Assembly (NCBI RefSeq): GCF_020164455.1
Contig: NZ_JAIQWW010000001.1
Span: 186,001 to 250,000, forward strand
Direction: 5' to 3'
DNA: 64,000 bases
DNA from: Phyllobacterium chamaecytisi
Lineage (GTDB): Bacteria > Pseudomonadota > Alphaproteobacteria > Rhizobiales > Rhizobiaceae
The position numbers and the translations under genes are program-made. Positions 1-64,000 of this stretch are shown piece by piece. The notes beneath the pieces are model-generated. The model was not told where the DNA came from and searched no databases. It saw only the letters and a program-made list of their open reading frames with translations. Position 1 is the stretch's first letter. The number at the start of each line of letters is the position of its first letter.

Positions 1-269
1 TCCATCTCAGTGCCCACGCGAGGCCGGCGCGGCTCTATCTTGCGGCACGCAACCGGCCGGACCAGCCCCTAAGCGGGCTAGAAATCGATTTCATTGCGGG
101 TTTCGGTGAAACCGGAAACGAGGTTCCCGACGCCTTGCGCCATGCCATCATGACGCTGGTTGCGCATTGGTACGAGTTTCGCGGTGTCTATGGCGCTGCG
201 CAACAGCCTGTCTCCTATCCGCCGGCTTTTGAACGGGCGATCGGGCTTTGGCGCAGGGTATCGCTCTGA
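1..269 (+). CDS. GTA/phage head-tail connector protein (3' part only)
   Basis: The window opens inside this reading frame, which closes with TGA at 267-269. The visible ~88 residues end in an alpha-helical stretch (ALRHAIMTLVAHWYEFRG, then a PPAFERAIGLWRRVSL tail) typical of the gp6/phiE125-gp8-like head-tail connectors of RcGTA-type clusters. In that family the protein forms the adaptor ring under the portal. Its stop overlaps the next start (TGATG), as expected for a translationally coupled structural operon. The assignment rests on the C-terminal pattern and on the gene order that follows; the N-terminal half lies outside the window. Confidence 0.75.
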   Translation, partial: HLSAHARPARLYLAARNRPDQPLSGLEIDFIAGFGETGNEVPDALRHAIMTLVAHWYEFRGVYGAAQQPVSYPPAFERAIGLWRRVSL

Positions 270-604
270 TGCCGGCGCTCTTCCTTGATCCGGGCAGTTT
301 GTCGCGCGAGCTTTTGCTTGAGAAATCCATAATCACTGCCGACGACACGGGCGAACTCGTGGAAAACTGGGTCGAGATCGCCAGCGTCTGGGCGCAAATC
401 GAACCGATGGAGTCCGGCCTGCGCATCCTCGGCGAGCAAGGCCTGCCCGAGATCACGCACCGTATCACACTGCGGATGCGAAGTGACATCGCCAGCACCA
501 TGCGCCTGCGTAAGGGGCTCCGCATTTTTCAAATCCTGACACTGCACGATCCCGACGATAGCGGCCGCTATCTGGTCTGCCGCGTGCGCGAGGAGAGCCG
601 ATGA
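269..604 (+). CDS. Phage head closure / head-tail joining protein (GTA gp7-like)
   Basis: A 111-residue protein starting at the ATG that overlaps the upstream stop. It has the compact beta-rich pattern of SPP1 gp16-like head closure proteins: an 'ENWVEIASVWAQIEP' strand region, a middle 'THRITLRMRSDI' segment and a C-terminal 'RYLVCRVREESR'. These proteins sit between connector and tail and close the filled capsid. Position between a connector and a DUF3168 tail-terminator gene fits gp7 of RcGTA-like clusters. An in-frame TTG at 248 is possible but lies inside the preceding gene; the coupled ATG is preferred. Confidence 0.8.
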   Translation: MPALFLDPGSLSRELLLEKSIITADDTGELVENWVEIASVWAQIEPMESGLRILGEQGLPEITHRITLRMRSDIASTMRLRKGLRIFQILTLHDPDDSGRYLVCRVREESR

Positions 605-756
605 AGATCACGATGCAGATGACCGTCGCCGATCTGATCCAGACTTTGCGCTGGCAGGCGATCGAGCTGGCGGAAGATACGACTGCTGGATCTGAAAAAG
701 ATCCAGCTGCGAATTCGAAGCGTAACCGCAAGGCTACGAACGAGGCCAAGCCATGA
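601..756 (+). CDS. Small GTA-cluster ORF, 51 aa, unknown function
   Basis: An ATG at 601 overlaps the stop of the head closure gene (ATGA) and the TGA at 754-756 overlaps the ATG of the DUF3168 gene, so it is wedged in the operon with 4-nt overlaps on both sides. The product begins MKITMQMTVADLIQTLRWQA and ends in a charged, low-complexity Lys/Asn/Ala-rich tail. There is no signal peptide or membrane span. I do not recognise the family. Perfect coupling and operonic base composition argue that it is translated; a structural or chaperone role is only inferred from context. Confidence 0.6.
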   Translation: MKITMQMTVADLIQTLRWQAIELAEDTTAGSEKDPAANSKRNRKATNEAKP

Positions 757-1163
757 CGAGTGCCGGGCTGGAATTGCAGAAGGCACTTCTCGCGCTTTTG
801 AAGGCGGATGGCTCGCTCGAAAAACTGATTGAGGGCCGGGTCTATGACCGTGTGCCGGAGAAGGCGGAGTTTCCCTACGTGACGCTCGGCTCCTCCAATA
901 TCTATGATTGGGGCACAGGCACCGAACGGGGCAGCGAACATCTGTTTACGCTTAACATCTGGAACCGGGCGAGCGGCCGAAAATCAGTATTCACGATCAT
1001 GAACATCATCGAGCGGTTGTTAGAAAAATCGGCACTCACGCTTGTTGGGCACAGGGTGGCGAATCTGGGATTGCAGTATTCCCAGGCGCGCGCCGAGGAC
1101 AACCGCGATGGCTATCTCGGCATCCTTCGCTACCGGGCCGTGACGGAAGAACTCCCCGCCTGA
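753..1163 (+). CDS. DUF3168 tail-terminator-like protein (GTA gp8)
   Basis: This 136-residue protein has the DUF3168 pattern: an N-terminal helix 'ALLALLKADGSLEKLI', then 'GRVYDRVPEKAEFPYVTLG', and a C-terminal 'EDNRDGYLGILRYRAVTEE'. Family members form the ring that ends tail-tube growth and docks to the head. In RcGTA-like clusters it lies directly before the major tail protein, as here. It starts by ATGA overlap with the small upstream ORF; 29 nt separate it from the tail protein gene. Confidence 0.85.
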   Translation: MTSAGLELQKALLALLKADGSLEKLIEGRVYDRVPEKAEFPYVTLGSSNIYDWGTGTERGSEHLFTLNIWNRASGRKSVFTIMNIIERLLEKSALTLVGHRVANLGLQYSQARAEDNRDGYLGILRYRAVTEELPA

Positions 1164-1192
1164 ACTCAAAATCAATCCGAAAGGAAATTCTC

Positions 1193-1603
1193 ATGAGCGC
1201 CCAGAGAGGCAAGGATATTCTGTTGAAGGTTGCCGACGCTAGTGGCAGCTATGTGACATGTGCCGGCCTGCGGTCGAAGCGCGTTGCCTTCAACACCGAG
1301 ACGATTGATGTGACAGACGCCGATGCAGTCGGTCGCTGGCGCGAGCTTCTTGGCGGTGCAGTCCAGCGCGCATCAGTCGGTGGCGGGGGCATATTCAAGG
1401 ATGCGCAGTCGGATGCGCTGTTCCGGCAGGCGTTTTTCGATGGCGATATCCCGGTCTGGCAGATTGTGTTGCCGGATTTCGGCATGCTGCAGGGACCGTT
1501 TCAGATCACAGCGCTTGAATATGGCGGTGCGTACAATGGCGAAGTCACGTTCGAGATCGCGCTGGAATCCGCGGGGCCCCTCCGCTTTACGGAGATTGCA
1601 TAA
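1193..1603 (+). CDS. Major tail protein, TP901-1 / GTA gp9 family
   Basis: A 136-residue tail-tube protein. It begins 'MSAQRGKDILLKVADASGSY', followed by 'TIDVTDADAVGRWRELLGG', the hallmark of TP901-1-like major tail proteins, and ends in beta strands such as 'YNGEVTFEIALESAGPLRF'. Many copies assemble the flexible non-contractile tail tube. A good Shine-Dalgarno (AAAGGAAA) sits just before the ATG. The stop TAA shares its last base with the next ATG (TAATG). Length and position match gp9 of RcGTA-like gene sets. Confidence 0.9.
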   Translation: MSAQRGKDILLKVADASGSYVTCAGLRSKRVAFNTETIDVTDADAVGRWRELLGGAVQRASVGGGGIFKDAQSDALFRQAFFDGDIPVWQIVLPDFGMLQGPFQITALEYGGAYNGEVTFEIALESAGPLRFTEIA

Positions 1604-1941
1604 TGGTGAACCGGCATCGCGGCGAGATCAGCGCGGTCCTGGATGGCCGCGAATGGACACTGTGCCTGACACTTGCGGCTCTTGCGGAATTGGAAGATGC
1701 CTTCGGCGCGGAAGATCTGGCCGTCTTGTTGAAACGGTTATCCACGAGCGCACTCTCGGCAAACGACATCGTTAAAATCATCGGAGCCGGGCTACGTGGC
1801 GGCGGCAATGAACTGGTGCCGGAGGCAATCGCGCAGATGCGCGCTGATGGCGGAATAACCGGCTTTGCCCGCATCGTTGGCGAATTGTTGAGCGCGACCT
1901 TCGGTGAATCAAATTCGGAGCAAGCCGGATCAAGGCTTTGA
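1603..1941 (+). CDS. GTA gp10-like tail assembly protein (tail chaperone N-part)
   Basis: A 112-residue protein beginning MVNRHRGEISAVLDGREWTL, with 'LTLAALAELEDAFGAEDLAVL' and 'LSANDIVKIIGAGLRGGGN'. This is the pattern of the 'gene transfer agent family protein' (gp10) that precedes the tape measure gene. In tailed phages this slot holds the tail assembly chaperone pair that coats the tape measure during tube growth. It overlaps the next gene by 4 nt (TTGA), using a rare TTG start downstream, which suggests strict translational coupling or a programmed shift. Confidence 0.8.
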   Translation: MVNRHRGEISAVLDGREWTLCLTLAALAELEDAFGAEDLAVLLKRLSTSALSANDIVKIIGAGLRGGGNELVPEAIAQMRADGGITGFARIVGELLSATFGESNSEQAGSRL

Positions 1942-2144
1942 ATATCAACGAGGATCATACCGAGCCATTTCCCTGGGCGGCCATGATGGCGGCGGGGTTC
2001 GGCATCTTGCGGCTGTCCTCCGCAGAGTTTTGGGCAATGACACCACGCGAACTCAATGCAGCCTTCCATCGGCCCGCCGTTCGTGTTGTCCCAACACGCA
2101 CAGCTCTTGAGCAATTGATGCAAGCATTTCCGGATGAACAATAG
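1938..2144 (+). CDS. Phage tail assembly chaperone (rcc01693-like)
   Basis: A 68-residue product with the characteristic 'FPWAAMMAAGFGILRLS', 'EFWAMTPRELNAAF' pattern of the small GTA tail assembly chaperone family (PF09550-like). The only start fitting the frame is TTG at 1938, overlapping the gp10 stop. It lies 8 nt before the tape measure gene, the usual place for tail chaperones. The odd start and TTGA overlap recall the gpG/gpGT frameshift pairs of phages, but no slippery heptamer was evident to me. Confidence 0.8.
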   Translation: MNINEDHTEPFPWAAMMAAGFGILRLSSAEFWAMTPRELNAAFHRPAVRVVPTRTALEQLMQAFPDEQ

Positions 2145-2152
2145 GAGAAGCA

Positions 2153-2743
2153 ATGCCCGACAACCCTGAATCCACGGTTGAAGTAAAAGGTGATACCAGC
2201 GGCATCGACGCAGCCCTGGATGCATTGCAGAAAAAGTCAGAGCTTTTCGGTCGCACGCTGACGAACTCGCTGAAAAGCGCCGCGGTCAGCGGCCAGGATC
2301 TCGGCGAGGTTTTGAAACAGCTGGCTATGAGCATCGCAAATATGAGCTTGAGTGCAGGGTTGAAACCCCTGCAGGATCTGGCTTCAGGACTGTTCTCCAG
2401 CTTCATCGGAAGTTTCAAAAAGGAACCCGGCGCCTTCTATGGCACACCCCCGTTACCTGCCGACAGGCCGACATTTTTTGCCAAGGGCGGCGTTGTTTCC
2501 AACCCTACGTATTTCAACGCAGGCGGGTCGCTTGGCGTGATGGGCGAAGCGGGCACCGAGGCGATCATGCCCCTGACGCGTGGGGCAGACGGGCGACTTG
2601 GCGTTGCCACACAGGGTGGCGCCTCAGGGGTGCACGTGACCTTCAACGTGTCGACACCGGACGCCACATCCTTCCGCAAATCCGAGGCTCAGCTTACCGG
2701 CATGCTTGCCCGCGCGGCACGCAAGGGCGCCAGAACTTTTTAG
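2153..2743 (+). CDS. Tail tape measure protein (GTA gp11)
   Basis: A 196-residue protein whose start region 'MPDNPESTVEVKGDTSGIDA' leads into a long amphipathic helix and then the signature 'FAKGGVVSNPTYFNAGG' - 'GVMGEAGTEAIMPLTRG' of phage tape-measure C-termini. It sets tail length and lines the tube. The short length compared with phage tape measures fits the short GTA tail (RcGTA gp11 is about this size). Shine-Dalgarno AGGAGAAG precedes the ATG. The C-terminus is basic ('ARAARKGARTF'), also typical. Confidence 0.85.
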   Translation: MPDNPESTVEVKGDTSGIDAALDALQKKSELFGRTLTNSLKSAAVSGQDLGEVLKQLAMSIANMSLSAGLKPLQDLASGLFSSFIGSFKKEPGAFYGTPPLPADRPTFFAKGGVVSNPTYFNAGGSLGVMGEAGTEAIMPLTRGADGRLGVATQGGASGVHVTFNVSTPDATSFRKSEAQLTGMLARAARKGARTF

Positions 2744-2753
2744 GAAACCGATC

Positions 2754-3383
2754 ATGACAGCTTTTCACGATGTCCGGTTTCCGATTGGCGTTTCCTTCGG
2801 CGCGACCGGCGGGCCGGAGTGGCGCAATGAGATCGTCCCGCTGACTTCCGGCTTCGAACAGCGCAATTCGCGCTGGGCGCAGTCGCGGCATCATTATGAT
2901 GCGGGGACGGGGTTGCGATCGCTTGCCGACCTCGACGATGTCATGACGTTCTTCGAGGCACGGAGAGGTTCGCTCCATGCCTTCCGTTTTCGCGATCCGT
3001 TCGATCATCTGTCGTGCCGGTCCGGAAAGATGGTTGCACCGGGCGACCAGTTCCTTGGCAATGGCGACGGGACCAATGCCGCGTTCCAGCTGGTAAAACA
3101 CTACGGCGATTACGTGCGGCCAATCACCAAGGCGCAGGGAGGCAGTGTTCGTGCGGCGGTAAACGGTGTCGAAAAGACAGAGGCGCTGGATTTCGTCGTC
3201 GAGCTGGCTACCGGGAAGGTTATCTTCCAGCCGGGTAGAATACCGCCAGCGGGCGCAACAGTGACGGCGGGATTCGGCTTCGATGTGCCGGCGCGGTTCG
3301 ATACGGACCGGCTGACGATCAGCATCAAGTCATTCAAGGCAGGCGAGATCCCGACCATCCCAATCATCGAGGTAAAGGCATGA
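2754..3383 (+). CDS. Distal tail protein, DUF2460 / TIGR02217 (GTA gp12)
   Basis: A 209-residue protein starting MTAFHDVRFPIGVSFGATGG, a strongly conserved opening of DUF2460. Further family marks are 'NSRWAQSRHHYDAGTGLRSL' and 'FEARRGSLHAFRFRDPFD'. It forms the hexameric distal tail ring that connects tube and baseplate. The start is set by the conserved N-terminus; upstream in-frame codons lie within the tape measure gene. The stop overlaps the next ATG (ATGA). Confidence 0.92.
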   Translation: MTAFHDVRFPIGVSFGATGGPEWRNEIVPLTSGFEQRNSRWAQSRHHYDAGTGLRSLADLDDVMTFFEARRGSLHAFRFRDPFDHLSCRSGKMVAPGDQFLGNGDGTNAAFQLVKHYGDYVRPITKAQGGSVRAAVNGVEKTEALDFVVELATGKVIFQPGRIPPAGATVTAGFGFDVPARFDTDRLTISIKSFKAGEIPTIPIIEVKA

Positions 3384-4258
3384 CAGCAATTCCTCCTGCG
3401 CTTGAATCACATCTTGCAGGTGAAGTCACAACACATTGTTTCTGTTGGATCATCCGGCGAAAGGACGGTGTGATATACGGCTTCACGGACCATGATCGGA
3501 CATTGCTTGTCAGCGGGATCGCTTGCGAGCCGCAAACCGGCCTCAGTGCCAGCGAAGCAACCAACTCGCTGGGGCTTGGGGTAGATAGCGCGGAGATCGA
3601 AGGCGCCCTTTCGTCGGCCAGCATCAGTGACAGTGATATCGAGCGAGGGGCATTCGACGCGGCAACAGTGGAAACGTGGCTCGTCAACTGGGTGTCGCCG
3701 GATCAATTCACTCTCCTGCGCAGCGCGCGCATCGGCGCGATTACACGTTCAGGCGGCAAGTTCGTGGCCGAAACGAAAAGCAGCTCGGTCGATTTCGACA
3801 AGGTCAGCGGCCGGCGGATCACGCGCCACTGCGATGCCCAACTCGGCGATAACCGCTGTTGCTATGCGGGCGGAAATCAAGCGGGGACCGTCACGACGAT
3901 CATATCGGATCGGGAGATCGTTGTTTCCGGGCTTCAACCTCCAAGCGCCGACTGGTTCGACAATGGTAGGCTGACCTGGACGTCCGGGAACAGTACGGGG
4001 CGTACGAATGTTGTTCTTAATCAGGCGCCTAATGGCAATGGCATTCGGCTGAGCCTGCGCGACGCACAGATACCCGATATCGTGCTGGGGGATGGTTTCG
4101 CGTTGCTGCCGGGCTGCGACAAGAGCTTCGCGCAATGCAAGGCGAAGTTTGCCAACAGCGCCAATTTTCGCGGGTTTCCGCATCTGCCTGGCAACGATGC
4201 CGCCTATAATTATGCCGATGGCAGGGGCAATTTCGATGGAAAGCCACTGGTGCCGTGA
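3380..4258 (+). CDS. Baseplate hub protein, DUF2163 (GTA gp13)
   Basis: A 292-residue protein with the DUF2163 sequence 'VTTHCFCWIIRRKDGVIYGF' 'TDHDRTL' near the N-terminus, a central 'FDKVSGRRITRHCDAQLGDN' 'RCCY' stretch and a Cys-bearing C-terminal 'LPGCDKSFAQCKAKFAN'. These Cys residues match those that bind an iron-sulfur cluster in the RcGTA hub protein as I recall it from structural work; that detail is knowledge of the family, not shown here. It overlaps the next GTG start by 4 nt (GTGA). Confidence 0.9.
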   Translation: MTAIPPALESHLAGEVTTHCFCWIIRRKDGVIYGFTDHDRTLLVSGIACEPQTGLSASEATNSLGLGVDSAEIEGALSSASISDSDIERGAFDAATVETWLVNWVSPDQFTLLRSARIGAITRSGGKFVAETKSSSVDFDKVSGRRITRHCDAQLGDNRCCYAGGNQAGTVTTIISDREIVVSGLQPPSADWFDNGRLTWTSGNSTGRTNVVLNQAPNGNGIRLSLRDAQIPDIVLGDGFALLPGCDKSFAQCKAKFANSANFRGFPHLPGNDAAYNYADGRGNFDGKPLVP

Positions 4259-4698
4259 GCATAGCAGAGGAAGTTTTGTTCGAAGCCCGCCAGTGGATTG
4301 GTACTCCCTACCGGCACGGCGGATCGAGATGCAAGGTTGGTTGCGACTGCCTTGGACTGGTGCGCGGTATCTGGCGGGCACTCTACGGGCAGGAACCGCA
4401 ATTGGTTCCAGCGTATTCCATGGATTGGGCTGAGACAGGCACAGCCGATCCGCTGCTCGATGCGGCGCGTCTGCACATGACGGAAAAACCGATTATCGGG
4501 GCCGAACCCGGCGACCTGCTGGTGTTTCGCTGGCACGATGGTGTAGCTGCCAAACATCTCGGCATCCTCGCAGATCATGGTCGTTTCATTCACGCCTATG
4601 AGGGCCACAGCGTTATGGACTCGGCTCTGGTCCCGCAATGGCGCAAGCGGATAGCTGGCGTGTTCGCATTTCCAGATCGTAGTCAGATCCAGTGTTAA
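4255..4698 (+). CDS. NlpC/P60 family cell-wall peptidase (GTA gp14)
   Basis: A 147-residue NlpC/P60 cysteine peptidase. 'GTPYRHGGSRCKVGCDCLGL' contains the catalytic Cys within the D-C-x-G-L motif; the His is in 'KHLGILADHGRFIHAYEG'. In GTA particles this baseplate enzyme locally opens the recipient's peptidoglycan during DNA entry. The start is GTG, overlapping the gp13 stop. A 29-nt gap with a weak ribosome site leads to the megatron gene. Confidence 0.9.
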   Translation: MSIAEEVLFEARQWIGTPYRHGGSRCKVGCDCLGLVRGIWRALYGQEPQLVPAYSMDWAETGTADPLLDAARLHMTEKPIIGAEPGDLLVFRWHDGVAAKHLGILADHGRFIHAYEGHSVMDSALVPQWRKRIAGVFAFPDRSQIQC

Positions 4699-4727
4699 TT
4701 CGGTAATTCCAGAAAGAATTCAATTGC

Positions 4728-7700
4728 ATGGCGACACTTGTTCTCACTGCCGCAGTTGGTGCTCTTACCACCTCGGGAACAATAACTGCAGCGATTGCCT
4801 CGGCCGTTGCGTCGGTCGGCGGTTATCTCATCGACCAGGCGCTTTTCGGGCAGACGATCGAAGGTCCGCGCATGTCCTCGATGCGGCCAATGTCCGCCGA
4901 GGAGGGCGCGGCGCTCCCACGCGTGTATGGTGCGGTTCGGTTGGGCGGCACGCTTATCTGGGCAACCCGCTTCGAGGAAGTGAAAACCACCTCGCGTCAG
5001 GGTGGCAAAGGCGGGCCGAAAGTCACCGAATATACTTATTTTGCCAATTTTGCGATTGCCGTCGCTGAAGAGCCGATCAGCATGATCCGCCGCATCTGGG
5101 TCGATGGAAAGGAGCTCGACCAGACACGGTGCACGATCCGTTTTTATGGGGGTACAAGCAGCCAACCGGTTGACCCGTTGATCGAAGCGAAACAGGGACA
5201 AGGCAACGCGCCCGCCTATCGCAACACGGCCTATGTCGTGTTCGATCGCTTCGCGCTGGACGATTATGGCAATCGCATTCCGCAGTTCCAGTTCGAAGTC
5301 GTCCGAGCGGTGGGCAGCGTCGCGAGTAATCTGAAAGCGGTGGCCCTGGTTCCAGGTGCAACGGAGTTTGGACTTTCCCCACAACTGGTTACCAGTGAGC
5401 CATCAAAGGGTAAGACAAAGAGCCTGAACCGCAATTGCCTGCGTGCTGCTACTGATTGGCAGGCCTCAATGGATGAACTCCAGCACCTTTGTCCTTCGCT
5501 AAAACATGTCGCCATTGTGGTGCCCTGGTTCGGCGCAGATTTGCGTGCAGCGAACTGCGCAATCAAGCCCGGCGTCATGGACAAGTCCGGATACAAGGAA
5601 AGTAGTACCTGGAGGGCAGGCGGGGTCTCGCGGTCACAGGCTCATCTCATTTCGCGCGCTGGCACGGGCGCGGCCTATGGTGGGACGCCTTCCGATCAAA
5701 GCGTTATCGATGCTATTCGCGATGCCAAGGCGCGAAACGTGAGTGTCACCCTTTACCCTTTCGTGATGATGGACATTCGCGCCGACAATAATTTGCCGGA
5801 TCCATATGGAGGACCACGGCAAGGGGCTTATCCATGGCGTGGGCGTATCACGTGTCACCCTGCGCCCTACCAACTGGGCAGCCCCAACAAGTCCGAAGTG
5901 GCCGCCGCCCAGGTCAAAACGTTTCTTGGCAGCGTGAAAGCCAGCGATTTCCGGATCAAAAACGATCTGGTCAGCTATCGAGGAAACAAGGACGACTGGG
6001 GCTATCGCAGGCTGGTCCTGCATCTGGCCCACCTGGCAGTGTGTGCGGGAGGAGTAGAGACCTTCATAGTCGGATCCGAACTTTGCGGGCTGACGATGAT
6101 CAGGGATCAGTCCAACGGCTTTCCCTTCGTCAACGCCCTATGTGATCTGGCTAGTGACGTGCGCGGCATTCTCGGCAAAGATTGCAAACTAACCTATGGT
6201 GCCGACTGGACAGAATATTTCGGTCACCATCCGCAAGACGGATCTGGTGACGTATTTTTCCATCTCGATCCGCTGTGGGCGCATCCGGCGATCAACGCAG
6301 TCGGCATCGACAATTACATGCCGCTCAGCGACTGGCGCGATGAGGATTACAGTGTTCCAAATCCGGACGGGTTTACCTCGCCCTATGATCTGGGCGCTTT
6401 GCAAGGTCAGATCGCCTCGGGAGAAGGGTTCGACTGGTACTATAAATCGGCTGATAATCGAGCATTACGGACGCGCACGCCCATCACAGATGGGGCCGGG
6501 AAGCCTTGGGTCTATCGTTACAAGGATCTCAACTCCTGGTGGAAAAACAAACACTATAACCGGCAGGGAGGTGTCGAGAGCACGGTGCCGACAGCATGGC
6601 AGCCCGAAGGAAAAAAATTATGGCTGACGGAATTGGGCTCCCCGGCCGCCGACAAGGGCCCCAATCAACCCAATGTCTTTCCGGACATGAAATCGTCCGA
6701 GGGCGCTTATCCCTATTGTTCCGACCACGGACGCAGCGATCTTGCGCAAAACCGCTTCCTGCGCGCGCATTTCAATTACTGGAACAGTGGTAACAACGGC
6801 GCCATGCTTGATCCGGATCGCCTGTACGTCTGGGCCTGGGATACACGGCCCTATCCGGAATTTCCGCTGAACCGGTCGCTTTGGTCCGACGGAGACAACT
6901 GGACGACGGGACACTGGCTCAACGGGCGGGTGTCCGGTGTCGCTCTTGATGAACTGCTGGACCTAATTCTTCGCGATTTCGGTATGGCCAATATTGATAC
7001 CAGCCCTGTGGATGGTTTCGTCAGCGGCTACGTCATCGAAGAACCGACCAGCGTCCGAGCCGCTATCGAGCCCCTGCTTGCCCTTTACGGTGTCGATAGT
7101 TTCGAGAGCGGCAACAGCCTGGTTTTCCGGAGCACGGCGCATATGGATGCCACGGCGCCGCTCATCGATGAATTTGTGGAACAGGAGGAAGGCGGACCGG
7201 TTATCTGGCGGATGCAGGAACTCACGGATCAGCCTGCACGTATCGAAATAGGCTATCGCGACCCGATGCTGGACTACCAGGCAGCGATGAGTTTTGCCGA
7301 GCGCCTCGACGGCAAAGGCACGGAAAACATCGGACTCCCGGGCATGATCGATACGGCGCAGGCGAAATCGCTGGCTGAGGAGGCGTTGCAGACACGCCGG
7401 GCCGCGCGGCGAACCGCATCGTTTGAAGTGCCCTGGAAGCAGGCTGCCCTGAAGCCGGGTGATCGGGTGAGAGTTGCCGGCAACACCTCGGCGCCGGATT
7501 TCGTCGTGACCTCTATCGAAGATGGGGCGACACGCCGGGTCGAGGCCAGGGCCTTGCCGCAGCATGTCCGCTATCCCGTTCGAGGCGCGCTGCCGGTGCC
7601 TGCCGATGGCGGAAAATCCGCGGTTCGCGGGCGGCCATATTTCGAGCTTCTGGACCTACCGATGTGGCCGGGCGTGGACAAGCCCTCGGACCAGTTTCGC

Positions 7701-8570
7701 ATCGCGGCCTTTGCCGATCCCTGGGGCGGGACGAGTGTTTACGCTTCACCCGAAGCAGTTGATTTCAAGCAACGAACTTCAATTGCCAACCGCGCAGTAA
7801 TGGGGGAGCTCATTGCGCCGCTGGCGGGTGGAACGAGCGGCCGATTGCTGAACGGACGGGCGCTCGACGTGCAGCTCTACCACGGTGAACTGAGTTCAAC
7901 TTCGTTGTCGCAGATATTCAGCGGCGCAAACTCTGCACTGGTGGCGACTTCCGACGGCAATTGGGAGGTGCTGCAGTTTATCAACGCAGAGGAAATGCAA
8001 AGTGATGTGTGGCGATTGAGCGGGCTATTGCGCGGCCAGTGCGGTACCGAGCGCGAGGCTATGCTGTCAAGACCTGCGGGCACACCGTTCATCTTGATGA
8101 CTGATGCGGTGGGCCCGGCCGGATTGAAATCGGAGGAGACAGGTCTCGAACTTTCCTGGCGCATTGGCGCTTCCGGAGAGGATTTCACCGATCAGTTCTT
8201 CAGTACCGTTCAACGGACGGGCGGGTTGCGCGCTCTGCAGCCGCTCGAACCCGTGCAAATCCGGTCACGGACCGCGCCGAACGGTGACGTCCACATCAGT
8301 TGGATAAGACGTGGACGAATTGATGCAGACAGTTGGCTCGCGCCAGATATTCCGCTCGGCGAAGAGCGTGAGGCTTACCATGTTGAAATAAGAAAGGATG
8401 AAAAGCTGGTTCGATCCGTTGATGTGGAAGGGCCAAACTGGACATACAGTTTCTCTGAACGACAATTCGATCTTGGCACCCTGACGGCCGAAATCGACTT
8501 CAGCGTTGCGATGATATCAGCCAGAGTCGGGCCGGGGCGGGCTGCCCGCCGCAAACTGCACTTTAATTGA
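4728..8570 (+). CDS. GTA host-specificity 'megatron' protein with TIM-barrel domain (gp15)
   Basis: A 1280-residue baseplate protein. The N-terminal 40 residues are hydrophobic and glycine/alanine-rich. Residues ~55-160 carry the tail-hub fold ('AALPRVYGAVRLGGTLIWATRF'-like start, 'YTYFANFAIAVAEEPISMIR'). The centre is the GTA TIM-barrel (glycosidase-like) domain with 'GADWTEYFGHHPQDGSGDVF' and 'LWLTELGSPAADKGPNQPN'. The C-terminal ~500 residues match the gp15 phage-tail region ending in fibronectin-like 'SWRIGASGEDF'. It completes the tail tip and contacts the recipient surface. Length is normal for the family and no frameshift is visible, so the tail module looks intact. Confidence 0.93.
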   Translation: MATLVLTAAVGALTTSGTITAAIASAVASVGGYLIDQALFGQTIEGPRMSSMRPMSAEEGAALPRVYGAVRLGGTLIWATRFEEVKTTSRQGGKGGPKVTEYTYFANFAIAVAEEPISMIRRIWVDGKELDQTRCTIRFYGGTSSQPVDPLIEAKQGQGNAPAYRNTAYVVFDRFALDDYGNRIPQFQFEVVRAVGSVASNLKAVALVPGATEFGLSPQLVTSEPSKGKTKSLNRNCLRAATDWQASMDELQHLCPSLKHVAIVVPWFGADLRAANCAIKPGVMDKSGYKESSTWRAGGVSRSQAHLISRAGTGAAYGGTPSDQSVIDAIRDAKARNVSVTLYPFVMMDIRADNNLPDPYGGPRQGAYPWRGRITCHPAPYQLGSPNKSEVAAAQVKTFLGSVKASDFRIKNDLVSYRGNKDDWGYRRLVLHLAHLAVCAGGVETFIVGSELCGLTMIRDQSNGFPFVNALCDLASDVRGILGKDCKLTYGADWTEYFGHHPQDGSGDVFFHLDPLWAHPAINAVGIDNYMPLSDWRDEDYSVPNPDGFTSPYDLGALQGQIASGEGFDWYYKSADNRALRTRTPITDGAGKPWVYRYKDLNSWWKNKHYNRQGGVESTVPTAWQPEGKKLWLTELGSPAADKGPNQPNVFPDMKSSEGAYPYCSDHGRSDLAQNRFLRAHFNYWNSGNNGAMLDPDRLYVWAWDTRPYPEFPLNRSLWSDGDNWTTGHWLNGRVSGVALDELLDLILRDFGMANIDTSPVDGFVSGYVIEEPTSVRAAIEPLLALYGVDSFESGNSLVFRSTAHMDATAPLIDEFVEQEEGGPVIWRMQELTDQPARIEIGYRDPMLDYQAAMSFAERLDGKGTENIGLPGMIDTAQAKSLAEEALQTRRAARRTASFEVPWKQAALKPGDRVRVAGNTSAPDFVVTSIEDGATRRVEARALPQHVRYPVRGALPVPADGGKSAVRGRPYFELLDLPMWPGVDKPSDQFRIAAFADPWGGTSVYASPEAVDFKQRTSIANRAVMGELIAPLAGGTSGRLLNGRALDVQLYHGELSSTSLSQIFSGANSALVATSDGNWEVLQFINAEEMQSDVWRLSGLLRGQCGTEREAMLSRPAGTPFILMTDAVGPAGLKSEETGLELSWRIGASGEDFTDQFFSTVQRTGGLRALQPLEPVQIRSRTAPNGDVHISWIRRGRIDADSWLAPDIPLGEEREAYHVEIRKDEKLVRSVDVEGPNWTYSFSERQFDLGTLTAEIDFSVAMISARVGPGRAARRKLHFN

Positions 8571-8605
8571 TTCTCAAGTTAACCGTTTTGAAAAAGGAAT
8601 TTAGG

Positions 8606-8824
8606 ATGAGCACTGAAAAAGCATGGTATCTGTCGAAAACCGTATGGGCGTCGATCGTGACGATCCTGCTTTCCTGTTCAAGCTTCTTTCACATCTCCAC
8701 CGATGGCATCGACCAGGGAGCGATCACCGATACTATTGTGCAGTTTCTGACCGCCTTGAGCGGTATTGTTGCACTTTTTGGTCGCGTCAGCGCCACTACG
8801 CTCATAACACGTAAAGAAATATAG
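8606..8824 (+). CDS. Small holin-like membrane protein at the end of the GTA cluster
   Basis: A 72-residue protein with one clear hydrophobic segment ('TVWASIVTILLSCSSFF') and a second weaker one ('IVQFLTALSGIVALFGRVSA'), ending in basic 'TTLITRKEI'. Shine-Dalgarno AGGAATTTAGG precedes the ATG at 8606; a longer in-frame start at 8567 overlaps the megatron gene and is less likely. The 'K-T-V-W ... LSGI-ALFGR-SATT' pattern recalls small holin-like ORFs I associate with rhizobial phages and GTA clusters. A role in membrane permeabilisation is inferred from topology and place only. Confidence 0.6.
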   Translation: MSTEKAWYLSKTVWASIVTILLSCSSFFHISTDGIDQGAITDTIVQFLTALSGIVALFGRVSATTLITRKEI

Positions 8825-8914
8825 TGTTAAAAGGCGTGAACTTGTGGCAATCCTGACAGTCACATTACCAAACGTTCATGCATCGTTCAGACAGCAACCG
8901 ATAATAATGACGCC

Positions 8915-9169
8915 ATGATGAAACACCTCTTTATCTCCCTGCCCCTTGCGGGCCTGATCTCGGTCGCTGGCGTCCTCAACGCCGGCACTGCCTTTGCTGC
9001 AGATTGCTCCTCTGTGGGGCAACGGGTGGCCGATTCGCAAGGCGGGACACTTGCGCGGGCCACCTCGGTTGTGCAGAACGGCAAGGAAGTCTGCGTCGTG
9101 GTGGTTCTGATCCCCGGCAAGGATGGCGAACGTCCGCGCCGTGTGGAAGTCGCCGTACCAGCAAACTGA
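8915..9169 (+). CDS. feuN: FeuN-like small periplasmic regulator of FeuQ
   Basis: An 84-residue secreted protein: signal peptide ending 'NAGTAFA-AD', then a mature domain of ~55 residues with two Cys ('DCSSVGQRVADSQGG', 'GKEVCVVVVLIPGKDGERPR') that could form a disulfide. It sits 34 nt before a response regulator and kinase pair. In Sinorhizobium meliloti an ~83-residue periplasmic protein, FeuN, is encoded just before feuPQ and restrains FeuQ signalling; size, location signal and gene order match. The beta-strand pattern resembles half a PepSY domain. Two adjacent ATGs (8915, 8918) are possible starts. Confidence 0.75.
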   Translation: MMKHLFISLPLAGLISVAGVLNAGTAFAADCSSVGQRVADSQGGTLARATSVVQNGKEVCVVVVLIPGKDGERPRRVEVAVPAN

Positions 9170-9203
9170 TCCGCCTGATCCACGCCGGCAAGGGAAATCC
9201 TGC

Positions 9204-9872
9204 ATGAGAATACTCGTCGTCGAAGATGATCGTGATCTTAATCGCCAGCTCGTCGAAGCTTTGACCGATGCCGGTTATGTGGTCGACAAGGCTTCCGACG
9301 GCGAGGAGGGCCACTTTCTTGGCGATACCGAACCCTATGACGCCGTGGTCCTCGATATAGGCCTGCCGCAAATGGATGGACTGACCATCCTTGAGAAATG
9401 GCGTAGGGATGGGCGCGTTATGCCCGTGCTGCTGCTCACCGCGCGTGACCGCTGGAGCGACAAGGTCGCCGGTATCGATGCGGGTGCCGATGACTATGTC
9501 GCCAAGCCATTTCATATCGAGGAAGTTCTGGCGCGTTTGCGGGCCCTTATCCGGCGCGCTGCGGGTCATGCTTCGTCGGAAATCACCTGCGGGCCACTGC
9601 GGCTCGACACCAAGACCTCGAAGGCGACAGTCAACGGTACTACACTGAAGCTCACTTCGCATGAGTTCCGGTTATTGTCCTATCTCATGCATCACATGGA
9701 TGAGGTGGTGTCCCGCACCGAGCTGGTCGAGCACTTGTACGATCAGGATTTCGATCGGGATTCCAACACGATTGAAGTGTTTGTTGGCCGTTTACGCAAG
9801 AAAATGGGTATGGATCTCATCGAGACGATCCGCGGGATGGGATACAGGATCAAATCGCAGGACAAGTCGTAG
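9204..9872 (+). CDS. feuP: OmpR-family response regulator FeuP
   Basis: A 222-residue OmpR/PhoB-type regulator starting MRILVVEDDRDLNRQL. The receiver domain shows the acidic pair DD (~8-9), phospho-acceptor Asp in 'YDAVVLDIGLPQMDG', Thr in 'LLLTARD' and Lys in 'DDYVAKPF'. The C-terminal winged helix ends 'DSNTIEVFVGRLRKKMG' - 'IRGMGYRI'. In S. meliloti FeuP controls genes for cyclic glucan export (ndvA) and symbiosis. The upstream in-frame codons overlap feuN and lack a ribosome site, so the ATG at 9204 is chosen. Confidence 0.88.
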   Translation: MRILVVEDDRDLNRQLVEALTDAGYVVDKASDGEEGHFLGDTEPYDAVVLDIGLPQMDGLTILEKWRRDGRVMPVLLLTARDRWSDKVAGIDAGADDYVAKPFHIEEVLARLRALIRRAAGHASSEITCGPLRLDTKTSKATVNGTTLKLTSHEFRLLSYLMHHMDEVVSRTELVEHLYDQDFDRDSNTIEVFVGRLRKKMGMDLIETIRGMGYRIKSQDKS

Positions 9873-9938
9873 GACAGCGAGTCGTAGAACATTGGGCGAT
9901 TCCACCCTCCTGAACGCCATCAAAAGGCAGGACAACGT

Positions 9939-11324
9939 GTGACAATCCCGCTGACCAGCTATCTTCCCAGCCTGCGTTCCCTGTCGCTGCGTGTCATCAT
10001 GCTCTCGACGCTGTGGACCATCATTTCCTTCGTCGCCATTGCCACCATCATTTCGACGATCTACGGCGAATCACGCCTCCAGAGCTTCAAGCAGCTGCTT
10101 TCCGCCCATCTCTTCAGCGTAATCGCTTCGGTCAGCGTCAATGACGGCACACTTGCCGGTCGTCCGGACCCGGGGGAGGTTCGCTATTCAAGCCCGCTTT
10201 CCGGCTGGTATTGGTCAGTCGAACCTGTCGCCGACAATCTGAAGGGTTCGCTCAAATCCGTCTCGCTTGGCGACCGGGAGATAGACTCGCCCTCGACACT
10301 CAATGTTCCCTTCGATACGTCTTTTCAACGCTCTTATATAGAACCAGGTCCCAACGGCCAGCAGCTTTCCGTCGTCGAAACCGAAGTTGTTCTTGACGCA
10401 GAAAACCGCGTTGCCCGGTTCAGGGTCATGGGAAATCTGAGCGAGGTCGAAGGCGAAATCGCCCATTTCCGTAACACCCTCTATTTCTATCTCGGTATAT
10501 TTGCTCTTGGTGGCACGCTGATCAACGCGGCCGTGATCCTGTTCGGTCTGCGTCCGCTCGACCGTGTCCGCCGCTCCCTCGGCGATATCCGCGAAGGCAA
10601 GGTCTCGCGGCTGGATGAACGCTTGCCCGACGAAATCGCGCCGCTCGCACGCGAAATGAACGCGCTGATCGATAATAATCGCCGCATCATGGAGCGATCG
10701 CGCACTCAGGTCGGCAATCTGGCGCATTCGCTCAAAACGCCGCTCTCCGTCCTGGTAAATGAAAGCCGGACGATCGGCGGGAGCGAAGGGCGAATTGTCG
10801 CCGAGCAGAGCGAGGCGATGCAGGTCCAGGTACAGCACTATCTCCAGCGCGCGCGCATAGCCGCACAGCGCGACAGCGTGGTATTTCGTGCGCCGGTCAC
10901 CCCGATCCTCACCCGCCTGGTGCGGGTCGCCACGAAACTCAATCCCTCAATGGATGTTCAGTTTAACAACTACATGGATGATGCGATTTTTGCCGGTGAG
11001 CAGGAGGACCTCGAAGAAGTCGTCGGCAACCTTCTGGAAAATGCAGGAAAATGGGGCCGCAGTGTTATCAGGCTTACGCTCGCGAAGGTGGATAGCGGGC
11101 TTGAGATCAGCGTCGAGGACGATGGGGCCGGTCTTGCGCCAAGGCAGATCAAGGACGCGCTGACACGCGGCAAGCGACTGGATGAAAGCAAGCCGGGGAC
11201 AGGCCTCGGTCTCTCGATCGTCAACGACACGGTCCGGGAATATGGCGGTACGCTGCGGCTGGAGCGGAGCCACGAGCTCGGTGGTCTGGCTGCGCGGCTT
11301 ACACTTCCGGTTGCGGCTACCTGA
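9939..11324 (+). CDS. feuQ: Sensor histidine kinase FeuQ
   Basis: A 461-residue membrane kinase starting at GTG. The first transmembrane helix is ~20-45 ('VIMLSTLWTIISFVAIATII'), the periplasmic sensor runs to ~175, the second helix is 'FYLGIFALGGTLINAAVILFG', then HAMP. The H-box is 'VGNLAHSLKTPLSVLVNESR', with His followed by Ser rather than the commoner Asp/Glu, a feature of PhoQ-like kinases. N box 'VVGNLLENAGKWG' and G boxes 'VEDDGAGL', 'GTGLGLSIV' are intact. The periplasmic domain is the expected target of FeuN. Confidence 0.87.
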   Translation: MTIPLTSYLPSLRSLSLRVIMLSTLWTIISFVAIATIISTIYGESRLQSFKQLLSAHLFSVIASVSVNDGTLAGRPDPGEVRYSSPLSGWYWSVEPVADNLKGSLKSVSLGDREIDSPSTLNVPFDTSFQRSYIEPGPNGQQLSVVETEVVLDAENRVARFRVMGNLSEVEGEIAHFRNTLYFYLGIFALGGTLINAAVILFGLRPLDRVRRSLGDIREGKVSRLDERLPDEIAPLAREMNALIDNNRRIMERSRTQVGNLAHSLKTPLSVLVNESRTIGGSEGRIVAEQSEAMQVQVQHYLQRARIAAQRDSVVFRAPVTPILTRLVRVATKLNPSMDVQFNNYMDDAIFAGEQEDLEEVVGNLLENAGKWGRSVIRLTLAKVDSGLEISVEDDGAGLAPRQIKDALTRGKRLDESKPGTGLGLSIVNDTVREYGGTLRLERSHELGGLAARLTLPVAAT

Positions 11325-11394
11325 ATCGAGCTTGCAAGCGAGCGACTAATCAGGCCATAAAAGGCCACTACAAAGGACACCCTAAAACGGACCG

Positions 11395-11835
11395 ATGATG
11401 AAATTCCATATAGTCATTTCCCTGCTTGCCGCCGCTGTTTTGGCGGGATGTTCCACGACGTCGGCGCCCAAGAGCAATGGCGGAAGCACGTTGAGCAAAC
11501 TGACGGGTGGCTCCAAACAACCCGCCACAACTGGGGTTCTCGCAGCACTCGGCAATGGTTTGATCGGAAACAATCCATCTCTGGACGCATCGGATCGCAA
11601 GCGGGCCCTGCAAGCCGAATACCAGGCGCTTGAATATTCTCCTGCCGGCAAGACGGTCGAATGGAAAAACAGCAGCGGCAGCCACTCAGGTGAGGTCGTC
11701 GCGGCGCAGCCTTATCAGGTCGGCTCGCAAAATTGCCGGCAATACACGCATACCGTGCGGATCGACGGTACCCCGCAATCAGCGCGCGGTACTGCCTGCC
11801 GGAACGAGGACGGCAGCTGGACACCGCTGACGTAA
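11395..11835 (+). CDS. Surface-antigen-like lipoprotein (RT0821/Lpp0805 type)
   Basis: A 146-residue lipoprotein with signal 'VISLLAAAVLAGC' and lipobox L-A-G-C (Cys ~19). After a Ser/Thr/Lys-rich linker, the conserved domain reads 'ALEYSPAGKTVEWKNSSGSH', 'QNCRQYTHTVRIDG', 'ARGTACRNEDGSWTPL'. This is the pattern of RT0821/Lpp0805-type surface proteins of alphaproteobacteria, with two Cys likely disulfide-bonded in the periplasm. Function is unknown; an outer-membrane location is inferred from the lipobox with no Asp at +2. A strong terminator follows. Confidence 0.75.
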   Translation: MMKFHIVISLLAAAVLAGCSTTSAPKSNGGSTLSKLTGGSKQPATTGVLAALGNGLIGNNPSLDASDRKRALQAEYQALEYSPAGKTVEWKNSSGSHSGEVVAAQPYQVGSQNCRQYTHTVRIDGTPQSARGTACRNEDGSWTPLT

Positions 11836-11872
11836 AGTCTGGCAAGCCAATCTCATTTTAATCGGACGAAGT

Positions 11873-11905
11873 CAGCCGCGAGCAACCCTCGCGGCTGATT
11901 GCATT
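11873..11905 (+). terminator. Intrinsic terminator after the surface lipoprotein gene
   Basis: A perfect 10-bp stem (CAGCCGCGAG / CTCGCGGCTG) with a 5-nt loop CAACC, followed by a T-rich stretch ATTGCATTTATT. It lies 38 nt after the lipoprotein stop and marks the boundary between core genes and the accessory toxin island. Confidence 0.8.
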
Positions 11906-11946
11906 TATTCGATCTTTTTTCTCCATCATTTCAGGATTTCATTTTC

Positions 11947-13062
11947 ATGGCTGCTTCAGCATTGAACGGGTATTCCTATCAACTCCGTCTATTATCGAAC
12001 ATCAAGGCGAATGAGGTTTTGCTTGCTGCCTTGAAGCTGGCAAATCCAAGCGGGGACAACCGGCAATGGATAGCAAATCTAGAGGCAGAAAATCGTGAGC
12101 TGAAATCCTGGTCGACGCTTTATGAGCCGTTCCAGCTCTGGTTTGCATTGAAATATCGCCCGGACCAACCACGCGTGCCCGCCGGCAACCCCGATGGCGG
12201 ACAGTGGACGGACGACGGTGGAGGAAGTGGTGGAACTGGGGGAACCGCAGCGGGCGGTTCCCGGTTCGTCTCCGGTCGTGGGCGGTTTGGTGGCGCGATT
12301 GCGAAAAAGCCGGAGACCGGCCTGACAACGCCCGATGGGACGTCGGTTCAACTTGCGCAAACGGGTGGTGGTGGCCGGCGGAGTGGATCGTCATCCGGCC
12401 GGATGATTGGCGGACGGCGCATTCAAACGACGCCGCAGGAAGAGACGCGTATCCAACTCTCGGCGATGAATGCTGAGGCGGCGGTGCGCCGGGTACAAGA
12501 ACGCGATCCAAACTGGAAGCCACGACCTGGCCTCTATGACAGCGCCGAAGGTGAAATCCGTAACAATGAGCGGATAACCCGCGAAGCGGAATACCGGATG
12601 ATGGAGCTTGGGCGCGGTGCACAACCGGTTTACGAATGGACGCCCTATGGCTTTCGCACTGTGCAGAACTATACGGGATTCCGCCAAAGTATAAGAGACG
12701 GCCTTCGCGATGCGGGCTATAACGATGTCAATGTTTTCATCCGTGGTAGCGCTGTGACAGGGCGAAATTTCAAACAGAATTCGCCCTTCGACGGCGCCGA
12801 TCGCAGTGACTACGACCTCGCATTGGTAAGTCCGTCCATGTGGCGGAGATTGAACGATTTTGGGACGCCAATGCGGACGGAACGGACACGGACTGCGCCA
12901 CTGAAAAAGGAGGTTCTCGACGTATTGGGGATTGGGAACCTGAAGCGTTCCCTCCACGCCCAAACAGGACGTAATGTCAGTTTCATGATTTACCGCTCGG
13001 AACAGGATGTGGCGTTGCGACCAGGTGAATATATAAGACTTGAATTGAGGATCGAACCGTAG
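11947..13062 (+). CDS. Putative polymorphic toxin with C-terminal nucleotidyltransferase-like domain
   Basis: A 371-residue modular protein. Residues 1-72 are helical and unknown. Residues 73-88 hold 'DQPRVPAGNPDGGQWT', a linker I have seen repeatedly in rhizobial proteins with variable C-terminal tips. Residues 90-165 are Gly/Ser/Arg-rich and disordered. The tip (~175-371) contains 'VFIRGSAVTG' (Gly-Ser at 267-268) and 'RSDYDLALVS' (Asp 288 and 290), the GS...DxD signature of Pol-beta-type nucleotidyltransferases, with a long insert between the two parts. There is no signal peptide. ATG 11947 is preferred; an upstream in-frame start at 11899 has no ribosome site. An acidic gene follows after 9 nt and a broken second tip after that, the usual layout of polymorphic toxin loci. 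Toxicity, target and delivery are inference. Confidence 0.6.
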   Translation: MAASALNGYSYQLRLLSNIKANEVLLAALKLANPSGDNRQWIANLEAENRELKSWSTLYEPFQLWFALKYRPDQPRVPAGNPDGGQWTDDGGGSGGTGGTAAGGSRFVSGRGRFGGAIAKKPETGLTTPDGTSVQLAQTGGGGRRSGSSSGRMIGGRRIQTTPQEETRIQLSAMNAEAAVRRVQERDPNWKPRPGLYDSAEGEIRNNERITREAEYRMMELGRGAQPVYEWTPYGFRTVQNYTGFRQSIRDGLRDAGYNDVNVFIRGSAVTGRNFKQNSPFDGADRSDYDLALVSPSMWRRLNDFGTPMRTERTRTAPLKKEVLDVLGIGNLKRSLHAQTGRNVSFMIYRSEQDVALRPGEYIRLELRIEP

Positions 13063-13071
13063 GGAAAAGCA

Positions 13072-13404
13072 ATGATAACGGACGTGCTCTTTGGTATTAA
13101 AAACGAAGACATGGAGGAGATAAAGGAAATACTCGAAGATATACTTGACAGAGAACTTCAAGCGAGAGAGGGACTTCATATGGGGGAGTACTACAGTCTA
13201 CCTTTTCCTGAGGACTATTTATACCTGAGACACAATGCAAATATCGAAGATGGTGAAATTGAAGAGGAAGAATTCCCCGAGTATCCTCTCATTCTATATG
13301 TAGAAGATGCCGCTAAATATCCCGAGTATTTCGCTGCAATTCAGGCTAGGTCGGACATTTTCGTTAGATTGCGAACAAATCAATGGCAACCACGTGGAGA
13401 ATAG
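13072..13404 (+). CDS. Probable immunity protein for the adjacent toxin
   Basis: A 110-residue soluble, strongly acidic protein (runs such as 'NEDMEEIKEILEDILD' and 'EDGEIEEEEFPEYP'). It starts 9 nt after the toxin stop with an AGGGAAAAG ribosome site. Base composition is clearly more AT-rich than flanking core genes. Small size, acidity, tight coupling and low GC are the usual attributes of cognate immunity proteins. I do not recognise a named family (SMI1/KNR4-like and Imm-type folds are both possible). The residues 'PEYFAAIQARSDIFVRLRTN' close the protein. Confidence 0.5.
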   Translation: MITDVLFGIKNEDMEEIKEILEDILDRELQAREGLHMGEYYSLPFPEDYLYLRHNANIEDGEIEEEEFPEYPLILYVEDAAKYPEYFAAIQARSDIFVRLRTNQWQPRGE

Positions 13405-13429
13405 AAAGCAAACGCGATCTACCATTTCA

Positions 13430-13545
13430 TAGCGTCAGATAATGACCTCGCGCTGGTCGGCCATCCGTGTGGCGGCGACTGAGCGATATGGGATGCAACT
13501 GGGCGATAGGGCGCAAGATCAGTTTCATCGTCCTCTACACTAAGG
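13430..13545 (+). pseudogene. Frameshifted remnant of a second toxin C-terminal tip
   Basis: Codons from 13435 read SDNDLALVG, matching SDYDLALVS of the intact toxin. From 13467, in another frame, VWRRLSDMG matches MWRRLNDFG, and at 13512 RKISFIVLYTK resembles RNVSFMIYRSE. About 28 codons between the last two blocks are missing. The DNA is alignable by eye to 12,805-12,990. It has a frameshift, a deletion and no start, so it is a decayed orphan tip. The rest of the gap to ccmI (to 13,703) holds nothing I recognise. Confidence 0.65.
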
Positions 13546-13703
13546 TATCGCGTCGTGAGTGGGCAACGCTTACAAGATGGAGCACATCTGGGAGCGCACC
13601 CCATTCCCGCTGGAGCTATGAACGCCGCCAACCTTTGCGGCGAATTGCCCTATCAATTTAAATCCATTTGGATTTTACGCGGGGGTGGGGGTATGTCTCA
13701 GCC

Positions 13704-14873
13704 ATGGTTTTCTGGATTTCCGCTGCTGTTCTGACCGTAGTTGCGACGCTGCTTGTGCTTTTGCCATTGACGCGACGCGTTCAAGCGCCCGTGTCGGACA
13801 ATCAATATGATGTCGAGGTCTATCGCGATCAGCTGCGCGAACTCGAAGCCGATGAAAAGCGCGGTCTTATCGACCCCGTCAGCAGCGAACAGGCACGCGC
13901 CGAAATCGGCCGTCGCCTTCTCAAATCGGCCAAGGCTGTGGAGGACGACAAGGCGATTGTCCGGTCAACGAAAAGCGCGACTCGCGAATGGCTTACGCTT
14001 GCAACTGTTCTTGCCATCCCGTTGATTTCGTGGGGTATATACACCAAGCTCGGATCTCCGGATTTGCCGGCCCAGCCGCTGGCTGAACGGCTTGCGAAGC
14101 CGGCGGATCAGAGTACGCCAGCCGAATTGGTTGCCCGCGCCGAGGCGCATCTTGCGCTCAATCCCGATGACGGGCAGGGCTGGGAAGTGCTCGCGCCGAT
14201 CTATATGCGGATGGGGCGGCCCGGAGATGCTGTTGCCGCCTATCAGAACTCCATAAGATTGAATGGAGACAGTGCGGGCCGGCAACTCGGCCTGGGGCAA
14301 GCCTTGGCTGCAGAGACTGGTGGTAAGATCACCGCCCGCGCGGAGGAAGCCTTCCAGCGCGCAATGACGCTTGATCCAAAAGACATGCGGCCGCAATTTT
14401 ATATCATCGATGGCTGGATGCAGCAGGGCCGCCTGCCAGAGGCGCGTGACCTTATCCGCAAGTTGTTGGCGGAAGCGCCTGCGGATGTTCCGTGGCGCGA
14501 TCAGGCACAAGCCGCCTTGACGAGGCTAGATCATGAGATCGCCGGTGATGCGCCGGACGTCAGCGATGTCGAGAAAACCGGACCGGACGCCTCGCAGGTC
14601 GAGGCTGCTGCCGGCATGAACAACCAGGACCGGGCTGCGATGATCGAGGGCATGGTCGCGAACCTTGCCGAAAAATTGAAACAATCGCCTGATGATATTG
14701 AAGGCTGGGAGCGGCTTGTCCGATCCTATGTCGTTCTCAATCGGCCCAATGATGCATTGGAAGCGCTGGGCCGGGCGAGAAAGGTGCTGAGTGCAGACAA
14801 GCTTGCGCGGCTCGATGCGGTGGCCAACGAGCTTGGCCTTGCCGACGAACCGGATAAACCGGAGAACAATTGA
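13704..14873 (+). CDS. ccmI: Cytochrome c maturation protein CcmI (CycH)
   Basis: A 389-residue protein. Two membrane helices flank an N-terminal cytoplasmic loop: '[20 protein letters not shown]' at ~3-25 and '[20 protein letters not shown]' at ~95-115, the loop carrying '[20 protein letters not shown]'. The periplasmic part has tetratricopeptide repeats ('[20 protein letters not shown]', '[20 protein letters not shown]'). CcmI holds apocytochrome c for haem attachment. ATG at 13704 gives the usual N-terminus; a more upstream start adds 12 non-conserved residues. It is the first gene of a tightly overlapped ccmIEFH operon. Confidence 0.92.
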
Positions 14874-15316
14874 TGACGCGCAAACAGAAGCGGCTTTCGG
14901 TGATCGGGGGAGGGCTGTTCGTCCTGGCGGTCGCAGCGGCACTGGTGCTATTCGCGCTGCAGCAGAAGATCGCATTCTTTCGCATGCCGTCCGACATCCA
15001 GACGTCCGATGTGGAATCGGAGTCGCGCTTCCGCCTTGGCGGGCTCGTCGAAAAGGGCAGCGTCGTACGCGGCGATGGCACGAGGATCAGTTTTTCTGTC
15101 ACCGATCATGTCAAAAGCGTTCCCGTAACCTATGATGGGATCCTGCCAGATCTTTTCCGTGAAGATCAGGGCGTCGTGATCGAAGGCAAGTTTATGCCCG
15201 GCGGCGCGTTTGTGGCCGACAGTGTGCTTGCCAAGCACGATGAGAACTATATGCCGAAGGAAGTTGCCGATAGCCTGAAAGCGAAGGGTGTCTGGCAGGG
15301 AGGGAGCAAGCAGTGA
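14873..15316 (+). CDS. ccmE: Haem chaperone CcmE
   Basis: A 147-residue membrane-anchored haem carrier. A single N-terminal helix ('[15 protein letters not shown]') is followed by an OB-fold with '[14 protein letters not shown]', '[20 protein letters not shown]' and the haem-binding His in '[10 protein letters not shown]' (HxxxY motif). It takes haem from CcmC and hands it to CcmF. The ATG overlaps the ccmI stop (TGATG). Confidence 0.95.
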
Positions 15317-17304
15317 CCGTCGAACTCGGACATTTCGCCCTGGTGCTAGCCCTGGCGCTTTCGATTATCCAGGCTGTCCTGCCGGTGCTTGGCGCACGCC
15401 GCAATGACGATCGCATGATGGCTGTTGCGGTGCCGGCATCGTTTACTGTGTTCGCCCTGATTGCGCTGTCTTTTGCGGCACTGACCTCCGCGCACGTTCT
15501 CTCCGACTTTTCCGTGCAGAACGTTTTTGAAAACTCACACTCGCAAAAGCCGCTGCTCTACAAATTCACGGGTGTGTGGGGCAATCACGAAGGCTCGATG
15601 CTGCTTTGGGTTTTGATCCTCAGTTTCTTCACAGCGCTCGTCGCCTTCTTCGGTAACAATCTGCCGCCAACGCTAAAAGCCAACGTCCTCGGCGTGCAAG
15701 CCTGGATCGGCAGCGCTTTCCTGCTGTTCATCGTTGGCACGTCCAATCCGTTTGCGCGGCTCAATCCGGCCCCCATCGAAGGCCAGGATTTAAACCCCAT
15801 CCTCCAGGATATCGGCCTCGCGATACACCCGCCGATGCTCTATCTCGGCTATGTCGGTTTCTCGGTCTGCTTCTCCTTTGCGGTGGCAGCGCTGATCGAC
15901 GGCAGGATAGATGCTGCGTGGGCACGCTGGGTGCGTCCCTGGACACTGACTGCCTGGATATTCCTGACCGGCGGCATCGCCATGGGTTCCTATTGGGCTT
16001 ACTACGAACTCGGCTGGGGTGGATGGTGGTTCTGGGATCCGGTCGAAAACGCGTCATTCATGCCTTGGCTCGCGGGTACGGCGCTGCTGCATTCGGCGCT
16101 CGTCATGGAAAAGCGATCGGCGCTGAAAATCTGGACCGTTCTCCTTGCCATTCTGACTTTTTCCCTGTCGCTGCTTGGTACATTCCTCGTTCGCTCGGGC
16201 GTGCTGACTTCAGTCCATACATTCGCCACCGATCCGGGGCGTGGCCTGTTCATCCTGGCAATCCTTGTGCTGTTCATTGGCGGATCACTGGCGCTCTTCG
16301 CCTGGCGGGCGCAGACGCTGGCGCCCGGCGGGCTGTTTCAGCCGATTTCGCGCGAAGGCGCGCTGGTCTTCAATAACCTGTTTCTGACCACCGCAGCAGC
16401 TACCGTACTGATCGGCACGCTCTATCCTCTGCTGCTGGAATCGCTGACCGGCGAGAAGATCTCGGTTGGCGCACCGTTCTTTAATCTGACATTTGGCCCG
16501 TTGATGATCCCGCTGCTTGCAGCCGTTCCATTCGGACCGCTGCTGGCTTGGAAGCGCGGCGATATCCTCGCCGTAGCGCAGCGATTGATGACGGCTTTTT
16601 TTGTGGCGCTGCTTGTCGTCGCTTTCGTCCTCTACAAGACCTCGGCTTCCGGCGTGCTCGCCGCCTTCGGAATCGGCCTTGCTGTTTGGCTGATGCTCGG
16701 CGCAGTGACCGATCTGTCGCTCAAGGCCGGCATCGGCAAGACCTCCCTTCGTGGGATGGCGCAGCGTATCATGGGCCTGCCGCGCTCGGTATTTGGCACC
16801 ACCTTTGCGCATTTCGGCCTTGGCATCACGCTGCTTGGCATTGTTGCCACGACGACCTTTGCAACTGAAAGCGTATTGGTGATGAAGCCGGGCGACGGCA
16901 TCAGAGCTGGTGGATATACACTGCGGTTCGATCGCGTGGATGCTGTCAAAGGTTCGAACTACACCGAGGACCAGGGCAAGTTCACAATCCTGAACGACGA
17001 GGGGCAGCCGGTGACCGATCTTGTCTCGGCCAAGCGTTTCTTCCCCGTTCGCAAGATGCAGACGACCGAGGCGGGCATCAAGACATTCATGTTCAGCCAA
17101 CTCTATGTTTCGCTCGGCGATGCGGCCAAGGATGGCGGTATCGTGGTCCGGATCTGGTGGAAGCCGCTGGTGACGCTGATCTGGCTTGGCGGCGTGGTAA
17201 TGATGATTGGTGGCGGCATGTCATTGCTCGACCGGCGTCTGCGCATCGGCGCACCCGCCAAGTCTAAATTGGGCAAGCCGCGACCGGCGCGAGCCATCTC
17301 ATGA
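15313..17304 (+). CDS. ccmF: Haem lyase subunit CcmF
   Basis: A 663-residue polytopic protein of the haem handling family. The WWD tryptophan-rich motif is present as '[19 protein letters not shown]', and about 14-15 hydrophobic helices are visible. A periplasmic domain near the C-terminus ends with a last helix '[20 protein letters not shown]'. With CcmI and CcmH it ligates haem to the CxxCH of apocytochromes. GTG start overlaps ccmE (GTGA); ATGA overlap with ccmH. Confidence 0.96.
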
Positions 17305-17777
17305 GATCGCTGTTTGCAGCTCTCGCCCTCGGCCTGGCACTTTGCTTTGCTGCGACTGGCGCGCAAGCTCTGTCGCCGGACGAAATGCTGTCCAATCCCG
17401 TGCTGGAAAAGCGGGCACGTACCATCTCCGCTGAATTGCGCTGTATGGTGTGCCAGAACGAATCCATCGACGATTCCAATGCCGATCTCGCTCGTGATCT
17501 ACGCGTTCTGGTTCGCGAAAGGCTCGTGGCCGGCGATACGGACGAGCAGGTACTGGCGTTCCTCGTCGCGCGCTACGGCGAGTTTGTTCTGCTCAGGCCG
17601 CGCTTGCAGATGAGCACGCTGTTGCTCTGGGGGTTCCCCATTATCGTTCTGCTTGCGGGCGGTGTGGCGATCATCCTGTCGATCCGCCGGCGCCGTACGA
17701 GTTCTGTGGAAACGACGCCGCTTTCAGACAGCGAGAAAAAGCAGCTGAAGAAGCTATTCGTTGCCCCGGGCGATTGA
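17301..17777 (+). CDS. ccmH: Cytochrome c maturation thioredox protein CcmH (CycL)
   Basis: A 158-residue protein: signal peptide ending 'GAQA-LSPDE', periplasmic three-helix domain with the redox pair 'LRCMVCQNESIDDSNADLA' and a C-terminal helix 'LLLWGFPIIVLLAGGVAIIL'. It reduces the disulfide of the apocytochrome haem-binding motif. This short form lacks the CcmI-like TPR domain, consistent with a separate ccmI here. Its stop is 3 nt from the stop of the convergent cytochrome b561 gene. Confidence 0.95.
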   Translation: MRSLFAALALGLALCFAATGAQALSPDEMLSNPVLEKRARTISAELRCMVCQNESIDDSNADLARDLRVLVRERLVAGDTDEQVLAFLVARYGEFVLLRPRLQMSTLLLWGFPIIVLLAGGVAIILSIRRRRTSSVETTPLSDSEKKQLKKLFVAPGD

Positions 17778-17780
17778 CGT

Positions 17781-18350
17781 TTAGCCCTTCGCGGGCAACA
17801 TGCGTGTTAGCACACGGTCCTTCAGCACGTAATGATGCAATAGCGCTGCGAGGGCGTGAATTCCGGCGATAATGATGATCGCCCAGGCGACGTTGTTGTG
17901 CAGCCAGCCAAAAGTAGACCGAAGACCTGGCGCTAGGGCAACGTGAGGGATGGTGAAGAGGCCAAAGAAGGCGAAAGGCTCGTTCTGCACCCAGCGAAAC
18001 AGGAAGCCGAGTGCCACTTGCAGGCATAGCAAAACGTAGAGCGCGATATGAACGGTCTTGGCGACAATTGCTTGAAGACCGGTCGTTGCAGGCGGCAGCC
18101 GACGCCCCAGCGCCAAGCGCCAGACGATACGCGTCGCTATAATGGCGGCGAGCGAAATCCCGAGCGAAATGTGCAGCGTTTGCAATTCCCCGCGCAGTGC
18201 AGTTCCCCTTGGTAAAAACCCCCACGTCTCGGCACTGGCAAAAAGCGAAACCACCAGGACCGCTGTCAGCCAATGCAGGATTATCGTCCCCCTGTCATAA
18301 ACTTGCCGCGTTGACTCCGCGGCTGCGGTGCGGACACCTGGATCTGGCAT
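17781..18350 (-). CDS. Cytochrome b561 family protein
   Basis: A 189-residue four-helix membrane cytochrome. 'RGTIILHWLTAVLVVSLF' carries the first haem His, 'LQTLHISLGISLAAIIATRI' the second, 'AKTVHIALYVLLCLQVALGF' the third and 'IIIIAGIHALAALLHHYVLKD' the fourth helix with His pair; the pattern is the prokaryotic di-haem b561 (YodB/CybB) type. It likely passes electrons between quinol and a periplasmic acceptor such as superoxide. Single gene, convergent with ccmH. Confidence 0.88.
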   Translation of the reverse strand: MPDPGVRTAAAESTRQVYDRGTIILHWLTAVLVVSLFASAETWGFLPRGTALRGELQTLHISLGISLAAIIATRIVWRLALGRRLPPATTGLQAIVAKTVHIALYVLLCLQVALGFLFRWVQNEPFAFFGLFTIPHVALAPGLRSTFGWLHNNVAWAIIIIAGIHALAALLHHYVLKDRVLTRMLPAKG

Positions 18351-18453
18351 GATATTTACTCCTGAAATCGCAATCTGGAATGGAACACGCGAAACCGTCG
18401 ATTATTCGGGCGAGAATGTAAAATGTATTATTTGTAATGGTTTGCGGCGAAAA

Positions 18454-19344
18454 TCAGGCTTCCTCGAAGCCCTTCAAGACCACACTGACATTGCGCGCGT
18501 GAACGGATTCGTAGGGCGCGTAGTAGCTGATCGCGCCCGAGGCGAAATCTTTCGCGGCAAAGGTTCTGAGGTCTTGTTCCGCCAGCTCCGGTTCGTGGGG
18601 CAGGCATAAGAGCTTGGTTACATAATTGCGTGTGGCCGCGATCAATTCCGGTCCGTAACCGCCCGCAACGATCATTTCCTCCGCACCATGATTGGGCAGG
18701 ATTTTCTCGATATCCCACGTCGCCATGCGCTCCAGATCACGCAAATGATGTTCCAGCCGTTTCGGCTCAGCGACGTAGGTGATCGGCTCTTCGAGCGCAT
18801 CGCCGGCCAGCATCAGCTTGCGCTGCGGCAGGATCAGCATCGTCCCGTCATGACTGTGAATGTCGACGCGACGCAGTTCCACATCGATATCGCCGACCTT
18901 CAAGTTCAGCTCTGTCTCAAAGGTGCTGTTCGGCATGATGAGCGGTTTGATTGGCGGATTGTCGTTCTCCAGCCGCTCGCGATTGCTGTGCATTGCCTGC
19001 AAGGTCAACTCGTTGGCGATGATCTCGCAGTCAGCAAAGACCTCGTTCCCGGCCACGTGATCCACGTGCCAGTGGCTGAGCACAACCCGGATATTGCTGG
19101 CCCCGGCATCTTCTAGCGTCTTACGGATAAGCCTTGCATGGGGCAGCGAAATGCTGGTGTCGTAGACCAGCGCTTCGCCGCCAGACACGATCGCGTAGGA
19201 ACAAACACCCAGTGAGTAGGCGCCGTCGTCAAGCCAGTTTGGCTTGTCCGAGTAAGCCCGCACGCCTTCCATCCGGCCATCATAGAAGGCGAGAACCCCC
19301 GGATAGGGCTGGTGAACGCGCATAGTTGATCCGAGCGGCGGCAT
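18454..19344 (-). CDS. MBL-fold metallo-hydrolase
   Basis: A 296-residue metallo-beta-lactamase-fold protein. The zinc motif is 'VLSHWHVDHVAGN', with later ligands in 'DIHSHDGTMLILPQRKLMLA' 'GDALEEP' and 'ILPNHGAEE'. No signal peptide is present, so it is a cytoplasmic hydrolase. The family includes lactonases, glyoxalase II-like and other enzymes; substrate cannot be read from the sequence. An alternative start is the ATG 7 codons downstream (19,323). Confidence 0.8.
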   Translation of the reverse strand: MPPLGSTMRVHQPYPGVLAFYDGRMEGVRAYSDKPNWLDDGAYSLGVCSYAIVSGGEALVYDTSISLPHARLIRKTLEDAGASNIRVVLSHWHVDHVAGNEVFADCEIIANELTLQAMHSNRERLENDNPPIKPLIMPNSTFETELNLKVGDIDVELRRVDIHSHDGTMLILPQRKLMLAGDALEEPITYVAEPKRLEHHLRDLERMATWDIEKILPNHGAEEMIVAGGYGPELIAATRNYVTKLLCLPHEPELAEQDLRTFAAKDFASGAISYYAPYESVHARNVSVVLKGFEEA

Positions 19345-19700
19345 GATGATTAAACTCCAAATGATGACAATGACTAATCGAACTTCTCGGCGAAAGGCGA
19401 AGGATTCAACCTACAGTATATGGATTGGCGCAACAACGGATCATATATTGTCAAAAAATAAAAAATTACGCGTGTAAACTAATTATTTTCGTTGCGTCAT
19501 ATATCAGATTGCTATATCTGAGCGACACAGAAGTTTAAATATTACATTAACAATATATACAGCCGCCCAAAATTTTGCAGCTCACATTACGATTTAACAT
19601 GTAAATACCGATATCTACACCTAAAAGTTGTAGTATATTTCGGAAGTACACCATTAACGCGCGCATATTATTCACATTAAATATTTTAGAGAGATTGATA
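19345..19700. other. AT-rich intergenic region before the adhesin gene
   Basis: About 350 bp with no credible gene. The stretch from ~19,440 is markedly AT-rich with long A/T runs and short inverted repeats such as TCAGAT-N6-ATCTGA near 19,508. It probably carries the adhesin promoter. AT-rich upstream DNA of this kind is a common target of silencing proteins (MucR/H-NS-like in Hyphomicrobiales); that is inference. Confidence 0.5.
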
Positions 19701-22388
19701 ATGAGAAAATTGATATTTGAATTAAGTTCATATTCCAAGTCAGAGTGCCTGCCGGGTTCTGTCGGAACGTTCGCAGCGTGCAGTCTGGGGTTCATCCTGA
19801 TGACAGGAATGATCGGGACGGCGCATGCCCAGGCCAGCATGCCTATCGTATTCGGCGATGCGAATACCAAAGGGGCTGGTCTCGATTCAGTCACTGTCGG
19901 TAACGGTGCGCAAAGTACGTCGAAAGACAATATTGCTATCGGCCGCGATGCGCAGGCGGGTTTTGTCGCACCGGCAGGCAGTGCCTTGGAGACCGACAAG
20001 CCGGACACGGATCTGAGGGCAATTGCAATTGGCGCAGGAACAAAGGCGCTCGAGCAGGACACCATTGCGATCGGGTTCGGGGCTCTCGCGGAAGACAAGA
20101 TGACCGGTGCGGTCGCCCTCGGTGCCAATGCGAAAGCATATCTCCTTGGTGGTGTGGCGATCGGCTTTAATTCGGTCACGGACATTGCAGCTGCTTCGAC
20201 CGCAAATGTGACGATCAATGGCAACCAATATAATTTCGCGGGCAATTCAGCCTACAGTCAAATCAGTATCGGCAATGCAATCCAAAAGCGGCAACTGACC
20301 AATATGGCTGCTGGCCAGATCAATGCTGTGAGTACAGACGGCGTCAACGGTTCGCAACTCTTTGCTACCAATTCGGCCCTCGGCACATTGGGGGGAAGGG
20401 TGACTGTCAACGAGACGAATATCAGCAAGAACACAGGCGACATCACCAATATTACGAACGGGAAAGCGGGACTCGTGCAGCAGGCGGGGCCGGGGGCAAA
20501 CATCACGGTTGCTGTGGGCCTAGATGGAGTGGCAATCGATATCGCGGGCAAAAAAGGACCACGCAAGCTGATCAATCTTGAGGCTGGCGTTGCCGATACG
20601 GATGCGGTCAATTTCAGTCAGCTGAAGACGGTCGACGGGCGGGTGACAGCGAATGAGACACGGATAAACTACGCCGAGGACAATATTGTTGACCTTATCC
20701 AATCAGTTGATCATTTGGAGGACGATGCGCTGCAGTGGGATCCGACCGCCGGAGCGTTCTCGGCACAGCATGGTACGGAAACGACGAGCAAGATCGCCAA
20801 TGTCAAGGCGGGCACGGACGATACGGACGCAGTCAATGTTGGTCAGTTGAAAGGTCTGGCGGACGCCGGAAAAAAGCTTGGCGATGTGGCCGTGAAATAT
20901 GTCTGGGATGACAAGAACGGCAACGGTGAGCTCGACGCAGGCGAAGTTGTCGATTACGGCAAGATCAAGCTCGCTGGTGCCGGCGCAAATGGCACAGTCA
21001 TCTCGAATCTCGGCAATGGCGCTGTCAACGCAACCTCGATGGAGGCCATCAACGGCTCGCAGATATTCGGGATGGCAAGTGCCTTTGGCGGTGGCGCGGG
21101 CTGGAATGCAAACGGCGTGTTTACCGGCCCGACCTACAGAATAACTGTCATCAACCAGGACGGGACGCTAACCAGCAAGGATCACGACAATGTCGGTGAC
21201 GCGCTTGGCGGGCTCGATAACAGTGTCAGGATCGTCAACGCCAAAACTGACAATGTCACTGATCGGCTCAATGCGTTGGGCAATGACGCGCTGATCTGGG
21301 ACGAAAGCAAGAAAGCGTTCACGGCCGGCCATACGGACATAGCCACCAGAGCGGTTAGTGGCAATAACCGGATTACGGACCTGCAGGCCGGTACCGTGAG
21401 CGCAACATCAACCGATGCCGTCAATGGCTCGCAGTTGAACGACACGAATGTTCGGGTGACTGACGTCGAGAACCGCGTGACGGGTGTTGAGAACCGCGTG
21501 ACGACTGTTGAGGGAGATGTCAACAACATCAAGACGGACATCACCAAGATCGACACTCGCGTCACGAATGTTGAAGGCGACGTCAAGAACATCAGGACTG
21601 ACATCACCAACATCACAAACGTCACCGACCGCGCTGTGACGTATGAGGGCAAGACTGGAGATCCGAAGACGCTTATCAAGCTGCAGGGCCCGGCATCCTC
21701 GGATGGCGGACTGACTGGCGGCACGAAAATCACCAACCTTCAGCAGGGTGCTGTGAACGCCACGTCCACCGACGCTGTCAATGGTGCGCAGCTGAATGCC
21801 ACCAATGAAAAGATGCAGACGCTCGACGACAATGCCGTCAAGTACAAGCTCAATCCCGATGGCACCAAGACCAATGAAGTCACATTACAAGGCGCAGATC
21901 CCAATGCCCCTGTGCTCATCAGCAACCTTGAAGCAGGCAAGACGGACACCGATGCGGTGAACGTCAAGCAGCTGAAAGATACCGTGCAGGAGCAAACTGC
22001 CAAGATTACCAACCAATACAACGAGTATCTGGACCAGTCGAAGAGCTATACGGACAATCGTACCAGTAGTGCAGCTGCGACCACGCTCAACCAGTCCAAG
22101 CAATACACGGACGAAAAGTTCGCCGAACTTTCCTCGGATATTGGTTCGGTGCGCGGTGAAGCAAGGCAGGCGGCGGCGATCGGGCTGGCTGCATCCTCGC
22201 TTCGTTACGACAACAGGCCAGGCAAGATCAGCGTCGCGATGGGCGGCGGTGCCTGGCGAGGGCAGGGCGCCGCGGCATTCGGCGCTGGCTATACCAGTGA
22301 AAGCGGCAAGGTGCGGGCGAATGTTTCCGGCGCTGCGAGCGGCGGCGAATTCGGTGTCGGCGCCGGCATCAGCTTCACGCTCAATTGA
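19701..22388 (+). CDS. Trimeric autotransporter adhesin (YadA/BtaE-like)
   Basis: An 895-residue surface adhesin. An extended signal region ends 'GTAHAQA' (~44). The head has YadA-type repeats ('NIAIGRDAQAG', 'AIAIGAGTKALEQDTIAIGF', 'AVALGANAKAYLLGGVAIGF'). I count seven neck/connector motifs of the type TDAVNGSQL or TDAVNVGQL, alternating with stalk coiled coils ('VENRVTTVEGDVNNIKTDIT'). The C-terminal ~75 residues form the trimeric beta-barrel anchor ('AAAIGLAASSLRYDNRPGK' ... 'GEFGVGAGISFTLN', ending hydrophobic-Asn). It should mediate adhesion to host cells or matrix, like Brucella BtaE/BtaF. ATG 19701 is preferred over the TTG two codons earlier. An IalB-like gene follows after 7 nt. Confidence 0.93.
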   Translation: MRKLIFELSSYSKSECLPGSVGTFAACSLGFILMTGMIGTAHAQASMPIVFGDANTKGAGLDSVTVGNGAQSTSKDNIAIGRDAQAGFVAPAGSALETDKPDTDLRAIAIGAGTKALEQDTIAIGFGALAEDKMTGAVALGANAKAYLLGGVAIGFNSVTDIAAASTANVTINGNQYNFAGNSAYSQISIGNAIQKRQLTNMAAGQINAVSTDGVNGSQLFATNSALGTLGGRVTVNETNISKNTGDITNITNGKAGLVQQAGPGANITVAVGLDGVAIDIAGKKGPRKLINLEAGVADTDAVNFSQLKTVDGRVTANETRINYAEDNIVDLIQSVDHLEDDALQWDPTAGAFSAQHGTETTSKIANVKAGTDDTDAVNVGQLKGLADAGKKLGDVAVKYVWDDKNGNGELDAGEVVDYGKIKLAGAGANGTVISNLGNGAVNATSMEAINGSQIFGMASAFGGGAGWNANGVFTGPTYRITVINQDGTLTSKDHDNVGDALGGLDNSVRIVNAKTDNVTDRLNALGNDALIWDESKKAFTAGHTDIATRAVSGNNRITDLQAGTVSATSTDAVNGSQLNDTNVRVTDVENRVTGVENRVTTVEGDVNNIKTDITKIDTRVTNVEGDVKNIRTDITNITNVTDRAVTYEGKTGDPKTLIKLQGPASSDGGLTGGTKITNLQQGAVNATSTDAVNGAQLNATNEKMQTLDDNAVKYKLNPDGTKTNEVTLQGADPNAPVLISNLEAGKTDTDAVNVKQLKDTVQEQTAKITNQYNEYLDQSKSYTDNRTSSAAATTLNQSKQYTDEKFAELSSDIGSVRGEARQAAAIGLAASSLRYDNRPGKISVAMGGGAWRGQGAAAFGAGYTSESGKVRANVSGAASGGEFGVGAGISFTLN

Positions 22389-22395
22389 GCTCATC

Positions 22396-22977
22396 ATGAT
22401 CAGGCAAGCCTTGAAACGCCCCATTTCGCTGGCTTGCCTGCTCCTGTCCGGTTTGTCGTGCCCACCCGCGGCCGGACAGGAGCTCTCCAATTCCGGTTAC
22501 AGCATCAAGCCGTCCGAGGTGAGCGTTCCGCAGGGAGCAGAACTCGGTCGCTATCGCCGCACGATCCAGCCCTTCGAAAACTGGGAACTGCGGTGCGATG
22601 AAAACCTCAAGGCCAAGAAAAAGATTTGCAATATCACCCAGACAATTCTGGACGGCGAAGGCCGGTTTGCTTTTGGTTGGTCGCTCGCGGCAACGGAGGG
22701 CGGCAAACCGATGATGGTGTTGCGGACTCGTCCGGGCCTCGGCCAGAACAAGCCTATCACGTTGAAATTTCCTGGACGCGACGCGCCGGTGATCACTAAG
22801 ACCTATGCCTGCGATGCCAATGTTTGCGTGACGTATTTACCGGTTGGTCCAGTCTTGCGTGAGCAAATCACTAAAGAGGCAAACGTGCAGCTATCCTATA
22901 AAGATACCGCAGAAGCGCCCCTTGTCTTTGAAGCGCCTTTGAAAGGCCTATCGGCAGCGCTTGCCGCAATAAAATGA
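22396..22977 (+). CDS. Invasion-associated locus B (IalB) family protein
   Basis: A 193-residue secreted protein: signal peptide 'PISLACLLLSGLSCPPAAGQ', then the IalB domain with 'FENWELRCDENLKAKKKICN', 'TKTYACDANVCVTYLPVGP'. Four Cys probably form two disulfides. Named from Bartonella IalB, which helps erythrocyte invasion, the family is widespread in rhizobia and its molecular action is not settled. The ATG lies 7 nt after the adhesin stop, so the two are likely co-transcribed and may act together at the envelope. Confidence 0.85.
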   Translation: MIRQALKRPISLACLLLSGLSCPPAAGQELSNSGYSIKPSEVSVPQGAELGRYRRTIQPFENWELRCDENLKAKKKICNITQTILDGEGRFAFGWSLAATEGGKPMMVLRTRPGLGQNKPITLKFPGRDAPVITKTYACDANVCVTYLPVGPVLREQITKEANVQLSYKDTAEAPLVFEAPLKGLSAALAAIK

Positions 22978-23113
22978 TGAGTGAAGCTGACCCAGCTTCC
23001 GCAGAACCTTACAAATTTGTCATAATGCGGAAATGGCTGGGTAACCTTCCTATCTGTATCACTGGTATTACAAGACGATCCAAGATCGATCAGATGTCCA
23101 AGGAGATACATTC

Positions 23114-24646
23114 ATGCCGAACATTCGTAAGTCCTCTGTTTACCGCGCGGGCATTGCCGCCGCCCTGTTGTCCTCGGCTCTCGTCGGGGGGCTTCTGGCG
23201 ACCGGACCGCTCAGCGCCATTGTCCCGGCGCAGGCCGAGGCCGTGCGTGTAGATGCTCCCCAGCAGCCCGGCTTCGCCGATGTTGTCGAAAAGGTCAGCC
23301 CCGCTGTCGTCAGCGTTCGCGTCAAGAGCGCCATCCACGATACAGCCGATGACGGCACGGGCTTTCCCGGGATGGACCAGCTTCCCGATGACAATCCCAT
23401 GAAGCGTTTCTTCTTTGAGTTTGGACAGGGTCAGCAGGGAAAACGCGGCATGGAACAGCGTAAGTCGCAGCGCGAGCAAAACCGCCCGGACCGCATTCGC
23501 CCGACCGCACAGGGTTCTGGCTTCTTCATTTCTGAAGACGGCTATCTCGTCACCAACAATCACGTGGTTGAAGATGGCTCGGCATATACTGTCGTTCTCA
23601 ATGACGGCACCGAGCTCGATGCCAAGTTGATTGGCAAGGACAAGCGTACGGATCTCGCGGTGCTCAAGGTCGATGACAAGCGCAAATTCACCTATGTAAA
23701 CTTCGGTGACGACAACCAGGTCCGCGTCGGACAGTGGGTCGTGGCTGTTGGTAATCCGTTCGGCCTTGGCGGCACTGTGACGGCTGGTATCGTCTCGGCC
23801 CGCGGCCGCGACATCGGTGCAGGTCCTTATGATGACTTCCTGCAGATCGACGCCGCTGTCAACCGCGGCAATTCCGGCGGTCCAGCCTTCAACCTGAACG
23901 GTGAAGTGGTCGGCATCAATACGGCGATCTTCTCGCCCTCGGGTGGCAGTGTTGGTATTGCGTTTGCCATCCCGGCGACGACCGCCAAGAATGTTGTCGA
24001 TCAGCTGATCAAGACCGGCACGGTTTCGCGTGGCTGGATTGGTGTTCAGATCCAGCCAGTCAGCAAGGAAATTGCTGAATCGCTTGGCCTTTCTGAAGAA
24101 AAAGGCGCACTTGTTGCCGAGCCTCAGGCCGATGGTCCTGCAGCCAAAGCCGGTGTCGCCGCCGGCGATGTGATCACCGCAGTTAATGGTGACAAGGTCG
24201 CTGATCCGCGTGATCTTGCCAAGAAGATTGCTGCAATCAGCGCCGGTAAGGATGCCGAGCTCACGGTCTGGCGCAAGGGCGAGGCAAAGTCGATCAACGT
24301 CGCGATCAAGCCATACCCGCAGGACGATCAGCAGGCCAATGCTGCTCCGCAGCAGGAAGAACAGGCAAAACCTTCGGCGCTCGACGATTACGGCCTGACT
24401 GTCATGCCATCCGATGATGGCAAGGGCGTTGTGGTGACGGATATCGACCGCCAGGGCGATGCTGCCGACAAGGGTATCACGACGGGCGATATCATTGTCT
24501 CGGTCAACAACAAGCCGGTGAAGACCGGTGCGGAAATTGAAACTGCGATTGCAGATGCATCGAAGACCGGGCGTAAGGCCGTTCTTCTCCAGGTGCAGAC
24601 CAACGACCAGTCGCGGTTTGTGGCTCTGCCTATCAACCAGGGTTGA
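23114..24646 (+). CDS. degP: Periplasmic serine protease DegP/HtrA
   Basis: A 510-residue Do-type protease. Signal peptide ends 'IVPAQAEA'. The trypsin-like domain has the triad His150 ('LVTNNHVVEDG'), Asp180 ('KRTDLAVLKV') and Ser254 ('AVNRGNSGGPAFN'). A longer LA loop (~75-130) is rich in Gln/Lys. Two PDZ domains follow (~280-385, ~405-500). It degrades or refolds misfolded envelope proteins. It has its own promoter region and a strong terminator, and precedes a two-component pair, an arrangement I recall from other rhizobia. Confidence 0.94.
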   Translation: MPNIRKSSVYRAGIAAALLSSALVGGLLATGPLSAIVPAQAEAVRVDAPQQPGFADVVEKVSPAVVSVRVKSAIHDTADDGTGFPGMDQLPDDNPMKRFFFEFGQGQQGKRGMEQRKSQREQNRPDRIRPTAQGSGFFISEDGYLVTNNHVVEDGSAYTVVLNDGTELDAKLIGKDKRTDLAVLKVDDKRKFTYVNFGDDNQVRVGQWVVAVGNPFGLGGTVTAGIVSARGRDIGAGPYDDFLQIDAAVNRGNSGGPAFNLNGEVVGINTAIFSPSGGSVGIAFAIPATTAKNVVDQLIKTGTVSRGWIGVQIQPVSKEIAESLGLSEEKGALVAEPQADGPAAKAGVAAGDVITAVNGDKVADPRDLAKKIAAISAGKDAELTVWRKGEAKSINVAIKPYPQDDQQANAAPQQEEQAKPSALDDYGLTVMPSDDGKGVVVTDIDRQGDAADKGITTGDIIVSVNNKPVKTGAEIETAIADASKTGRKAVLLQVQTNDQSRFVALPINQG

Positions 24647-24710
24647 TCCACACGAGATAAGGGTTGCGGCGGCGCTGCATCCCCCACCCCGTCAGCGCCA
24701 AAGCACAATA

Positions 24711-24751
24711 GGGCGGCAGATCCTTCGATAACTCTGCCGCCCGCTTTTTCT
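24711..24751 (+). terminator. Intrinsic terminator after degP
   Basis: A perfect 10-bp stem GGGCGGCAGA / TCTGCCGCCC with a 12-nt loop, followed by GCTTTTTCTTT. It lies 64 nt after the degP stop. Confidence 0.85.
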
Positions 24752-24805
24752 TTCTGCGATGTGCGATACTTCACTCATTCACCAAAACCGGCTTAATGTA
24801 CTGCC

Positions 24806-25495
24806 ATGAAGATTCTTGTGATCGAAGATGACCGCGAAGCGGCCCGTTATCTGGAGAAGGCGTTCGCGGAGGCGGGGCATTCGGCGGATATCGCTGGCGA
24901 TGGCGAAACCGGCTATACACTGGCGGAACAGGGGACCTACGACGCCCTTGTCGTTGATCGTATGCTGCCGCGCCGCGACGGCCTATCCGTGGTCGCGGCT
25001 CTACGCGCCCAAGGCAATGATACGCCGGCGCTGATCCTCTCTGCTCTCGGTCAGGTCGATGATCGTGTCACCGGCCTCAGGGCGGGCGGCGACGATTACC
25101 TTACCAAGCCTTACGCCTTTTCGGAGCTCTTGGCCCGGATCGAAGTCCTGCAAAGGCGATCGAGCCCGAAAGAGGCGGAGACTGTCTATCGCGTCGGCGA
25201 TCTCGAACTCGACCGCCTGTCGCATACCGCCAAGCGGGCCGGTCAGGTCATCATCCTCCAGCCGCGCGAATTTCGTCTGCTCGAATATCTGATGCGCCAT
25301 TCCGGACAGGTCGTAACGCGAACAATGCTGCTGGAGCATGTCTGGGATTATCACTTCGATCCGCAGACCAATGTCATCGATGTGCATGTCTCGCGCTTGC
25401 GCGGCAAGATCGAAAAGGGCTTCGAAACGCCCCTTCTGCACACGGTGCGTGGAGCCGGCTACATGCTGAAGGCGGCTGCCGGAACCAATGCATGA
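24806..25495 (+). CDS. OmpR-family response regulator (glnE-linked)
   Basis: A 229-residue regulator beginning MKILVIEDDREAARYLEKAF. The receiver's phospho-acceptor is the Asp of 'YDALVVDRMLPRRDG'; the switch Ser is in 'ALILSALGQVDDRV' and the Lys in 'DDYLTKPYAF'. The winged-helix output ends 'DPQTNVIDVHVSRLRGKIEK' and 'TVRGAGYML'. It resembles the CopR/QseB branch. ATGA overlap with the sensor kinase shows co-translation. Target genes are unknown; the position next to degP makes envelope stress a guess. Confidence 0.88.
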   Translation: MKILVIEDDREAARYLEKAFAEAGHSADIAGDGETGYTLAEQGTYDALVVDRMLPRRDGLSVVAALRAQGNDTPALILSALGQVDDRVTGLRAGGDDYLTKPYAFSELLARIEVLQRRSSPKEAETVYRVGDLELDRLSHTAKRAGQVIILQPREFRLLEYLMRHSGQVVTRTMLLEHVWDYHFDPQTNVIDVHVSRLRGKIEKGFETPLLHTVRGAGYMLKAAAGTNA

Positions 25496-26892
25496 GCCGT
25501 TTTCGTGCAATGATGAAAATGACAGCCGTGCGGCTGTCAGCGCTGTATCTCATACTATTCACGATCTGCGCGCTGGTGCTGGTATTCTATATCACCAGTT
25601 CGTCCGTCCGGCTTCTGACGACGCAGACGGAGACGGCCATCAATGAAGAAATCGAGAGTATCGGTCAGGTCTATCAACGGGGCGGTATTGTCGGCCTCGT
25701 GCGAACGATCGATCGGCGCGGACGTCAGCCGGGCGCTTACCTCTATCTCGTAACGGACCCGGCAGGTCGCATAGTTGCCGGCAATGTCCAGAGCATCGAG
25801 GTCGGCGTTTTGCAGACAGAGGGCTGGATAGAGCGACCCATCACCTATGAGCGGTACAATGAGGGTAGCGATCCGCAGGTCCACACGGCCATTGCGAGGG
25901 TCATCGTCATGCCGAACGGCATCAGGGTCATGGTGGGCCGCGATCTGGGCGAGCCGGAACAGGTCAGGCTCGTCGTGCGCCGCGCGCTCATGGCCGCTCT
26001 CGGCATCATGGGCGTCGGTGCATTCCTGATATGGTTCTTCGTCGGGCGGCGTGCGCTACAGCGTATTGACGAGGTATCGGTCGCTTCGCAGCGCATCATG
26101 GGAGGCGATCTGGCGGGGCGGCTTCCCGTGAGCGGATCCGGAGATGAGTTCGACCGCTTGTCGGAAAATCTCAACGGGATGCTGGCGCGCATTCAGGAAT
26201 TGAACGAAGGCGTCAGGCACGTTTCCGACAACATCGCTCATGATCTGAAGACGCCGCTGACGCGTATGCACAATCGCGCTGAATCGGCGCTTTCGAGCGC
26301 CAAGACAACGAAAGCTTATCGCGCCGCCATGGAAGGCATGATCAGCGACTCCGATCAGCTGATCCGTACGTTCAATGCAATCCTGATGATCTCACGCCTC
26401 GAATCTGGCTATTCGACCGAGACGATGGAGCCAATTGCACTATCGACAATTGTCGAAGACGTTTTCGAATTATACGAGCCTTCGGCCGAGGAGGCGGGCG
26501 TCAAGCTTACGCTAGGACCAATCGACGAAACGCCTGTCAAGGCGAACCGCGAGCTAATCGGCCAGACTATTTCCAATCTCGTGGACAACGCCATCAAATA
26601 TGCGAGCGTCAGCGATAATCCGGTTGAAGTAACGCTGTCAGTGGACAAGCACGACGACAAGGTCAAGGTTACTGTCGCCGATAACGGTCCCGGAATTCCG
26701 GCAGATCAGGTGGCTCGAGCGACCGAACGCTTTGTGCGTCTGGAGGAAAGCCGTTCGCAACCGGGGTCCGGATTGGGTCTCAGTCTTGCCAAGGCCGTCA
26801 TGAAATTGCACGGTGGCACATTGGAGTTGACTGACAATGCGCCGGGGCTGCGGGCTGTCCTCGTTTTTCCGGTGGGAGAGGAGAATGCATGA
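25492..26892 (+). CDS. Sensor histidine kinase (partner of the preceding regulator)
   Basis: A 466-residue kinase. First helix 'ALYLILFTICALVLVFYI' (~17-35), periplasmic domain to ~165, second helix 'ALGIMGVGAFLIWFFVG', HAMP, then H-box 'VSDNIAHDLKTPLTRMHNRA' with His in HDLKTP. N box 'TISNLVDNAIKYA', G boxes 'VADNGPGIP' and 'GSGLGLSLAKAV'. It overlaps the regulator (ATGA) and glnE (ATGA), so glnE is probably transcribed with this pair, which is unusual for a nitrogen-control enzyme. Confidence 0.88.
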   Translation: MSRFRAMMKMTAVRLSALYLILFTICALVLVFYITSSSVRLLTTQTETAINEEIESIGQVYQRGGIVGLVRTIDRRGRQPGAYLYLVTDPAGRIVAGNVQSIEVGVLQTEGWIERPITYERYNEGSDPQVHTAIARVIVMPNGIRVMVGRDLGEPEQVRLVVRRALMAALGIMGVGAFLIWFFVGRRALQRIDEVSVASQRIMGGDLAGRLPVSGSGDEFDRLSENLNGMLARIQELNEGVRHVSDNIAHDLKTPLTRMHNRAESALSSAKTTKAYRAAMEGMISDSDQLIRTFNAILMISRLESGYSTETMEPIALSTIVEDVFELYEPSAEEAGVKLTLGPIDETPVKANRELIGQTISNLVDNAIKYASVSDNPVEVTLSVDKHDDKVKVTVADNGPGIPADQVARATERFVRLEESRSQPGSGLGLSLAKAVMKLHGGTLELTDNAPGLRAVLVFPVGEENA

Positions 26893-29849
26893 GTTCCGGA
26901 GCGGCGGGTGCTAGTGCGCCTTTCTTTGCGCAGGCCTTGCGTGATCTGGAACCATTGGATACGCAGAATGCCGATGCTTTGCTCCGTGACCTCCTCGCGC
27001 GCGCCTCGGAAAAGGAATGTGCCGGCGTCGGCACATTGACAGCCAACAAGCCTGCGGCCGCCTTTGTTGCAGCAGTCCTCGACCTCTCCCCCTATCTGCG
27101 CGCCATTCTGTTACGTCGCCCGCAAATCATCGAACCGCTGTTTGATATGTCTCTGACCAAGCGCCTTGAAGCGCTGATGTTGGAAATTGCAGCGACGAGC
27201 GAAGGCGACGCTGTCACCGAAGCCGACCTGATGACTGCGCTTCGGCAAGCAAAGCTTAAGGGCCATGTGCTGATCGCATTGGGCGACCTCTCCGGTCAGT
27301 TCGTGACCGCGGAGACGACGCTGTGGCTCTCTCGACTTGCCGAAGAATGTCTTGGCGCCGCCGTGCGATTTCTGCTGCGTGACGCGCACGAGGCCGGCAA
27401 GCTCAAACTTCCTGATCTAAAGCATCCGGACAAGGACTCCGGCTGGATCATTCTGGCAATGGGAAAGTTCGGCGCCTTCGAGCTGAATTATTCCTCGGAT
27501 ATCGACTTGATCGTCTTCATCGACGAGCGCAGTCCGGCCATCACCGATCCCTATGAATGCGTCGAGACCTTTTCGCGCTTGACGCGCCGCCTTGTCCGTA
27601 TCCTGCAAGATCGCACCGCCGATGGTTATGTATTTCGTACCGATTTACGGTTAAGACCGGATCCAGGCTCAACACCATTGGCCATCCCCGTCGTTGCCGC
27701 GCTCAACTACTACGAAGGTCGCGGGCAAAACTGGGAACGCGCCGCCATGATAAAGGCGCGGCCGGTCGCAGGCGATATCGATGCGGGAAAGCGATTCGTG
27801 GCAGAGCTTGCGCCGTACGTCTGGCGCAAATATCTCGACTATGCAGCGATTGCCGATGTGCATTCGATCAAGCGGCAGATCCATGCGCACAAGGGGCATG
27901 GCGAGATCGCCGTACGCGGTCATAATGTGAAGCTCGGGCGCGGAGGTATCCGCGAGATCGAGTTCTTCGTTCAGACCCAGCAATTGATCGCCGGAGGCCG
28001 CTTCCCGCAACTGCGCGGTTCCAGCACTGTCGACATGTTGGGTGCGCTGCATGGTCTTGGCTGGATCAGCGAGGAGGCACGCGACACGCTGGCACAGAAA
28101 TATTGCTTCCTCCGTGATGTCGAGCACCGTATCCAGATGATTGCTGATGAGCAAACGCACATGCTGCCGGAGGACGACGAGAACTTTCTGCGGGTGGCCC
28201 ACATGACGGGTTACAAGGATGGCGAGACCTTTGCCGAGGATTTTCGGGCAGCGCTTAAGACTGTCGAAACCCACTACGCCGCCCTGTTCGAGCAGGCGCA
28301 AGACCTGACAGCCGAGGCGGGCAATCTGGTTTTCACCGGTGACGTCGATGATCCCGATACATTGAAGACGCTGGAGAAATTCGGCTTCGAGCGGCCGAGT
28401 GATATCTGCCGGGTGATCCGCACATGGCATTTTGGCCGCTATCGCGCGACCCAGTCGGCGGAGGCACGCGAGCGCCTGACCGAGTTGACGCCGGTGCTAC
28501 TGAAGGCTTTCGGCGCAACCAGCCGCGCCGACGAGGCTTTGATGCGTTTCGACGGGATGATCAAGGGCCTGCCGGCGGGCATCCAGCTGTTCAGCCTGCT
28601 GCAATCCAATCCGCGCCTGCTCGACCTTTTGGTGCTGATAATGGGCGCTGCGCCGCGGCTCGCCGACATCATCACCCGCAAGCCGCATATTTTTGACGGC
28701 ATGCTCGATCCAGCGATCTTTGCCGATGTGCCGACGCGTGCCTATCTCGCCGAAAGACTGGAGAGTTTCCTCGGCCCTTGCAAAGTCTATGAGGATATTC
28801 TTGATCGCCTGCGTATTTTTGCGGCCGAGCATCGCTTTCTCATCGGCATCCGGCTTCTGACTGGCGCGATCAGTGGGGGAAGGGCCGGCAAAGCCTTCTC
28901 GCATCTGGCCGATCTCGTCATCGACAGAGCCCTCAAGGCCGTCATGGACGAATTTGCCAGCAAACATGGCAGTATCAGTGGCGGGCGCATTGCCATTCTT
29001 GGCATGGGGAAGCTTGGCAGCCGGGAACTAACGGCGGGGTCCGATGTCGATCTCATCCTGCTGTATGACCATGATGAGCATGCCGAGGAGTCGGATGGGG
29101 AGAAGGGGCTCGCGCCCTCGCAGTACTATATGCGCCTGACCCAGCGACTGATCGCGGCACTGTCCGCGCCAACGTCGGAAGGCGTGCTCTACGAGGTCGA
29201 CTTCCGGCTGCGCCCATCCGGCAACAAGGGGCCGGTTGCGACGCACATCGACGCCTTTCGCAAGTACCAGCTAAATGACGCTTGGACCTGGGAGCATATG
29301 GCGCTAACGCGCGCCCGGCCGGTTGCCGGCGATGAGACGTTGTTTGCCGAAATTGAAGAGGACGTCAGCGATATTCTGGCCATGCCACGTGATCCGGCAA
29401 AGATCGCGAAGGACGTTACCGAAATGCGCGCGATGATCGAGGCGGAGAAGCCGCCGAGCGATGCGTGGGATTTGAAGCTCGTCGCCGGCGGTATCATTGA
29501 TATCGAATTCATTGCCCAGTTTGCCGTGCTGACGGGAAATGTCGACGGGCCAGCAAATGCGCAACCCACGGCGGAGGTCCTGGAGAAGCTGAAAACGGAC
29601 TTCGCCGAGCCAGCCGTGACCGACAACCTCGTCGAAGCGGCTCATCTCTATACGGGCATCACCCAGATCATTCGCCTGTGCCTGAACGGCGACGTCAAGC
29701 GCGAGGATTTCCCGCCCGGACTGTCTGAATTGCTCTGCCGCGCCTGTGATCTGCCCGATATGGAACGTGTCGAAAGCCAGCTGGCGGAGACCGCGCAATC
29801 GGTGCGGAAGACGTTCGATGCCCTGCTCAGGAGCATGCAGAAATCATAG
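26889..29849 (+). CDS. glnE: Bifunctional glutamine synthetase adenylyltransferase/deadenylylase
   Basis: A 986-residue two-headed enzyme of normal length. The N-terminal adenylyl-removing head has 'AMGKFGAFELNYSSDIDLIV' and 'DLRLRPDPGS'; the C-terminal adenylylating head has 'GMGKLGSRELTAGSDVDLIL' and 'DFRLRPSGNKG'. Both are Pol-beta nucleotidyltransferase domains with the G-S-D-x-D core intact, each followed by a GlnD-like helical domain. It toggles GlnA activity in response to PII. The ATGA overlap with the kinase gene indicates coupling. Confidence 0.96.
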   Translation: MSSGAAGASAPFFAQALRDLEPLDTQNADALLRDLLARASEKECAGVGTLTANKPAAAFVAAVLDLSPYLRAILLRRPQIIEPLFDMSLTKRLEALMLEIAATSEGDAVTEADLMTALRQAKLKGHVLIALGDLSGQFVTAETTLWLSRLAEECLGAAVRFLLRDAHEAGKLKLPDLKHPDKDSGWIILAMGKFGAFELNYSSDIDLIVFIDERSPAITDPYECVETFSRLTRRLVRILQDRTADGYVFRTDLRLRPDPGSTPLAIPVVAALNYYEGRGQNWERAAMIKARPVAGDIDAGKRFVAELAPYVWRKYLDYAAIADVHSIKRQIHAHKGHGEIAVRGHNVKLGRGGIREIEFFVQTQQLIAGGRFPQLRGSSTVDMLGALHGLGWISEEARDTLAQKYCFLRDVEHRIQMIADEQTHMLPEDDENFLRVAHMTGYKDGETFAEDFRAALKTVETHYAALFEQAQDLTAEAGNLVFTGDVDDPDTLKTLEKFGFERPSDICRVIRTWHFGRYRATQSAEARERLTELTPVLLKAFGATSRADEALMRFDGMIKGLPAGIQLFSLLQSNPRLLDLLVLIMGAAPRLADIITRKPHIFDGMLDPAIFADVPTRAYLAERLESFLGPCKVYEDILDRLRIFAAEHRFLIGIRLLTGAISGGRAGKAFSHLADLVIDRALKAVMDEFASKHGSISGGRIAILGMGKLGSRELTAGSDVDLILLYDHDEHAEESDGEKGLAPSQYYMRLTQRLIAALSAPTSEGVLYEVDFRLRPSGNKGPVATHIDAFRKYQLNDAWTWEHMALTRARPVAGDETLFAEIEEDVSDILAMPRDPAKIAKDVTEMRAMIEAEKPPSDAWDLKLVAGGIIDIEFIAQFAVLTGNVDGPANAQPTAEVLEKLKTDFAEPAVTDNLVEAAHLYTGITQIIRLCLNGDVKREDFPPGLSELLCRACDLPDMERVESQLAETAQSVRKTFDALLRSMQKS

Positions 29850-29891
29850 TGCCGTGCAGATGTGGACGGGCATATGGTGGGTCCGGCGTGA

Positions 29892-30641
29892 CTACTCAAA
29901 CTCGGTGATCTGCAGAACAGCCATTCTCGCAGGAGCCTCGCCGGCGTTGCCGACCATTTCAGTCACACCGGCGGCAAGCAGAAATCCTTCGCCGGGCTGC
30001 AGCGTTCGCGTGTCCCCGCTCGACTTCAGTGTCAGTGGACCTTCAACCGCTGCAATGTAGCTCGGACCCTTCTCATTGAAAACCGTATCGCTGGCTCCTG
30101 AGCCCAGGGTCTTGATATCCTGCTTCACTTTGAAAGGTCGTTCGGTCACCTTTTGATTTCGAAATATCACCTTCAACGGGTTTGATGATGCGACGTTGAC
30201 AATCATGCTCGTTGGAGCTCCCAGTGCCGTGCAGATATCTCGGAAGGGCGCTCCGGCACGCATGACATGGGTCGAGAGATAGTGCATCTCACCCCCATCG
30301 GTGTTTCCACCTGTATGGACGGTGAGATCAGGCACGAGGAAAGATGCGTTCATAGGTACTTTCGTCGTCGTGCCACCCTTTTCCGCCATCCACCAGAAGC
30401 CGGTGCCCTTGATCGTTGTCACGCATTCGATACCGTCATGGACATGGGTTGGAAACAGGCCGTTTCCCTTCACGGCAGTGATCTCGTACCAAACGTCCCA
30501 ATCGCCAGTGATTGGTACCCCTACGTCACAGGTCCCTTCAGTGATATTCGTGGGTGCGACTTGCTGTGCTTTCAAAGAGGTTGGCGGTGGTATGGCAGCG
30601 GCACAACCCAACAGCAGCAGGCATGAGAATTTCTTCAACAT
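29892..30641 (-). CDS. Secreted cupin-domain protein
   Basis: A 249-residue exported protein. The signal segment is 'LLLLGCAAAIPPPTSLKAQQ', possibly with a lipobox-like L-L-G-C. A cupin domain shows metal-binding histidines in 'GLFPTHVHDGIECVTTIKG' and 'VPDLTVHTGGN', and a later strand region 'LTLKSSGDTRTLQPGEGFLL'. Two cupin units may be present. Substrate is unknown. It stands alone between glnE and the PleC-like kinase, with its own AT-rich upstream region (30,642-30,733). Confidence 0.72.
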   Translation of the reverse strand: MLKKFSCLLLLGCAAAIPPPTSLKAQQVAPTNITEGTCDVGVPITGDWDVWYEITAVKGNGLFPTHVHDGIECVTTIKGTGFWWMAEKGGTTTKVPMNASFLVPDLTVHTGGNTDGGEMHYLSTHVMRAGAPFRDICTALGAPTSMIVNVASSNPLKVIFRNQKVTERPFKVKQDIKTLGSGASDTVFNEKGPSYIAAVEGPLTLKSSGDTRTLQPGEGFLLAAGVTEMVGNAGEAPARMAVLQITEFE

Positions 30642-30733
30642 GACAGTTCTCCTCTGTGTATAAGGAGAACTATACAGTAATTATCAAAAATTTCATAGTT
30701 AGAAGTTAATAAACTGTTGAATTAAGTTTACAA

Positions 30734-33052
30734 TTAGAATGATTTTGTCGGTATGCGCACAGAAACGATTGTACCGACACCCTCGGTGGAACGTATCTTC
30801 AATGCTCCACCATGTAGTTGGGTCAACGAACGAGAAATGGCGAGACCTAATCCTGAACCTGCGTGAGATTTTGTGAATTGATTTTCCACTTGTTCAAAGG
30901 GTTGGCCGATTTTCTTCAGCGCTTCTTTGGGAATACCGCAGCCCGTATCCTCGATAGTGAAGACAAGCGCACCCGATACTTTCCGCGCGCGAACAGAGAT
31001 ACGCCCGCCCGTATCGGTGAACTTCACGGCATTCGACAACAGATTGATCAATATCTGTTTTATGGCACGGCGGTCGGCATTGAGTGTAACGCTTTCCGCG
31101 ATCCTGGTATCGACCTTCACATCCTTTTCCTGTGCCTGCAGCGACACGACGCGCACGGTCTCTCGGATAAGCGGGCAAAGATCGATCTCCTCGCGATCCA
31201 GCGAGAAATGCCCGGCCTCGATCTTTGACATGTCGAGTATGTCGTTGATGACATTCAAAAGGTAGTTGCCGCTGGTATGGATGTCGTGGACATATTCCAC
31301 GTAGCGGTCGGAGCCGAGTGCGCCAAACGTTCCAGAATGCATGATTTCCGAGAAGCCGATAATGGCATTGAGTGGCGTACGCAGTTCGTGTGACATATTG
31401 GCGAGGAATTCTGATTTCGCCCGGTTTGCCGCTTCTGCACGCTCCTTCTCGACAGCATATTTGCTGTTGAGTTCTGTAAGCTCCAGCGTACGTTCGATCT
31501 CGGATTTGCGCGCAAGGCTCAGGTCATGAATGGTTGCCATCAAGCGGCGCTCGCTGTCCACCAATCGTTCTTCGTGCACTTTCAACTGGGTGATATCGGT
31601 GCCCACCGACACGAGGCCCCCATCCTGTGTGCGGCGCTCATTGACCTGCAGCCAACGGCCATCGGCCAGCTGCCGCTCGAACGTCAGCGCGCCATTGCGA
31701 CCGTGTTCATTCGCCATGCGCTTTTCCAGGGCGACAGCGCGGATACGCGGCTCGAGTTCCTCGCGACCGATGCCTGGCAGCAGGCACTCATTGGCGAGCC
31801 CTGAATATTCGTTGAATTTGCTGTTCGACATGACCAGGCGGTTATCGGCATCCCACAGAACGAAGGTCTCAGAGATGCTTTCGATCGCTTCCCGGATACG
31901 CTGATCGGCCTGTGCTGTCGCCTGAACGAAGCGGTGCTGTTCGCTGACATCGACGGCCACACCGACAAGATGAAGATCACCGACATTTGCATCTGCAACC
32001 TGCGCTCGCACCCGCATCCATACCCAATGACCTTCCGCATGGCGCATGCGGAAGACACGGTCCATCTGGCTTATTTCGCCGGCTGCCACCTGTGCCGCAA
32101 GGCTATAGAGCTTGTCGTCGTCTGGATGGATGATCGACGATATATCGCCGAGCGAGAGAATGGCGTCGTAAGCCTCGTAGCCGAGCATCTCATACATGGA
32201 GCGCGACCAGTAGACCCGACCGCGCGCCATGTCCCAGTCCCACAGGCCGCAGCGGCCCCGCGCCAGTGCCGTATCCACCCGTGCTTGTGTGTGCTGGTAA
32301 AGCTCGTCCGCATCCTGCGCGCGAGCCGCTTGGCTGAAATAGGCATAAAGAACAATAAGCATGATCGTTGCCGTGCCGGCGAACATCGTGACGTTGATTG
32401 AGACAACACGACGCCAGTCGGCGAAGACGGCCTCGACAGGGTGCATGACAAAGACTGAATAGGCGCCATTGCCCGAACGGCTGAAGGCGGCGAGGGCAGG
32501 TGTGCCTTCAACTTTTACGGGCATTGCGCCGGCCCGGTCTCCAAAGAGGAAAAGCGGTTGCCCTTCGGTGACGAAGCGCTCGAGATTCTTGTTGCGCCAA
32601 TAGTCACCACCATCCGATGAGACGACGATGTTCGCTTCATCATTCGCGATGGCAAACCACATGCCCGACGGGATCAGATCATTGGCACGGATTTCGCTGA
32701 CAATGTTCTGCAGGTCACCCACGCTCAGTTTTTGGCCGCCGTTCATGCGATTGTCGATGACGCTCGCCACATGGGTTGCGGCCATGGACAAGGTTGCGCG
32801 GGCTGTACGCTCCGTGTCGTCACGCCAACCGAGAAGTGACATGGAGCGCGCGAGAGCGAGTGCCAGCAGGAAGACGATGATGAGCGGTGGAATCGCGCGA
32901 CGCAGATAGGGCTCGGCGGCAAGCAGCTTGCCATAGGCGGGATCGGCGAGAAGTTTTATGTGACCCGAAAGCCGGTTGCGCCCTCGCGCATCGTTCCGGC
33001 TTTTGGCATAATTCTTCCCCGTCGGCGCGCGATACGCGTCCGCATTTGCCAT
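30734..33052 (-). CDS. pleC: PAS-domain sensor histidine kinase, PleC-like
   Basis: A 772-residue membrane kinase: first helix 'PPLIIVFLLALALARSMSLL', an extracytoplasmic region to ~210, second helix 'FAGTATIMLIVLYAYFSQAA', two PAS domains (~255-385 and ~390-500), a coiled linker, then H-box 'FLANMSHELRTPLNAIIGFS', N box 'ILINLLSNAVKF' and G boxes 'IEDTGCGIP', 'GSGLGLAIS'. The architecture and the glnE - kinase - pepN order fit PleC of rhizobia, which sets the phosphorylation of DivK in cell-cycle polarity. PleC identity is partly from synteny recalled from memory; another PAS kinase is possible. Confidence 0.65.
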   Translation of the reverse strand: MANADAYRAPTGKNYAKSRNDARGRNRLSGHIKLLADPAYGKLLAAEPYLRRAIPPLIIVFLLALALARSMSLLGWRDDTERTARATLSMAATHVASVIDNRMNGGQKLSVGDLQNIVSEIRANDLIPSGMWFAIANDEANIVVSSDGGDYWRNKNLERFVTEGQPLFLFGDRAGAMPVKVEGTPALAAFSRSGNGAYSVFVMHPVEAVFADWRRVVSINVTMFAGTATIMLIVLYAYFSQAARAQDADELYQHTQARVDTALARGRCGLWDWDMARGRVYWSRSMYEMLGYEAYDAILSLGDISSIIHPDDDKLYSLAAQVAAGEISQMDRVFRMRHAEGHWVWMRVRAQVADANVGDLHLVGVAVDVSEQHRFVQATAQADQRIREAIESISETFVLWDADNRLVMSNSKFNEYSGLANECLLPGIGREELEPRIRAVALEKRMANEHGRNGALTFERQLADGRWLQVNERRTQDGGLVSVGTDITQLKVHEERLVDSERRLMATIHDLSLARKSEIERTLELTELNSKYAVEKERAEAANRAKSEFLANMSHELRTPLNAIIGFSEIMHSGTFGALGSDRYVEYVHDIHTSGNYLLNVINDILDMSKIEAGHFSLDREEIDLCPLIRETVRVVSLQAQEKDVKVDTRIAESVTLNADRRAIKQILINLLSNAVKFTDTGGRISVRARKVSGALVFTIEDTGCGIPKEALKKIGQPFEQVENQFTKSHAGSGLGLAISRSLTQLHGGALKIRSTEGVGTIVSVRIPTKSF

Positions 33053-33242
33053 CGAATGGCCCCCTCATTTTACCTTTGTAATCAGTGATTTGCTTCGGCA
33101 CGCCGCACATCCGAAGCACCTGTAGTGAATCAAAACTGATTCTGCGTGTCTAGTCCCTTTGTTAAATATTTATCAATACTTATGGCGGGCCAAAACTATA
33201 ATCAGACGACGAGTCATAACTCCTTGAAATGACTCAAGATAC

Positions 33243-33261
33243 CCTCGGGCTATGCCCGAGG
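33243..33261 (-). terminator. Hairpin after pepN
   Basis: A perfect 8-bp GC-rich stem (CCTCGGGC-TAT-GCCCGAGG) lies 43 nt beyond the pepN stop in the direction of transcription. There is no long T-run (GGTATCTT follows on the minus strand), so it may be a weak or Rho-assisted terminator. Confidence 0.5.
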
Positions 33262-33303
33262 ACGATGAATAAACAGGCAGTGGATAACCTCCGGACGGGC
33301 CTC

Positions 33304-35949
33304 TCAGGCTAGCGTTCGCTCGACGATATCCCGCACGTCGGCGGAAAGTCCCGTCTCTCGAGCGATGTTCGCCAGCGATTCACGCGCATGCTCGCGCCGT
33401 ACGGGTTCGAAGGATCGCCACGAGCGCATCGCCGTCAGAAGCCGCGCGGCAAGCTGCGGGTTCTTTTTGTCGATGGTCAGGATTGTCTCGGCAAAGAACT
33501 TGTAGCCGGCGCCGTCGGCGCGATTGAAGCCCGTCTGATTACCGCTGGAAAATGCGCCGATCAAAGCCCGGGTGCGATTGGGATTATCAAGCGAGAACAG
33601 CTTGTGTGTCATCAACTCGCGCACCTTGTCCAGCGCCCCATTTCCCGGTTGCATCGCCTGCACTACGAACCATTTGTCCATGACGAGTGGATCATTGCCG
33701 AAACGCGCCTCGAAGGCCTGCAGCGCATGGTCTGTCGCATCGCTGTCGCCAAAGCGCTGGACGAGCACACCAAGCGCAGCAGCCCGATCTGTCATATTGT
33801 CGGCGTTTTTGAACTGCGTCGCGGCCCGCTTCGAACTACTCTCGGCGACGCTCAGATAATCGAGCAGCACGTTGCGCAGCGCTCTGCGACCTGCTCCGGC
33901 CGCGTCCGGCTTGAACGAGCCCTCCTGCGCGAGCTCGCTATAAGTTTGCGCGAACTTCCCCGCATGTGCTTCGGCCATGGCGCTTATCAATGCATCACGG
34001 CTGCCAAGAATGGCGTCCGGGTCGATATTCGCGCCAAGTTCACGCGCAATGTCGCTTTCGGACGGGATACTAAGGCACAGCGCCCGAAATGCCTCGTCCA
34101 GCGTTACGTTGAAGGCGATTTCGCCGAGGAGCTTGATCGACGAGTTCTCGATTGTCGCCGGCTTGCCGCCGCGGACGCGTTTGGCATTGCTCGTCAGCTT
34201 GGCATTGAGCAGTTGGGTAAGGGCTTGCCAGCGTGTCACCTCATCGCCGTCGTTGCGGGCGAGGAAGGCGAGGTCGGTCCGGGTCAATTCGCTCGTAAGC
34301 GTCACGGGTGCCGAAAAGCCGCGCAGCAGTGAAGGGACCGGGCGTTCCGGGATACCCGAAAAACTGAAACGCTCCTTGCGCTTGCGCAGATGGATGACGT
34401 CGTCCTTGACCAGACCGCCCTTGGCCGAACGCGGCTTGAGCTCACGACCTTTGGCACCGAGCAGCGCAAACTGCACGGGGATGTGCATCGGCTTTTTCGA
34501 AGTCTGGCCCGGTGTCGGCTTCAGCGACTGTTCGATCTCGATTTCGAAGGTCTTGGTTGCCTGATCATAGTCGTAGGTGATGGCGAGATTGGGAGTCCCG
34601 GCCTGGTCGTACCAGAGCGCAAACTGGCTGAGATCTTCGCCCGACGCATCTTCGAAGACCTTTATGAAATCCTCGATCGTCGCGGCATCGCCATCATGGC
34701 GCTCGAAATAGAGGTCCATGCCCTTGCGGAAGAGTTCCGGCCCGAGAATGGTACGGATCATGCGCACGACCTCGGAACCTTTTTCGTAGACGGTCGAGGT
34801 GTAGAAATTGTTGATCTCACGGAATTGGCGCGGACGCACCGGGTGGGCGAGGGGCCCGGCATCTTCCGGGAACTGATGCGCCTTGAGGCCCTTCACCTCG
34901 GCGATGCGCTTGACGGCGCGCGAGCGCATGTCGGCGGAAAACTCATGGTCGCGGTAAACGGTCAGCCCTTCCTTCAGGCAAAGCTGGAACCAGTCGCGGC
35001 AAGTGATTCTGTTTCCTGTCCAATTGTGGAAATATTCGTGAGCGATCACCGCTTCGATTCCGGCATAATCCGTATCGGTCGCGGTGTCTGGATCGGCCAG
35101 CACGTACTTGTCGTTAAAGACGTTGAGCCCCTTGTTTTCCATAGCGCCCATGTTGAAATCGGACACAGCGACGACATTGAACACGTCGAGATCATATTCA
35201 CGGCCGAAGACATCCTCGTCCCATTTCATCGAACGCTTGAGTGCATCCATGGCATAAAGCGCGCGGGGCTCCTTGCCGTGCTCGACATAGATGCCGAGAT
35301 CGACATGACGCCCCGAGGCGGTTGTGAAGGTGTCGGTGATGACGCCAAGATCGCCGGCGACGAGCGCGAACAGATAGGCTGGCTTCGGATGCGGATCGTG
35401 CCAGACAGCAAAATGCCGGCCGTTGGTAAGTTTGCCCTTATCTTGGGGGTTGCCATTCGACAGCAGCAATGGTGCTTCGCTGTGTTCGGCTTCGATACGC
35501 ACCGTGTAGACGGAGAGCATGTCCGGCCGGTCGAGGAAATAGGTGATGCGGCGAAAACCTTCCGCCTCGCACTGGGTGCAATAAACGTCGCTCGACCGAT
35601 ATAGCCCGGTCAATTGCCGATTGGTGGTCGGATTGATCTCCGTGGTTATTTCGAGCGTGAAAGCGCCATTTTCCGGCAAGCCGCTAATTTCGAGACGATC
35701 TGGCGTCGCTACGTAGGCATTGTCGCCAAGAACAGCGCCGTCGAGGCGGATATCAACCAGCTTTAGGTCATCGCCGTCCAGAATGAGAGGAGCGTCGGAT
35801 GCAACACCCTCCCTGCGCTCGATCTGCAGTGTGGATTTGACGACTGTGCGCTCGGGATGGAGACTGAAATCGAGGTGGGTTTCGGGAATGAGAAAATCGG
35901 TGGGCTTGTAATCTTCCAGATGAAAAACCTGGCCGGTATCGGTACGCAT
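33304..35949 (-). CDS. pepN: Aminopeptidase N
   Basis: An 881-residue M1 zinc metallopeptidase of normal length. The exopeptidase motif is 'VSDFNMGAMENKGLNVFND' (GAMEN) and the zinc site 'VIAHEYFHNWTGNRITCRD' with the third ligand Glu in 'LCLKEGLTVYRD'. It removes N-terminal residues from peptides in the cytoplasm. No signal peptide. Helical C-terminal domain ends 'LSADVRDIVERTLA'. Confidence 0.96.
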   Translation of the reverse strand: MRTDTGQVFHLEDYKPTDFLIPETHLDFSLHPERTVVKSTLQIERREGVASDAPLILDGDDLKLVDIRLDGAVLGDNAYVATPDRLEISGLPENGAFTLEITTEINPTTNRQLTGLYRSSDVYCTQCEAEGFRRITYFLDRPDMLSVYTVRIEAEHSEAPLLLSNGNPQDKGKLTNGRHFAVWHDPHPKPAYLFALVAGDLGVITDTFTTASGRHVDLGIYVEHGKEPRALYAMDALKRSMKWDEDVFGREYDLDVFNVVAVSDFNMGAMENKGLNVFNDKYVLADPDTATDTDYAGIEAVIAHEYFHNWTGNRITCRDWFQLCLKEGLTVYRDHEFSADMRSRAVKRIAEVKGLKAHQFPEDAGPLAHPVRPRQFREINNFYTSTVYEKGSEVVRMIRTILGPELFRKGMDLYFERHDGDAATIEDFIKVFEDASGEDLSQFALWYDQAGTPNLAITYDYDQATKTFEIEIEQSLKPTPGQTSKKPMHIPVQFALLGAKGRELKPRSAKGGLVKDDVIHLRKRKERFSFSGIPERPVPSLLRGFSAPVTLTSELTRTDLAFLARNDGDEVTRWQALTQLLNAKLTSNAKRVRGGKPATIENSSIKLLGEIAFNVTLDEAFRALCLSIPSESDIARELGANIDPDAILGSRDALISAMAEAHAGKFAQTYSELAQEGSFKPDAAGAGRRALRNVLLDYLSVAESSSKRAATQFKNADNMTDRAAALGVLVQRFGDSDATDHALQAFEARFGNDPLVMDKWFVVQAMQPGNGALDKVRELMTHKLFSLDNPNRTRALIGAFSSGNQTGFNRADGAGYKFFAETILTIDKKNPQLAARLLTAMRSWRSFEPVRREHARESLANIARETGLSADVRDIVERTLA

Positions 35950-36143
35950 CGTCTAACTGTCCTTATTGATGGCGGGGACCCTATCGATCTTTCTTGTGGG
36001 GCACAACAAATGCCGATTTGTTTGGTTCACAAACGCAACGTGAATGATTGCCCACTGGTGTGGCCGCTTAAACCATCCTAAAGATATATCAGTTTACAAT
36101 TCCATACCGCCGCCGACCACTCTTTCTTCCAGGATGTAAAACC

Positions 36144-37127
36144 GTGTCCACTATCGTTCACCCGCGAGATGGTGAACCACTTGTCGCAGATCGTGCGCGC
36201 AGCACCAATGTCATGCTGGGAATTGGCCTCAAGGTCGCTTCGGTCTGCGTATTCGTCTGCATGTCGAGCCTCTTGAAAGCATCTGACGGTATTCCGGCGG
36301 GCCAACTCGTGTTCTTCCGCTCCTTCTTCGCAATTTTTCCGGTCATTGCCTTCATTGCATGGCAGGGGCAGATGGCTGTGGCGTTCAAAACGAGCGAGCC
36401 CTTCAGCCATTTCTGGCGCGGCTTCGTCGGCGTCAGCGCCATGAGCCTCAGCTTTTATGGTCTGACCAAGCTTCCCTTGCCTGAGTCCATCGCAATCAGT
36501 TACGCGACGCCGCTGCTGACCGTCGTATGCAGTGCAATTTTCCTGCGCGAAACGGTGCGGCTCTATCGCTGGTCGGCGGTGTGCTTCGGTCTCGTCGGCG
36601 TCGTCATCATCCTTTGGCCGCGCATGTCGTTCTTTATCGGGGAAACCGAGTTTGGTGCGGATCAGGCTGTCGGCGCGTTGGCGACACTGGGCGGTGCGGG
36701 GCTCGCCGCCATTGCCATGCTGCTCGTGCGCAAGCTGGTGCAGACGGAGCGCACGCCGACCATCGTTGTTTACTTTTCCATCGCCTCAAGCGTCATTGCG
36801 CTGGTCAGCCTTCCGTTTGGCTGGGTCTGGCCGACTGGCTTTCAGGCGACCTGTCTGATCTTCGCCGGAATTGCGGGCGGCGTTGCGCAAATTCTTCTCA
36901 CAGAGAGCTACCGCCATGCCGACATGTCGGCGATCGCTCCGTTCGAGTATACCTCCATGTTACTGGGGCTCGCCCTCGGCTATCTGCTCTTCGGTGATAT
37001 CCCGACAGCGGAGATGATCACCGGAGCAGCAATCGTCATCAGCGCTGGCATCTTCATCATATATCGCGAGCATCGGCTCGGCCTCGCCCGGGCACGTGCC
37101 CGCAAGGTCTCGACGCCGCAGGGATAG
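36144..37127 (+). CDS. DMT-superfamily (EamA) transporter
   Basis: A 327-residue protein with ten predicted helices in two EamA repeats, e.g. 'LGIGLKVASVCVFVCMSSLL', 'AVGALATLGGAGLAAIAMLL', 'YTSMLLGLALGYLLFGDIPT'. The start is GTG at 36,144; the ATG at 36,210 would give a shorter but intact first helix. It probably exports a small metabolite or amino acid; substrate cannot be read. It is divergent from pepN across a ~190-bp region. Confidence 0.88.
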   Translation: MSTIVHPRDGEPLVADRARSTNVMLGIGLKVASVCVFVCMSSLLKASDGIPAGQLVFFRSFFAIFPVIAFIAWQGQMAVAFKTSEPFSHFWRGFVGVSAMSLSFYGLTKLPLPESIAISYATPLLTVVCSAIFLRETVRLYRWSAVCFGLVGVVIILWPRMSFFIGETEFGADQAVGALATLGGAGLAAIAMLLVRKLVQTERTPTIVVYFSIASSVIALVSLPFGWVWPTGFQATCLIFAGIAGGVAQILLTESYRHADMSAIAPFEYTSMLLGLALGYLLFGDIPTAEMITGAAIVISAGIFIIYREHRLGLARARARKVSTPQG

Positions 37128-37129
37128 AA

Positions 37130-38377
37130 TTATTCCTCCTGAGCCGCCTCGCTCAGCGGGTGCAACTGGAAAGTCTCCGGCGTCTGCGGCCGGTCATGCG
37201 GGCGAATGGCGAAATCGGGACGCTCTGAAGGAGCTTGCGACGCACGGCGAAGGCTGCGCCAGAACGCATAGGAACCATAGGCCGCATAGCTGATTGCCAT
37301 CGTGACAAAGAAACCCGAAGGGCCGTTCAGATCCATCAACCGCCCGGCGATCTGAGGGCCGATCATGCTGCCGACGCCATAAACAATGAGCAGGCCACTG
37401 GAAATCTTGACGAATTCGCTGGGCTCGGCGAAGTCGTTGGCATGCGCCACATTGAGCGAATAGATCGGAAACAGCACCGTCCCGAAAACAAACATCAACG
37501 TATAGACCACCCACGGCGTAGTGGGCTGGACCATGATCATCGTCAGCGATATCGCGACACCGCCGATCCCGGCCACGACCATCACGTAGCGCCTGTCGAC
37601 GAAGTCCGAGACACGGCCAATCGGGTACTGGAAGATTGCTCCACCGATCATCGAACTCGCGATCATCGTCGCAATGCCGAAAGTCGACAGGCCGATCTCG
37701 CGGCCATAGATCGCCGACAGGAAGTTCCACGCACCGGCGATGATCCCCGCCAGAAGCGAGCCAATCAACGCAGCGGGTGACTTTCGGTAGAGCTCGGGAA
37801 GGTCCAGCGATACCTGCGTCAGCGGGCGTGGTGACTGTGCATTTGAAAGACCTGTCGGCACCAGAGCGCCAGCATAGATCAACGCCCCGATCATGAACAA
37901 AGCCTGTGTCGCGGGGTCGCCGAACGGCAAAATATACTGGCCAACGAGAAGTCCGAGCATGGAAACGATCATGTAGATCGAAAACACCATGCCGCGTGTC
38001 GAATTGGTGACGCGCTCGTTCAGCCAGCTTTCGATCACCATGTAACTGCCGGCCAATGAAAAACCAGCCAGCGCCCGAAACAGCGTCCAGGCCCAGGGAT
38101 CGATGATCAGACCGTGCATCAGCATCGACATGCTGAGGAGCGTGAGCAGCACGGCAAAGACCCGCACATGGCCAACGCGGCGCACGAGGCGCGGAACGAT
38201 GATGCAGCCGCCGGTGAATGCCAGCGCATAACCGGTTCCTAGCCAACCGATGGTAGTCGGCGACCAGCCTTCCATGCCCGCGCGCAAGGGGAGCAGGATT
38301 CCCGCTAGGCCCCCTGCCGTCAGCATCAGAAAGGTGCTGGTCAATAATGCCGCGATCGGCAAGAGCTGGCGAAACAT
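37130..38377 (-). CDS. MFS transporter (YcaD-like)
   Basis: A 415-residue major facilitator with twelve hydrophobic segments. Helices 1-2 frame 'GTGYALAFTGGCIIVPRLVR' and 'RALAGFSLAGSYMVIESWLN' matches the YcaD/TsgA-like subgroup ('GFSxAGxYMVIESWLN'). The C-terminus is a ~40-residue hydrophilic tail with charged residues and Pro. Its stop is 2 nt from that of the convergent EamA gene. Substrate unknown. Confidence 0.87.
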   Translation of the reverse strand: MFRQLLPIAALLTSTFLMLTAGGLAGILLPLRAGMEGWSPTTIGWLGTGYALAFTGGCIIVPRLVRRVGHVRVFAVLLTLLSMSMLMHGLIIDPWAWTLFRALAGFSLAGSYMVIESWLNERVTNSTRGMVFSIYMIVSMLGLLVGQYILPFGDPATQALFMIGALIYAGALVPTGLSNAQSPRPLTQVSLDLPELYRKSPAALIGSLLAGIIAGAWNFLSAIYGREIGLSTFGIATMIASSMIGGAIFQYPIGRVSDFVDRRYVMVVAGIGGVAISLTMIMVQPTTPWVVYTLMFVFGTVLFPIYSLNVAHANDFAEPSEFVKISSGLLIVYGVGSMIGPQIAGRLMDLNGPSGFFVTMAISYAAYGSYAFWRSLRRASQAPSERPDFAIRPHDRPQTPETFQLHPLSEAAQEE

Positions 38378-38470
38378 ATATGTATCCTGCGTTTCAATGC
38401 CCGAAACTACAGGCTTGGATTGGCTCGCGAGCCTGAAATTACGACACGGCGATTCCAGTTTTGCGCCAAT

Positions 38471-39310
38471 CTAGTCCGTCAATGCACGCAGTCGTATCTT
38501 GACGTTGACGAAATCGCGCCAGGCGAAGCGCTTTTGGGCCGGATTTCGCAAAAGATAAGCCGGATGCAGCGTCGGCATCACCGGAATCTGGATGCCGGAC
38601 GCGGTCAGATGGGCTTTCCAGTTTCCGCGCAGGCGCAAAATACCTTCTGTCGCATTGGTAAGCGCTTTGGCGGCCGGGCCACCGAGCGCGACGAGCAGCC
38701 TTGGATTGGCGAGCTCAATCTGGCGCTCGAAGAATGGTCGGCAAATCTCCGTTTCAAGCGGCGTTGGCGTGCGGTTGCCAGGCGGACGCCATGGAATGGT
38801 ATTGGCGATATAGACGCTGGTCCGATCAAGGCCGATGGCCGCAAACATGCGATCGAGCAGTTGCCCCGAACGGCCGATGAAAGGAACACCTTCGAGGTCT
38901 TCTTCACGGCCCGGAGCTTCGCCCACGAACATGATCGGAGCAGCAGGATTGCCGTCGGCGAACACGAGGTTCTTGGCAGTGAATTTCAAGTTGCAACCGT
39001 CGAACGCGGCGAGCTGCTCGCGCAATTCCTCCAGCGTAGCTGCGCTTGAAGCCATCTGCCGCGCCATCGCAATTTTGGCATCGTCCGGGACAGAGGCCTT
39101 GCTGAGGATGGATGGAGCCGGTTGGCTAGCTGCCGGTTGTTCAGGTCGCTGCTGCTGGGGAGGATGCTGGGAAGGCCGAGCGGCCTGCGCGGGCGAAGCC
39201 GCAACACGCTTTGCCTCGATTTGGGAGAAGCGGTCGACCGGCGCATCTTCGAGCGGCGTATCGACGCCGGCCTCGGCATAGAAATGCAGCAGTTCGCGCA
39301 AATTGGTCAA
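38471..39310 (-). CDS. Type 4 uracil-DNA glycosylase
   Basis: A 279-residue family 4 UDG. An N-terminal ~65-residue Gln/Pro/Ala-rich extension precedes the catalytic domain, with motif A 'IMFVGEAPGREEDLEGVPFI' and motif B 'MPTLHPAYLLRNPAQKR'. It excises uracil from DNA to start base excision repair. Thermophilic members bind 4Fe-4S; here Cys residues in 'FDGCNLKF' and 'EICRPFF' remain as candidate ligands. Ribosome site and ATG are acceptable at 39,310. Confidence 0.92.
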   Translation of the reverse strand: MTNLRELLHFYAEAGVDTPLEDAPVDRFSQIEAKRVAASPAQAARPSQHPPQQQRPEQPAASQPAPSILSKASVPDDAKIAMARQMASSAATLEELREQLAAFDGCNLKFTAKNLVFADGNPAAPIMFVGEAPGREEDLEGVPFIGRSGQLLDRMFAAIGLDRTSVYIANTIPWRPPGNRTPTPLETEICRPFFERQIELANPRLLVALGGPAAKALTNATEGILRLRGNWKAHLTASGIQIPVMPTLHPAYLLRNPAQKRFAWRDFVNVKIRLRALTD

Positions 39311-39361
39311 GCGATAATCCTTTTGTCACTGAAGTCGCAAATTGCCGGCACAATTGCAAGG

Positions 39362-39973
39362 TCAGGAGGAAGGAATGCGTGGCTCCTGCACCAGATAAAA
39401 CACGCGTTTGGGTGTGAAATCAGCAATAGGAAAATCAAAGCTCGCACCAAAACCCGGATCGATCTTGCCATCCCGGAACACCATACGATCATAGGGCTCG
39501 AAGTCGTCGCTGAAAGTGCCGTAACCGGTCGATTTGATCATGCCCCTCTTGTCACCTGGCTGGTAGAAGGAAAGTCCATCGCCATAATCGCTTGGCACGT
39601 TAAGCTGTTCCTGCAGTTCAAACTCGAACTCGACCCAGGGATGACCGCTGCTGTTGGTGGCCCGGACGCGCAGATAGAATAGAATCCCGGCATCCTCGCT
39701 CGGGTTAAGCTGCGCTACTTTTTCGGTGCGAATGATGAGTGTGGTTGGCGTTACCGAGGGGAATTCTTCCGTAAGGATGATTGGATCCTGCATCGTTCCT
39801 GTGCCACTGATGGACCGAATGATGAAGCCGCCAAGCTCATCGGAAAATGAGTAAGGCCCCGCAGTCCAAAGCCGCGGATCTTCTTGTGCCGATCCTGTTG
39901 GAACGTAACCGACGAAAAGCATGCAGATGGCCATCATGCCACGCAGCATCCAGTCCGTGCAGTATCGTTTCAT
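39362..39973 (-). CDS. Conserved exported protein of unknown function
   Basis: A ~203-residue protein with signal peptide 'MLRGMMAICMLFVGYVPTGS' and a probable cleavage after Ala-Gln. The mature part is beta-rich and acidic: 'YSFSDELGGFIIRSISGTG', 'WVEFEFELQEQLNVPSDYGD', 'SYGTFSDDFEPYDRMVFRDG'-like segments and 'PKRVFYLVQEPRIPSS' at the end. I recognise it only as a type of conserved rhizobial exported protein without a known function. The ATG at 39,973 is chosen over one four codons upstream (39,985). Confidence 0.65.
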   Translation of the reverse strand: MKRYCTDWMLRGMMAICMLFVGYVPTGSAQEDPRLWTAGPYSFSDELGGFIIRSISGTGTMQDPIILTEEFPSVTPTTLIIRTEKVAQLNPSEDAGILFYLRVRATNSSGHPWVEFEFELQEQLNVPSDYGDGLSFYQPGDKRGMIKSTGYGTFSDDFEPYDRMVFRDGKIDPGFGASFDFPIADFTPKRVFYLVQEPRIPSS

Positions 39974-40063
39974 CAGGTCTCCCATCGGTTGGCATGCGAG
40001 ACAATAAGCTGAATTATGACTGAAACCGCATCCCGTGCAAACAATCTATGAAAGTGCAAAATA

Positions 40064-40092
40064 TTGACGTTTACGTTAAAGTAATCTAGATT
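40064..40092 (+). promoter_or_regulatory. Candidate promoter with inverted repeat before ETF-QO gene
   Basis: TTGACG (40,064) and TAGATT (40,087) are spaced 17 bp and enclose the near-palindrome TTACGTTAAAGTAA at 40,071-40,084. Dyads of this kind, with a TTTACGT core between -35 and -10, are bound by MerR-type regulators such as LiuR of leucine catabolism, whose regulon in many Proteobacteria includes ETF-QO. No merR gene is visible in this window, so the regulator is inferred. Confidence 0.4.
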
Positions 40093-40230
40093 CCGCCAAC
40101 CGTCGTGAAATGAGGGCAATTGGCCGCATCTGGAATGCATGACTGTCTATGCCATATGGCTATTGTTGCGTTACAAATCGGGAAAATACTGCACAAAAGT
40201 GCGTACGGGAATGATCATCAGGAGGATTGC

Positions 40231-41898
40231 ATGAGCGAGGTAACCGAACTTCCAGAGCGCGAGAGCATGGAGTTTGATGTCGTCATAGTTGGAGGAGGGC
40301 CGGCTGGTCTATCCGCAGCGATCAAGCTCAAGCAGATCAATCCGGAATTGTCGGTTGTGGTCCTGGAAAAGGGCGGCGAAGTCGGTGCGCACATCCTTTC
40401 GGGCGCCGTGGTCGACCCGATCGGCGTCGACAAGCTCCTGCCGGGCTGGCGCGACGAAGAAGGGCATCCCTTCAAGACGCCGGTTACGGCCGATCATTTT
40501 CTGGTTCTCGGGCATTCAGGCTCGGTGCGTCTCCCGAATTTCGCCATGCCGCCTTTGATGAACAATCATGGCAACTTCATTGTCTCGCTGGGCAATGTCT
40601 GCCGCTGGCTCGGCACCAAGGCAGAAGAACTGGGCGTAGAAATCTACCCCGGCTTTGCCGGCTCGGAAGTGCTTTACGACGACAACGGCGCTGTTGTCGG
40701 TGTTGCCACCGGTGACATGGGCATCGAGAAGGATGGCAGTCCCGGACCAGCCTACACGCGGGGCATGGCGCTGCTTGGAAAGTATATCCTGATCGCGGAA
40801 GGCGCGCGCGGTTCGCTCGCCAAACAATTGATCAACAAATTCAAGCTCGATGAAGGTAAGGAGCCGGCGAAATTCGGTATCGGATTGAAGGAATTGTGGC
40901 AGGTAGATCCTGCAAAGCACAAGCTGGGTCTCGTGCAGCATTCGTTCGGCTGGCCGCTGGACATGAAGACGGGTGGCGGGTCATTCCTCTACCATCTTGA
41001 GGACAATACGGTCGCCGTCGGCTTCGTCATGCACCTCAACTACAAGAATCCCTACCTTTCGCCATTCGAGGAGTTCCAGCGCTTCAAGACCCATCCGTCC
41101 ATTCGTGGCCTCTTCGAAGGCGGCAAGCGCCTGGGCTATGGTGCGCGCGCGATCACTGAAGGCGGTTGGCAGTCGGTGCCGAAGCTGTCCTTTCCCGGAG
41201 GAGCGCTGCTCGGCTGCTCGGCCGGCTTCGTCAATGTGCCGCGTATCAAGGGTTCGCACAATGCCATGCTCTCCGGCATGCTCGCTGCCGAACATGTGGC
41301 GGAAGCGATCGCCGCCGGGCGCGCCAATGACGAGCTTATTGCTTACGAGAATGCCTGGCGCTCAAGTGAGATCGGCAAGGATTTGAAGCGTGTGCGTAAC
41401 GTCAAGCCCATGTGGTCGAAGCTCGGCACAATCGGCGGCGTCATGCTCGGCGGCCTCGATATGTGGCTCAACACGATCTTTGGCGGCTGGTCACCCTTCG
41501 GCACGTGGAAACATGGCAAGTCCGATGCGGCCTCACTCGAACCTGCGAGCAAATACGCTCCAATCGCCTATCCAAAGCCCGATGGCGTCCTGACCTTCGA
41601 CCGCCTGTCTTCGGTGTTCCTGTCGAATACCAACCATGAGGAAAACGAGCCGGTTCACCTGATTGTTAAAGATATGGACCTGCAGAAAAGCTCTGAACTC
41701 GAAGTCTACGCGGGACCGTCGGCACGTTACTGCCCGGCCGGTGTCTATGAGTGGGTCGAGGAGGCAACCGGGCCGAAGTTCGTGATCAACGCGCAGAACT
41801 GCGTGCACTGCAAGACATGCGATATCAAGGATCCCAACCAGAACATCAACTGGGTGCCACCACAGGGCGGCGAAGGACCGGTCTATCAGAATATGTAA
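40231..41898 (+). CDS. Electron transfer flavoprotein-ubiquinone oxidoreductase
   Basis: A 555-residue inner-membrane-associated flavo-iron-sulfur protein. The FAD motif 'DVVIVGGGPAGLSAAIKL' is near the N-terminus; the 4Fe-4S Cys set is 'ARYCPAGVYEW' plus 'NCVHCKTCDIKDPNQN' at the C-terminus. It passes electrons from ETF to ubiquinone and so serves acyl-CoA dehydrogenases, including the isovaleryl-CoA dehydrogenase at 55.3-56.5 kb. The start follows a perfect AGGAGG site; longer in-frame starts lack one. Its 3' end overlaps the convergent gene by 13 bp. Confidence 0.95.
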   Translation: MSEVTELPERESMEFDVVIVGGGPAGLSAAIKLKQINPELSVVVLEKGGEVGAHILSGAVVDPIGVDKLLPGWRDEEGHPFKTPVTADHFLVLGHSGSVRLPNFAMPPLMNNHGNFIVSLGNVCRWLGTKAEELGVEIYPGFAGSEVLYDDNGAVVGVATGDMGIEKDGSPGPAYTRGMALLGKYILIAEGARGSLAKQLINKFKLDEGKEPAKFGIGLKELWQVDPAKHKLGLVQHSFGWPLDMKTGGGSFLYHLEDNTVAVGFVMHLNYKNPYLSPFEEFQRFKTHPSIRGLFEGGKRLGYGARAITEGGWQSVPKLSFPGGALLGCSAGFVNVPRIKGSHNAMLSGMLAAEHVAEAIAAGRANDELIAYENAWRSSEIGKDLKRVRNVKPMWSKLGTIGGVMLGGLDMWLNTIFGGWSPFGTWKHGKSDAASLEPASKYAPIAYPKPDGVLTFDRLSSVFLSNTNHEENEPVHLIVKDMDLQKSSELEVYAGPSARYCPAGVYEWVEEATGPKFVINAQNCVHCKTCDIKDPNQNINWVPPQGGEGPVYQNM

Positions 41899-42902
41899 TT
41901 GCCTTGCCTCAGTACCGTTTGTTGATCTGGACCGCCATTGTCATCAACACCGCTAATCGAAAAGCGTAGCAGCAGCGGCAAATGATCCGAGCCGACAGGC
42001 TGCAGTGTTTCGACTCGCGTTTGGATAATTCGGTCCGAAACGAGGATGTGATCGATCGGCAGGCCAATCCAGCGCGCCGCATGCGCCAATGTGCCGTTGA
42101 CGAGCCAGCTCGGGCGCAACCCTTCGGCTGAAGATGTTTTACTCGCTTCGGTGATGGCTTTCAGCGTCTGGCTCCAGGATGTCGCGTTGAAATCACCGGC
42201 AATAATCATTGGACCTTGCAGCCGCTCGAGGTAGGGCTCGATCGTCGCAACGTTTTCGGCTTGGCCATAGGGCCACGGCCAGTCGAGGTGGATCGCAGTA
42301 ATAACGGCGCTGCGTCCGCCGAAATCAATGCGTGCCAAACCAATCAGACTGTCGACACATTGTGGCGTAGTACCGAGCGCGAATGGGCGGCGGGAGAGAA
42401 TTGCAACGCCGCCAATGTGGCTGCGGTTAGGGCAGTAGAGATTATAGGGATAGCGTGCTTCAATCGCTTTCAGTTTGGGGCGCCACGCTGTGGATACTTC
42501 CTGCAGGGTGATGACATCGGGGGCTTCTTGCGCGATCAAGCGAAGGACATCAGCCTGGTGACGATTGTCGTAGCGCAGGTTCAGCTGCATCAGTTCGTAT
42601 TCCGGCTGGGCTGTTTCAGCTTCTGCGGAAGGTGCAGGGGAGGGAACAAGCACTGAACCAAGTGCGGTCAGTGCCAACACCATTGCCATCAAACCTTCCC
42701 GCCACAGTCCAAGAATAAGGGCTGGGATCGCCGATATGGCCATCAGCACCGCAAGATGCATGCGGAAATGCGCAAAGGAATCGAACAGCGGATGGGCAGC
42801 GCCGAAAAATCCCAATACCAGCGGCAGCGAAAACATCACCGGTATCAATACGGCGGCAAGTCTAATCCACGATAGCCTGTTCTCTGTCGTCATGCTCCGC
42901 AT
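41886..42902 (-). CDS. Membrane-anchored endonuclease/exonuclease/phosphatase family protein
   Basis: A 338-residue protein. Three hydrophobic helices in the first ~105 residues ('LAAVLIPVMFSLPLVLGFFG', 'HLAVLMAISAIPALILGLW', 'LMAMVLALTALGSVLVPSPA') are followed by an EEP domain: 'MQLNLRYDNRH', 'PDVITLQEVST', 'IIAGDFNATSW', 'DHILVSDRI', 'VGSDHLPLLL'. Such proteins hydrolyse phosphodiester bonds outside the membrane; substrate is unknown. MRS/MTT starts three codons apart are both possible. Confidence 0.85.
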   Translation of the reverse strand: MRSMTTENRLSWIRLAAVLIPVMFSLPLVLGFFGAAHPLFDSFAHFRMHLAVLMAISAIPALILGLWREGLMAMVLALTALGSVLVPSPAPSAEAETAQPEYELMQLNLRYDNRHQADVLRLIAQEAPDVITLQEVSTAWRPKLKAIEARYPYNLYCPNRSHIGGVAILSRRPFALGTTPQCVDSLIGLARIDFGGRSAVITAIHLDWPWPYGQAENVATIEPYLERLQGPMIIAGDFNATSWSQTLKAITEASKTSSAEGLRPSWLVNGTLAHAARWIGLPIDHILVSDRIIQTRVETLQPVGSDHLPLLLRFSISGVDDNGGPDQQTVLRQGNYIF

Positions 42903-42988
42903 TAAACCGGCAATTGCGACGCAATCAAGATGGCAGCGCTAGTGATCTCGGGACAACCCGCAGCTCCGTTCGCCCGCACTTTATACAA

Positions 42989-43262
42989 CCCTGCATTCGT
43001 TGTGGTCTGCGACAATTCCAGCCATGTGTGGAGGAGTTTTATAAGCAGAAGCAGCAAGCGCCGAGCGAACCGGCGCATCGAGGAGATGGGCCTCCTCGAC
43101 CCGGCACGGGCCTTGCGGATAAAACTGGAGGTGAACTATGTGGTGGTTACCATTTAGCATCACGCTGACAACGAGAAGAACCCGGACGAGTTGGTCGCTC
43201 AGCATCCGGGTTCAATTCAACTAGTCAGAAAAAGGAGGGGCGGGTGAAAATCCGCTCCTCAC
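42989..43262 (+). repeat. Duplicated structured element, copy A
   Basis: This ~270-nt stretch is alignable by eye with copy B at 49,191-49,475. It starts CCCTGC(A/G)TTCGTTG, and carries hairpins at 43,058-43,076 (GCGCCG/CGGCGC), 43,078-43,099 (TCGAGGAG/CTCCTCGA), one inside a small ORF (AACCCGGA/TCCGGGTT, from 43,168 to 43,213) and a final 10-bp stem ~43,234-43,260 (GAGGGGCGGG/TCCGCTCCTC with GU pairs). Base pairs change in a compensated way between copies. The Shine-Dalgarno of the ORF can alternatively pair with the CCTCC arm of the second hairpin. No match to a named RNA family was recognised. The rest of the 42,903-43,384 gap shows nothing further. Confidence 0.7.
43138..43224 (+). CDS. 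Tiny basic protein A (28 aa), paralog of 49,343-49,435
   Basis: ATG preceded at 5 nt by a perfect GGAGGT (43,127-43,132). The product begins MWWLPFSITL, continues RRTRTSW and ends IRVQFN; it is basic with alternating hydrophobic residues, suggesting beta strands rather than a membrane helix. The copy B product shares P-F-x-x-T-L, R-T-R-T-x-W and R-V-x-F at the same spacing. Seven of the 13 conserved residues are encoded by synonymous third-base variants, which argues for selection on the protein. Function unknown. Confidence 0.65.
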   Translation: MWWLPFSITLTTRRTRTSWSLSIRVQFN

Positions 43263-43384
43263 TCCAAAACGGAATATAGCAGCTTTCTCATTATTTCCAA
43301 GCAGCACTGTTTTGGACTTTAGGCGCATGACAGAGATGATTAGTGTGGATCTCGGACGAGACTCAACCTTGAGGAGGGTGTCCC

Positions 43385-43741
43385 GTGGTCGTAAAACGCA
43401 TCGTTCCAAATTTCGCATGTCCTGACCCCGGCAGCGTTCGTGACTTCTATGAAAACTTGCTGGACCTGAAAGTCGTCATGGATCATGGATGGATTCTGAC
43501 ATTTGCATCCGACATTTCGGCAAGGCCGCAGATCAGCATCGCGAGCGAAGGAGGATCAGGCACCCCTGTTCCCGACATTTCGATCGAAGTGGAGGATGTC
43601 GATATGGTCTATCAGCGAGCGAGAACAGCCGGCTATGAGATCGCATATGATATCGCAGATGAGCCCTGGGGCGTCCGGCGTTTCTACGTCCGCGACCCAA
43701 CCGGACGATTGGTCAACATCTTGGCTCATGCTGTTGATTGA
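43385..43741 (+). CDS. VOC/glyoxalase-like protein
   Basis: A 118-residue single-module vicinal-oxygen-chelate protein: 'IVPNFACPDPGSVRDFYENL' opens, 'DISIEVEDVDMVYQRARTAG' lies midway and 'GVRRFYVRDPTGRLVNILAH' closes. The family covers glyoxalases, bleomycin-type binding proteins and dioxygenases; metal ligands are not all evident, so it may be a binding protein. Start is GTG with GAGGAGGGTG upstream. It meets the convergent marR gene with a 2-nt gap. Confidence 0.78.
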   Translation: MVVKRIVPNFACPDPGSVRDFYENLLDLKVVMDHGWILTFASDISARPQISIASEGGSGTPVPDISIEVEDVDMVYQRARTAGYEIAYDIADEPWGVRRFYVRDPTGRLVNILAHAVD

Positions 43742-43743
43742 GG

Positions 43744-44190
43744 TCACAAAAGCTTCTTCAAGCCGTTTAAAAGTCGATCATGCTCGCCGTCGGTGAGCAG
43801 TTCTTCAAGTTTGCCATGGGAACTCTTCCATATTGGCACGACTTCCGACAGCAGATGCATGCCATCCGACGTCAGTGCCATGAGGCGGCTGCGTTTGTCA
43901 GCAGGATCGACCACGACCCTCACCAGGCCACGGCGCTCCAGCGGCTTGAGGGCCGCGGTAAGTGTGGTTCGGTCCATCGCGAGCAATGAAGCTACGGAAC
44001 TCAGATTGGGAGGCGACGGCCGGTTCAGCGACATCAGCAGCGAAAACTGTCCGTTGGTGAGGTCATAAGGCCGCAAAGATTCATCGAAGCGGCGAGCTAG
44101 GGCACGCGCGGCCCGTTGTACAGCAAGGCACAAGCACGTATCGCGAACGTGAATTGTTGTTTCGAAAGGAACCAAAATCGGCTTTGACAT
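43744..44190 (-). CDS. MarR-family transcriptional regulator
   Basis: A 148-residue winged-helix repressor: 'DLTNGQFSLLMSLNRPSPPN' leads to the recognition region 'SSVASLLAMDRTTLTAALKP' and wing 'LVRVVVDPADKRSRLMALTS'. An N-terminal Cys-containing helix ('RDTCLCLAVQRAARAL') could sense oxidants or ligands. It is divergent from the two-domain VOC gene at 44,281, and a perfect palindrome just upstream of its own start is the probable operator for both. Confidence 0.88.
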   Translation of the reverse strand: MSKPILVPFETTIHVRDTCLCLAVQRAARALARRFDESLRPYDLTNGQFSLLMSLNRPSPPNLSSVASLLAMDRTTLTAALKPLERRGLVRVVVDPADKRSRLMALTSDGMHLLSEVVPIWKSSHGKLEELLTDGEHDRLLNGLKKLL

Positions 44191-44199
44191 GGCCTATAT

Positions 44200-44215
44200 A
44201 TGTTGATATCAACAT
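44200..44215. promoter_or_regulatory. Probable MarR operator, 16-bp perfect palindrome
   Basis: ATGTTGATATCAACAT is a perfect palindrome starting 10 nt upstream of the marR start codon, in the 90-bp region shared with the divergent VOC gene. Its TTGATATCAA core is the usual form of MarR-family operators, so autoregulation and control of the VOC gene are likely. Confidence 0.7.
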
Positions 44216-44280
44216 AATTGTCAATATTCAATCACAAGCCATCTATACAATCCGGTCGATCATGAGAAGGAGGAGCTATC

Positions 44281-45048
44281 ATGTCCAATTCCGGTAATTT
44301 TGTTTGGTATGAACTGATGACCAGCGATGCAGAAGCTGCGGAGGGCTTCTATAGCAATGTCGTCGGCTGGGGCGCGCAAGACGCTGGCCATCCGCAGATG
44401 AAATATACCTTGATGAAAGTAGGCGAGGCTCCGGTTGCCGGTATGATGACAACGCCTGAGGGCTGCAATACCGGCGTCGAGTCAATGTGGTCCGGCTATA
44501 TTGCCGTCGATGACGTCGATCAGTTTGCCGCCCGCGTAAAGGATGCGGGAGGCAAGATAACAGTCGAACCGCAGGACATACCGGAAGTCGGCAGGTTCGC
44601 GGTCGCTGCCGATCCGCAGGGCGCGCCGTTCACTCTGTTCAAGCCCTCGATGCAAGATCGCGGCGACAATCCCAAGCCCCCTACGCCGGGTACAGTTGGG
44701 TGGCACGAGCTAAACACCCGCGACTGGGAGAACGCATTTAAGTTTTATTCGGGCCTGTTTGGCTGGACCAAAGGTCAAGCCATGGACATGGGCGGTATGG
44801 GCACATACCAGATCGTGGAGCGCGACGGCCAAATGTTTGGTGCCATGATGAATAATCCTGAGCCATCAACCCGTCCAGCTTGGTGCTATTATATCTGCGT
44901 GGACGATATTAACGCCGCTGAATCAAGGATCAAGGACAAGGGCGGCAAGGTTGTCTTCGGGCCGATGGAAGTTCCCGGCGAGCAGTGGGTTTTGCAAGCG
45001 CTCGATCCGCAGGGCGTGTCTTTCGCTCTTCTTGGCCCCCGCAAATAA
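44281..45048 (+). CDS. Two-domain VOC family protein
   Basis: A 255-residue protein of two tandem glyoxalase-like modules: 'GNFVWYELMTSDAEAAEGFY' starts the first and 'VGWHELNTRDWENAFKFYSG' the second, with 'FAVAADPQGAPFTLFKP' and 'VLQALDPQGVSFALLGP' ending each. This is the YDR533-unrelated VOC group often annotated as a hydroxylase or antibiotic-resistance-like protein. The first base follows GAAGGAGGAGC. Expression is probably repressed by the adjacent MarR protein. Confidence 0.85.
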   Translation: MSNSGNFVWYELMTSDAEAAEGFYSNVVGWGAQDAGHPQMKYTLMKVGEAPVAGMMTTPEGCNTGVESMWSGYIAVDDVDQFAARVKDAGGKITVEPQDIPEVGRFAVAADPQGAPFTLFKPSMQDRGDNPKPPTPGTVGWHELNTRDWENAFKFYSGLFGWTKGQAMDMGGMGTYQIVERDGQMFGAMMNNPEPSTRPAWCYYICVDDINAAESRIKDKGGKVVFGPMEVPGEQWVLQALDPQGVSFALLGPRK

Positions 45049-45051
45049 GTT

Positions 45052-46560
45052 CTACTGAAACGCCATCTCGTAGAAACTGCGCAACTTTCTGGAGTGCAGT
45101 TTCTCGGGAGGCATCTCGGCCAGCTTTTCAAGGGCACGAATGCCGATCTGCAAGTGTTGCGCCACTTGGCGTTTGTAAAACTCCGTCGCCATGCCCGGCA
45201 GTTTCAATTCACCGTGCAGCGGCTTGTCGGAGACGCATAGCAGCGTTCCGTAAGGCACGCGGAACCGGAAACCATTCGCCGCGATCGTCGCCGATTCCAT
45301 GTCGAGCGCGATTGCGCGCGATTGCGATAGCCGTTTGACCGGGCCGCGCTGGTCGCGTAGCTCCCAATTGCGGTTGTCGATCGTCGCCACCGTACCGGTA
45401 CGCATGATGCGCTTCAGATCATACCCTTCGAGCCCGGTGATTTCCGCGACTGCCTGTTCAAGTGCGACCTGCACTTCGGCAAGTGCCGGGATAGGCACCC
45501 AGACCGGCAAATCGTCATCCAGCACATGATCTTCGCGCACGTAGGCATGGGCCAACACATAGTCGCCAAGCGCTTGGGTGTTGCGCAGCCCTGCGCAGTG
45601 GCCAAGCATGAGCCAGGCGTGCGGCCTCAACACCGCGATATGATCGGTAATCGTCTTGGCGTTGGAAGGGCCGACGCCGATATTGACCATGGTGATGCCA
45701 GAACGGTCGTCACGTGCGAGGTGATAGGCCGGCATCTGCGGTAACCGGCCGATCGGCACACCCGACGTCGGTGCATCATTGCCGGCTTCGGTGATGAGGT
45801 TACCCGGCTCGATAAAACGCTGATAGCTGCCACCGCCTTCCGCCATCAGCCCACGCGCCAATGCGCAAAATTCGTCGATGTAGAACTGATAGTTGGTGAA
45901 CAGCACGTAGTTCTGAAAATGCATCGGTCGCGTTGCCGTATAATGCGAGAGGCGGTGCAACGAATAGTCGACCCTTTGCGCGGTAAACGGCGACAGAGGC
46001 ATGATACTGTCGAGGTCGTCCGTTTCATATTCGCCGTTGACAATGCGATCATCCGTAGCTGCGAGATCCGGTACGTCGAAGAGATCGCGAAGCGGGCGGG
46101 TGAATGCATCCGCTACGGATGATTCGACGTGTGTGCCCTCAAGGAAGGCAAAGTGGATGGGGATCGGTGTCGTGGATTCCTGTACCGTCACGGGACCGCC
46201 ATGGTTGCGGATCAACAGCCTTATCTGTTCCTCGAGATAGTTGTCGAACAGGTCCGGCCGCGTGATGGTCGCCGTATATTGACCGGGTGCCGACACATGG
46301 CCGAATGCCAGGCGGGAATCGATCTGCGCATAGCTTGATGTTGAAAGACGCACTTCCGGATAGAAAGCGCGGAAATGCATTGTGTCGCGTTCTTCGCCTC
46401 GCGCAACTCTATCGAAGGCATCACGTAGAAACTTAGTATTGCGTTCATACAGCGCGCTGAGCGCCTGGACGGCCGCCTTGGCGTCGGTAAATTCTCGTCC
46501 TTCGACATGGCTGGGCATGCTGATGGCGGTGGGCTTCTTGGTTCCGATTCTTTTGTCCAT
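45052..46560 (-). CDS. amn: AMP nucleosidase
   Basis: A 502-residue bacterial AMP nucleosidase. The N-terminal regulatory part has 'HFRAFYPEVRLSTSSYAQID'; the phosphorylase-fold catalytic part contains 'MVNIGVGPSNAKTITDHIAV', 'WLMLGHCAGLR', 'DYVLAHAYVREDHVLDDDLP' and 'ALDMESATIAANGFRFRVPY' with the catalytic Asp region 'CVSDKPLHGELK'. It splits AMP to adenine and ribose-5-phosphate. ATG 46,560 is chosen: longer frames run into the palindromic repeat at 46,604-46,879, which lies only ~44 bp upstream and so must overlap or replace the promoter. Confidence 0.93.
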   Translation of the reverse strand: MDKRIGTKKPTAISMPSHVEGREFTDAKAAVQALSALYERNTKFLRDAFDRVARGEERDTMHFRAFYPEVRLSTSSYAQIDSRLAFGHVSAPGQYTATITRPDLFDNYLEEQIRLLIRNHGGPVTVQESTTPIPIHFAFLEGTHVESSVADAFTRPLRDLFDVPDLAATDDRIVNGEYETDDLDSIMPLSPFTAQRVDYSLHRLSHYTATRPMHFQNYVLFTNYQFYIDEFCALARGLMAEGGGSYQRFIEPGNLITEAGNDAPTSGVPIGRLPQMPAYHLARDDRSGITMVNIGVGPSNAKTITDHIAVLRPHAWLMLGHCAGLRNTQALGDYVLAHAYVREDHVLDDDLPVWVPIPALAEVQVALEQAVAEITGLEGYDLKRIMRTGTVATIDNRNWELRDQRGPVKRLSQSRAIALDMESATIAANGFRFRVPYGTLLCVSDKPLHGELKLPGMATEFYKRQVAQHLQIGIRALEKLAEMPPEKLHSRKLRSFYEMAFQ

Positions 46561-46603
46561 GCCCCAATATAGTGACATAGCATGACACTTGAAAAGCGGT
46601 GTC

Positions 46604-46879
46604 TTAGAGCGGTTTGCAATCATATTGGATCGATCCTGTTTCTCGGATGGCGAGACAATCCACGCGGAAGGTGGCGAGGTCGATGTGTTTCCATCGTCCG
46701 ACGCCGCCTGACAAAGTGGTTGGCCGCCAGCCGGAAACCCGAAGGGCCGGGTGAATTTGCTCCAAATCCTTCGGGTTTTGGCTTTGTCCGATGGAAAGGC
46801 ATCGGCCTCGCCAAACCCCTCGACCTTGAACCAAATTCCCTCCGGCAGGATGATTCAATATGATTGCAAACCGCTCTAA
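46604..46879. mobile_element. MITE-like palindromic repeat with perfect 24-bp terminal inverted repeats
   Basis: A 276-bp element bounded by 24-bp ends at 46,604-46,627 and 46,856-46,879 that are perfect reverse complements (outer bases TTAGAGCGG... and ...CCGCTCTAA). The interior also folds back on itself, e.g. GTTTCCATCGTCCGA near 46,690 against TCCGATGGAAAGGC near 46,785, with a central GAAACCCGAAGG / CCTTCGGGTTTT pair. There is no gene inside. TA at each edge is consistent with a TA target duplication. It resembles the RIME/Bru-RS class of rhizobial non-autonomous palindromic repeats. Confidence 0.8.
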
Positions 46880-47040
46880 ACTCTCTGCAGACTGACGAGG
46901 AGAACGAGCCCTATACCGCCGTTTGATGGGTTTCGCCCTTCATAGCTTGCGGCAAAAGCCACGACAGGACCGACGAGAATGGCAGAGAAAACTAGCGCAC
47001 GCAGAAAAAGCAGCGATAAATTTGCGGTTGATTGTATCAT
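46876..47040 (-). CDS. Small exported or membrane protein, possibly truncated by the repeat
   Basis: A 54-residue reading frame with AAGGGG just before ATG. It has a hydrophobic segment 'LSLLFLRALVFSAILVGPVV' 'AFA' resembling a signal peptide, then 'SYEGRNPSNGGIGLVLLVSL'. The stop codon is formed at the edge of the palindromic element, so the original gene may have been longer and been cut by the insertion. I do not recognise the family; coding status is uncertain. Confidence 0.35.
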   Translation of the reverse strand: MIQSTANLSLLFLRALVFSAILVGPVVAFAASYEGRNPSNGGIGLVLLVSLQRV

Positions 47041-47274
47041 GATCCCCTTACTCCCTGTCCCGGTGCGCCTTGGCATTGTTGATTTCGAGACAATGGCCCA
47101 ACCGGTCTGAACGAAAGCTGATGCGTTCGTTCATCGCGCGTTCAACCAAGTCGTAGGCGGCTGCCTGCAGAATTGATCGAGGCGGGGGCGTCTATCCAAG
47201 CAAGAGAGGCTCTTGTTCGGACGGCGACGAGAGGGCAGGAAATCTTTGCTTAACTCTTCAAAACTGAAAGAAAA

Positions 47275-47314
47275 AGGCAGCCATGGAGGGACAACCATGA
47301 CTGCCTGTCTTTTT
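47275..47314 (+). terminator. Terminator-like hairpin in the 47.1-47.6 kb gap
   Basis: Stem AGGCAGCCATGG / CCATGACTGCCT (one mismatch in 12) with an 8-nt loop, followed by GTCTTTTTG; the minus strand also has a T-run (CTTTTTCTTT) on the other side, so it may work in both directions. No gene ends here, so a small RNA upstream on the plus strand is possible. The remaining gap from 47,041 to 47,650 shows no convincing gene. Confidence 0.55.
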
Positions 47315-47650
47315 GCCCGTGACCAGCGAAGGATCTGTCCAGGCGTCTTGGTCTTGTATTGTTCAATCCGGGCAGGCGACGTACCAACGAATAAAATAGA
47401 CAATACTTTTTCTATTCTTGACCTCCCAGAATTTCACTCAGGCTTTGTATGCAGGGAGGATGCACACAAACGATGATGACTCAACGATACAAGATAAAAG
47501 AACTTCAATATTCGGCATTTCGAAACAACTACACGCTGAAAGCTGATTGATAAGAGATATCGCAAATTTCCGCAATTATACCTTAGTCTAAATCGATTGA
47601 ATTTAAAAAAATGGGACAACCCATGACGTAACTGGTATTGCGTCAATTCT

Positions 47651-48052
47651 TCATAAATGCCGAATTTCTGCAGGTTGACGCTCCCAATGATCGTGCTTTC
47701 CATCCTGGTAATCAACGGGAGCATTTAACAGCTCGTCAGGTGTCAAATCGTCCAGGCAAGCGACGTTTATCGCGTAGAACACACCCAAATCCGGTGTTTC
47801 ACCACGGCCGAACGGTTTGACCCCGCACGTCCGACAGAAGAAATGGACGATGGTTCGGCTGCCAAACTGGTATTCAGTCAAATAATTTGAGCCGGAGGTT
47901 ACCCGAAGGGCATTTTCGTCAATAAATGCCTTCCAAAAGCGAGTTTTTGCGCAAAACGAGCAATTACATTTGCTCGTGCCCTGGTCGAGATCGAGGTCGG
48001 CCTCGAAGCGGACAGAGCTGCAGTGACAGCTTCCGTGATACGTCTTTTTCAC
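47651..48052 (-). CDS. GFA family (glutathione-dependent formaldehyde-activating-like) protein
   Basis: A 133-residue zinc-binding protein of the GFA/CENP-V fold: 'GSCHCSSVRFEADLDL', 'TSKCNCSFCAKTRFWK' and 'VHFFCRTCGVKPFGRG' supply the paired Cys of two zinc sites. The original GFA joins formaldehyde to glutathione, but most homologs have unknown substrates. Single gene, divergent from the beta-lactamase gene. Confidence 0.9.
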   Translation of the reverse strand: MKKTYHGSCHCSSVRFEADLDLDQGTSKCNCSFCAKTRFWKAFIDENALRVTSGSNYLTEYQFGSRTIVHFFCRTCGVKPFGRGETPDLGVFYAINVACLDDLTPDELLNAPVDYQDGKHDHWERQPAEIRHL

Positions 48053-48249
48053 TCTTTCCTCCGAGGGTAGTGCATAACCTTACAGTTAAATAACCTTTTG
48101 GTTTATTAACGGTTGCGATCACAAAGGTCAAGTTTGCTGTCACCACTTTTTTGAGCCACAAATTTTCCTTGGAAACTGCCATTTCGGATATCAGCTTGCG
48201 ACCCGGCGAGAATCCTCGCTGTTTGATTTGTCGGAGATGGAGATGAGAA

Positions 48250-49140
48250 ATGAGTGGTCGTATCACGCGCCGCGGGGCACTGATTGGTTCAATTCTGGCA
48301 ATGCCGGTCCTCGCCTTGTCGCAGAGGTCAATACAGGCTGCATCGGAGAGCCGGACGGACCTTGCCGGCGCGTTCAAGGCAATCGAGGCGGAAGCTGGTG
48401 CGCGCCTTGGAGTTTCAGCACACGATACCGGCAGCGATAATCGCATCGAGTATCGCCAGCACGAGCGCTTTGCCATGTGCAGCACATTCAAGTTTCTCGC
48501 GGCGGCGGCGGTCCTCGCGCGCGTGGATCGCGGGCAGGAGCGACTGGAGCGGATTGTCACCTACAAGAACAGCGATCTCGTTCCCTATTCGCCGGTAACC
48601 GAAAAGCATGTTGGCAAGGGCATGTCCCTCGAAGCAATCTGCGAAGCCGCAATCACGATGAGCGATAACACAGCCGGCAATCTCATCCTCGACAGTCTTG
48701 GTGGGCCCAAGGGACTGACGAAATATGCGCGCAGCCTTGGCGATGCGACGTTCCGGCTGGACAGGCGCGAAACTGAACTCAACGAAGCGAAGCCTGGCGA
48801 CGACCGCGATACGATCACGCCGTCAGCGATCCTGAAGGATCTGCAGAAGACTGCTCTCGGTGATGCATTATCCAAATCGTCACGCGATCAGCTCACCGCG
48901 TGGATGCTGGCCAGCAAGACGGGAGACAAACGCTTGCGCGCCGGCCTGCCGAAGGACTGGAGTGTCGGTGACAAGACGGGAACCAGCGACAGCGGCATGG
49001 CCAACGATATCGCCGTCATCTGGCCTCCAAACCGCAAGCCCATTCTTCTGGCCGTGTATCTATATGACCCGAAAGGGACCGCTGACAGCCGCAACGATAT
49101 TCACAAGAAGGTTGCACAGCTGATAGCCGAAAATATCTGA
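48250..49140 (+). CDS. Class A beta-lactamase
   Basis: A 296-residue serine beta-lactamase. The N-terminus 'GRITRRGALIGSILAMPVLA' has the twin-arginine look of a Tat signal. Catalytic motifs: 'MCSTFKF' (Ser78, Lys81; Ambler S70xxK), 'SDN' at 138-140, 'RRETELNEA' (Glu174 = Ambler E166) and 'DKTGTSDSGMAND' (KTG at 242-244). Cys77 corresponds to Ambler 69, but no Cys follows KTGT, so the C69-C238 disulfide of carbapenemases is absent. It should hydrolyse penicillins and perhaps cephalosporins. No ampR-like or mobile gene is adjacent, so it appears chromosomal and resident. Confidence 0.94.
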   Translation: MSGRITRRGALIGSILAMPVLALSQRSIQAASESRTDLAGAFKAIEAEAGARLGVSAHDTGSDNRIEYRQHERFAMCSTFKFLAAAAVLARVDRGQERLERIVTYKNSDLVPYSPVTEKHVGKGMSLEAICEAAITMSDNTAGNLILDSLGGPKGLTKYARSLGDATFRLDRRETELNEAKPGDDRDTITPSAILKDLQKTALGDALSKSSRDQLTAWMLASKTGDKRLRAGLPKDWSVGDKTGTSDSGMANDIAVIWPPNRKPILLAVYLYDPKGTADSRNDIHKKVAQLIAENI

Positions 49141-49190
49141 TGGCAGAGACTTAAGGACAACCTGGCAAGGACGCAGGGCCATTTATTCAC

Positions 49191-49475
49191 CCCTGCGTTC
49201 GTTGCTGCTTTAGGCAAAAAGCAAGCCATGTGTTGCGCATCTTGCAGGCGAAGCAGAACGCACCGAGCCAGCCGGTGCATTGAGGAGGATAGGCCACCTC
49301 AACCATGGCAAAGGCCCTGCCTGTGAGATTTGGAGGTGCGCTATGCGGTATATGCCGTTTAGGGTCACCCTAGAATTGAAAAGGACCCGGACAGGCTGGC
49401 AAGTCATCGTCCGGGTCCACTTTTCGATAAACTAGGAAAAGGGAGGTAGGTAAAAACCTGCCTCCTGCTCCAACG
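49191..49475 (+). repeat. Duplicated structured element, copy B
   Basis: Second copy of the element at 42,989-43,262, same orientation. Hairpins: 49,260-49,278 (GCACCG/CGGTGC), 49,280-49,302 (TTGAGG/CCTCAA), ORF-internal GACCCGGA/TCCGGGTC, and a final 11-bp stem ~49,440-49,468 (GGGAGGTAGGT/ACCTGCCTCCT). Each arm differs from copy A with the pairing kept. CACCTC in the second hairpin can pair with the ORF's Shine-Dalgarno. Both copies begin next to TTTATNCA, a possible -10 box. It fills most of the gap between bla and the DUF2147 gene. Confidence 0.7.
49343..49435 (+). CDS. Tiny basic protein B (30 aa), paralog of 43,138-43,224
   Basis: ATG preceded at 5 nt by GGAGGT (49,332-49,337), the same spacing as copy A. 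The product begins MRYMPFRVTL, continues KRTRTGW and ends VRVHFSIN. It aligns without gaps to protein A except for two extra residues near the end. An upstream overlapping frame is broken relative to copy A by a 1-nt length change, whereas this frame is preserved. Function unknown. Confidence 0.65.
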   Translation: MRYMPFRVTLELKRTRTGWQVIVRVHFSIN

Positions 49476-49535
49476 ACAAGATAACATTTTCCGTCGTATT
49501 GCCAAGCGGCATCTGATCCTGGCGATTGAACTCGT

Positions 49536-49883
49536 CTACTGCCGGGTCAGGCTTTCACTCTTGCAGATCAGCCCACCCATCACGCATCCGGAGAGAGAGA
49601 GCTTGCTCCCGCTGGCCGTCGCCTTGCCATTATAGGTCTTGCCTTCGTCGAGCTTGTTGACCGTGCCCTTATAGGATCCGTCCTTGCCCGACATTGAACC
49701 AATCGATTTGCCTTTGTATTCCCCCGTCAAAACTGTTCCGCAATAGGAATCCCCGCCGCACGAAGAATACTGAATGATCGTTCCGTTTGGCCGCTTCCAA
49801 GAGCCAACGATAGGCTCTTCCGCAAGGGCAGGGCCTGCCATGAGGGCGAAACCGGCCCAGGCCAGCAATATTTTGCGCTTCAT
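49536..49883 (-). CDS. DUF2147-like exported protein
   Basis: A 115-residue protein with signal peptide 'ILLAWAGFALMAGPALAEEP' and a mature domain 'IVGSWKRPNGTIIQYSSCGG', 'DSYCGTVLTGEYKGKSIG', 'KTYNGKATASGSKLSLSGCV', 'GGLICKSESLTRQ'. The W-x-x-x-x-G, YCG and G-C pattern is that of DUF2147, a periplasmic family with unknown role. ATG 49,883 with GGGAGGAAAG is chosen over an upstream in-frame start at 49,916. Confidence 0.8.
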   Translation of the reverse strand: MKRKILLAWAGFALMAGPALAEEPIVGSWKRPNGTIIQYSSCGGDSYCGTVLTGEYKGKSIGSMSGKDGSYKGTVNKLDEGKTYNGKATASGSKLSLSGCVMGGLICKSESLTRQ

Positions 49884-49933
49884 ACTTTCCTCCCGAAATG
49901 CGTGGCTGCACATCATCCATGCATTCCGGCGAT

Positions 49934-49955
49934 ATTACGCATACGTAAACGTAAT
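49934..49955. promoter_or_regulatory. Inverted repeat in the DUF2147 promoter region
   Basis: ATTACG-N10-CGTAAT, with a further ACGTA core inside, lies ~50 bp before the DUF2147 start. On the minus strand TTGAAT and TAATAT flank it with 16-bp spacing. The TTACGT half-site recalls the dyad before the ETF-QO gene. The remainder of the 49,884-50,323 gap is AT-rich without a recognisable gene. Confidence 0.35.
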
Positions 49956-50323
49956 TCAAGATCGCTTGCGACAGAATTTCGATCCTTGCAGCCATGCAAT
50001 GGCGGGAAATTGTAATCACTCCTCGCCTGGCAAACCTGTTCTTTGGTTATCAAATGCTTGAAATCCCACACCTGCATTTTACGGGAATTTTCGACAAATG
50101 CCCGCAATTGCTGGTGCGTTATATTTAATAAATTCCGAAATTTACGAGTTGTTTTTGTTTTGTTTGTGCCCGGTTAATCATGCCCTTTAACAGCAATTTC
50201 AAGCCTATGCTGCATTCTCGAAAGCATCGAAAGAACACGCCCAACAACAAAACAAGCGGTTCTCAGAAGTCTAACAGGGCTTTCGTCAAGTAACGGTTCG
50301 GGTTCAACAAGGGATTTGGTAAA

Positions 50324-50590
50324 ATGGCACGCTTTGATCTTCAGCATACCGATAGTGGACACGCCGGGGGCTCGGCGCAGACAGATATTCTCTTTGAGAT
50401 GGGTATTATGTACGCAACAGGCCGGGATTGCGCTGTCGATCTTGTGGCAGCCCATAAATGGTTCAATATCGCCGCCATCAAGGGGTGCGACCGGGCGGCT
50501 GAACTGCGGGCAGAACTAGCTCAGTCAATGTCGAAGCCCGATATCGCTGCCGCCCTGCGTGCTGCACGCGAATGGATGACCTCCCACTAA
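50324..50590 (+). CDS. Sel1-repeat small protein
   Basis: An 88-residue protein with one Sel1-like repeat: 'DILFEMGIMYATGRDCAVDL' followed by 'VAAHKWFNIAAIKGCDRAAE' and a second helical pair 'LRAELAQSMSKPDIAAALRA'. Single short SEL1-like proteins occur widely in rhizobia. There is no signal peptide, so it acts in the cytoplasm, probably as a protein-binding module. Confidence 0.75.
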   Translation: MARFDLQHTDSGHAGGSAQTDILFEMGIMYATGRDCAVDLVAAHKWFNIAAIKGCDRAAELRAELAQSMSKPDIAAALRAAREWMTSH

Positions 50591-50717
50591 AACCGTGCAC
50601 CCGTTCTGCACAAAATCCCATATTGTGAACTCAATCACAACGGGTTATCGTAGTGTTTGCAACCTTGGGTATACAATTGGCTGTCTGGTCACGTATGGAG
50701 TGTTGCTGTGAGTGCGT

Positions 50718-50948
50718 ATGATTCTTGACAAAGACGGGGAAGTGATGCTTGACGATCTTGAAGGATTGTTATCGCGATTAACGGATGCTCAAAAACAGCT
50801 GATATTGTTGTCTGCCAAGTCAAAAGCATTTCCGGATAACAATACATTGAATAAAGTTGCCACCTTATCTCTCAATATTTCAGCAGTTGAAGCACTTATC
50901 GCCGACGCCCGGGACCAGAAGGCCCGGCCGGTCAAGGCCAATGATTGA
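50718..50948 (+). CDS. Hypothetical small helical protein
   Basis: A 76-residue protein starting at ATG (a GTG two codons earlier is in frame). It is largely helical: 'MLDDLEGLLSRLTDAQKQLI' 'LLSAKSKAF' and 'TLSLNISAVEALIADARDQK'. No family was recognised. Composition and a bidirectional terminator just after the stop support it as a real gene. Confidence 0.5.
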   Translation: MILDKDGEVMLDDLEGLLSRLTDAQKQLILLSAKSKAFPDNNTLNKVATLSLNISAVEALIADARDQKARPVKAND

Positions 50949-50955
50949 GCATTGG

Positions 50956-50982
50956 AAACTCCAGCTTGGAAAGCTGGAGTTT
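50956..50982. terminator. Bidirectional terminator between the small ORF and dps
   Basis: Perfect 11-bp stem AAACTCCAGCT / AGCTGGAGTTT with loop TGGAA, A-rich on one flank and T-rich on the other. It lies in the 54-bp gap between two converging genes. Confidence 0.85.
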
Positions 50983-51002
50983 GTTTCGCTCACTGCTTAC
51001 GC

Positions 51003-51530
51003 TTAGACGCTGGCCGGCCCGACACGTGTTGCTTCGAACAGGAACCAGTGCCTGCGCTCGGTCTCATCTATGAAGTTCTCGATGATACTTGTCGTGGCGC
51101 TGTCGCCATGTTCGCTGCACAGCTCGTGAACCTGACGCAGATAGCCAATGAAGCTCTTATTATCGTCGCGCAGCTCCGCCAGCATATCTTCCGGTGTGAC
51201 GAAATTGGCATCGTTGTCGGGGATCCGTTGTTGGGCGCTGATCTGCCCGATGGACTTCAACGTCGTGCCGCCGATTTTCCGGACCCGTTCCGCGAGAACG
51301 TCTGTCATCGCGAAAATCTGCTCCGCCTGTTCGTCCAGCATGAGATGGAAATCGCGAAAGTGCGGGCCGCTCATGTGCCAGTGAAAATTCTTGGTCTTCA
51401 TATAGATTGCAAAGGTGTCTGCGAGCAGAGCATTCACCGCTCCGGCGATATCGCGCACTGCATTGCCGCCTAGATCGCTGGGTGTAGCGGTTGGAGCACG
51501 TTTGATGGTCTGCAGGGATTTTTTAGCCAC
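51003..51530 (-). CDS. dps: DNA-protecting ferritin-like protein Dps
   Basis: A 175-residue Dps. A basic N-terminal tail ('MAKKSLQTIKRAPTATPSDL') precedes the four-helix bundle with the ferroxidase site 'KNFHWHMSGPHFRDFHLMLD' 'EQAEQIF' (His, Asp and Glu ligands). The C-terminal 'RRHWFLFEATRVG' is typical. It stores iron using hydrogen peroxide and may bind DNA through the Lys/Arg tail. Confidence 0.93.
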   Translation of the reverse strand: MAKKSLQTIKRAPTATPSDLGGNAVRDIAGAVNALLADTFAIYMKTKNFHWHMSGPHFRDFHLMLDEQAEQIFAMTDVLAERVRKIGGTTLKSIGQISAQQRIPDNDANFVTPEDMLAELRDDNKSFIGYLRQVHELCSEHGDSATTSIIENFIDETERRHWFLFEATRVGPASV

Positions 51531-51627
51531 GGGTCGATCTCCTTGACGTAGGGAAACGCTTCGACAGACACTCGATCAGCCGAGTGCCGCGCGCTAGTTC
51601 TAGCACGCGTTACCCAGCATTTCTGCC

Positions 51628-53658
51628 TCAATTCTTGGTTGTATCGGCAGGTGCTTCCTCAAACCGCACCAAGGCGGAATTTTCTTTGACTTGCGAATTC
51701 TCGGACACGATCTCGGCAACTTTGCCATCATGCGGCGCAGTAATTGAGTGCTCCATTTTCATGGCTTCGAGCACGAGCAATATCTGACCTTTTTTGACCA
51801 GGTCACCGGCCGCTACGCGCACGGCTTTCACCAGGCCCGGCATCGGAGCCGTAAGCCGGTCTCCGGCATTGCCTGCCTGTTCGGCGAGCAGAAAAGGATC
51901 GGCGATGCTGAACGTCGTTGCCATTCCATTGGCGACGACAGCTACACCATGCGGTATTGCGATGGTCTTAGCCCGCAAAGTGACGCCCTTGCCTGTGAGG
52001 TGCCAGCCTTGCGGTTCATGTCGCACACGCAGTTCGACTACAGCATCTGAACCGGAAATCGCGTACCGCTCGTCTCCAAGCACTGACACACCATATCGTA
52101 CGATCTGCCCAGCCTCTTCGAGCATGACCGGATAAGCCGGCCTGTCATGATGGCTGTAACCTCGCAACGCAGTCCACGGATCACCGTGGACAGGTCGTTT
52201 CAGGAGACCGCTGGCAGAAAGGATGGCCAGTTCCTTCGCACCTGCCGGCGTCGCGACGGGAACGATCAATCCTGCAAGATCGCGGTCGATCAGCCCTGTA
52301 TCGACGTCACCGGCGGCAAATCCCTGATGGCGGATCAACGCCGACAGGAATGGCGCGTTCGTGGTCGTACCGGCAATTTCCGTTTGGCTCAGTGCGCTCT
52401 CCATTGCGGCAAGCGCGGATGGGCGATCGACGCCATGCACCACAAGCTTGGCGATCATTGGATCATAGTAGGGCGAGATCGTATCGCCCGCCCGAACGCC
52501 GGTTTCGACGCGAACCTCGCCGTCCTGCAGCGCATTGGGAAACGACAGATGGTGCAGCGTGCCGATGGCTGGCAGGAAACTTTTCGCCGGGTCTTCGGCA
52601 TAGAGACGCGCCTCGATAGCATGGCCATTGAGAGGGATTTGCTTTTGGGATAACGGCAACTTTTCGCCAGCCGCCACGCGCAATTGCCACTCTACCAGGT
52701 CGAGCCCGGTGATCATTTCGGTTACCGGGTGTTCCACCTGCAATCGTGTATTCATTTCCATGAACCAGAAACGGTCGGGCTTCAGTCCTTCCGTGGCATC
52801 GACGATAAATTCAATCGTGCCCGCACCGGAATAGTTGATCGCTTGCGCTGCCTTGACGGCCGCACTGGTCATTGCAGAGCGCACCTCTGCGGTGATGCCA
52901 GGGGCAGGGGCTTCCTCGATGACCTTTTGATGGCGGCGTTGCAGCGAGCAGTCGCGCTCGTAGAGATGCACCACATTGCCGTGATTGTCGCCAAACACCT
53001 GCACCTCTATATGGCGCGGTTTGGCGACGTATTTTTCAACGAGCACGCGATCATCACCAAAGGCGCTCTTGGCCTCGCGCCGCGCACTCCCCAGCGCCTC
53101 GGCGAAATCATTGGGGTCATCGACTTTGCGCATGCCTTTGCCACCGCCGCCCGCGCGCGCCTTGATCAGCACGGGGTAACCGATCTCGCGCGCTTTGGAG
53201 GCGAGCACCACCAGTTCCTGCGCCTCGCCATGGTAGCCCGGAACGACAGGCACTCCGGCCTTTTCCATCAACCGCTTTGCGGCATCCTTGAGCCCCATGG
53301 CCCGGATGGAATCCGCAGATGGTCCGATAAAGACCAGACCGGCTTTCACCACCGCATCGACAAAACCCGGATTCTCGGAAAGGAAGCCGTAACCGGGATG
53401 AATGGCCTCAGCTCCGCTTTTCAGGGCAGCGTCTATGATGTGGTCGGCACGTAGATAACTGTCGGTGACGGGCGAGGGGCCGATATAGACCGCCTCATCG
53501 GCCATCGCCACGTGCAGCGCGTGCGCATCTGCATCGGAATAGACAGCGACCGTGCCGATGCCCATTCTCTGCGCCGTACGGATAACGCGGCAGGCGATTT
53601 CACCACGATTGGCAATAAGGATTCTGGAGAACATTTTTGTCATTGTCTTCGTTCCCAT
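51628..53658 (-). CDS. mccA: Methylcrotonyl-CoA carboxylase, biotin-containing alpha subunit
   Basis: A 676-residue protein with biotin carboxylase ('FSRILIANRGEIACRVIRTA', 'KARAGGGGKGMRKVDDP', 'FWFMEMNTRLQVEHPVTEMI'), a middle domain, and a C-terminal biotinyl domain with 'LVLEAMKMEHSI'. It carboxylates biotin and passes CO2 to MccB, converting 3-methylcrotonyl-CoA in leucine breakdown. The ATG at 53,658 overlaps the mccB stop (TGATG); ATGs at 53,643 and 53,634 are also plausible because 'MFSRILIANRG' is the usual family start. Assignment to methylcrotonyl- rather than propionyl-CoA rests on the ivd neighbour. Confidence 0.93.
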   Translation of the reverse strand: MGTKTMTKMFSRILIANRGEIACRVIRTAQRMGIGTVAVYSDADAHALHVAMADEAVYIGPSPVTDSYLRADHIIDAALKSGAEAIHPGYGFLSENPGFVDAVVKAGLVFIGPSADSIRAMGLKDAAKRLMEKAGVPVVPGYHGEAQELVVLASKAREIGYPVLIKARAGGGGKGMRKVDDPNDFAEALGSARREAKSAFGDDRVLVEKYVAKPRHIEVQVFGDNHGNVVHLYERDCSLQRRHQKVIEEAPAPGITAEVRSAMTSAAVKAAQAINYSGAGTIEFIVDATEGLKPDRFWFMEMNTRLQVEHPVTEMITGLDLVEWQLRVAAGEKLPLSQKQIPLNGHAIEARLYAEDPAKSFLPAIGTLHHLSFPNALQDGEVRVETGVRAGDTISPYYDPMIAKLVVHGVDRPSALAAMESALSQTEIAGTTTNAPFLSALIRHQGFAAGDVDTGLIDRDLAGLIVPVATPAGAKELAILSASGLLKRPVHGDPWTALRGYSHHDRPAYPVMLEEAGQIVRYGVSVLGDERYAISGSDAVVELRVRHEPQGWHLTGKGVTLRAKTIAIPHGVAVVANGMATTFSIADPFLLAEQAGNAGDRLTAPMPGLVKAVRVAAGDLVKKGQILLVLEAMKMEHSITAPHDGKVAEIVSENSQVKENSALVRFEEAPADTTKN

Positions 53659-55265
53659 CACATCCTGAACATGCCGAAGCGCGTTTCCTCGACAGGCGCA
53701 TTGAGTGCGGCGGAAAGGGAAAGCGCCAGCACTTCGCGGCTCTTCGCCGGGTCAATGATGCCGTCATCCCAAAGCCGCGCCGAGGAGTAGAGCGGGTGAC
53801 CTTCGCGCTCATATTTCTCAAGGATGGGTGCCCGGAATGCTGCTTCGTCGCTGGCTGACCACTCTCCACCCTTGCGCTCAATACCCTCACGCTTGACCAG
53901 CGCCAGAACCGTGGCCGCCTGTTCGCCGCCCATGACCGAAATGCGCGCATTCGGCCACATCCAGAGGAAGCGAGGTGAAAAGGCTCTGCCGCACATGCCG
54001 TAGTTGCCAGCGCCAAACGAACCGCCAACAATCATCGTTAACTTGGGCACACGCGCCGTGGCGACTGCCGTGACAAGTTTTGCGCCATCCTTGGCGATCC
54101 CGCCAGCCTCGTAGGAACGTCCGACCATGAACCCGGTGATGTTCTGCAGGAAGACCAGCGGGATGCCGCGCTGCGTGCACAGCTCGATGAAATGCGTGCC
54201 CTTCAGCGCGCTCTCGGAAAACAGCACGCCATTATTGGCGATAATACCGACCGGCATGCCGTAGAGATGCGCAAAACCGGTTATCAGCGTCGTGCCGTAG
54301 TTCTGCTTGAACTCGTCGAATTCCGAGCCGTCGACAATGCGGGCGATCAATTCGCGCGCATCGTATGGCTGGCGCAGATCGCTCGGTATGATGCCGTAAA
54401 GTTCAAGTGGATCATAAAGAGGCGGAATCACCTTGCGAAGATCTAGGCCTATCTCCTTCTTTCGATTCAGGTTTCCAACGATACGTCGGGCGATGGCAAG
54501 TGCGTGCGCATCATCCACGGCGTAGTGGTCGGCAACGCCCGATTCGCGTGTATGCACTTCCGCGCCGCCAAGGTCTTCTGCCGAAACCTCTTCGCCTGTC
54601 GCTGCTTTGACCAAGGGAGGCCCTGCGAGAAAAATCGTTGCCTGGCCTTTGACCATGATGGTTTCTTCCGACATGGCGGGCACATAGGCGCCACCCGCCG
54701 TGCATGATCCCATGACGACCGCAATCTGCGGGATGCCTGCCGCCGACATATTGGCCTGGTTGTAGAAGATACGGCCAAAATGTTCGCGATCCGGAAAGAC
54801 CTCGTCCTGATTGGGCAGATTGGCTCCGCCGCTATCCACAAGATAGAGGCAGGGCAGATTGTTCTGCAGCGCGATCTCCTGTGCCCGGAGATGCTTTTTC
54901 ACCGTCAATGGATAATAGGTACCGCCCTTCACCGTAGCATCATTGACGACGATCATCACTTCCTTGCCGGATACCCGGCCGATCCCTGCAATCAGACCGG
55001 CGGATGAAATTGTGTCGTCATACATATCCCAGGCGGCAAACTGGCCGATTTCCAGAAAGGGCGAACCGGCGTCGAGAAGCTGTGCCAAGCGATCACGCGG
55101 GAGGAGCTTGCCGCGCGACGTGTGGCGCTCGCGCGCCTCTTCGGTACCACCCTTGATCACCAATTCCGCCTTGGCCTGGATATCACCGACCAGTGCCTGC
55201 ATTCGCTTTGTATTGGCGGTAAAGTTTTCGGACGTGGTGCTGATCTGGGAGGTGAGGACGGTCAT
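53658..55265 (-). CDS. mccB: Methylcrotonyl-CoA carboxylase, carboxyltransferase beta subunit
   Basis: A 535-residue carboxyltransferase. '[20 protein letters not shown]' , '[20 protein letters not shown]'-type region '[18 protein letters not shown]', and '[20 protein letters not shown]' 'KDGAKLV' are the acyl-CoA and biotin binding marks of the MCC/GCC beta group. The C-terminus '[14 protein letters not shown]'-like segment reads '[17 protein letters not shown]'. It transfers the carboxyl group to methylcrotonyl-CoA. Preceded by CAGGAG; 44 nt after ivd. Confidence 0.95.
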
Positions 55266-55309
55266 GCGGTCTCCTGTTATCGGCGGTCAATAGTAGCAGT
55301 GGTGGTGGT

Positions 55310-56473
55310 TCAAGCGCTCTCTGCAAACATTTCCCTGCCGATAAGCATGCGCCGTATCTCGCTGGTGCCAGCACCGATTTCGTAGAGCTTGGCATCGCGC
55401 AACAGCCGTCCCGTCGGATAGTCGTTGATATAGCCATTGCCGCCGAGCGCCTGTATCGCCTCAAGCGCGCACCATGTTGCTTTCTCTGCAGCGTACAGAA
55501 CGCACCCTGCTGCATCCTTGCGCGTGGTTTCGCCGCGGTCACAGGCTGCTGCAACGGCGTAAACATAGGCCCGGCAAGCATTCGTCGTTGTGTACATGTC
55601 TGCCAGCTTGCCCTGCATCAGCTGGAATTCTCCGATAGGTTGGCCAAATTGCTTGCGCTCATGCACGTAGGGGACAACCACATCCAGACAGGCGTCCATC
55701 ACTCCCAAAGGTCCACCGGCAAGCACGACGCGCTCATAGTCCAATCCTGACATCAGGATTTTGACACCCTGGCCCTCTTCGCCAAGTACGTTTTCGAATG
55801 GCACTTCACAGTCCTCGAATACGAGCTCGCACGTATTGGAACCGCGCATACCAAGCTTGTCCAGTTTTTGCGCGGTGGTGAAACCCTTGAATTCCTTCTC
55901 GATCAGAAATGCTGTAATTCCGCGGGAGCCCGCGGCGGGATCGGACTTCGCGTAGACCACTAACGTGCTGGCGTCCGGACCATTGGTGATCCACATCTTG
56001 TTACCGTTCAGAACATAACGGTCATTCTTCTTGTCGGCGCGCAGTTTCATCGAAACGACGTCGGAGCCCGCGCCCGGTTCTGACATGGCGAGCGCGCCGA
56101 CATGTTCACCCGAGCAGAGTTTCGGCAGATACTTTGCCTTCTGCTCTGGGGTGCCCCAGCGATTGATCTGGTTAACGCAAAGATTGGAATGCGCACCATA
56201 AGAGAGACCGACTGACGCCGAGGCGCGGGAGATTTCTTCCACCGCAATCGTGTGTGCGAGGTAGCCAAGGCCGGACCCGCCAAACTCCGGGTCGGCAGTC
56301 ATTCCGAGCAGGCCGAGTTCGCCCATTTTCGGCCAGACGTGCATGGGGAATTGATTGGATCTATCGGTCTCGGCCGCCAGCGGTGCTATTTCCGCCTGCG
56401 CAAACCGATGTACCGTTTCCCGCAGTGCCTCGATTTCCTCAGAGACTCCGAATCTTAGGCCCGACTGGTACAT
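55310..56473 (-). CDS. ivd: Isovaleryl-CoA dehydrogenase
   Basis: A 387-residue acyl-CoA dehydrogenase. '[20 protein letters not shown]' and '[19 protein letters not shown]' line the FAD site; '[20 protein letters not shown]' carries the Glu at the position typical of isovaleryl-CoA dehydrogenases; the end '[19 protein letters not shown]' is canonical. It oxidises isovaleryl-CoA and hands electrons to ETF. The ATG at 56,473 follows GGGAGGACG; longer frames run into tetR. It overlaps the tetR 3' end by 35 bp. Confidence 0.93.
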
Positions 56474-57095
56474 TTCGTCCTCCCGTTTTAGTTGTCGCAA
56501 TCTTCTTGGCGCCAACAAGGCGCAGTCCCATTTCGACATACTTTTCTGCAATCTCGTCGACACTAAGCCTGTCGTCCGTCCGGAACCAGACCATGACACC
56601 GGTAATCATCGCGATAATGGCGCGGGTTGTCAGCGCAATGTCATCGATGGCAAATTCGCGTGTATCCATGCCGTCGTCGAGTATGTCCCGAAGGCTGTTC
56701 TCGTACCGCGCACGCAATTCAACAATAATGGCCCGGTTTTCCGGGCTGAGGCTGCGCAACTCCATATTTCCAATGTGCACATCGTCCCGCCGCTCCACAT
56801 GAAAACGGATATGGAAACGAATGAAGGCGCAGAACTTCTCTAGCGCCGTATGAGCGCTGCGGCCCTCGGCTTCCCAAGCGGCAAGCACACGATCCATGTG
56901 TCCCCGCATCACCGAAAATAGCAGTTCCTGCTTGTTGGGGTAGTAGCGATAGAAGGCCGCAGGTTGCACGCCCACCTCGTCCGCCAGCCGGCGCATCGAC
57001 ATCGCTTCATAGCCGACGCGGGCAATCAAATGCTTCGCAGCAATATCAATTGCGCTGCGTGTCCTCCCGCCATCTGATCCGGTTGTGCGTGCCAT
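56439..57095 (-). CDS. TetR-family regulator of the leucine-degradation operon
   Basis: A 218-residue regulator. The helix-turn-helix is '[20 protein letters not shown]' '[18 protein letters not shown]'; the C-terminal ligand domain contains '[20 protein letters not shown]'. It is the first gene of the tetR-ivd-mccB-mccA run and overlaps ivd, so it probably controls its own operon, in the manner of TetR-type LiuQ known from betaproteobacteria. An inverted repeat lies just before its start. Confidence 0.85.
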
Positions 57096-57100
57096 GGCGA

Positions 57101-57126
57101 ATTAATAAAACGAACGTTCAATTAAT
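57101..57126. promoter_or_regulatory. Probable TetR operator overlapping the operon promoter
   Basis: ATTAAT ... GAACGTTC ... ATTAAT: the core GAACGTTC (57,112-57,119) is a perfect palindrome with matching ATTAAT on both sides. On the minus strand TTGAAT and TATTAA boxes enclose the core, with the start codon only ~6 nt beyond the -10, so the tetR mRNA may be leaderless. Binding by the adjacent TetR is inferred. Confidence 0.55.
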
Positions 57127-57235
57127 TCAAGAGGCATGTTGCTAGACGAAGGTATGGATAGAGGAGCGGAAGGGATGCATGTAGGCTCAGCCAATTGGAG
57201 TCGATTTTCATCAATCAATTTTCAGAGTGGATTTC

Positions 57236-57736
57236 ATGTTTGAACGACGCATTTCTCGCCTATTCGCTACCCTGATTACAGCAATTTTCTTGCCGTTGGC
57301 ACTGATCCCTTCTGCAAACGCCTTGAGCATGAAAGAGTGCAGCGTCAAGTACAAGATGGCGCAGAGTGCTGGCGAAGCAGAAGGCGTTTCGTGGGGCGAA
57401 TTCCGTAAAGCACAATGCACCGCGCCCACTGAGGCGGCTGACAAGTCAACCAACTCCGCACCAACGGAGGCCAAAGCAAACACGACTGAAGATAAGCCAG
57501 AAACAACGCCAAAAAAAGCCGAAGTCGTAGCCAGATCCCCATCCGGAAAGACGACGTTTCCATCGTCGATAGCCGAAAAATTTGCTGCAGAAAAGCCTGC
57601 CAAAGCCCGCATGCACACATGCCTTGAGCAATATCACGCTAACAAGAAAGGCGGTACGCTTGGCGGCACGCGCTGGATCGAAAAAGGCGGCGGCTACTAC
57701 AAGTTGTGCAATGCCAAGCTGAAGGGGGAAGGTTAA
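57236..57736 (+). CDS. Exported protein with two related Cys motifs, unknown function
   Basis: A 166-residue protein: signal peptide 'LITAIFLPLALIPSANALS', an N-terminal unit 'MKECSVKYKMAQSAGEAEGV' 'SWGEFRKAQC', a ~90-residue Thr/Glu/Lys/Ala-rich linker, and a C-terminal unit 'MHTCLEQYHANKKGGTLGGT' 'RWIEKGGGYYKLC'. The two units share M-x-x-C-x-x-x-Y ... G-x-x-W ... C, so each probably forms one disulfide loop, like PsiF-type repeats. ATG 57,236 is chosen; an ATG three codons earlier is possible. Confidence 0.6.
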   Translation: MFERRISRLFATLITAIFLPLALIPSANALSMKECSVKYKMAQSAGEAEGVSWGEFRKAQCTAPTEAADKSTNSAPTEAKANTTEDKPETTPKKAEVVARSPSGKTTFPSSIAEKFAAEKPAKARMHTCLEQYHANKKGGTLGGTRWIEKGGGYYKLCNAKLKGEG

Positions 57737-57749
57737 AGGAGCGGCGGCC

Positions 57750-58247
57750 ATGGCTCATAAACCTGCAAGGCTGCAGAGCTTGAAATCCACTGATGGCGGT
57801 GGCACATTTGACGATATGGAACATCGCGTCGCATTTCTGGAAAAATCTTTTGAGAAGTTGGACGGCAAACTGGATGTCATCATCAATAGCATCGCAGGTT
57901 TGAAGGAGGATGTTTCAATCCTGAAGGGTGAGGTATCAGGCCTGAAGGGCGACGTTTCAGGCCTGAAGGGAGATGTTGCAGGCTTGAAGGAGGGGGTCGC
58001 CTATATGAAAGGCAAGGTTGAAACGCTTCCTACGGTTGAATCTTTCGCCGCGCTAAGTCAGTCGCTCGGACAGCTTACTGGTCATGTACATACTCTCCCA
58101 TCGGCGGCAGCTTTTGGGGAACTCAAGGGTCGGGTAGATAGCCTGCCGACAACTGCAAAGCTTGCCAGTCTTCTCGCTGTCGCTGTCGGTGTCATTGCCA
58201 TTATCAACAAATGGCCCAGGGTCATCGACGCTGTTTTCGGCTGGTAG
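57750..58247 (+). CDS. Coiled-coil protein with C-terminal membrane anchor
   Basis: A 165-residue protein. Residues ~25-110 form a coiled coil with a seven-residue repeat of the form G-L-K-G-D-V-S, then 'LPTVESFAALSQSLGQLTGH' and 'LPSAAAFGELKGRVDSLPTT' repeat a second motif, and the end 'LASLLAVAVGVIAIINKWP' is a membrane helix followed by 'RVIDAVFGW'. This tail-anchored layout resembles small phage or DUF1640-like coiled-coil proteins. It lies 13 nt after the Cys-motif protein and may be co-transcribed. Function unknown. Confidence 0.65.
   Translation: MAHKPARLQSLKSTDGGGTFDDMEHRVAFLEKSFEKLDGKLDVIINSIAGLKEDVSILKGEVSGLKGDVSGLKGDVAGLKEGVAYMKGKVETLPTVESFAALSQSLGQLTGHVHTLPSAAAFGELKGRVDSLPTTAKLASLLAVAVGVIAIINKWPRVIDAVFGW
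57901..57984 (+). repeat. Four tandem 21-bp repeats in the coiled-coil gene
   Basis: Units begin TGAAGG at 57,901, 57,922, 57,943 and 57,964 (consensus TGAAGGGNGANGTTTCAGGCC), each encoding one heptad. Sequence identity between units 2-4 is high, so the coiled coil can grow or shrink by slippage without loss of frame. Confidence 0.85.
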
Positions 58248-58253
58248 CGCTAA

Positions 58254-58619
58254 TCATTCCGAACGCTCGAAGTCCAGTCGGCCAAACGCTGTCCCAGCGA
58301 CGATAACCCATCCCAGAATGAGCAATGATCCGCCAAGCGGGGCGGCGAAGGGAAAGAGCCTGTCGCCAATTGCGTCCCGAGATACCAGATCGCCGATGAA
58401 GAACAACAGTCCGAATACCAATACCCACGCGCCGAAATAGGCTGGCCGACTGACTTTTGCCAATAAAGATAGCGCTAAGAATGCGGGCGCGTGGATGAAC
58501 AGGATCGGCGCAATCGTGGCCATATGACCTTCCGCGCTGTGGGCCGCCGCTGCATAGGCCGCGATACCTGCAGCCCCGAACAGTCCGCCGAAACCGGCAA
58601 AAACCCGATTGATATCCAA
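58254..58619 (-). CDS. DUF423 family membrane protein
   Basis: A 121-residue protein with four helices: 'FAGFGGLFGAAGIAAYAAAA' , 'IAPILFIHAPAFLALSLLA', 'YFGAWVLVFGLLFFIGDLVS', 'PLGGSLLILGWVIVAGTAFG'. The pattern is DUF423 (YgdD-like), a small inner-membrane family of unknown function. It is convergent with the coiled-coil gene (6-nt gap). Confidence 0.85.
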   Translation of the reverse strand: MDINRVFAGFGGLFGAAGIAAYAAAAHSAEGHMATIAPILFIHAPAFLALSLLAKVSRPAYFGAWVLVFGLLFFIGDLVSRDAIGDRLFPFAAPLGGSLLILGWVIVAGTAFGRLDFERSE

Positions 58620-58658
58620 GTTATTCTCCGTTTCCAGGTTTTTATCCGGGCTCAGCGG

Positions 58659-59759
58659 CTACTTTACGGCGGCCAAGGCCTGCGGAAGCTGTTGTTCGAA
58701 ACAATCGAGTTCTTCGTCAAGGCCGACGCTGACACGGATGCAGCGGTCGAGACCTGGCGCCATTGGTTTGCGCACGAAGACGTCGCGGTCGATCAGGGCG
58801 TTGAGAACCGCGAGGGCATATGACCCATCGCGCCCGCAATCGATAGTGACGAAATTCGTAGCAGAGGGAATCGCCGCAAGGTCGTTCTTCGCAGCAATCT
58901 GCACGATCCGCTCACGTCCAGCGATAATCCGTGCAATCACCGCCTTGAGATAATCTTGATCCTTTAACGCTGCGAGGGCGGCTATCTGTGTCAGCTTGTT
59001 CATGCCGAAATGGTTGCGGATTTTGTCGAAGGCGAGGATCTGCTTTTCGACGCCGACGGCGTAGCCGCAGCGCATTCCGGCGAGCCCATATGCCTTGGAA
59101 AAAGTGCGCATGCGCAGGACATTCGGCCGCGAAACATTGATCCGGGGCAGAGCGCCCGCTGGTGCCGTTTCGCCATAAGCTTCGTCGAGGATCAGCATCG
59201 TGTCTTTCGGCAGCGCATCGATAAAGCGTTCGATCTCCGCCGCCTCCCACCACGTCCCCATTGGATTGTCAGGGTTGGAGAGATAGACGAGCGGTGCCTG
59301 TTCGCGCTTTACCGCGGCAAGCAATGCCTCGAGGTCCTCGCGATCCTCCCTGTATGGCACTGTCACCAGCCGTCCGCCAAAGCCGGCCACATGAAAATTG
59401 AATGTCGGATAGGCACCGAGCGAAGTGACGACCGACGTGCCCTCATGCACATACTGGCGCACGGCGAGTCCGAGCAACGTATCGACGCCTTCGCCAACGA
59501 CGATATTGGCCGGAGCAACGCCGAGATGCGTGGCAAGCGCATGCTTCAAATCAAAATTTTCTGGATCGGCGTATTTCCACGCCTCCGCGGCATGGTCTTG
59601 TATGGCGGCAATGACTGAAGGCGCTGGGCCGAAGCCGCTTTCATTGGCGCCAAGCCGCGCTTTGAAAGCCCGGTTGCGCTTGCGCTCCAGCGCTTCCGGT
59701 CCGACGAACGGCACTGTCGAGGGCAGGGAGTCGATGAGGGGGATCAGGTGCGGTTCCAT
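58659..59759 (-). CDS. Histidinol-phosphate aminotransferase-like enzyme
   Basis: A 366-residue class I/II PLP aminotransferase. 'LSNPDNPMGTWWEAAEIERF', 'MLILDEAYGETAP' and the PLP Lys in 'MRTFSKAYGLAGMRCGYAVG' are clear. The sequence fits the HisC group; many rhizobial paralogs act on aromatic or other amino acids rather than in histidine synthesis, and there is no his gene nearby. ATG 59,759 is preferred over one 13 codons upstream. Confidence 0.85.
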   Translation of the reverse strand: MEPHLIPLIDSLPSTVPFVGPEALERKRNRAFKARLGANESGFGPAPSVIAAIQDHAAEAWKYADPENFDLKHALATHLGVAPANIVVGEGVDTLLGLAVRQYVHEGTSVVTSLGAYPTFNFHVAGFGGRLVTVPYREDREDLEALLAAVKREQAPLVYLSNPDNPMGTWWEAAEIERFIDALPKDTMLILDEAYGETAPAGALPRINVSRPNVLRMRTFSKAYGLAGMRCGYAVGVEKQILAFDKIRNHFGMNKLTQIAALAALKDQDYLKAVIARIIAGRERIVQIAAKNDLAAIPSATNFVTIDCGRDGSYALAVLNALIDRDVFVRKPMAPGLDRCIRVSVGLDEELDCFEQQLPQALAAVK

Positions 59760-59928
59760 GTCCACAGCGATATCAGTTTTTGTGCCGGCGAAAAGCAAAA
59801 TTTCGCTCTTTTACGTCGAACTCACAGTTCGAAGTCGCGATCACATATCGTTTTTCAGCGGAACCAAACCTTTGTCGCGGGGTTTCCCTCCCACTGGGAC
59901 AAAACAGGTTCAATTGAGAGGCAGGATA

Positions 59929-60450
59929 ATGAAAAAGGTTTTTATAGTGACTGCAGCGGCGTTTTTCGCCACCTCCGGTCTGGCGATCGCTCAGGATAGC
60001 GTTGTCGTTGAAGTACCGCAGTCTGCCCGGGATTATGTCATCGCGCATCCGGCCGATCCAGTTGTTATAGAGGGTGACTTATCTCAGGGTTACGTCGTAC
60101 CCGAAACAATCGTGGTGCGGCCAATTCCGGAGAGCCCGGGCTATGGCTACATCTATGTCGATGGCCGCCCCGTGATCGTCTCCATGGAGAACCGCGAGGT
60201 CGTCTATCTGTCGGACAATGCTGGGGCTGCGCCCGATGACGGAGTTATCCCGAACGACGTTGTCTCCTACATAGAGACCAATCCGACTGATCCGGTGGTC
60301 ATCGATGGTGACGTAACCATGGGCACGGTAATTCCTGACGATGTGCCGCTGGTCGCCGTACCTGATCAGCCGCGCTACTCATACGTATACGTGCAGGATC
60401 GTCCCGCACTCATCGAACGTGAAACGCGGCGCGTCGTCTGGGTCCGGTAA
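59929..60450 (+). CDS. DUF1236-repeat exported protein
   Basis: A 173-residue exported protein: signal peptide 'VFIVTAAAFFATSGLAIAQD', then two copies of a ~70-residue DUF1236-like unit. Unit 1 has 'VIAHPADPVVIEGDLSQGYV' and 'GYGYIYVDGRPVIVSMENRE'; unit 2 has 'IETNPTDPVVIDGDVTMGTV' and 'RYSYVYVQDRPALIERETRR'. DUF1236 proteins are common, uncharacterised periplasmic proteins of Hyphomicrobiales. ATG with GGCAGGATA; upstream in-frame codons lie in another gene's antisense. Confidence 0.85.
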   Translation: MKKVFIVTAAAFFATSGLAIAQDSVVVEVPQSARDYVIAHPADPVVIEGDLSQGYVVPETIVVRPIPESPGYGYIYVDGRPVIVSMENREVVYLSDNAGAAPDDGVIPNDVVSYIETNPTDPVVIDGDVTMGTVIPDDVPLVAVPDQPRYSYVYVQDRPALIERETRRVVWVR

Positions 60451-60497
60451 ACATAATGTTCGAATGACACTTGCCCGCACTCGTAGCGGGCGAGTGT

Positions 60498-60767
60498 TTA
60501 CCATCGGCGGTGCCGATAATAGCGATAGCGATTGTCATAGATGATCAGCGGCGTGTTGAATTGCATCTGTTCGAATTGCGCCCGGCTCGCGGCGCGCCTG
60601 TCGAGATCGAGATTGAGCAGGCAATTTGCGAATGCATCGGTCCCACGCCGGAAACCATAGGATGAACAGGTCTGATTATCGAGCGCGCGCCGCTCTTCCG
60701 GCGTCATGGAGACGCAGCCGGTGATGAAGAGCGTGAGCAAAACAGTTAATCCTGCCAATGGTCTCAT
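60498..60767 (-). CDS. Small lipoprotein, unknown function
   Basis: An 89-residue lipoprotein with lipobox in 'LTVLLTLFITGCVSMTPEER' (Cys18). The mature part 'NQTCSSYGFRRGTDAFANCL' holds two Cys and matches a short lipoprotein type common in rhizobia ('YGF-GTDAFA-C'). The C-terminus is Tyr/Arg/His-rich ('YDNRYRYYRHRRW'). Probably periplasmic side of a membrane; function not known. Confidence 0.75.
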   Translation of the reverse strand: MRPLAGLTVLLTLFITGCVSMTPEERRALDNQTCSSYGFRRGTDAFANCLLNLDLDRRAASRAQFEQMQFNTPLIIYDNRYRYYRHRRW

Positions 60768-60956
60768 GGATTCCTCTGCCAGACCGCTAATTCCCGATCA
60801 ACACGAGAAATGTTACTGAACAGGTTTCAAATATTGGCGCTTGCAGTTGCATCATATCAATAAGGTCCTGACCGCACTATCCCAATTGCTTGGCAGCTTT
60901 AATAGCCAGACTTTGGTTGGATGATGGGGTTGGGAGGGAGGCTTACAAAGCTAGCC

Positions 60957-61055
60957 TCAAGTCGCGAAAAAAACACCGGCAATCATGAGAATAATTATTG
61001 CTCCTGCCAAAATCGGCAGGATTGAAAAACCTGCAGGGGTGGGTTGAGGCCTCAA
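60957..61055 (-). CDS. Tiny membrane protein candidate (32 aa)
   Basis: Starts at a TTG that overlaps the stop of the preceding ORF (TTGA) and ends TGA. Product begins with RPQPTPAGFSILPILAG and runs into a single hydrophobic helix 'AIIILMIAGVFFAT'. Overlap by 4 nt suggests translational coupling. No family recognised; the TTG start and short length keep confidence low. The flanking parts of the 60,768-61,437 gap show no other gene. Confidence 0.35.
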   Translation of the reverse strand: MRPQPTPAGFSILPILAGAIIILMIAGVFFAT

Positions 61056-61174
61056 TACCAATTTGGCAAAGCGAGCAGAATGGTGGCTGCTACCTGGGTG
61101 CATATGACAAAAGTGACGAAGGGTATAAACCCGTCGCTGATCTTCCGGTTATCGTTTGCTGCGGCAAAGCTCAT
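61052..61174 (-). CDS. Tiny membrane protein candidate (40 aa)
   Basis: ATG with GGGAG 8 nt upstream; the product starts MSFAAANDNRKISDGFIPF and continues with a hydrophobic helix 'VTFVICTQVAATILLALP' ending NWY. The 'ANDN' N-terminus is common among small rhizobial proteins. It directly overlaps the next tiny ORF. Function unknown; the pair could be small subunits or regulators of a membrane complex. Confidence 0.45.
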   Translation of the reverse strand: MSFAAANDNRKISDGFIPFVTFVICTQVAATILLALPNWY

Positions 61175-61437
61175 AAGGACTGCTCCCGATTGGACGATCC
61201 TTTGAAAGTGCCGAAGGATCATGATCGTCAGTGCCGAATTTCGGCTTGGTCACGCAACTGTAACAGTTTGAAACCTTTTGTCACCCAAAAAGTTCTCATC
61301 CTCGTTCAACTGTGCCGTGATAGCCTTCTTCCGGTGATGAAATGCTGCTGCTATAACGTAGAGAAAATCTTCAGTTTCAGTGGTTTAGCTCCGGCGATGC
61401 AGAACTTTTGCAAGATCTGCGCCGCCGGAGATTATTG

Positions 61438-64000
61438 TTATTCGGCTGGCGTTGCAGCGGGGGCAATCGTGCCCGAATTGTGGCTGGAATCGCCATCGAA
61501 GGTGCTGGCATGGTGACTTTTCAGCTGCCGGTTTCCTGTCATCGCACGTATCAGCACGTAGAACACTGGCGTCATGAACAGGCCGAACAACGTCACGCCG
61601 ATCATCCCGGCAAACACCGCTACACCCATTGCACTACGCATTTCCGCACCGGCTCCTGTCGATGTGACGAGAGGTACCACGCCCATGATGAAGGCGAGTG
61701 ATGTCATCAGGATCGGTCTGAGCCGCAGGCGGCTGGCCTCGATCACAGCCTTGAATGGTGTCGACCCGGCAAACTCCAGTTCCCGCGCAAACTCGACGAT
61801 CAGGATGGCGTTCTTGGCAGACAGTCCGACAAGCACGATCAGCCCGATCTGCGTGAAGACATTGTTGTCCCCCGCCGTCAGCCAGACACCGGTGAGGGCG
61901 GCAAGCAGTCCGAGAGGCACGATCATGATGATCGATAGCGGCAGTGACAGGCTTTCATATTGCGCCGAGAGGACGAGGAACACCAGGAGGATCGACAGCG
62001 GGAAGATCAGGTAGGCCGAGTTGCCCGCAATGATCTCCTGATAGGTCAGTTCTGTCCATTCGAAGCCGATCCCGGGCGGCAGGGTGTCGGCGGCAATCTT
62101 TTCCACCGCAGCCCGCGCCTGACCCGATGAGTAGCCTGGAGCCGCATTGCCGTTCACGTCGGCAGCAAGGAAGCCGTTATAGCGCATGGCACGATCCGGT
62201 CCCGCACTGGATGAGACGTTGACCAGAGCCGATAGCGGGATCATCTCGCCCGAACCCGATCGTACCTTCAGATCGCCAATATCTTCAGACTTGGCCCGGA
62301 AATTCGACTCCGCCTGCATGCGGACGGAATAAGTACGGCCGAACTTGTTGAAGTCATTGACATAGACCGAGCCAAGATAAATCTGCAACGTGTTGAAGAT
62401 TTCCGGCAACGATACGTTGAGTTGGCGTGCCTTGGCGCGATCAACATCGGCGTAGAGCTGTGGAACATTGATCTGATAGCTGGTGAACAGGCCTGTCAGC
62501 TCCGGCGCGGTGGCCGCCTTGGCGAGGAACGCCTTGGTTGCGTCGTCGAGAGCCTGATAACCAAGACCATTGCGATCCTCGATCTGCAGCTTGAACCCGC
62601 CGATCGAGCCGAGACCCTGGACGGGAGGCGGCGGGAAGACGGCGCTGAACGATTCCTGGATGCCGGCTATCTGCTGATTGAGCGCCATGGCGATAGCACC
62701 GGCACTCAGGTCGGGCGTCTTGCGCTCTTCGAAAGGTTTCAGCGAAACGAAGACAACGCCGGCGTTCGAACTATTGGTGAATCCGGCGATGGACAGGCCA
62801 GGGAAGGCAATCGTGCTTTGCACACCGGGTATCTTCAACGCCATGTCCCCAATGCGGCGGACGACCGCTTCCGTCCGGTCAAGCGTCGCACCATCCGGCA
62901 GCTGTGTGAAACCGACCAGATACTGCTTGTCCTGCGGCGGAACGAAACCGCCCGGCACACTCTTGAACATGAATGCCGTCGCGCCGATCAAGATGATATA
63001 AATCCCCATCATGATCGTCTTGCGCGAAATAACGCCGCGCACACCTTTACTGTAGCCGTTGGCTCCACGGGTGAACACGGCATTGAACCCGCGGAAAAGC
63101 CAGCCCAGCGTCAGATCCATGAAGCGCGTCAAACGATCCTTCGGCTGGTCATGTCCCTTGAGCAACAATGCCGCGAGGGCAGGCGACAGTGTAAGGGAGT
63201 TGAATGCTGAAATGACTGTCGAGATGGCGATCGTCAGCGCAAACTGCCGGTAGAACTGACCCGTAAGGCCGCTGATGAAAGCGAGAGGCACGAACACCGC
63301 GACCAGAACCAGCGCAATAGCGATAATCGGTCCCGAGACTTCGCGCATCGCCTGTACCGTCGCTTGCCGCGGGGCCAGACCGTTCTCGATGTTTCGCTCG
63401 ACGTTCTCGACGACCACGATGGCGTCATCGACGACGATACCGATGGCAAGAACAAGTCCGAACAGGCTGAGCGCGTTGATCGAGAAACCGAACAGATGCA
63501 TCACCGCAAACGTACCGACGATCGATATCGGCACCGCGATCAGCGGAATGATCGATGCACGCCACGTTTGCAGGAACAGGATAACAACGAGAACGACCAG
63601 CAGCACCGCCTCAAGCAGTGTATGAATGACGGCCTCGATCGAGGCGCGGACGAACTGCGTCGTATCGTAGACGATCTCGTAGTCTACGCCTTCCGGCATG
63701 GTCAGCTTCATCTCGTTCATCGCCGCACGAACTTCGTCGGCGATCTGGATCGCATTGGAGCCCGGTGCCTGGAAGATCGGGATAGCGACGGCGCTCTTGT
63801 TGTCGAGCAGCGAGCGTAGCGAATAGTCGGCTGCGCCAAGTTCGATGCGGGCAATGTCGCTCAAATGTGTGATCGCGCCATTGGCGGCAGTCTTGACGAT
63901 GATCTGGCCGAATTCTTCTTCGGATTGCAACCGACCTTGCGCGTTCACCGTCAACTGCAGGTCGACACTGTTCGAGTTGGGCGACGCACCGATGGTACCG
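61438..64000 (-). CDS. RND (HAE1) multidrug efflux permease, N-terminus outside the window
   Basis: At least 853 residues of an AcrB/MexF-type inner-membrane pump; the reading frame is open to the window edge. Helices carry 'GLVLAIGIVVDDAIVVVENV' with the proton-relay Asp pair, 'PLSILLVFLVLSAQYESLSL' and 'LIVLVGLSAKNAILIVEFAR' with the relay Lys. The porter domain is present in both halves. It exports hydrophobic drugs with a membrane-fusion protein and an outer-membrane channel, which should lie beyond 64 kb. The C-terminus has a ~30-residue Ser/Thr/His/Ala-rich tail. BepE/BepG of Brucella are likely relatives. Confidence 0.93.
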   Translation of the reverse strand, partial: GTIGASPNSNSVDLQLTVNAQGRLQSEEEFGQIIVKTAANGAITHLSDIARIELGAADYSLRSLLDNKSAVAIPIFQAPGSNAIQIADEVRAAMNEMKLTMPEGVDYEIVYDTTQFVRASIEAVIHTLLEAVLLVVLVVILFLQTWRASIIPLIAVPISIVGTFAVMHLFGFSINALSLFGLVLAIGIVVDDAIVVVENVERNIENGLAPRQATVQAMREVSGPIIAIALVLVAVFVPLAFISGLTGQFYRQFALTIAISTVISAFNSLTLSPALAALLLKGHDQPKDRLTRFMDLTLGWLFRGFNAVFTRGANGYSKGVRGVISRKTIMMGIYIILIGATAFMFKSVPGGFVPPQDKQYLVGFTQLPDGATLDRTEAVVRRIGDMALKIPGVQSTIAFPGLSIAGFTNSSNAGVVFVSLKPFEERKTPDLSAGAIAMALNQQIAGIQESFSAVFPPPPVQGLGSIGGFKLQIEDRNGLGYQALDDATKAFLAKAATAPELTGLFTSYQINVPQLYADVDRAKARQLNVSLPEIFNTLQIYLGSVYVNDFNKFGRTYSVRMQAESNFRAKSEDIGDLKVRSGSGEMIPLSALVNVSSSAGPDRAMRYNGFLAADVNGNAAPGYSSGQARAAVEKIAADTLPPGIGFEWTELTYQEIIAGNSAYLIFPLSILLVFLVLSAQYESLSLPLSIIMIVPLGLLAALTGVWLTAGDNNVFTQIGLIVLVGLSAKNAILIVEFARELEFAGSTPFKAVIEASRLRLRPILMTSLAFIMGVVPLVTSTGAGAEMRSAMGVAVFAGMIGVTLFGLFMTPVFYVLIRAMTGNRQLKSHHASTFDGDSSHNSGTIAPAATPAE

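Follow-up and report, generated by a model that had tools for sequence, protein, structure and literature searches.

A duplicated RNA element of Phyllobacterium with a small constrained reading frame, a candidate type I toxin-antitoxin-like locus of Hyphomicrobiales

The type I systems Ldr/Rdl and Ibs/Sib of Escherichia coli occur in many copies and in tandem repeats and encode peptides of ~20-35 residues, and in bsrG/SR4 and txpA/RatA of Bacillus the toxin mRNA and a convergent antisense RNA overlap at the 3' end of the former. The aapA/IsoA family of Helicobacter pylori has multiple chromosomal copies, an antisense RNA and activation through 3' truncation; its full-length mRNA is inert, long-distance 5'-3' pairing setting the Shine-Dalgarno sequence (SD) against a 3' anti-SD, and the SD is additionally masked within the ORF (PMC6733600). 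The hok/sok family has plasmid and chromosomal members and a fold-back inhibition via mRNA 5'/3' pairing that is relieved by 3' processing (PMC8167048).

The element described here, found in Phyllobacterium chamaecytisi, is on balance probably of this general kind: judging from sequence, each copy would be a self-contained gene of ~250-300 nt acting like a type I toxin-antitoxin locus. With aapA/IsoA it shares several copies, SD/3' anti-SD pairing, SD masking inside the ORF and a (here predicted) antisense RNA, a likeness of anatomy; unlike aapA/IsoA, it has a cloverleaf-like leader, a loop kissing into the ORF, a predicted antisense promoter beyond the 3' end and a basic, beta-patterned peptide. 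With hok/sok it shares plasmid and chromosomal members and pairing of the mRNA ends, whereas Hok is a transmembrane toxin and Sok blocks an overlapping frame, mok. Copy number, tandem arrangement and peptide size recall Ldr/Rdl and Ibs/Sib, and the predicted antisense RNA over the mRNA 3' end recalls bsrG/SR4 and txpA/RatA; however, all four make hydrophobic toxins, the former two with another RNA anatomy and the latter two in another phylum and with simpler leaders.

The window, i.e., the whole analysed stretch of 64,000 nucleotides, contains two copies on the + strand, with start codons 6,205 bases apart (Table 1). A preliminary description had placed them at 42,989-43,262 and 49,191-49,475 with ORFs of 28 and 30 codons and GGAGGT 5 nt upstream of ATG, all of which is borne out in both copies; the pair is real, but represents two of the 12 copies in this genome, a number obtained both with a profile of the ORF and with an RNA model of the leader alone. 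The "two leader hairpins" of that description are in fact three (P2, P3 and P4), enclosed by a closing stem P1. Both copies fold more stably than each of 100 shuffled sequences (z -4.7 for copy 1 and -6.7 for copy 2).

Table 1. Features of the two copies, in window coordinates.
Feature	Position	Strand	Basis
Copy 1 leader: P1 (43037-43046 / 43115-43124) around P2 (43058-43063 / 43071-43076), P3, P4	43037-43124	+	fold, covariation
Copy 1 kissing sequence GAGCGA in P2 loop; complement TCGCTC (43195-43200) within ORF	43063-43068	+	6 Watson-Crick pairs; family kissing helix
Copy 1 SD GGAGG; TGGAG (43126-43130) pairs CTCCA (43262-43266)	43127-43131	+	SD/anti-SD covariation
Copy 1 ORF, 28 codons (43138-43221) + stop, MWWLPFSITLTTRRTRTSWSLSIRVQFN	43138-43224	+	sequence; frame test
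Copy 1 P6 hairpin, intra-ORF	43178-43213	+	fold, covariation
Copy 1 P7 final stem (approximate bounds)	43233-43260	+	fold, covariation
Copy 1 anti-SD CTCCA at 3' end	43262-43266	+	SD/anti-SD covariation
Copy 1 predicted leftward promoter: -35 TTGGAA (43300-43295), 16-nt spacer, -10 TATATT (43278-43273)	43273-43300	-	family statistics; coordinates from sequence
Copy 2 leader: P1 (49240-49249 / 49319-49328) around P2 (49260-49265 / 49273-49278), P3 (49280-49285 / 49297-49302), P4	49240-49328	+	fold, covariation
Copy 2 kissing sequence GCCAGC in P2 loop; complement GCTGGC (49395-49400) within ORF	49267-49272	+	covariation
Copy 2 SD GGAGG; TTGGAG (49330-49335) pairs CTCCAA (49468-49473); GTG (49336-49338) pairs CAC (49366-49368)	49332-49336	+	covariation
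Copy 2 ORF, 30 codons (49343-49432) + stop, MRYMPFRVTLELKRTRTGWQVIVRVHFSIN	49343-49435	+	sequence; frame test; beta-hairpin model
Copy 2 P6 hairpin, intra-ORF	49383-49418	+	fold, covariation
Copy 2 P7 final stem, without U-tract	49441-49466	+	fold, covariation
Copy 2 anti-SD CTCCAA at 3' end	49468-49473	+	covariation
Copy 2 predicted leftward promoter: -35 TTGGCA (49505-49500), 16-nt spacer, -10 TATCTT (49483-49478)	49478-49505	-	family statistics; coordinates from sequence

The fold comprises 63 pairs, including a kissing helix of a leader loop with a loop in the ORF, and was assessed in two alignments restricted to intact ORFs. The smaller, of 58 rows, holds window copy 2 and 57 of 90 candidates (a set without L009, L070, L140, L127, L128 and L117), 70 of which were displayed and 13 of these, window copy 1 (L019) included, removed by hand; for the larger, which takes in all 156 rows, 98 were added onto the fixed 58-row alignment. 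Both-sided change occurs at 51 of the 63 pairs in the former (427 cells versus a shuffled mean of 132 and slid controls of 89-134) and at 54 in the latter (974 cells versus a shuffled mean of 308, with a maximum of 347 in 60 shuffles, and slid controls of 145-303). Pairing of P1, the SD/3' end helix and the SD/CACC helix stands at 91.8%, 93.9% and 91.8% in the fixed 156-row version and at 59.9%, 64.4% and 13.5% when the same rows are aligned de novo, low values that are put down to a register shift in the window row. Paired sites also carry a strand signal, G-U outnumbering A-C by 667:176 in nine of the ten helices (156 rows), with the SD/3' helix neutral (28:29). P6 opposes it (11 G-U versus 117 A-C) and thus counters the strand argument and with it the type I reading; 92 of its A-C cells lie in two edge pairs, and the inner eight pairs have 25 A-C versus 7 G-U.

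The kissing helix is supported by the position-based pair counts of the 58- and 156-row sequence alignments: in the latter, 94.0% of its cells are paired (shuffle maximum 91.2) and 28 show both-sided change (shuffle maximum 12). Where the P2 loop bears CCAG, the ORF loop has CTGG in 105 of 109 cases. Among the 16 loops without CCAG, ten form at least five Watson-Crick pairs with the ORF loop of the same copy; for only seven of the ten is this equalled by no more than 5% of the ORF loops from elsewhere. Of the other six, three are misparsed (L222, L091, L255), and L227, L140 and the first copy of L072 do not fit. A first control in which loops were shuffled is weak (own partner 5.33, shuffled 5.03, maximum 5.17), because CCAG/CTGG is common to nearly all loops, and 55 variant loops show no gain with their own partner over the consensus loop (4.76 versus 5.13), in part because parsing chose wrong hairpins.

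The preliminary description also has to be amended for the SD, which itself pairs, by comparison, with the 3' end of the RNA (CTCC) as well as with CACC in the ORF, a masked translation start with 5'-3' interaction of the sort frequent in type I systems. The SD/3' helix is 93.9% paired in the 156 rows (shuffle maximum 86.7), and the bases flanking SD and anti-SD co-vary: at three positions, 117, 101 and 72 of 132 cases are paired, against shuffle maxima of 103, 93 and 64. A conserved leftward sigma70-type promoter, as would serve the antisense or adjacent RNA antitoxin of a type I locus, is predicted just beyond the 3' end; 96 of 153 segments score 9/12 or better there, compared with 8-16 after shuffling and 2 on the other strand. 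A sense sigma70 promoter 5' of the element gave no signal (18/153 versus 16-23 in shuffles), which speaks against the type I reading. The minus strand of this 5' region reaches at least 9/12 in 38 of 153 segments (shuffles, plus strand, 16-23), an excess to which tandem neighbours may contribute.

If each copy is a type I-like locus, the + strand RNA would be closed, with leader and coding region kept against each other by P1-P4 and the kissing helix and the SD sequestered by the RNA's own 3' end and the intra-ORF CACC, and the full-length mRNA would be translationally silent and stable because the SD is paired and the leader held in this closed fold. An antisense RNA from the leftward promoter would start at about the anti-SD, near 43266 in copy 1 and 49470 in copy 2, run back across P7 and the ORF and silence the peptide by duplex formation and decay. 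Were the mRNA 3' end removed, or the antisense RNA lost (e.g., on plasmid loss), the SD would be freed and a growth-inhibiting basic peptide could be produced.

The ORFs, of 28-30 codons in this genome's copies, are well below 60 residues and constrained, as expected of a type I toxin: in-frame omega is ~0.40 versus 0.87 and 1.55 in the other frames, in comparisons whose sequence pairs are not independent. Different codons at 7 of 13 shared residues, which the preliminary description took as the signature of selection on the protein, are indeed present, and the frame test upholds a constrained protein; the codon argument alone is unclean, since the RNA is also selected and some changes are compensatory for the fold (P5 TGG/CCA versus CGG/CCG, P6 ACC/GTC versus ATC/ATC). 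P5 itself has an omega of 0.51 in frame 0, little different from 0.61 in frame +1. RNA and peptide are both under selection, and the family is a clear example of RNA and protein constraint on the same codons. The window peptides contain 4 and 6 Arg/Lys and hydrophobic residues that alternate along the sequence, and copy 2 is modelled as a two-stranded beta-hairpin (pLDDT 79.9, pTM 0.31). No hydrophobic transmembrane segment, typical though not obligatory in type I toxins, was recognised in the peptide from its sequence, which sets it apart from most such toxins and counts against the type I reading.

A dual-function or pure RNA element, such as a trans-acting sRNA or RNA sponge with the ORF as remnant or by-product of the fold, would account for the strong structure, for the omega of the 3' arm of P6 (0.92) and for the copies L245, L250, L260 and L276, in which Trp19 is absent yet the loop-loop complement is retained. 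We consider it unlikely in view of codons 6-12 (omega 0.28, the two alternative frames giving 0.73 and 2.35), the use of all four CTN codons for Leu10 and both TTY codons for Phe27, the conserved start codon and SD, and the retention of Trp where kissing uses TCGCTC rather than the TGG codon (L019, L083). Loci with a broken frame and a kept RNA structure, which the preliminary description had named as telling against a selected protein, do exist in part: among 148 leader loci read, 127 have a typical ORF, 5 another family-like ORF and 16 a broken, truncated or missing one, the share of intact ORFs being inflated because the loci were gathered mostly via ORF matches and leader-only matches joined later. 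These 16 are also compatible with an RNA-only function and to that extent weigh against the type I reading; we take them for decaying copies, because the other 132 keep a family-like ORF.

The cloverleaf-like leader ends immediately 5' of the SD, and its unpaired bases AAGCAG and GATGGGCC are near-invariant across the order, more conserved than expected for a plain toxin mRNA and in this respect unfavourable to the type I reading. They would suit a riboswitch-like leader, sensing a ligand or protein and gating a useful, non-toxic micropeptide tuned by the antisense RNA, as would column 218 of a 100-row alignment, which co-varies with both 209 and 200 and could reflect alternative pairings. With no shared regulated neighbour seen, no Rfam class, and tandem copies and plasmid carriage that would be odd for a sensor, this too seems improbable. 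Nothing in the window reached the gathering threshold of any of 4,227 Rfam families, seven loci gave only sub-threshold matches at E up to 5, and four peptides found no family in Pfam, NCBIfam, PHROGs or PADLOC (SnoaL_3, at 15.2 bits, stayed below its cut-off of 22), so that the preliminary statement that no such family is described holds against these collections; no published description was found in the open PMC literature.

All 20 of the Phyllobacterium genomes contain the leader (166 matches of the RNA model), as do, at E<1e-7, 24 further genomes of a 397-genome sample of the order Hyphomicrobiales, none of which had been used to train the model and 21 of which have a family ORF at the best leader locus. 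One strain, G010, has few copies, one by the leader model and two by the ORF profile. A class-level search at E <= 1e-4 with stricter filters returned the genome of the window only, among 385, and an exact-pattern search returned 24 stretches, 23 from Phyllobacterium and one, without ORF, from Nocardioides. Among 72,556 plasmid records, 39 encode related peptides; 26 of these are typed as conjugative or mobilizable, and none has an annotated feature beneath the element. In 16 plasmid regions inspected, one element sits 0.6 kb ahead of RepC, and two others follow ParB at ~2 kb. An ORF scan of 14 plasmid loci retained ten; the variant ORFs of L275 and L284 fell outside its rule, and it gave no family ORF for L271 and L272, two pSymA matches obtained at the DNA level. 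Contig MW462191, matched at four places, supplied two rows (L062).

Each Phyllobacterium genome has 2-14 matches to the ORF profile, and 16 pairs of neighbouring leaders, 356-485 bp apart, are among the matches listed. Such abundance and pairing, together with an rpmG-locus ORF that diverges strongly between L013 and L122 within flanks ~95% identical, could be the work of a MITE- or REP-like element (non-autonomous, mobile or repetitive) holding the ORF by chance. This is very unlikely given that sites are conserved between species (the rpmG locus and both window loci) and that fold and coding constraint are maintained, the former by compensatory change; neighbouring copies are also known from other multi-copy type I families.

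Of the roles that the preliminary description had left open, a type I toxin, a leader peptide or a small regulator, the evidence favours the first and disfavours the second, because no common downstream gene was seen. Short ORF, strong SD and hairpins are what an attenuator leader peptide for the next gene would have, but the neighbours of the window and plasmid copies, judged by eye and uncounted, vary and lie in either orientation, with no fixed downstream gene, and the 3' stem lacks a U-tract, which leaves this reading scarcely credible.

Going beyond the type I-like reading, we suggest tentatively a toxin-antitoxin-like class native to Hyphomicrobiales, with a tertiary-locked messenger (cloverleaf loop kissing the ORF loop, SD held by the 3' end), an amphipathic, antimicrobial-peptide-like beta-hairpin in place of a membrane helix, invariant unpaired leader bases with a possible role in signal sensing, and an apparent exchange of ORF cassettes between copies. 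Should the type I-like reading hold, rhizobia and their relatives would possess a widespread RNA-controlled toxin system, both chromosomal and on conjugative plasmids, whose peptide type differs from known type I toxins and whose mRNA lock extends into its own ORF. The genes 3' of the window copies, named by eye, are VOC-like for copy 1 (same strand) and DUF2147-like for copy 2 (opposite strand).

Both same-strand copies of the element are present in the window with the features claimed in the preliminary description (see table), and the predicted folds of copy 1 and copy 2 each beat 100/100 shuffles. Used as DNA queries against their own genome, copy 2 had 11 strong matches plus one no better than chance and copy 1 had ten plus two, and neither window copy retrieved the other. 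An ORF profile and a separate leader-only covariance model returned an identical set of 12 copies, seven on contig C1 and five on contig C8, with the reading frame intact in all 12 and the peptide consensus MWxLPFSITLxxKRTRTxWxxxxRVHF. An ORF resembling, by eye, a class A beta-lactamase stops some 100 bases upstream of the copy 2 leader, and copy 2 has related flanks at the other Phyllobacterium loci L074, L217, L203 and, partly, L128.

Positions of the ORFs of the two window copies and of the ORF preceding copy 2
Feature	Position in window	Strand	Remark
Copy 1 ORF	43138-43224 (incl. stop)	+	GGAGGT 5 nt upstream of ATG
Copy 2 ORF	49343-49435 (incl. stop)	+	GGAGGT 5 nt upstream of ATG
Beta-lactamase-like ORF	48250-49140	+	

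The proposed selection on the protein was borne out by 114 distinct Phyllobacterium ORFs (3,770 pairs), in which an omega-like ratio calculated for each frame was 0.40 in frame 0 vs 0.87 and 1.55 in the others; the corresponding values were 0.28 vs 0.73 and 2.35 for codons 6-12, and 0.51 vs 0.61 and 1.80 for stem P5, which spans codons 2-5. The 3' arm of P6, the stem inside the ORF, reaches 0.92 in frame 0, so that the RNA rules over the peptide there. The second codon position is T, fixed or almost so, at codons 8, 10, 12, 21, 23, 25 and 27, with variable first or third positions, which judged from the codons is an alternating hydrophobic pattern. AlphaFold2 places residues 6-14 in one strand and 19-27 in a second (mean pLDDT 79.9, pTM 0.31), a model that is weak but consistent. 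The W2/R2 change (TGG/CGG) accompanies Pro CCA/CCG, and T15I accompanies V25I in P6; on this sequence evidence, RNA and peptide constraint meet within single codons.

The 63-pair structure of copy 2 was projected onto a 58-row alignment that combines window, Phyllobacterium, other-genome and plasmid sequences. Here 88.9% of cells are paired and 51 pairs have changed on both sides, in 427 cells, against a shuffled mean of 132 (0/500 reaching 427) and 89-134 with partners slid by 1-3 columns, versions over which the reference fold has an advantage because it comes from one of the aligned sequences. When 98 further rows were added onto this fixed alignment, 91.9% of cells were paired and 54/63 pairs had changed on both sides (974 cells, against a mean of 308 and a maximum of 347 over 60 shuffles and 145-303 in slid versions, with the same advantage to the fold); the added rows by themselves gave 93.7% and 48 such pairs. 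In the fold, P1 encloses the leader stems P2, P3 and P4, P5 and P6 are followed by the final stem P7, and the Shine-Dalgarno sequence (SD) forms helices with the CTCC-type anti-SD at the 3' end and with CACC in codons 8-10. Among 132 distinct elements (11/156 were unmatched by the search rule), bases preceding the SD and bases following the anti-SD co-vary: three positions exceed every one of 2,000 shuffles, the fourth does not. A kissing helix joins the P2 loop to the P6 loop inside the ORF, with 94.0% of cells paired and both-side change at 5/6 pairs (28 cells vs a shuffle maximum of 12). At the consensus register, 146/156 rows form five or six of the six pairs and four form three or fewer (L245, L250 and L260, plus one L072 copy that uses a different register); complementary variants are seen, among others, in L014 (GGTAGC/GCTACC), L221 (GACCACG/CGTGGTC) and window copy 1 (GAGCGA/TCGCTC). 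Column 218 of a 100-row alignment shows co-variation with two others, 209 in P4 and 200 in the P3 loop, which hints at alternative pairings or a triple.

The strand of the RNA was read from G-U cells, which can pair in the + RNA, and A-C cells, which become G-U when the other strand is transcribed. In the 156 rows, G-U:A-C is 667:176 across nine helices out of ten (P7 280:51, P1 135:29), the SD/3' helix being neutral (28:29). P6 is reversed at 11:117 (columns 177-212), with 92 of its A-C cells in two edge pairs and 7:25 in the inner eight; codon constraint may explain this, because P6 is located within the ORF, or an antisense RNA may fold there or use the hairpin. The region 3' of the ORF was scanned for TTGACA/TATAAT (at least 9/12) in 153 distinct segments of 90 nt. 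The minus strand matched in 96 of them; ten shuffled sets gave 8-16, and the plus strand gave 2. In 124/153 the best match has its -10 within 15 nt of the segment start, and distant families mostly have TTGAAA or TTGATT with a spacing of 16-17 nt. The predicted leftward promoter would give an RNA starting near the anti-SD and running back across P7 and the ORF.

The overall arrangement resembles aapA/IsoA of H. pylori and hok/sok, as described in the respective papers (PMC6733600; PMC8167048), in its several copies, its plasmid carriage and an mRNA shut by 5'-3' pairing across the SD; these systems have an antisense RNA, whereas the element is known here by a predicted antisense promoter. Identity as a type I toxin-antitoxin system would depend on toxicity and an antisense transcript, and the peptide, judged from its sequence, is not the hydrophobic toxin typical of such systems. 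No description of the element was found in searches of open PMC papers, PMC3927594, PMC2864571, PMC8167048, PMC6733600 and PMC5082802 among them. A frame that breaks while the RNA structure is kept had been named as speaking against a conserved peptide; among 148 leader matches inspected the frame is typical in 127, but in 16 the leader is kept and the ORF is frameshifted, stopped, truncated or missing, the other five of the 21 atypical matches (L206, L094, L131, L128, L232) still having a family-like ORF. At L245, L250, L260 and L276, Trp19 is missing yet the loop-loop complement is retained. Together with the 16 lost ORFs, these copies indicate that the RNA can persist beyond the frame, as is expected for decaying toxin loci and also for an RNA-only role.

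The ORF profile matches 22/59 genomes, comprising the own genome, 19/19 other Phyllobacterium and 2/15 others of the family. The leader-only model, built from 49 sequences, finds 166 matches in 20/20 Phyllobacterium genomes and, at E <= 0.01, hits in 31/397 genomes of the Hyphomicrobiales, of which 24 at E < 1e-7 are left after removal of six weaker than 1e-3 and the own genome. The best locus carries an intact family ORF directly behind the leader in 21/24 (L263 among them, but without GGAG) and a broken one in L247, L254 and L265; remote peptides at these loci include MSRKRWTLEISLTKYADRWRLTVRINFAR. In a class-level sample searched with the leader at 1e-4, the own genome alone matched (1/385). 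The peptide of a plasmid copy, used as a query, matches 39/72,556 plasmid records, from Sinorhizobium, Roseibium/Labrenzia, Agrobacterium, Microvirga, Shinella, Ochrobactrum, Pararhizobium, Ancylobacter and others; in an incomplete gene table, no annotated feature underlies the match in 38/39, the remaining record being unannotated. Among 16 plasmid regions inspected, four have no annotated gene at all, one has RepC about 0.6 kb downstream of the element, and two have a ParB gene about 2 kb ahead of it. The subfamily L220, L224, L228, L239, L241 and L210 has KRIRxRW or KKIRSRW with RIxF instead of KRTRTxW with RVxF, and the two residue changes lie on opposite sides of one RNA stem.

The DNA flanking each of the window copies is found again in other species, which argues that the copies stay in place and are not hopping. 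At the rpmG locus of two species (L013 and L122), the flanks are about 95% identical and much of the leader and the 3' end is shared, while the ORFs differ strongly, as if copies had swapped ORF cassettes, which could be read as gene conversion.

On the sense strand there is no sigma70 excess 5' of the elements (18/153 vs 16-23 in shuffles). The minus strand 5' of the leader has an excess of sigma70-like matches of at least 9/12 (38/153), to which tandem neighbours may contribute. About 145-175 nt ahead of the ATG, TTCAACCCTGCATTCGTTG occurs with at most five mismatches in 103/118 Phyllobacterium elements and both L062 rows, preceded in 56/105 of these by ACAAC, mostly 30-31 or 21 nt before; the 35 other elements have at least seven mismatches. 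It is a possible operator or unusual promoter. Upstream of P1, at the place expected for a sense promoter, L242, L248 and L277 (Roseibium) have TTAA-N7-TTAA, the CtrA box, which could couple sense transcription to the cell cycle.
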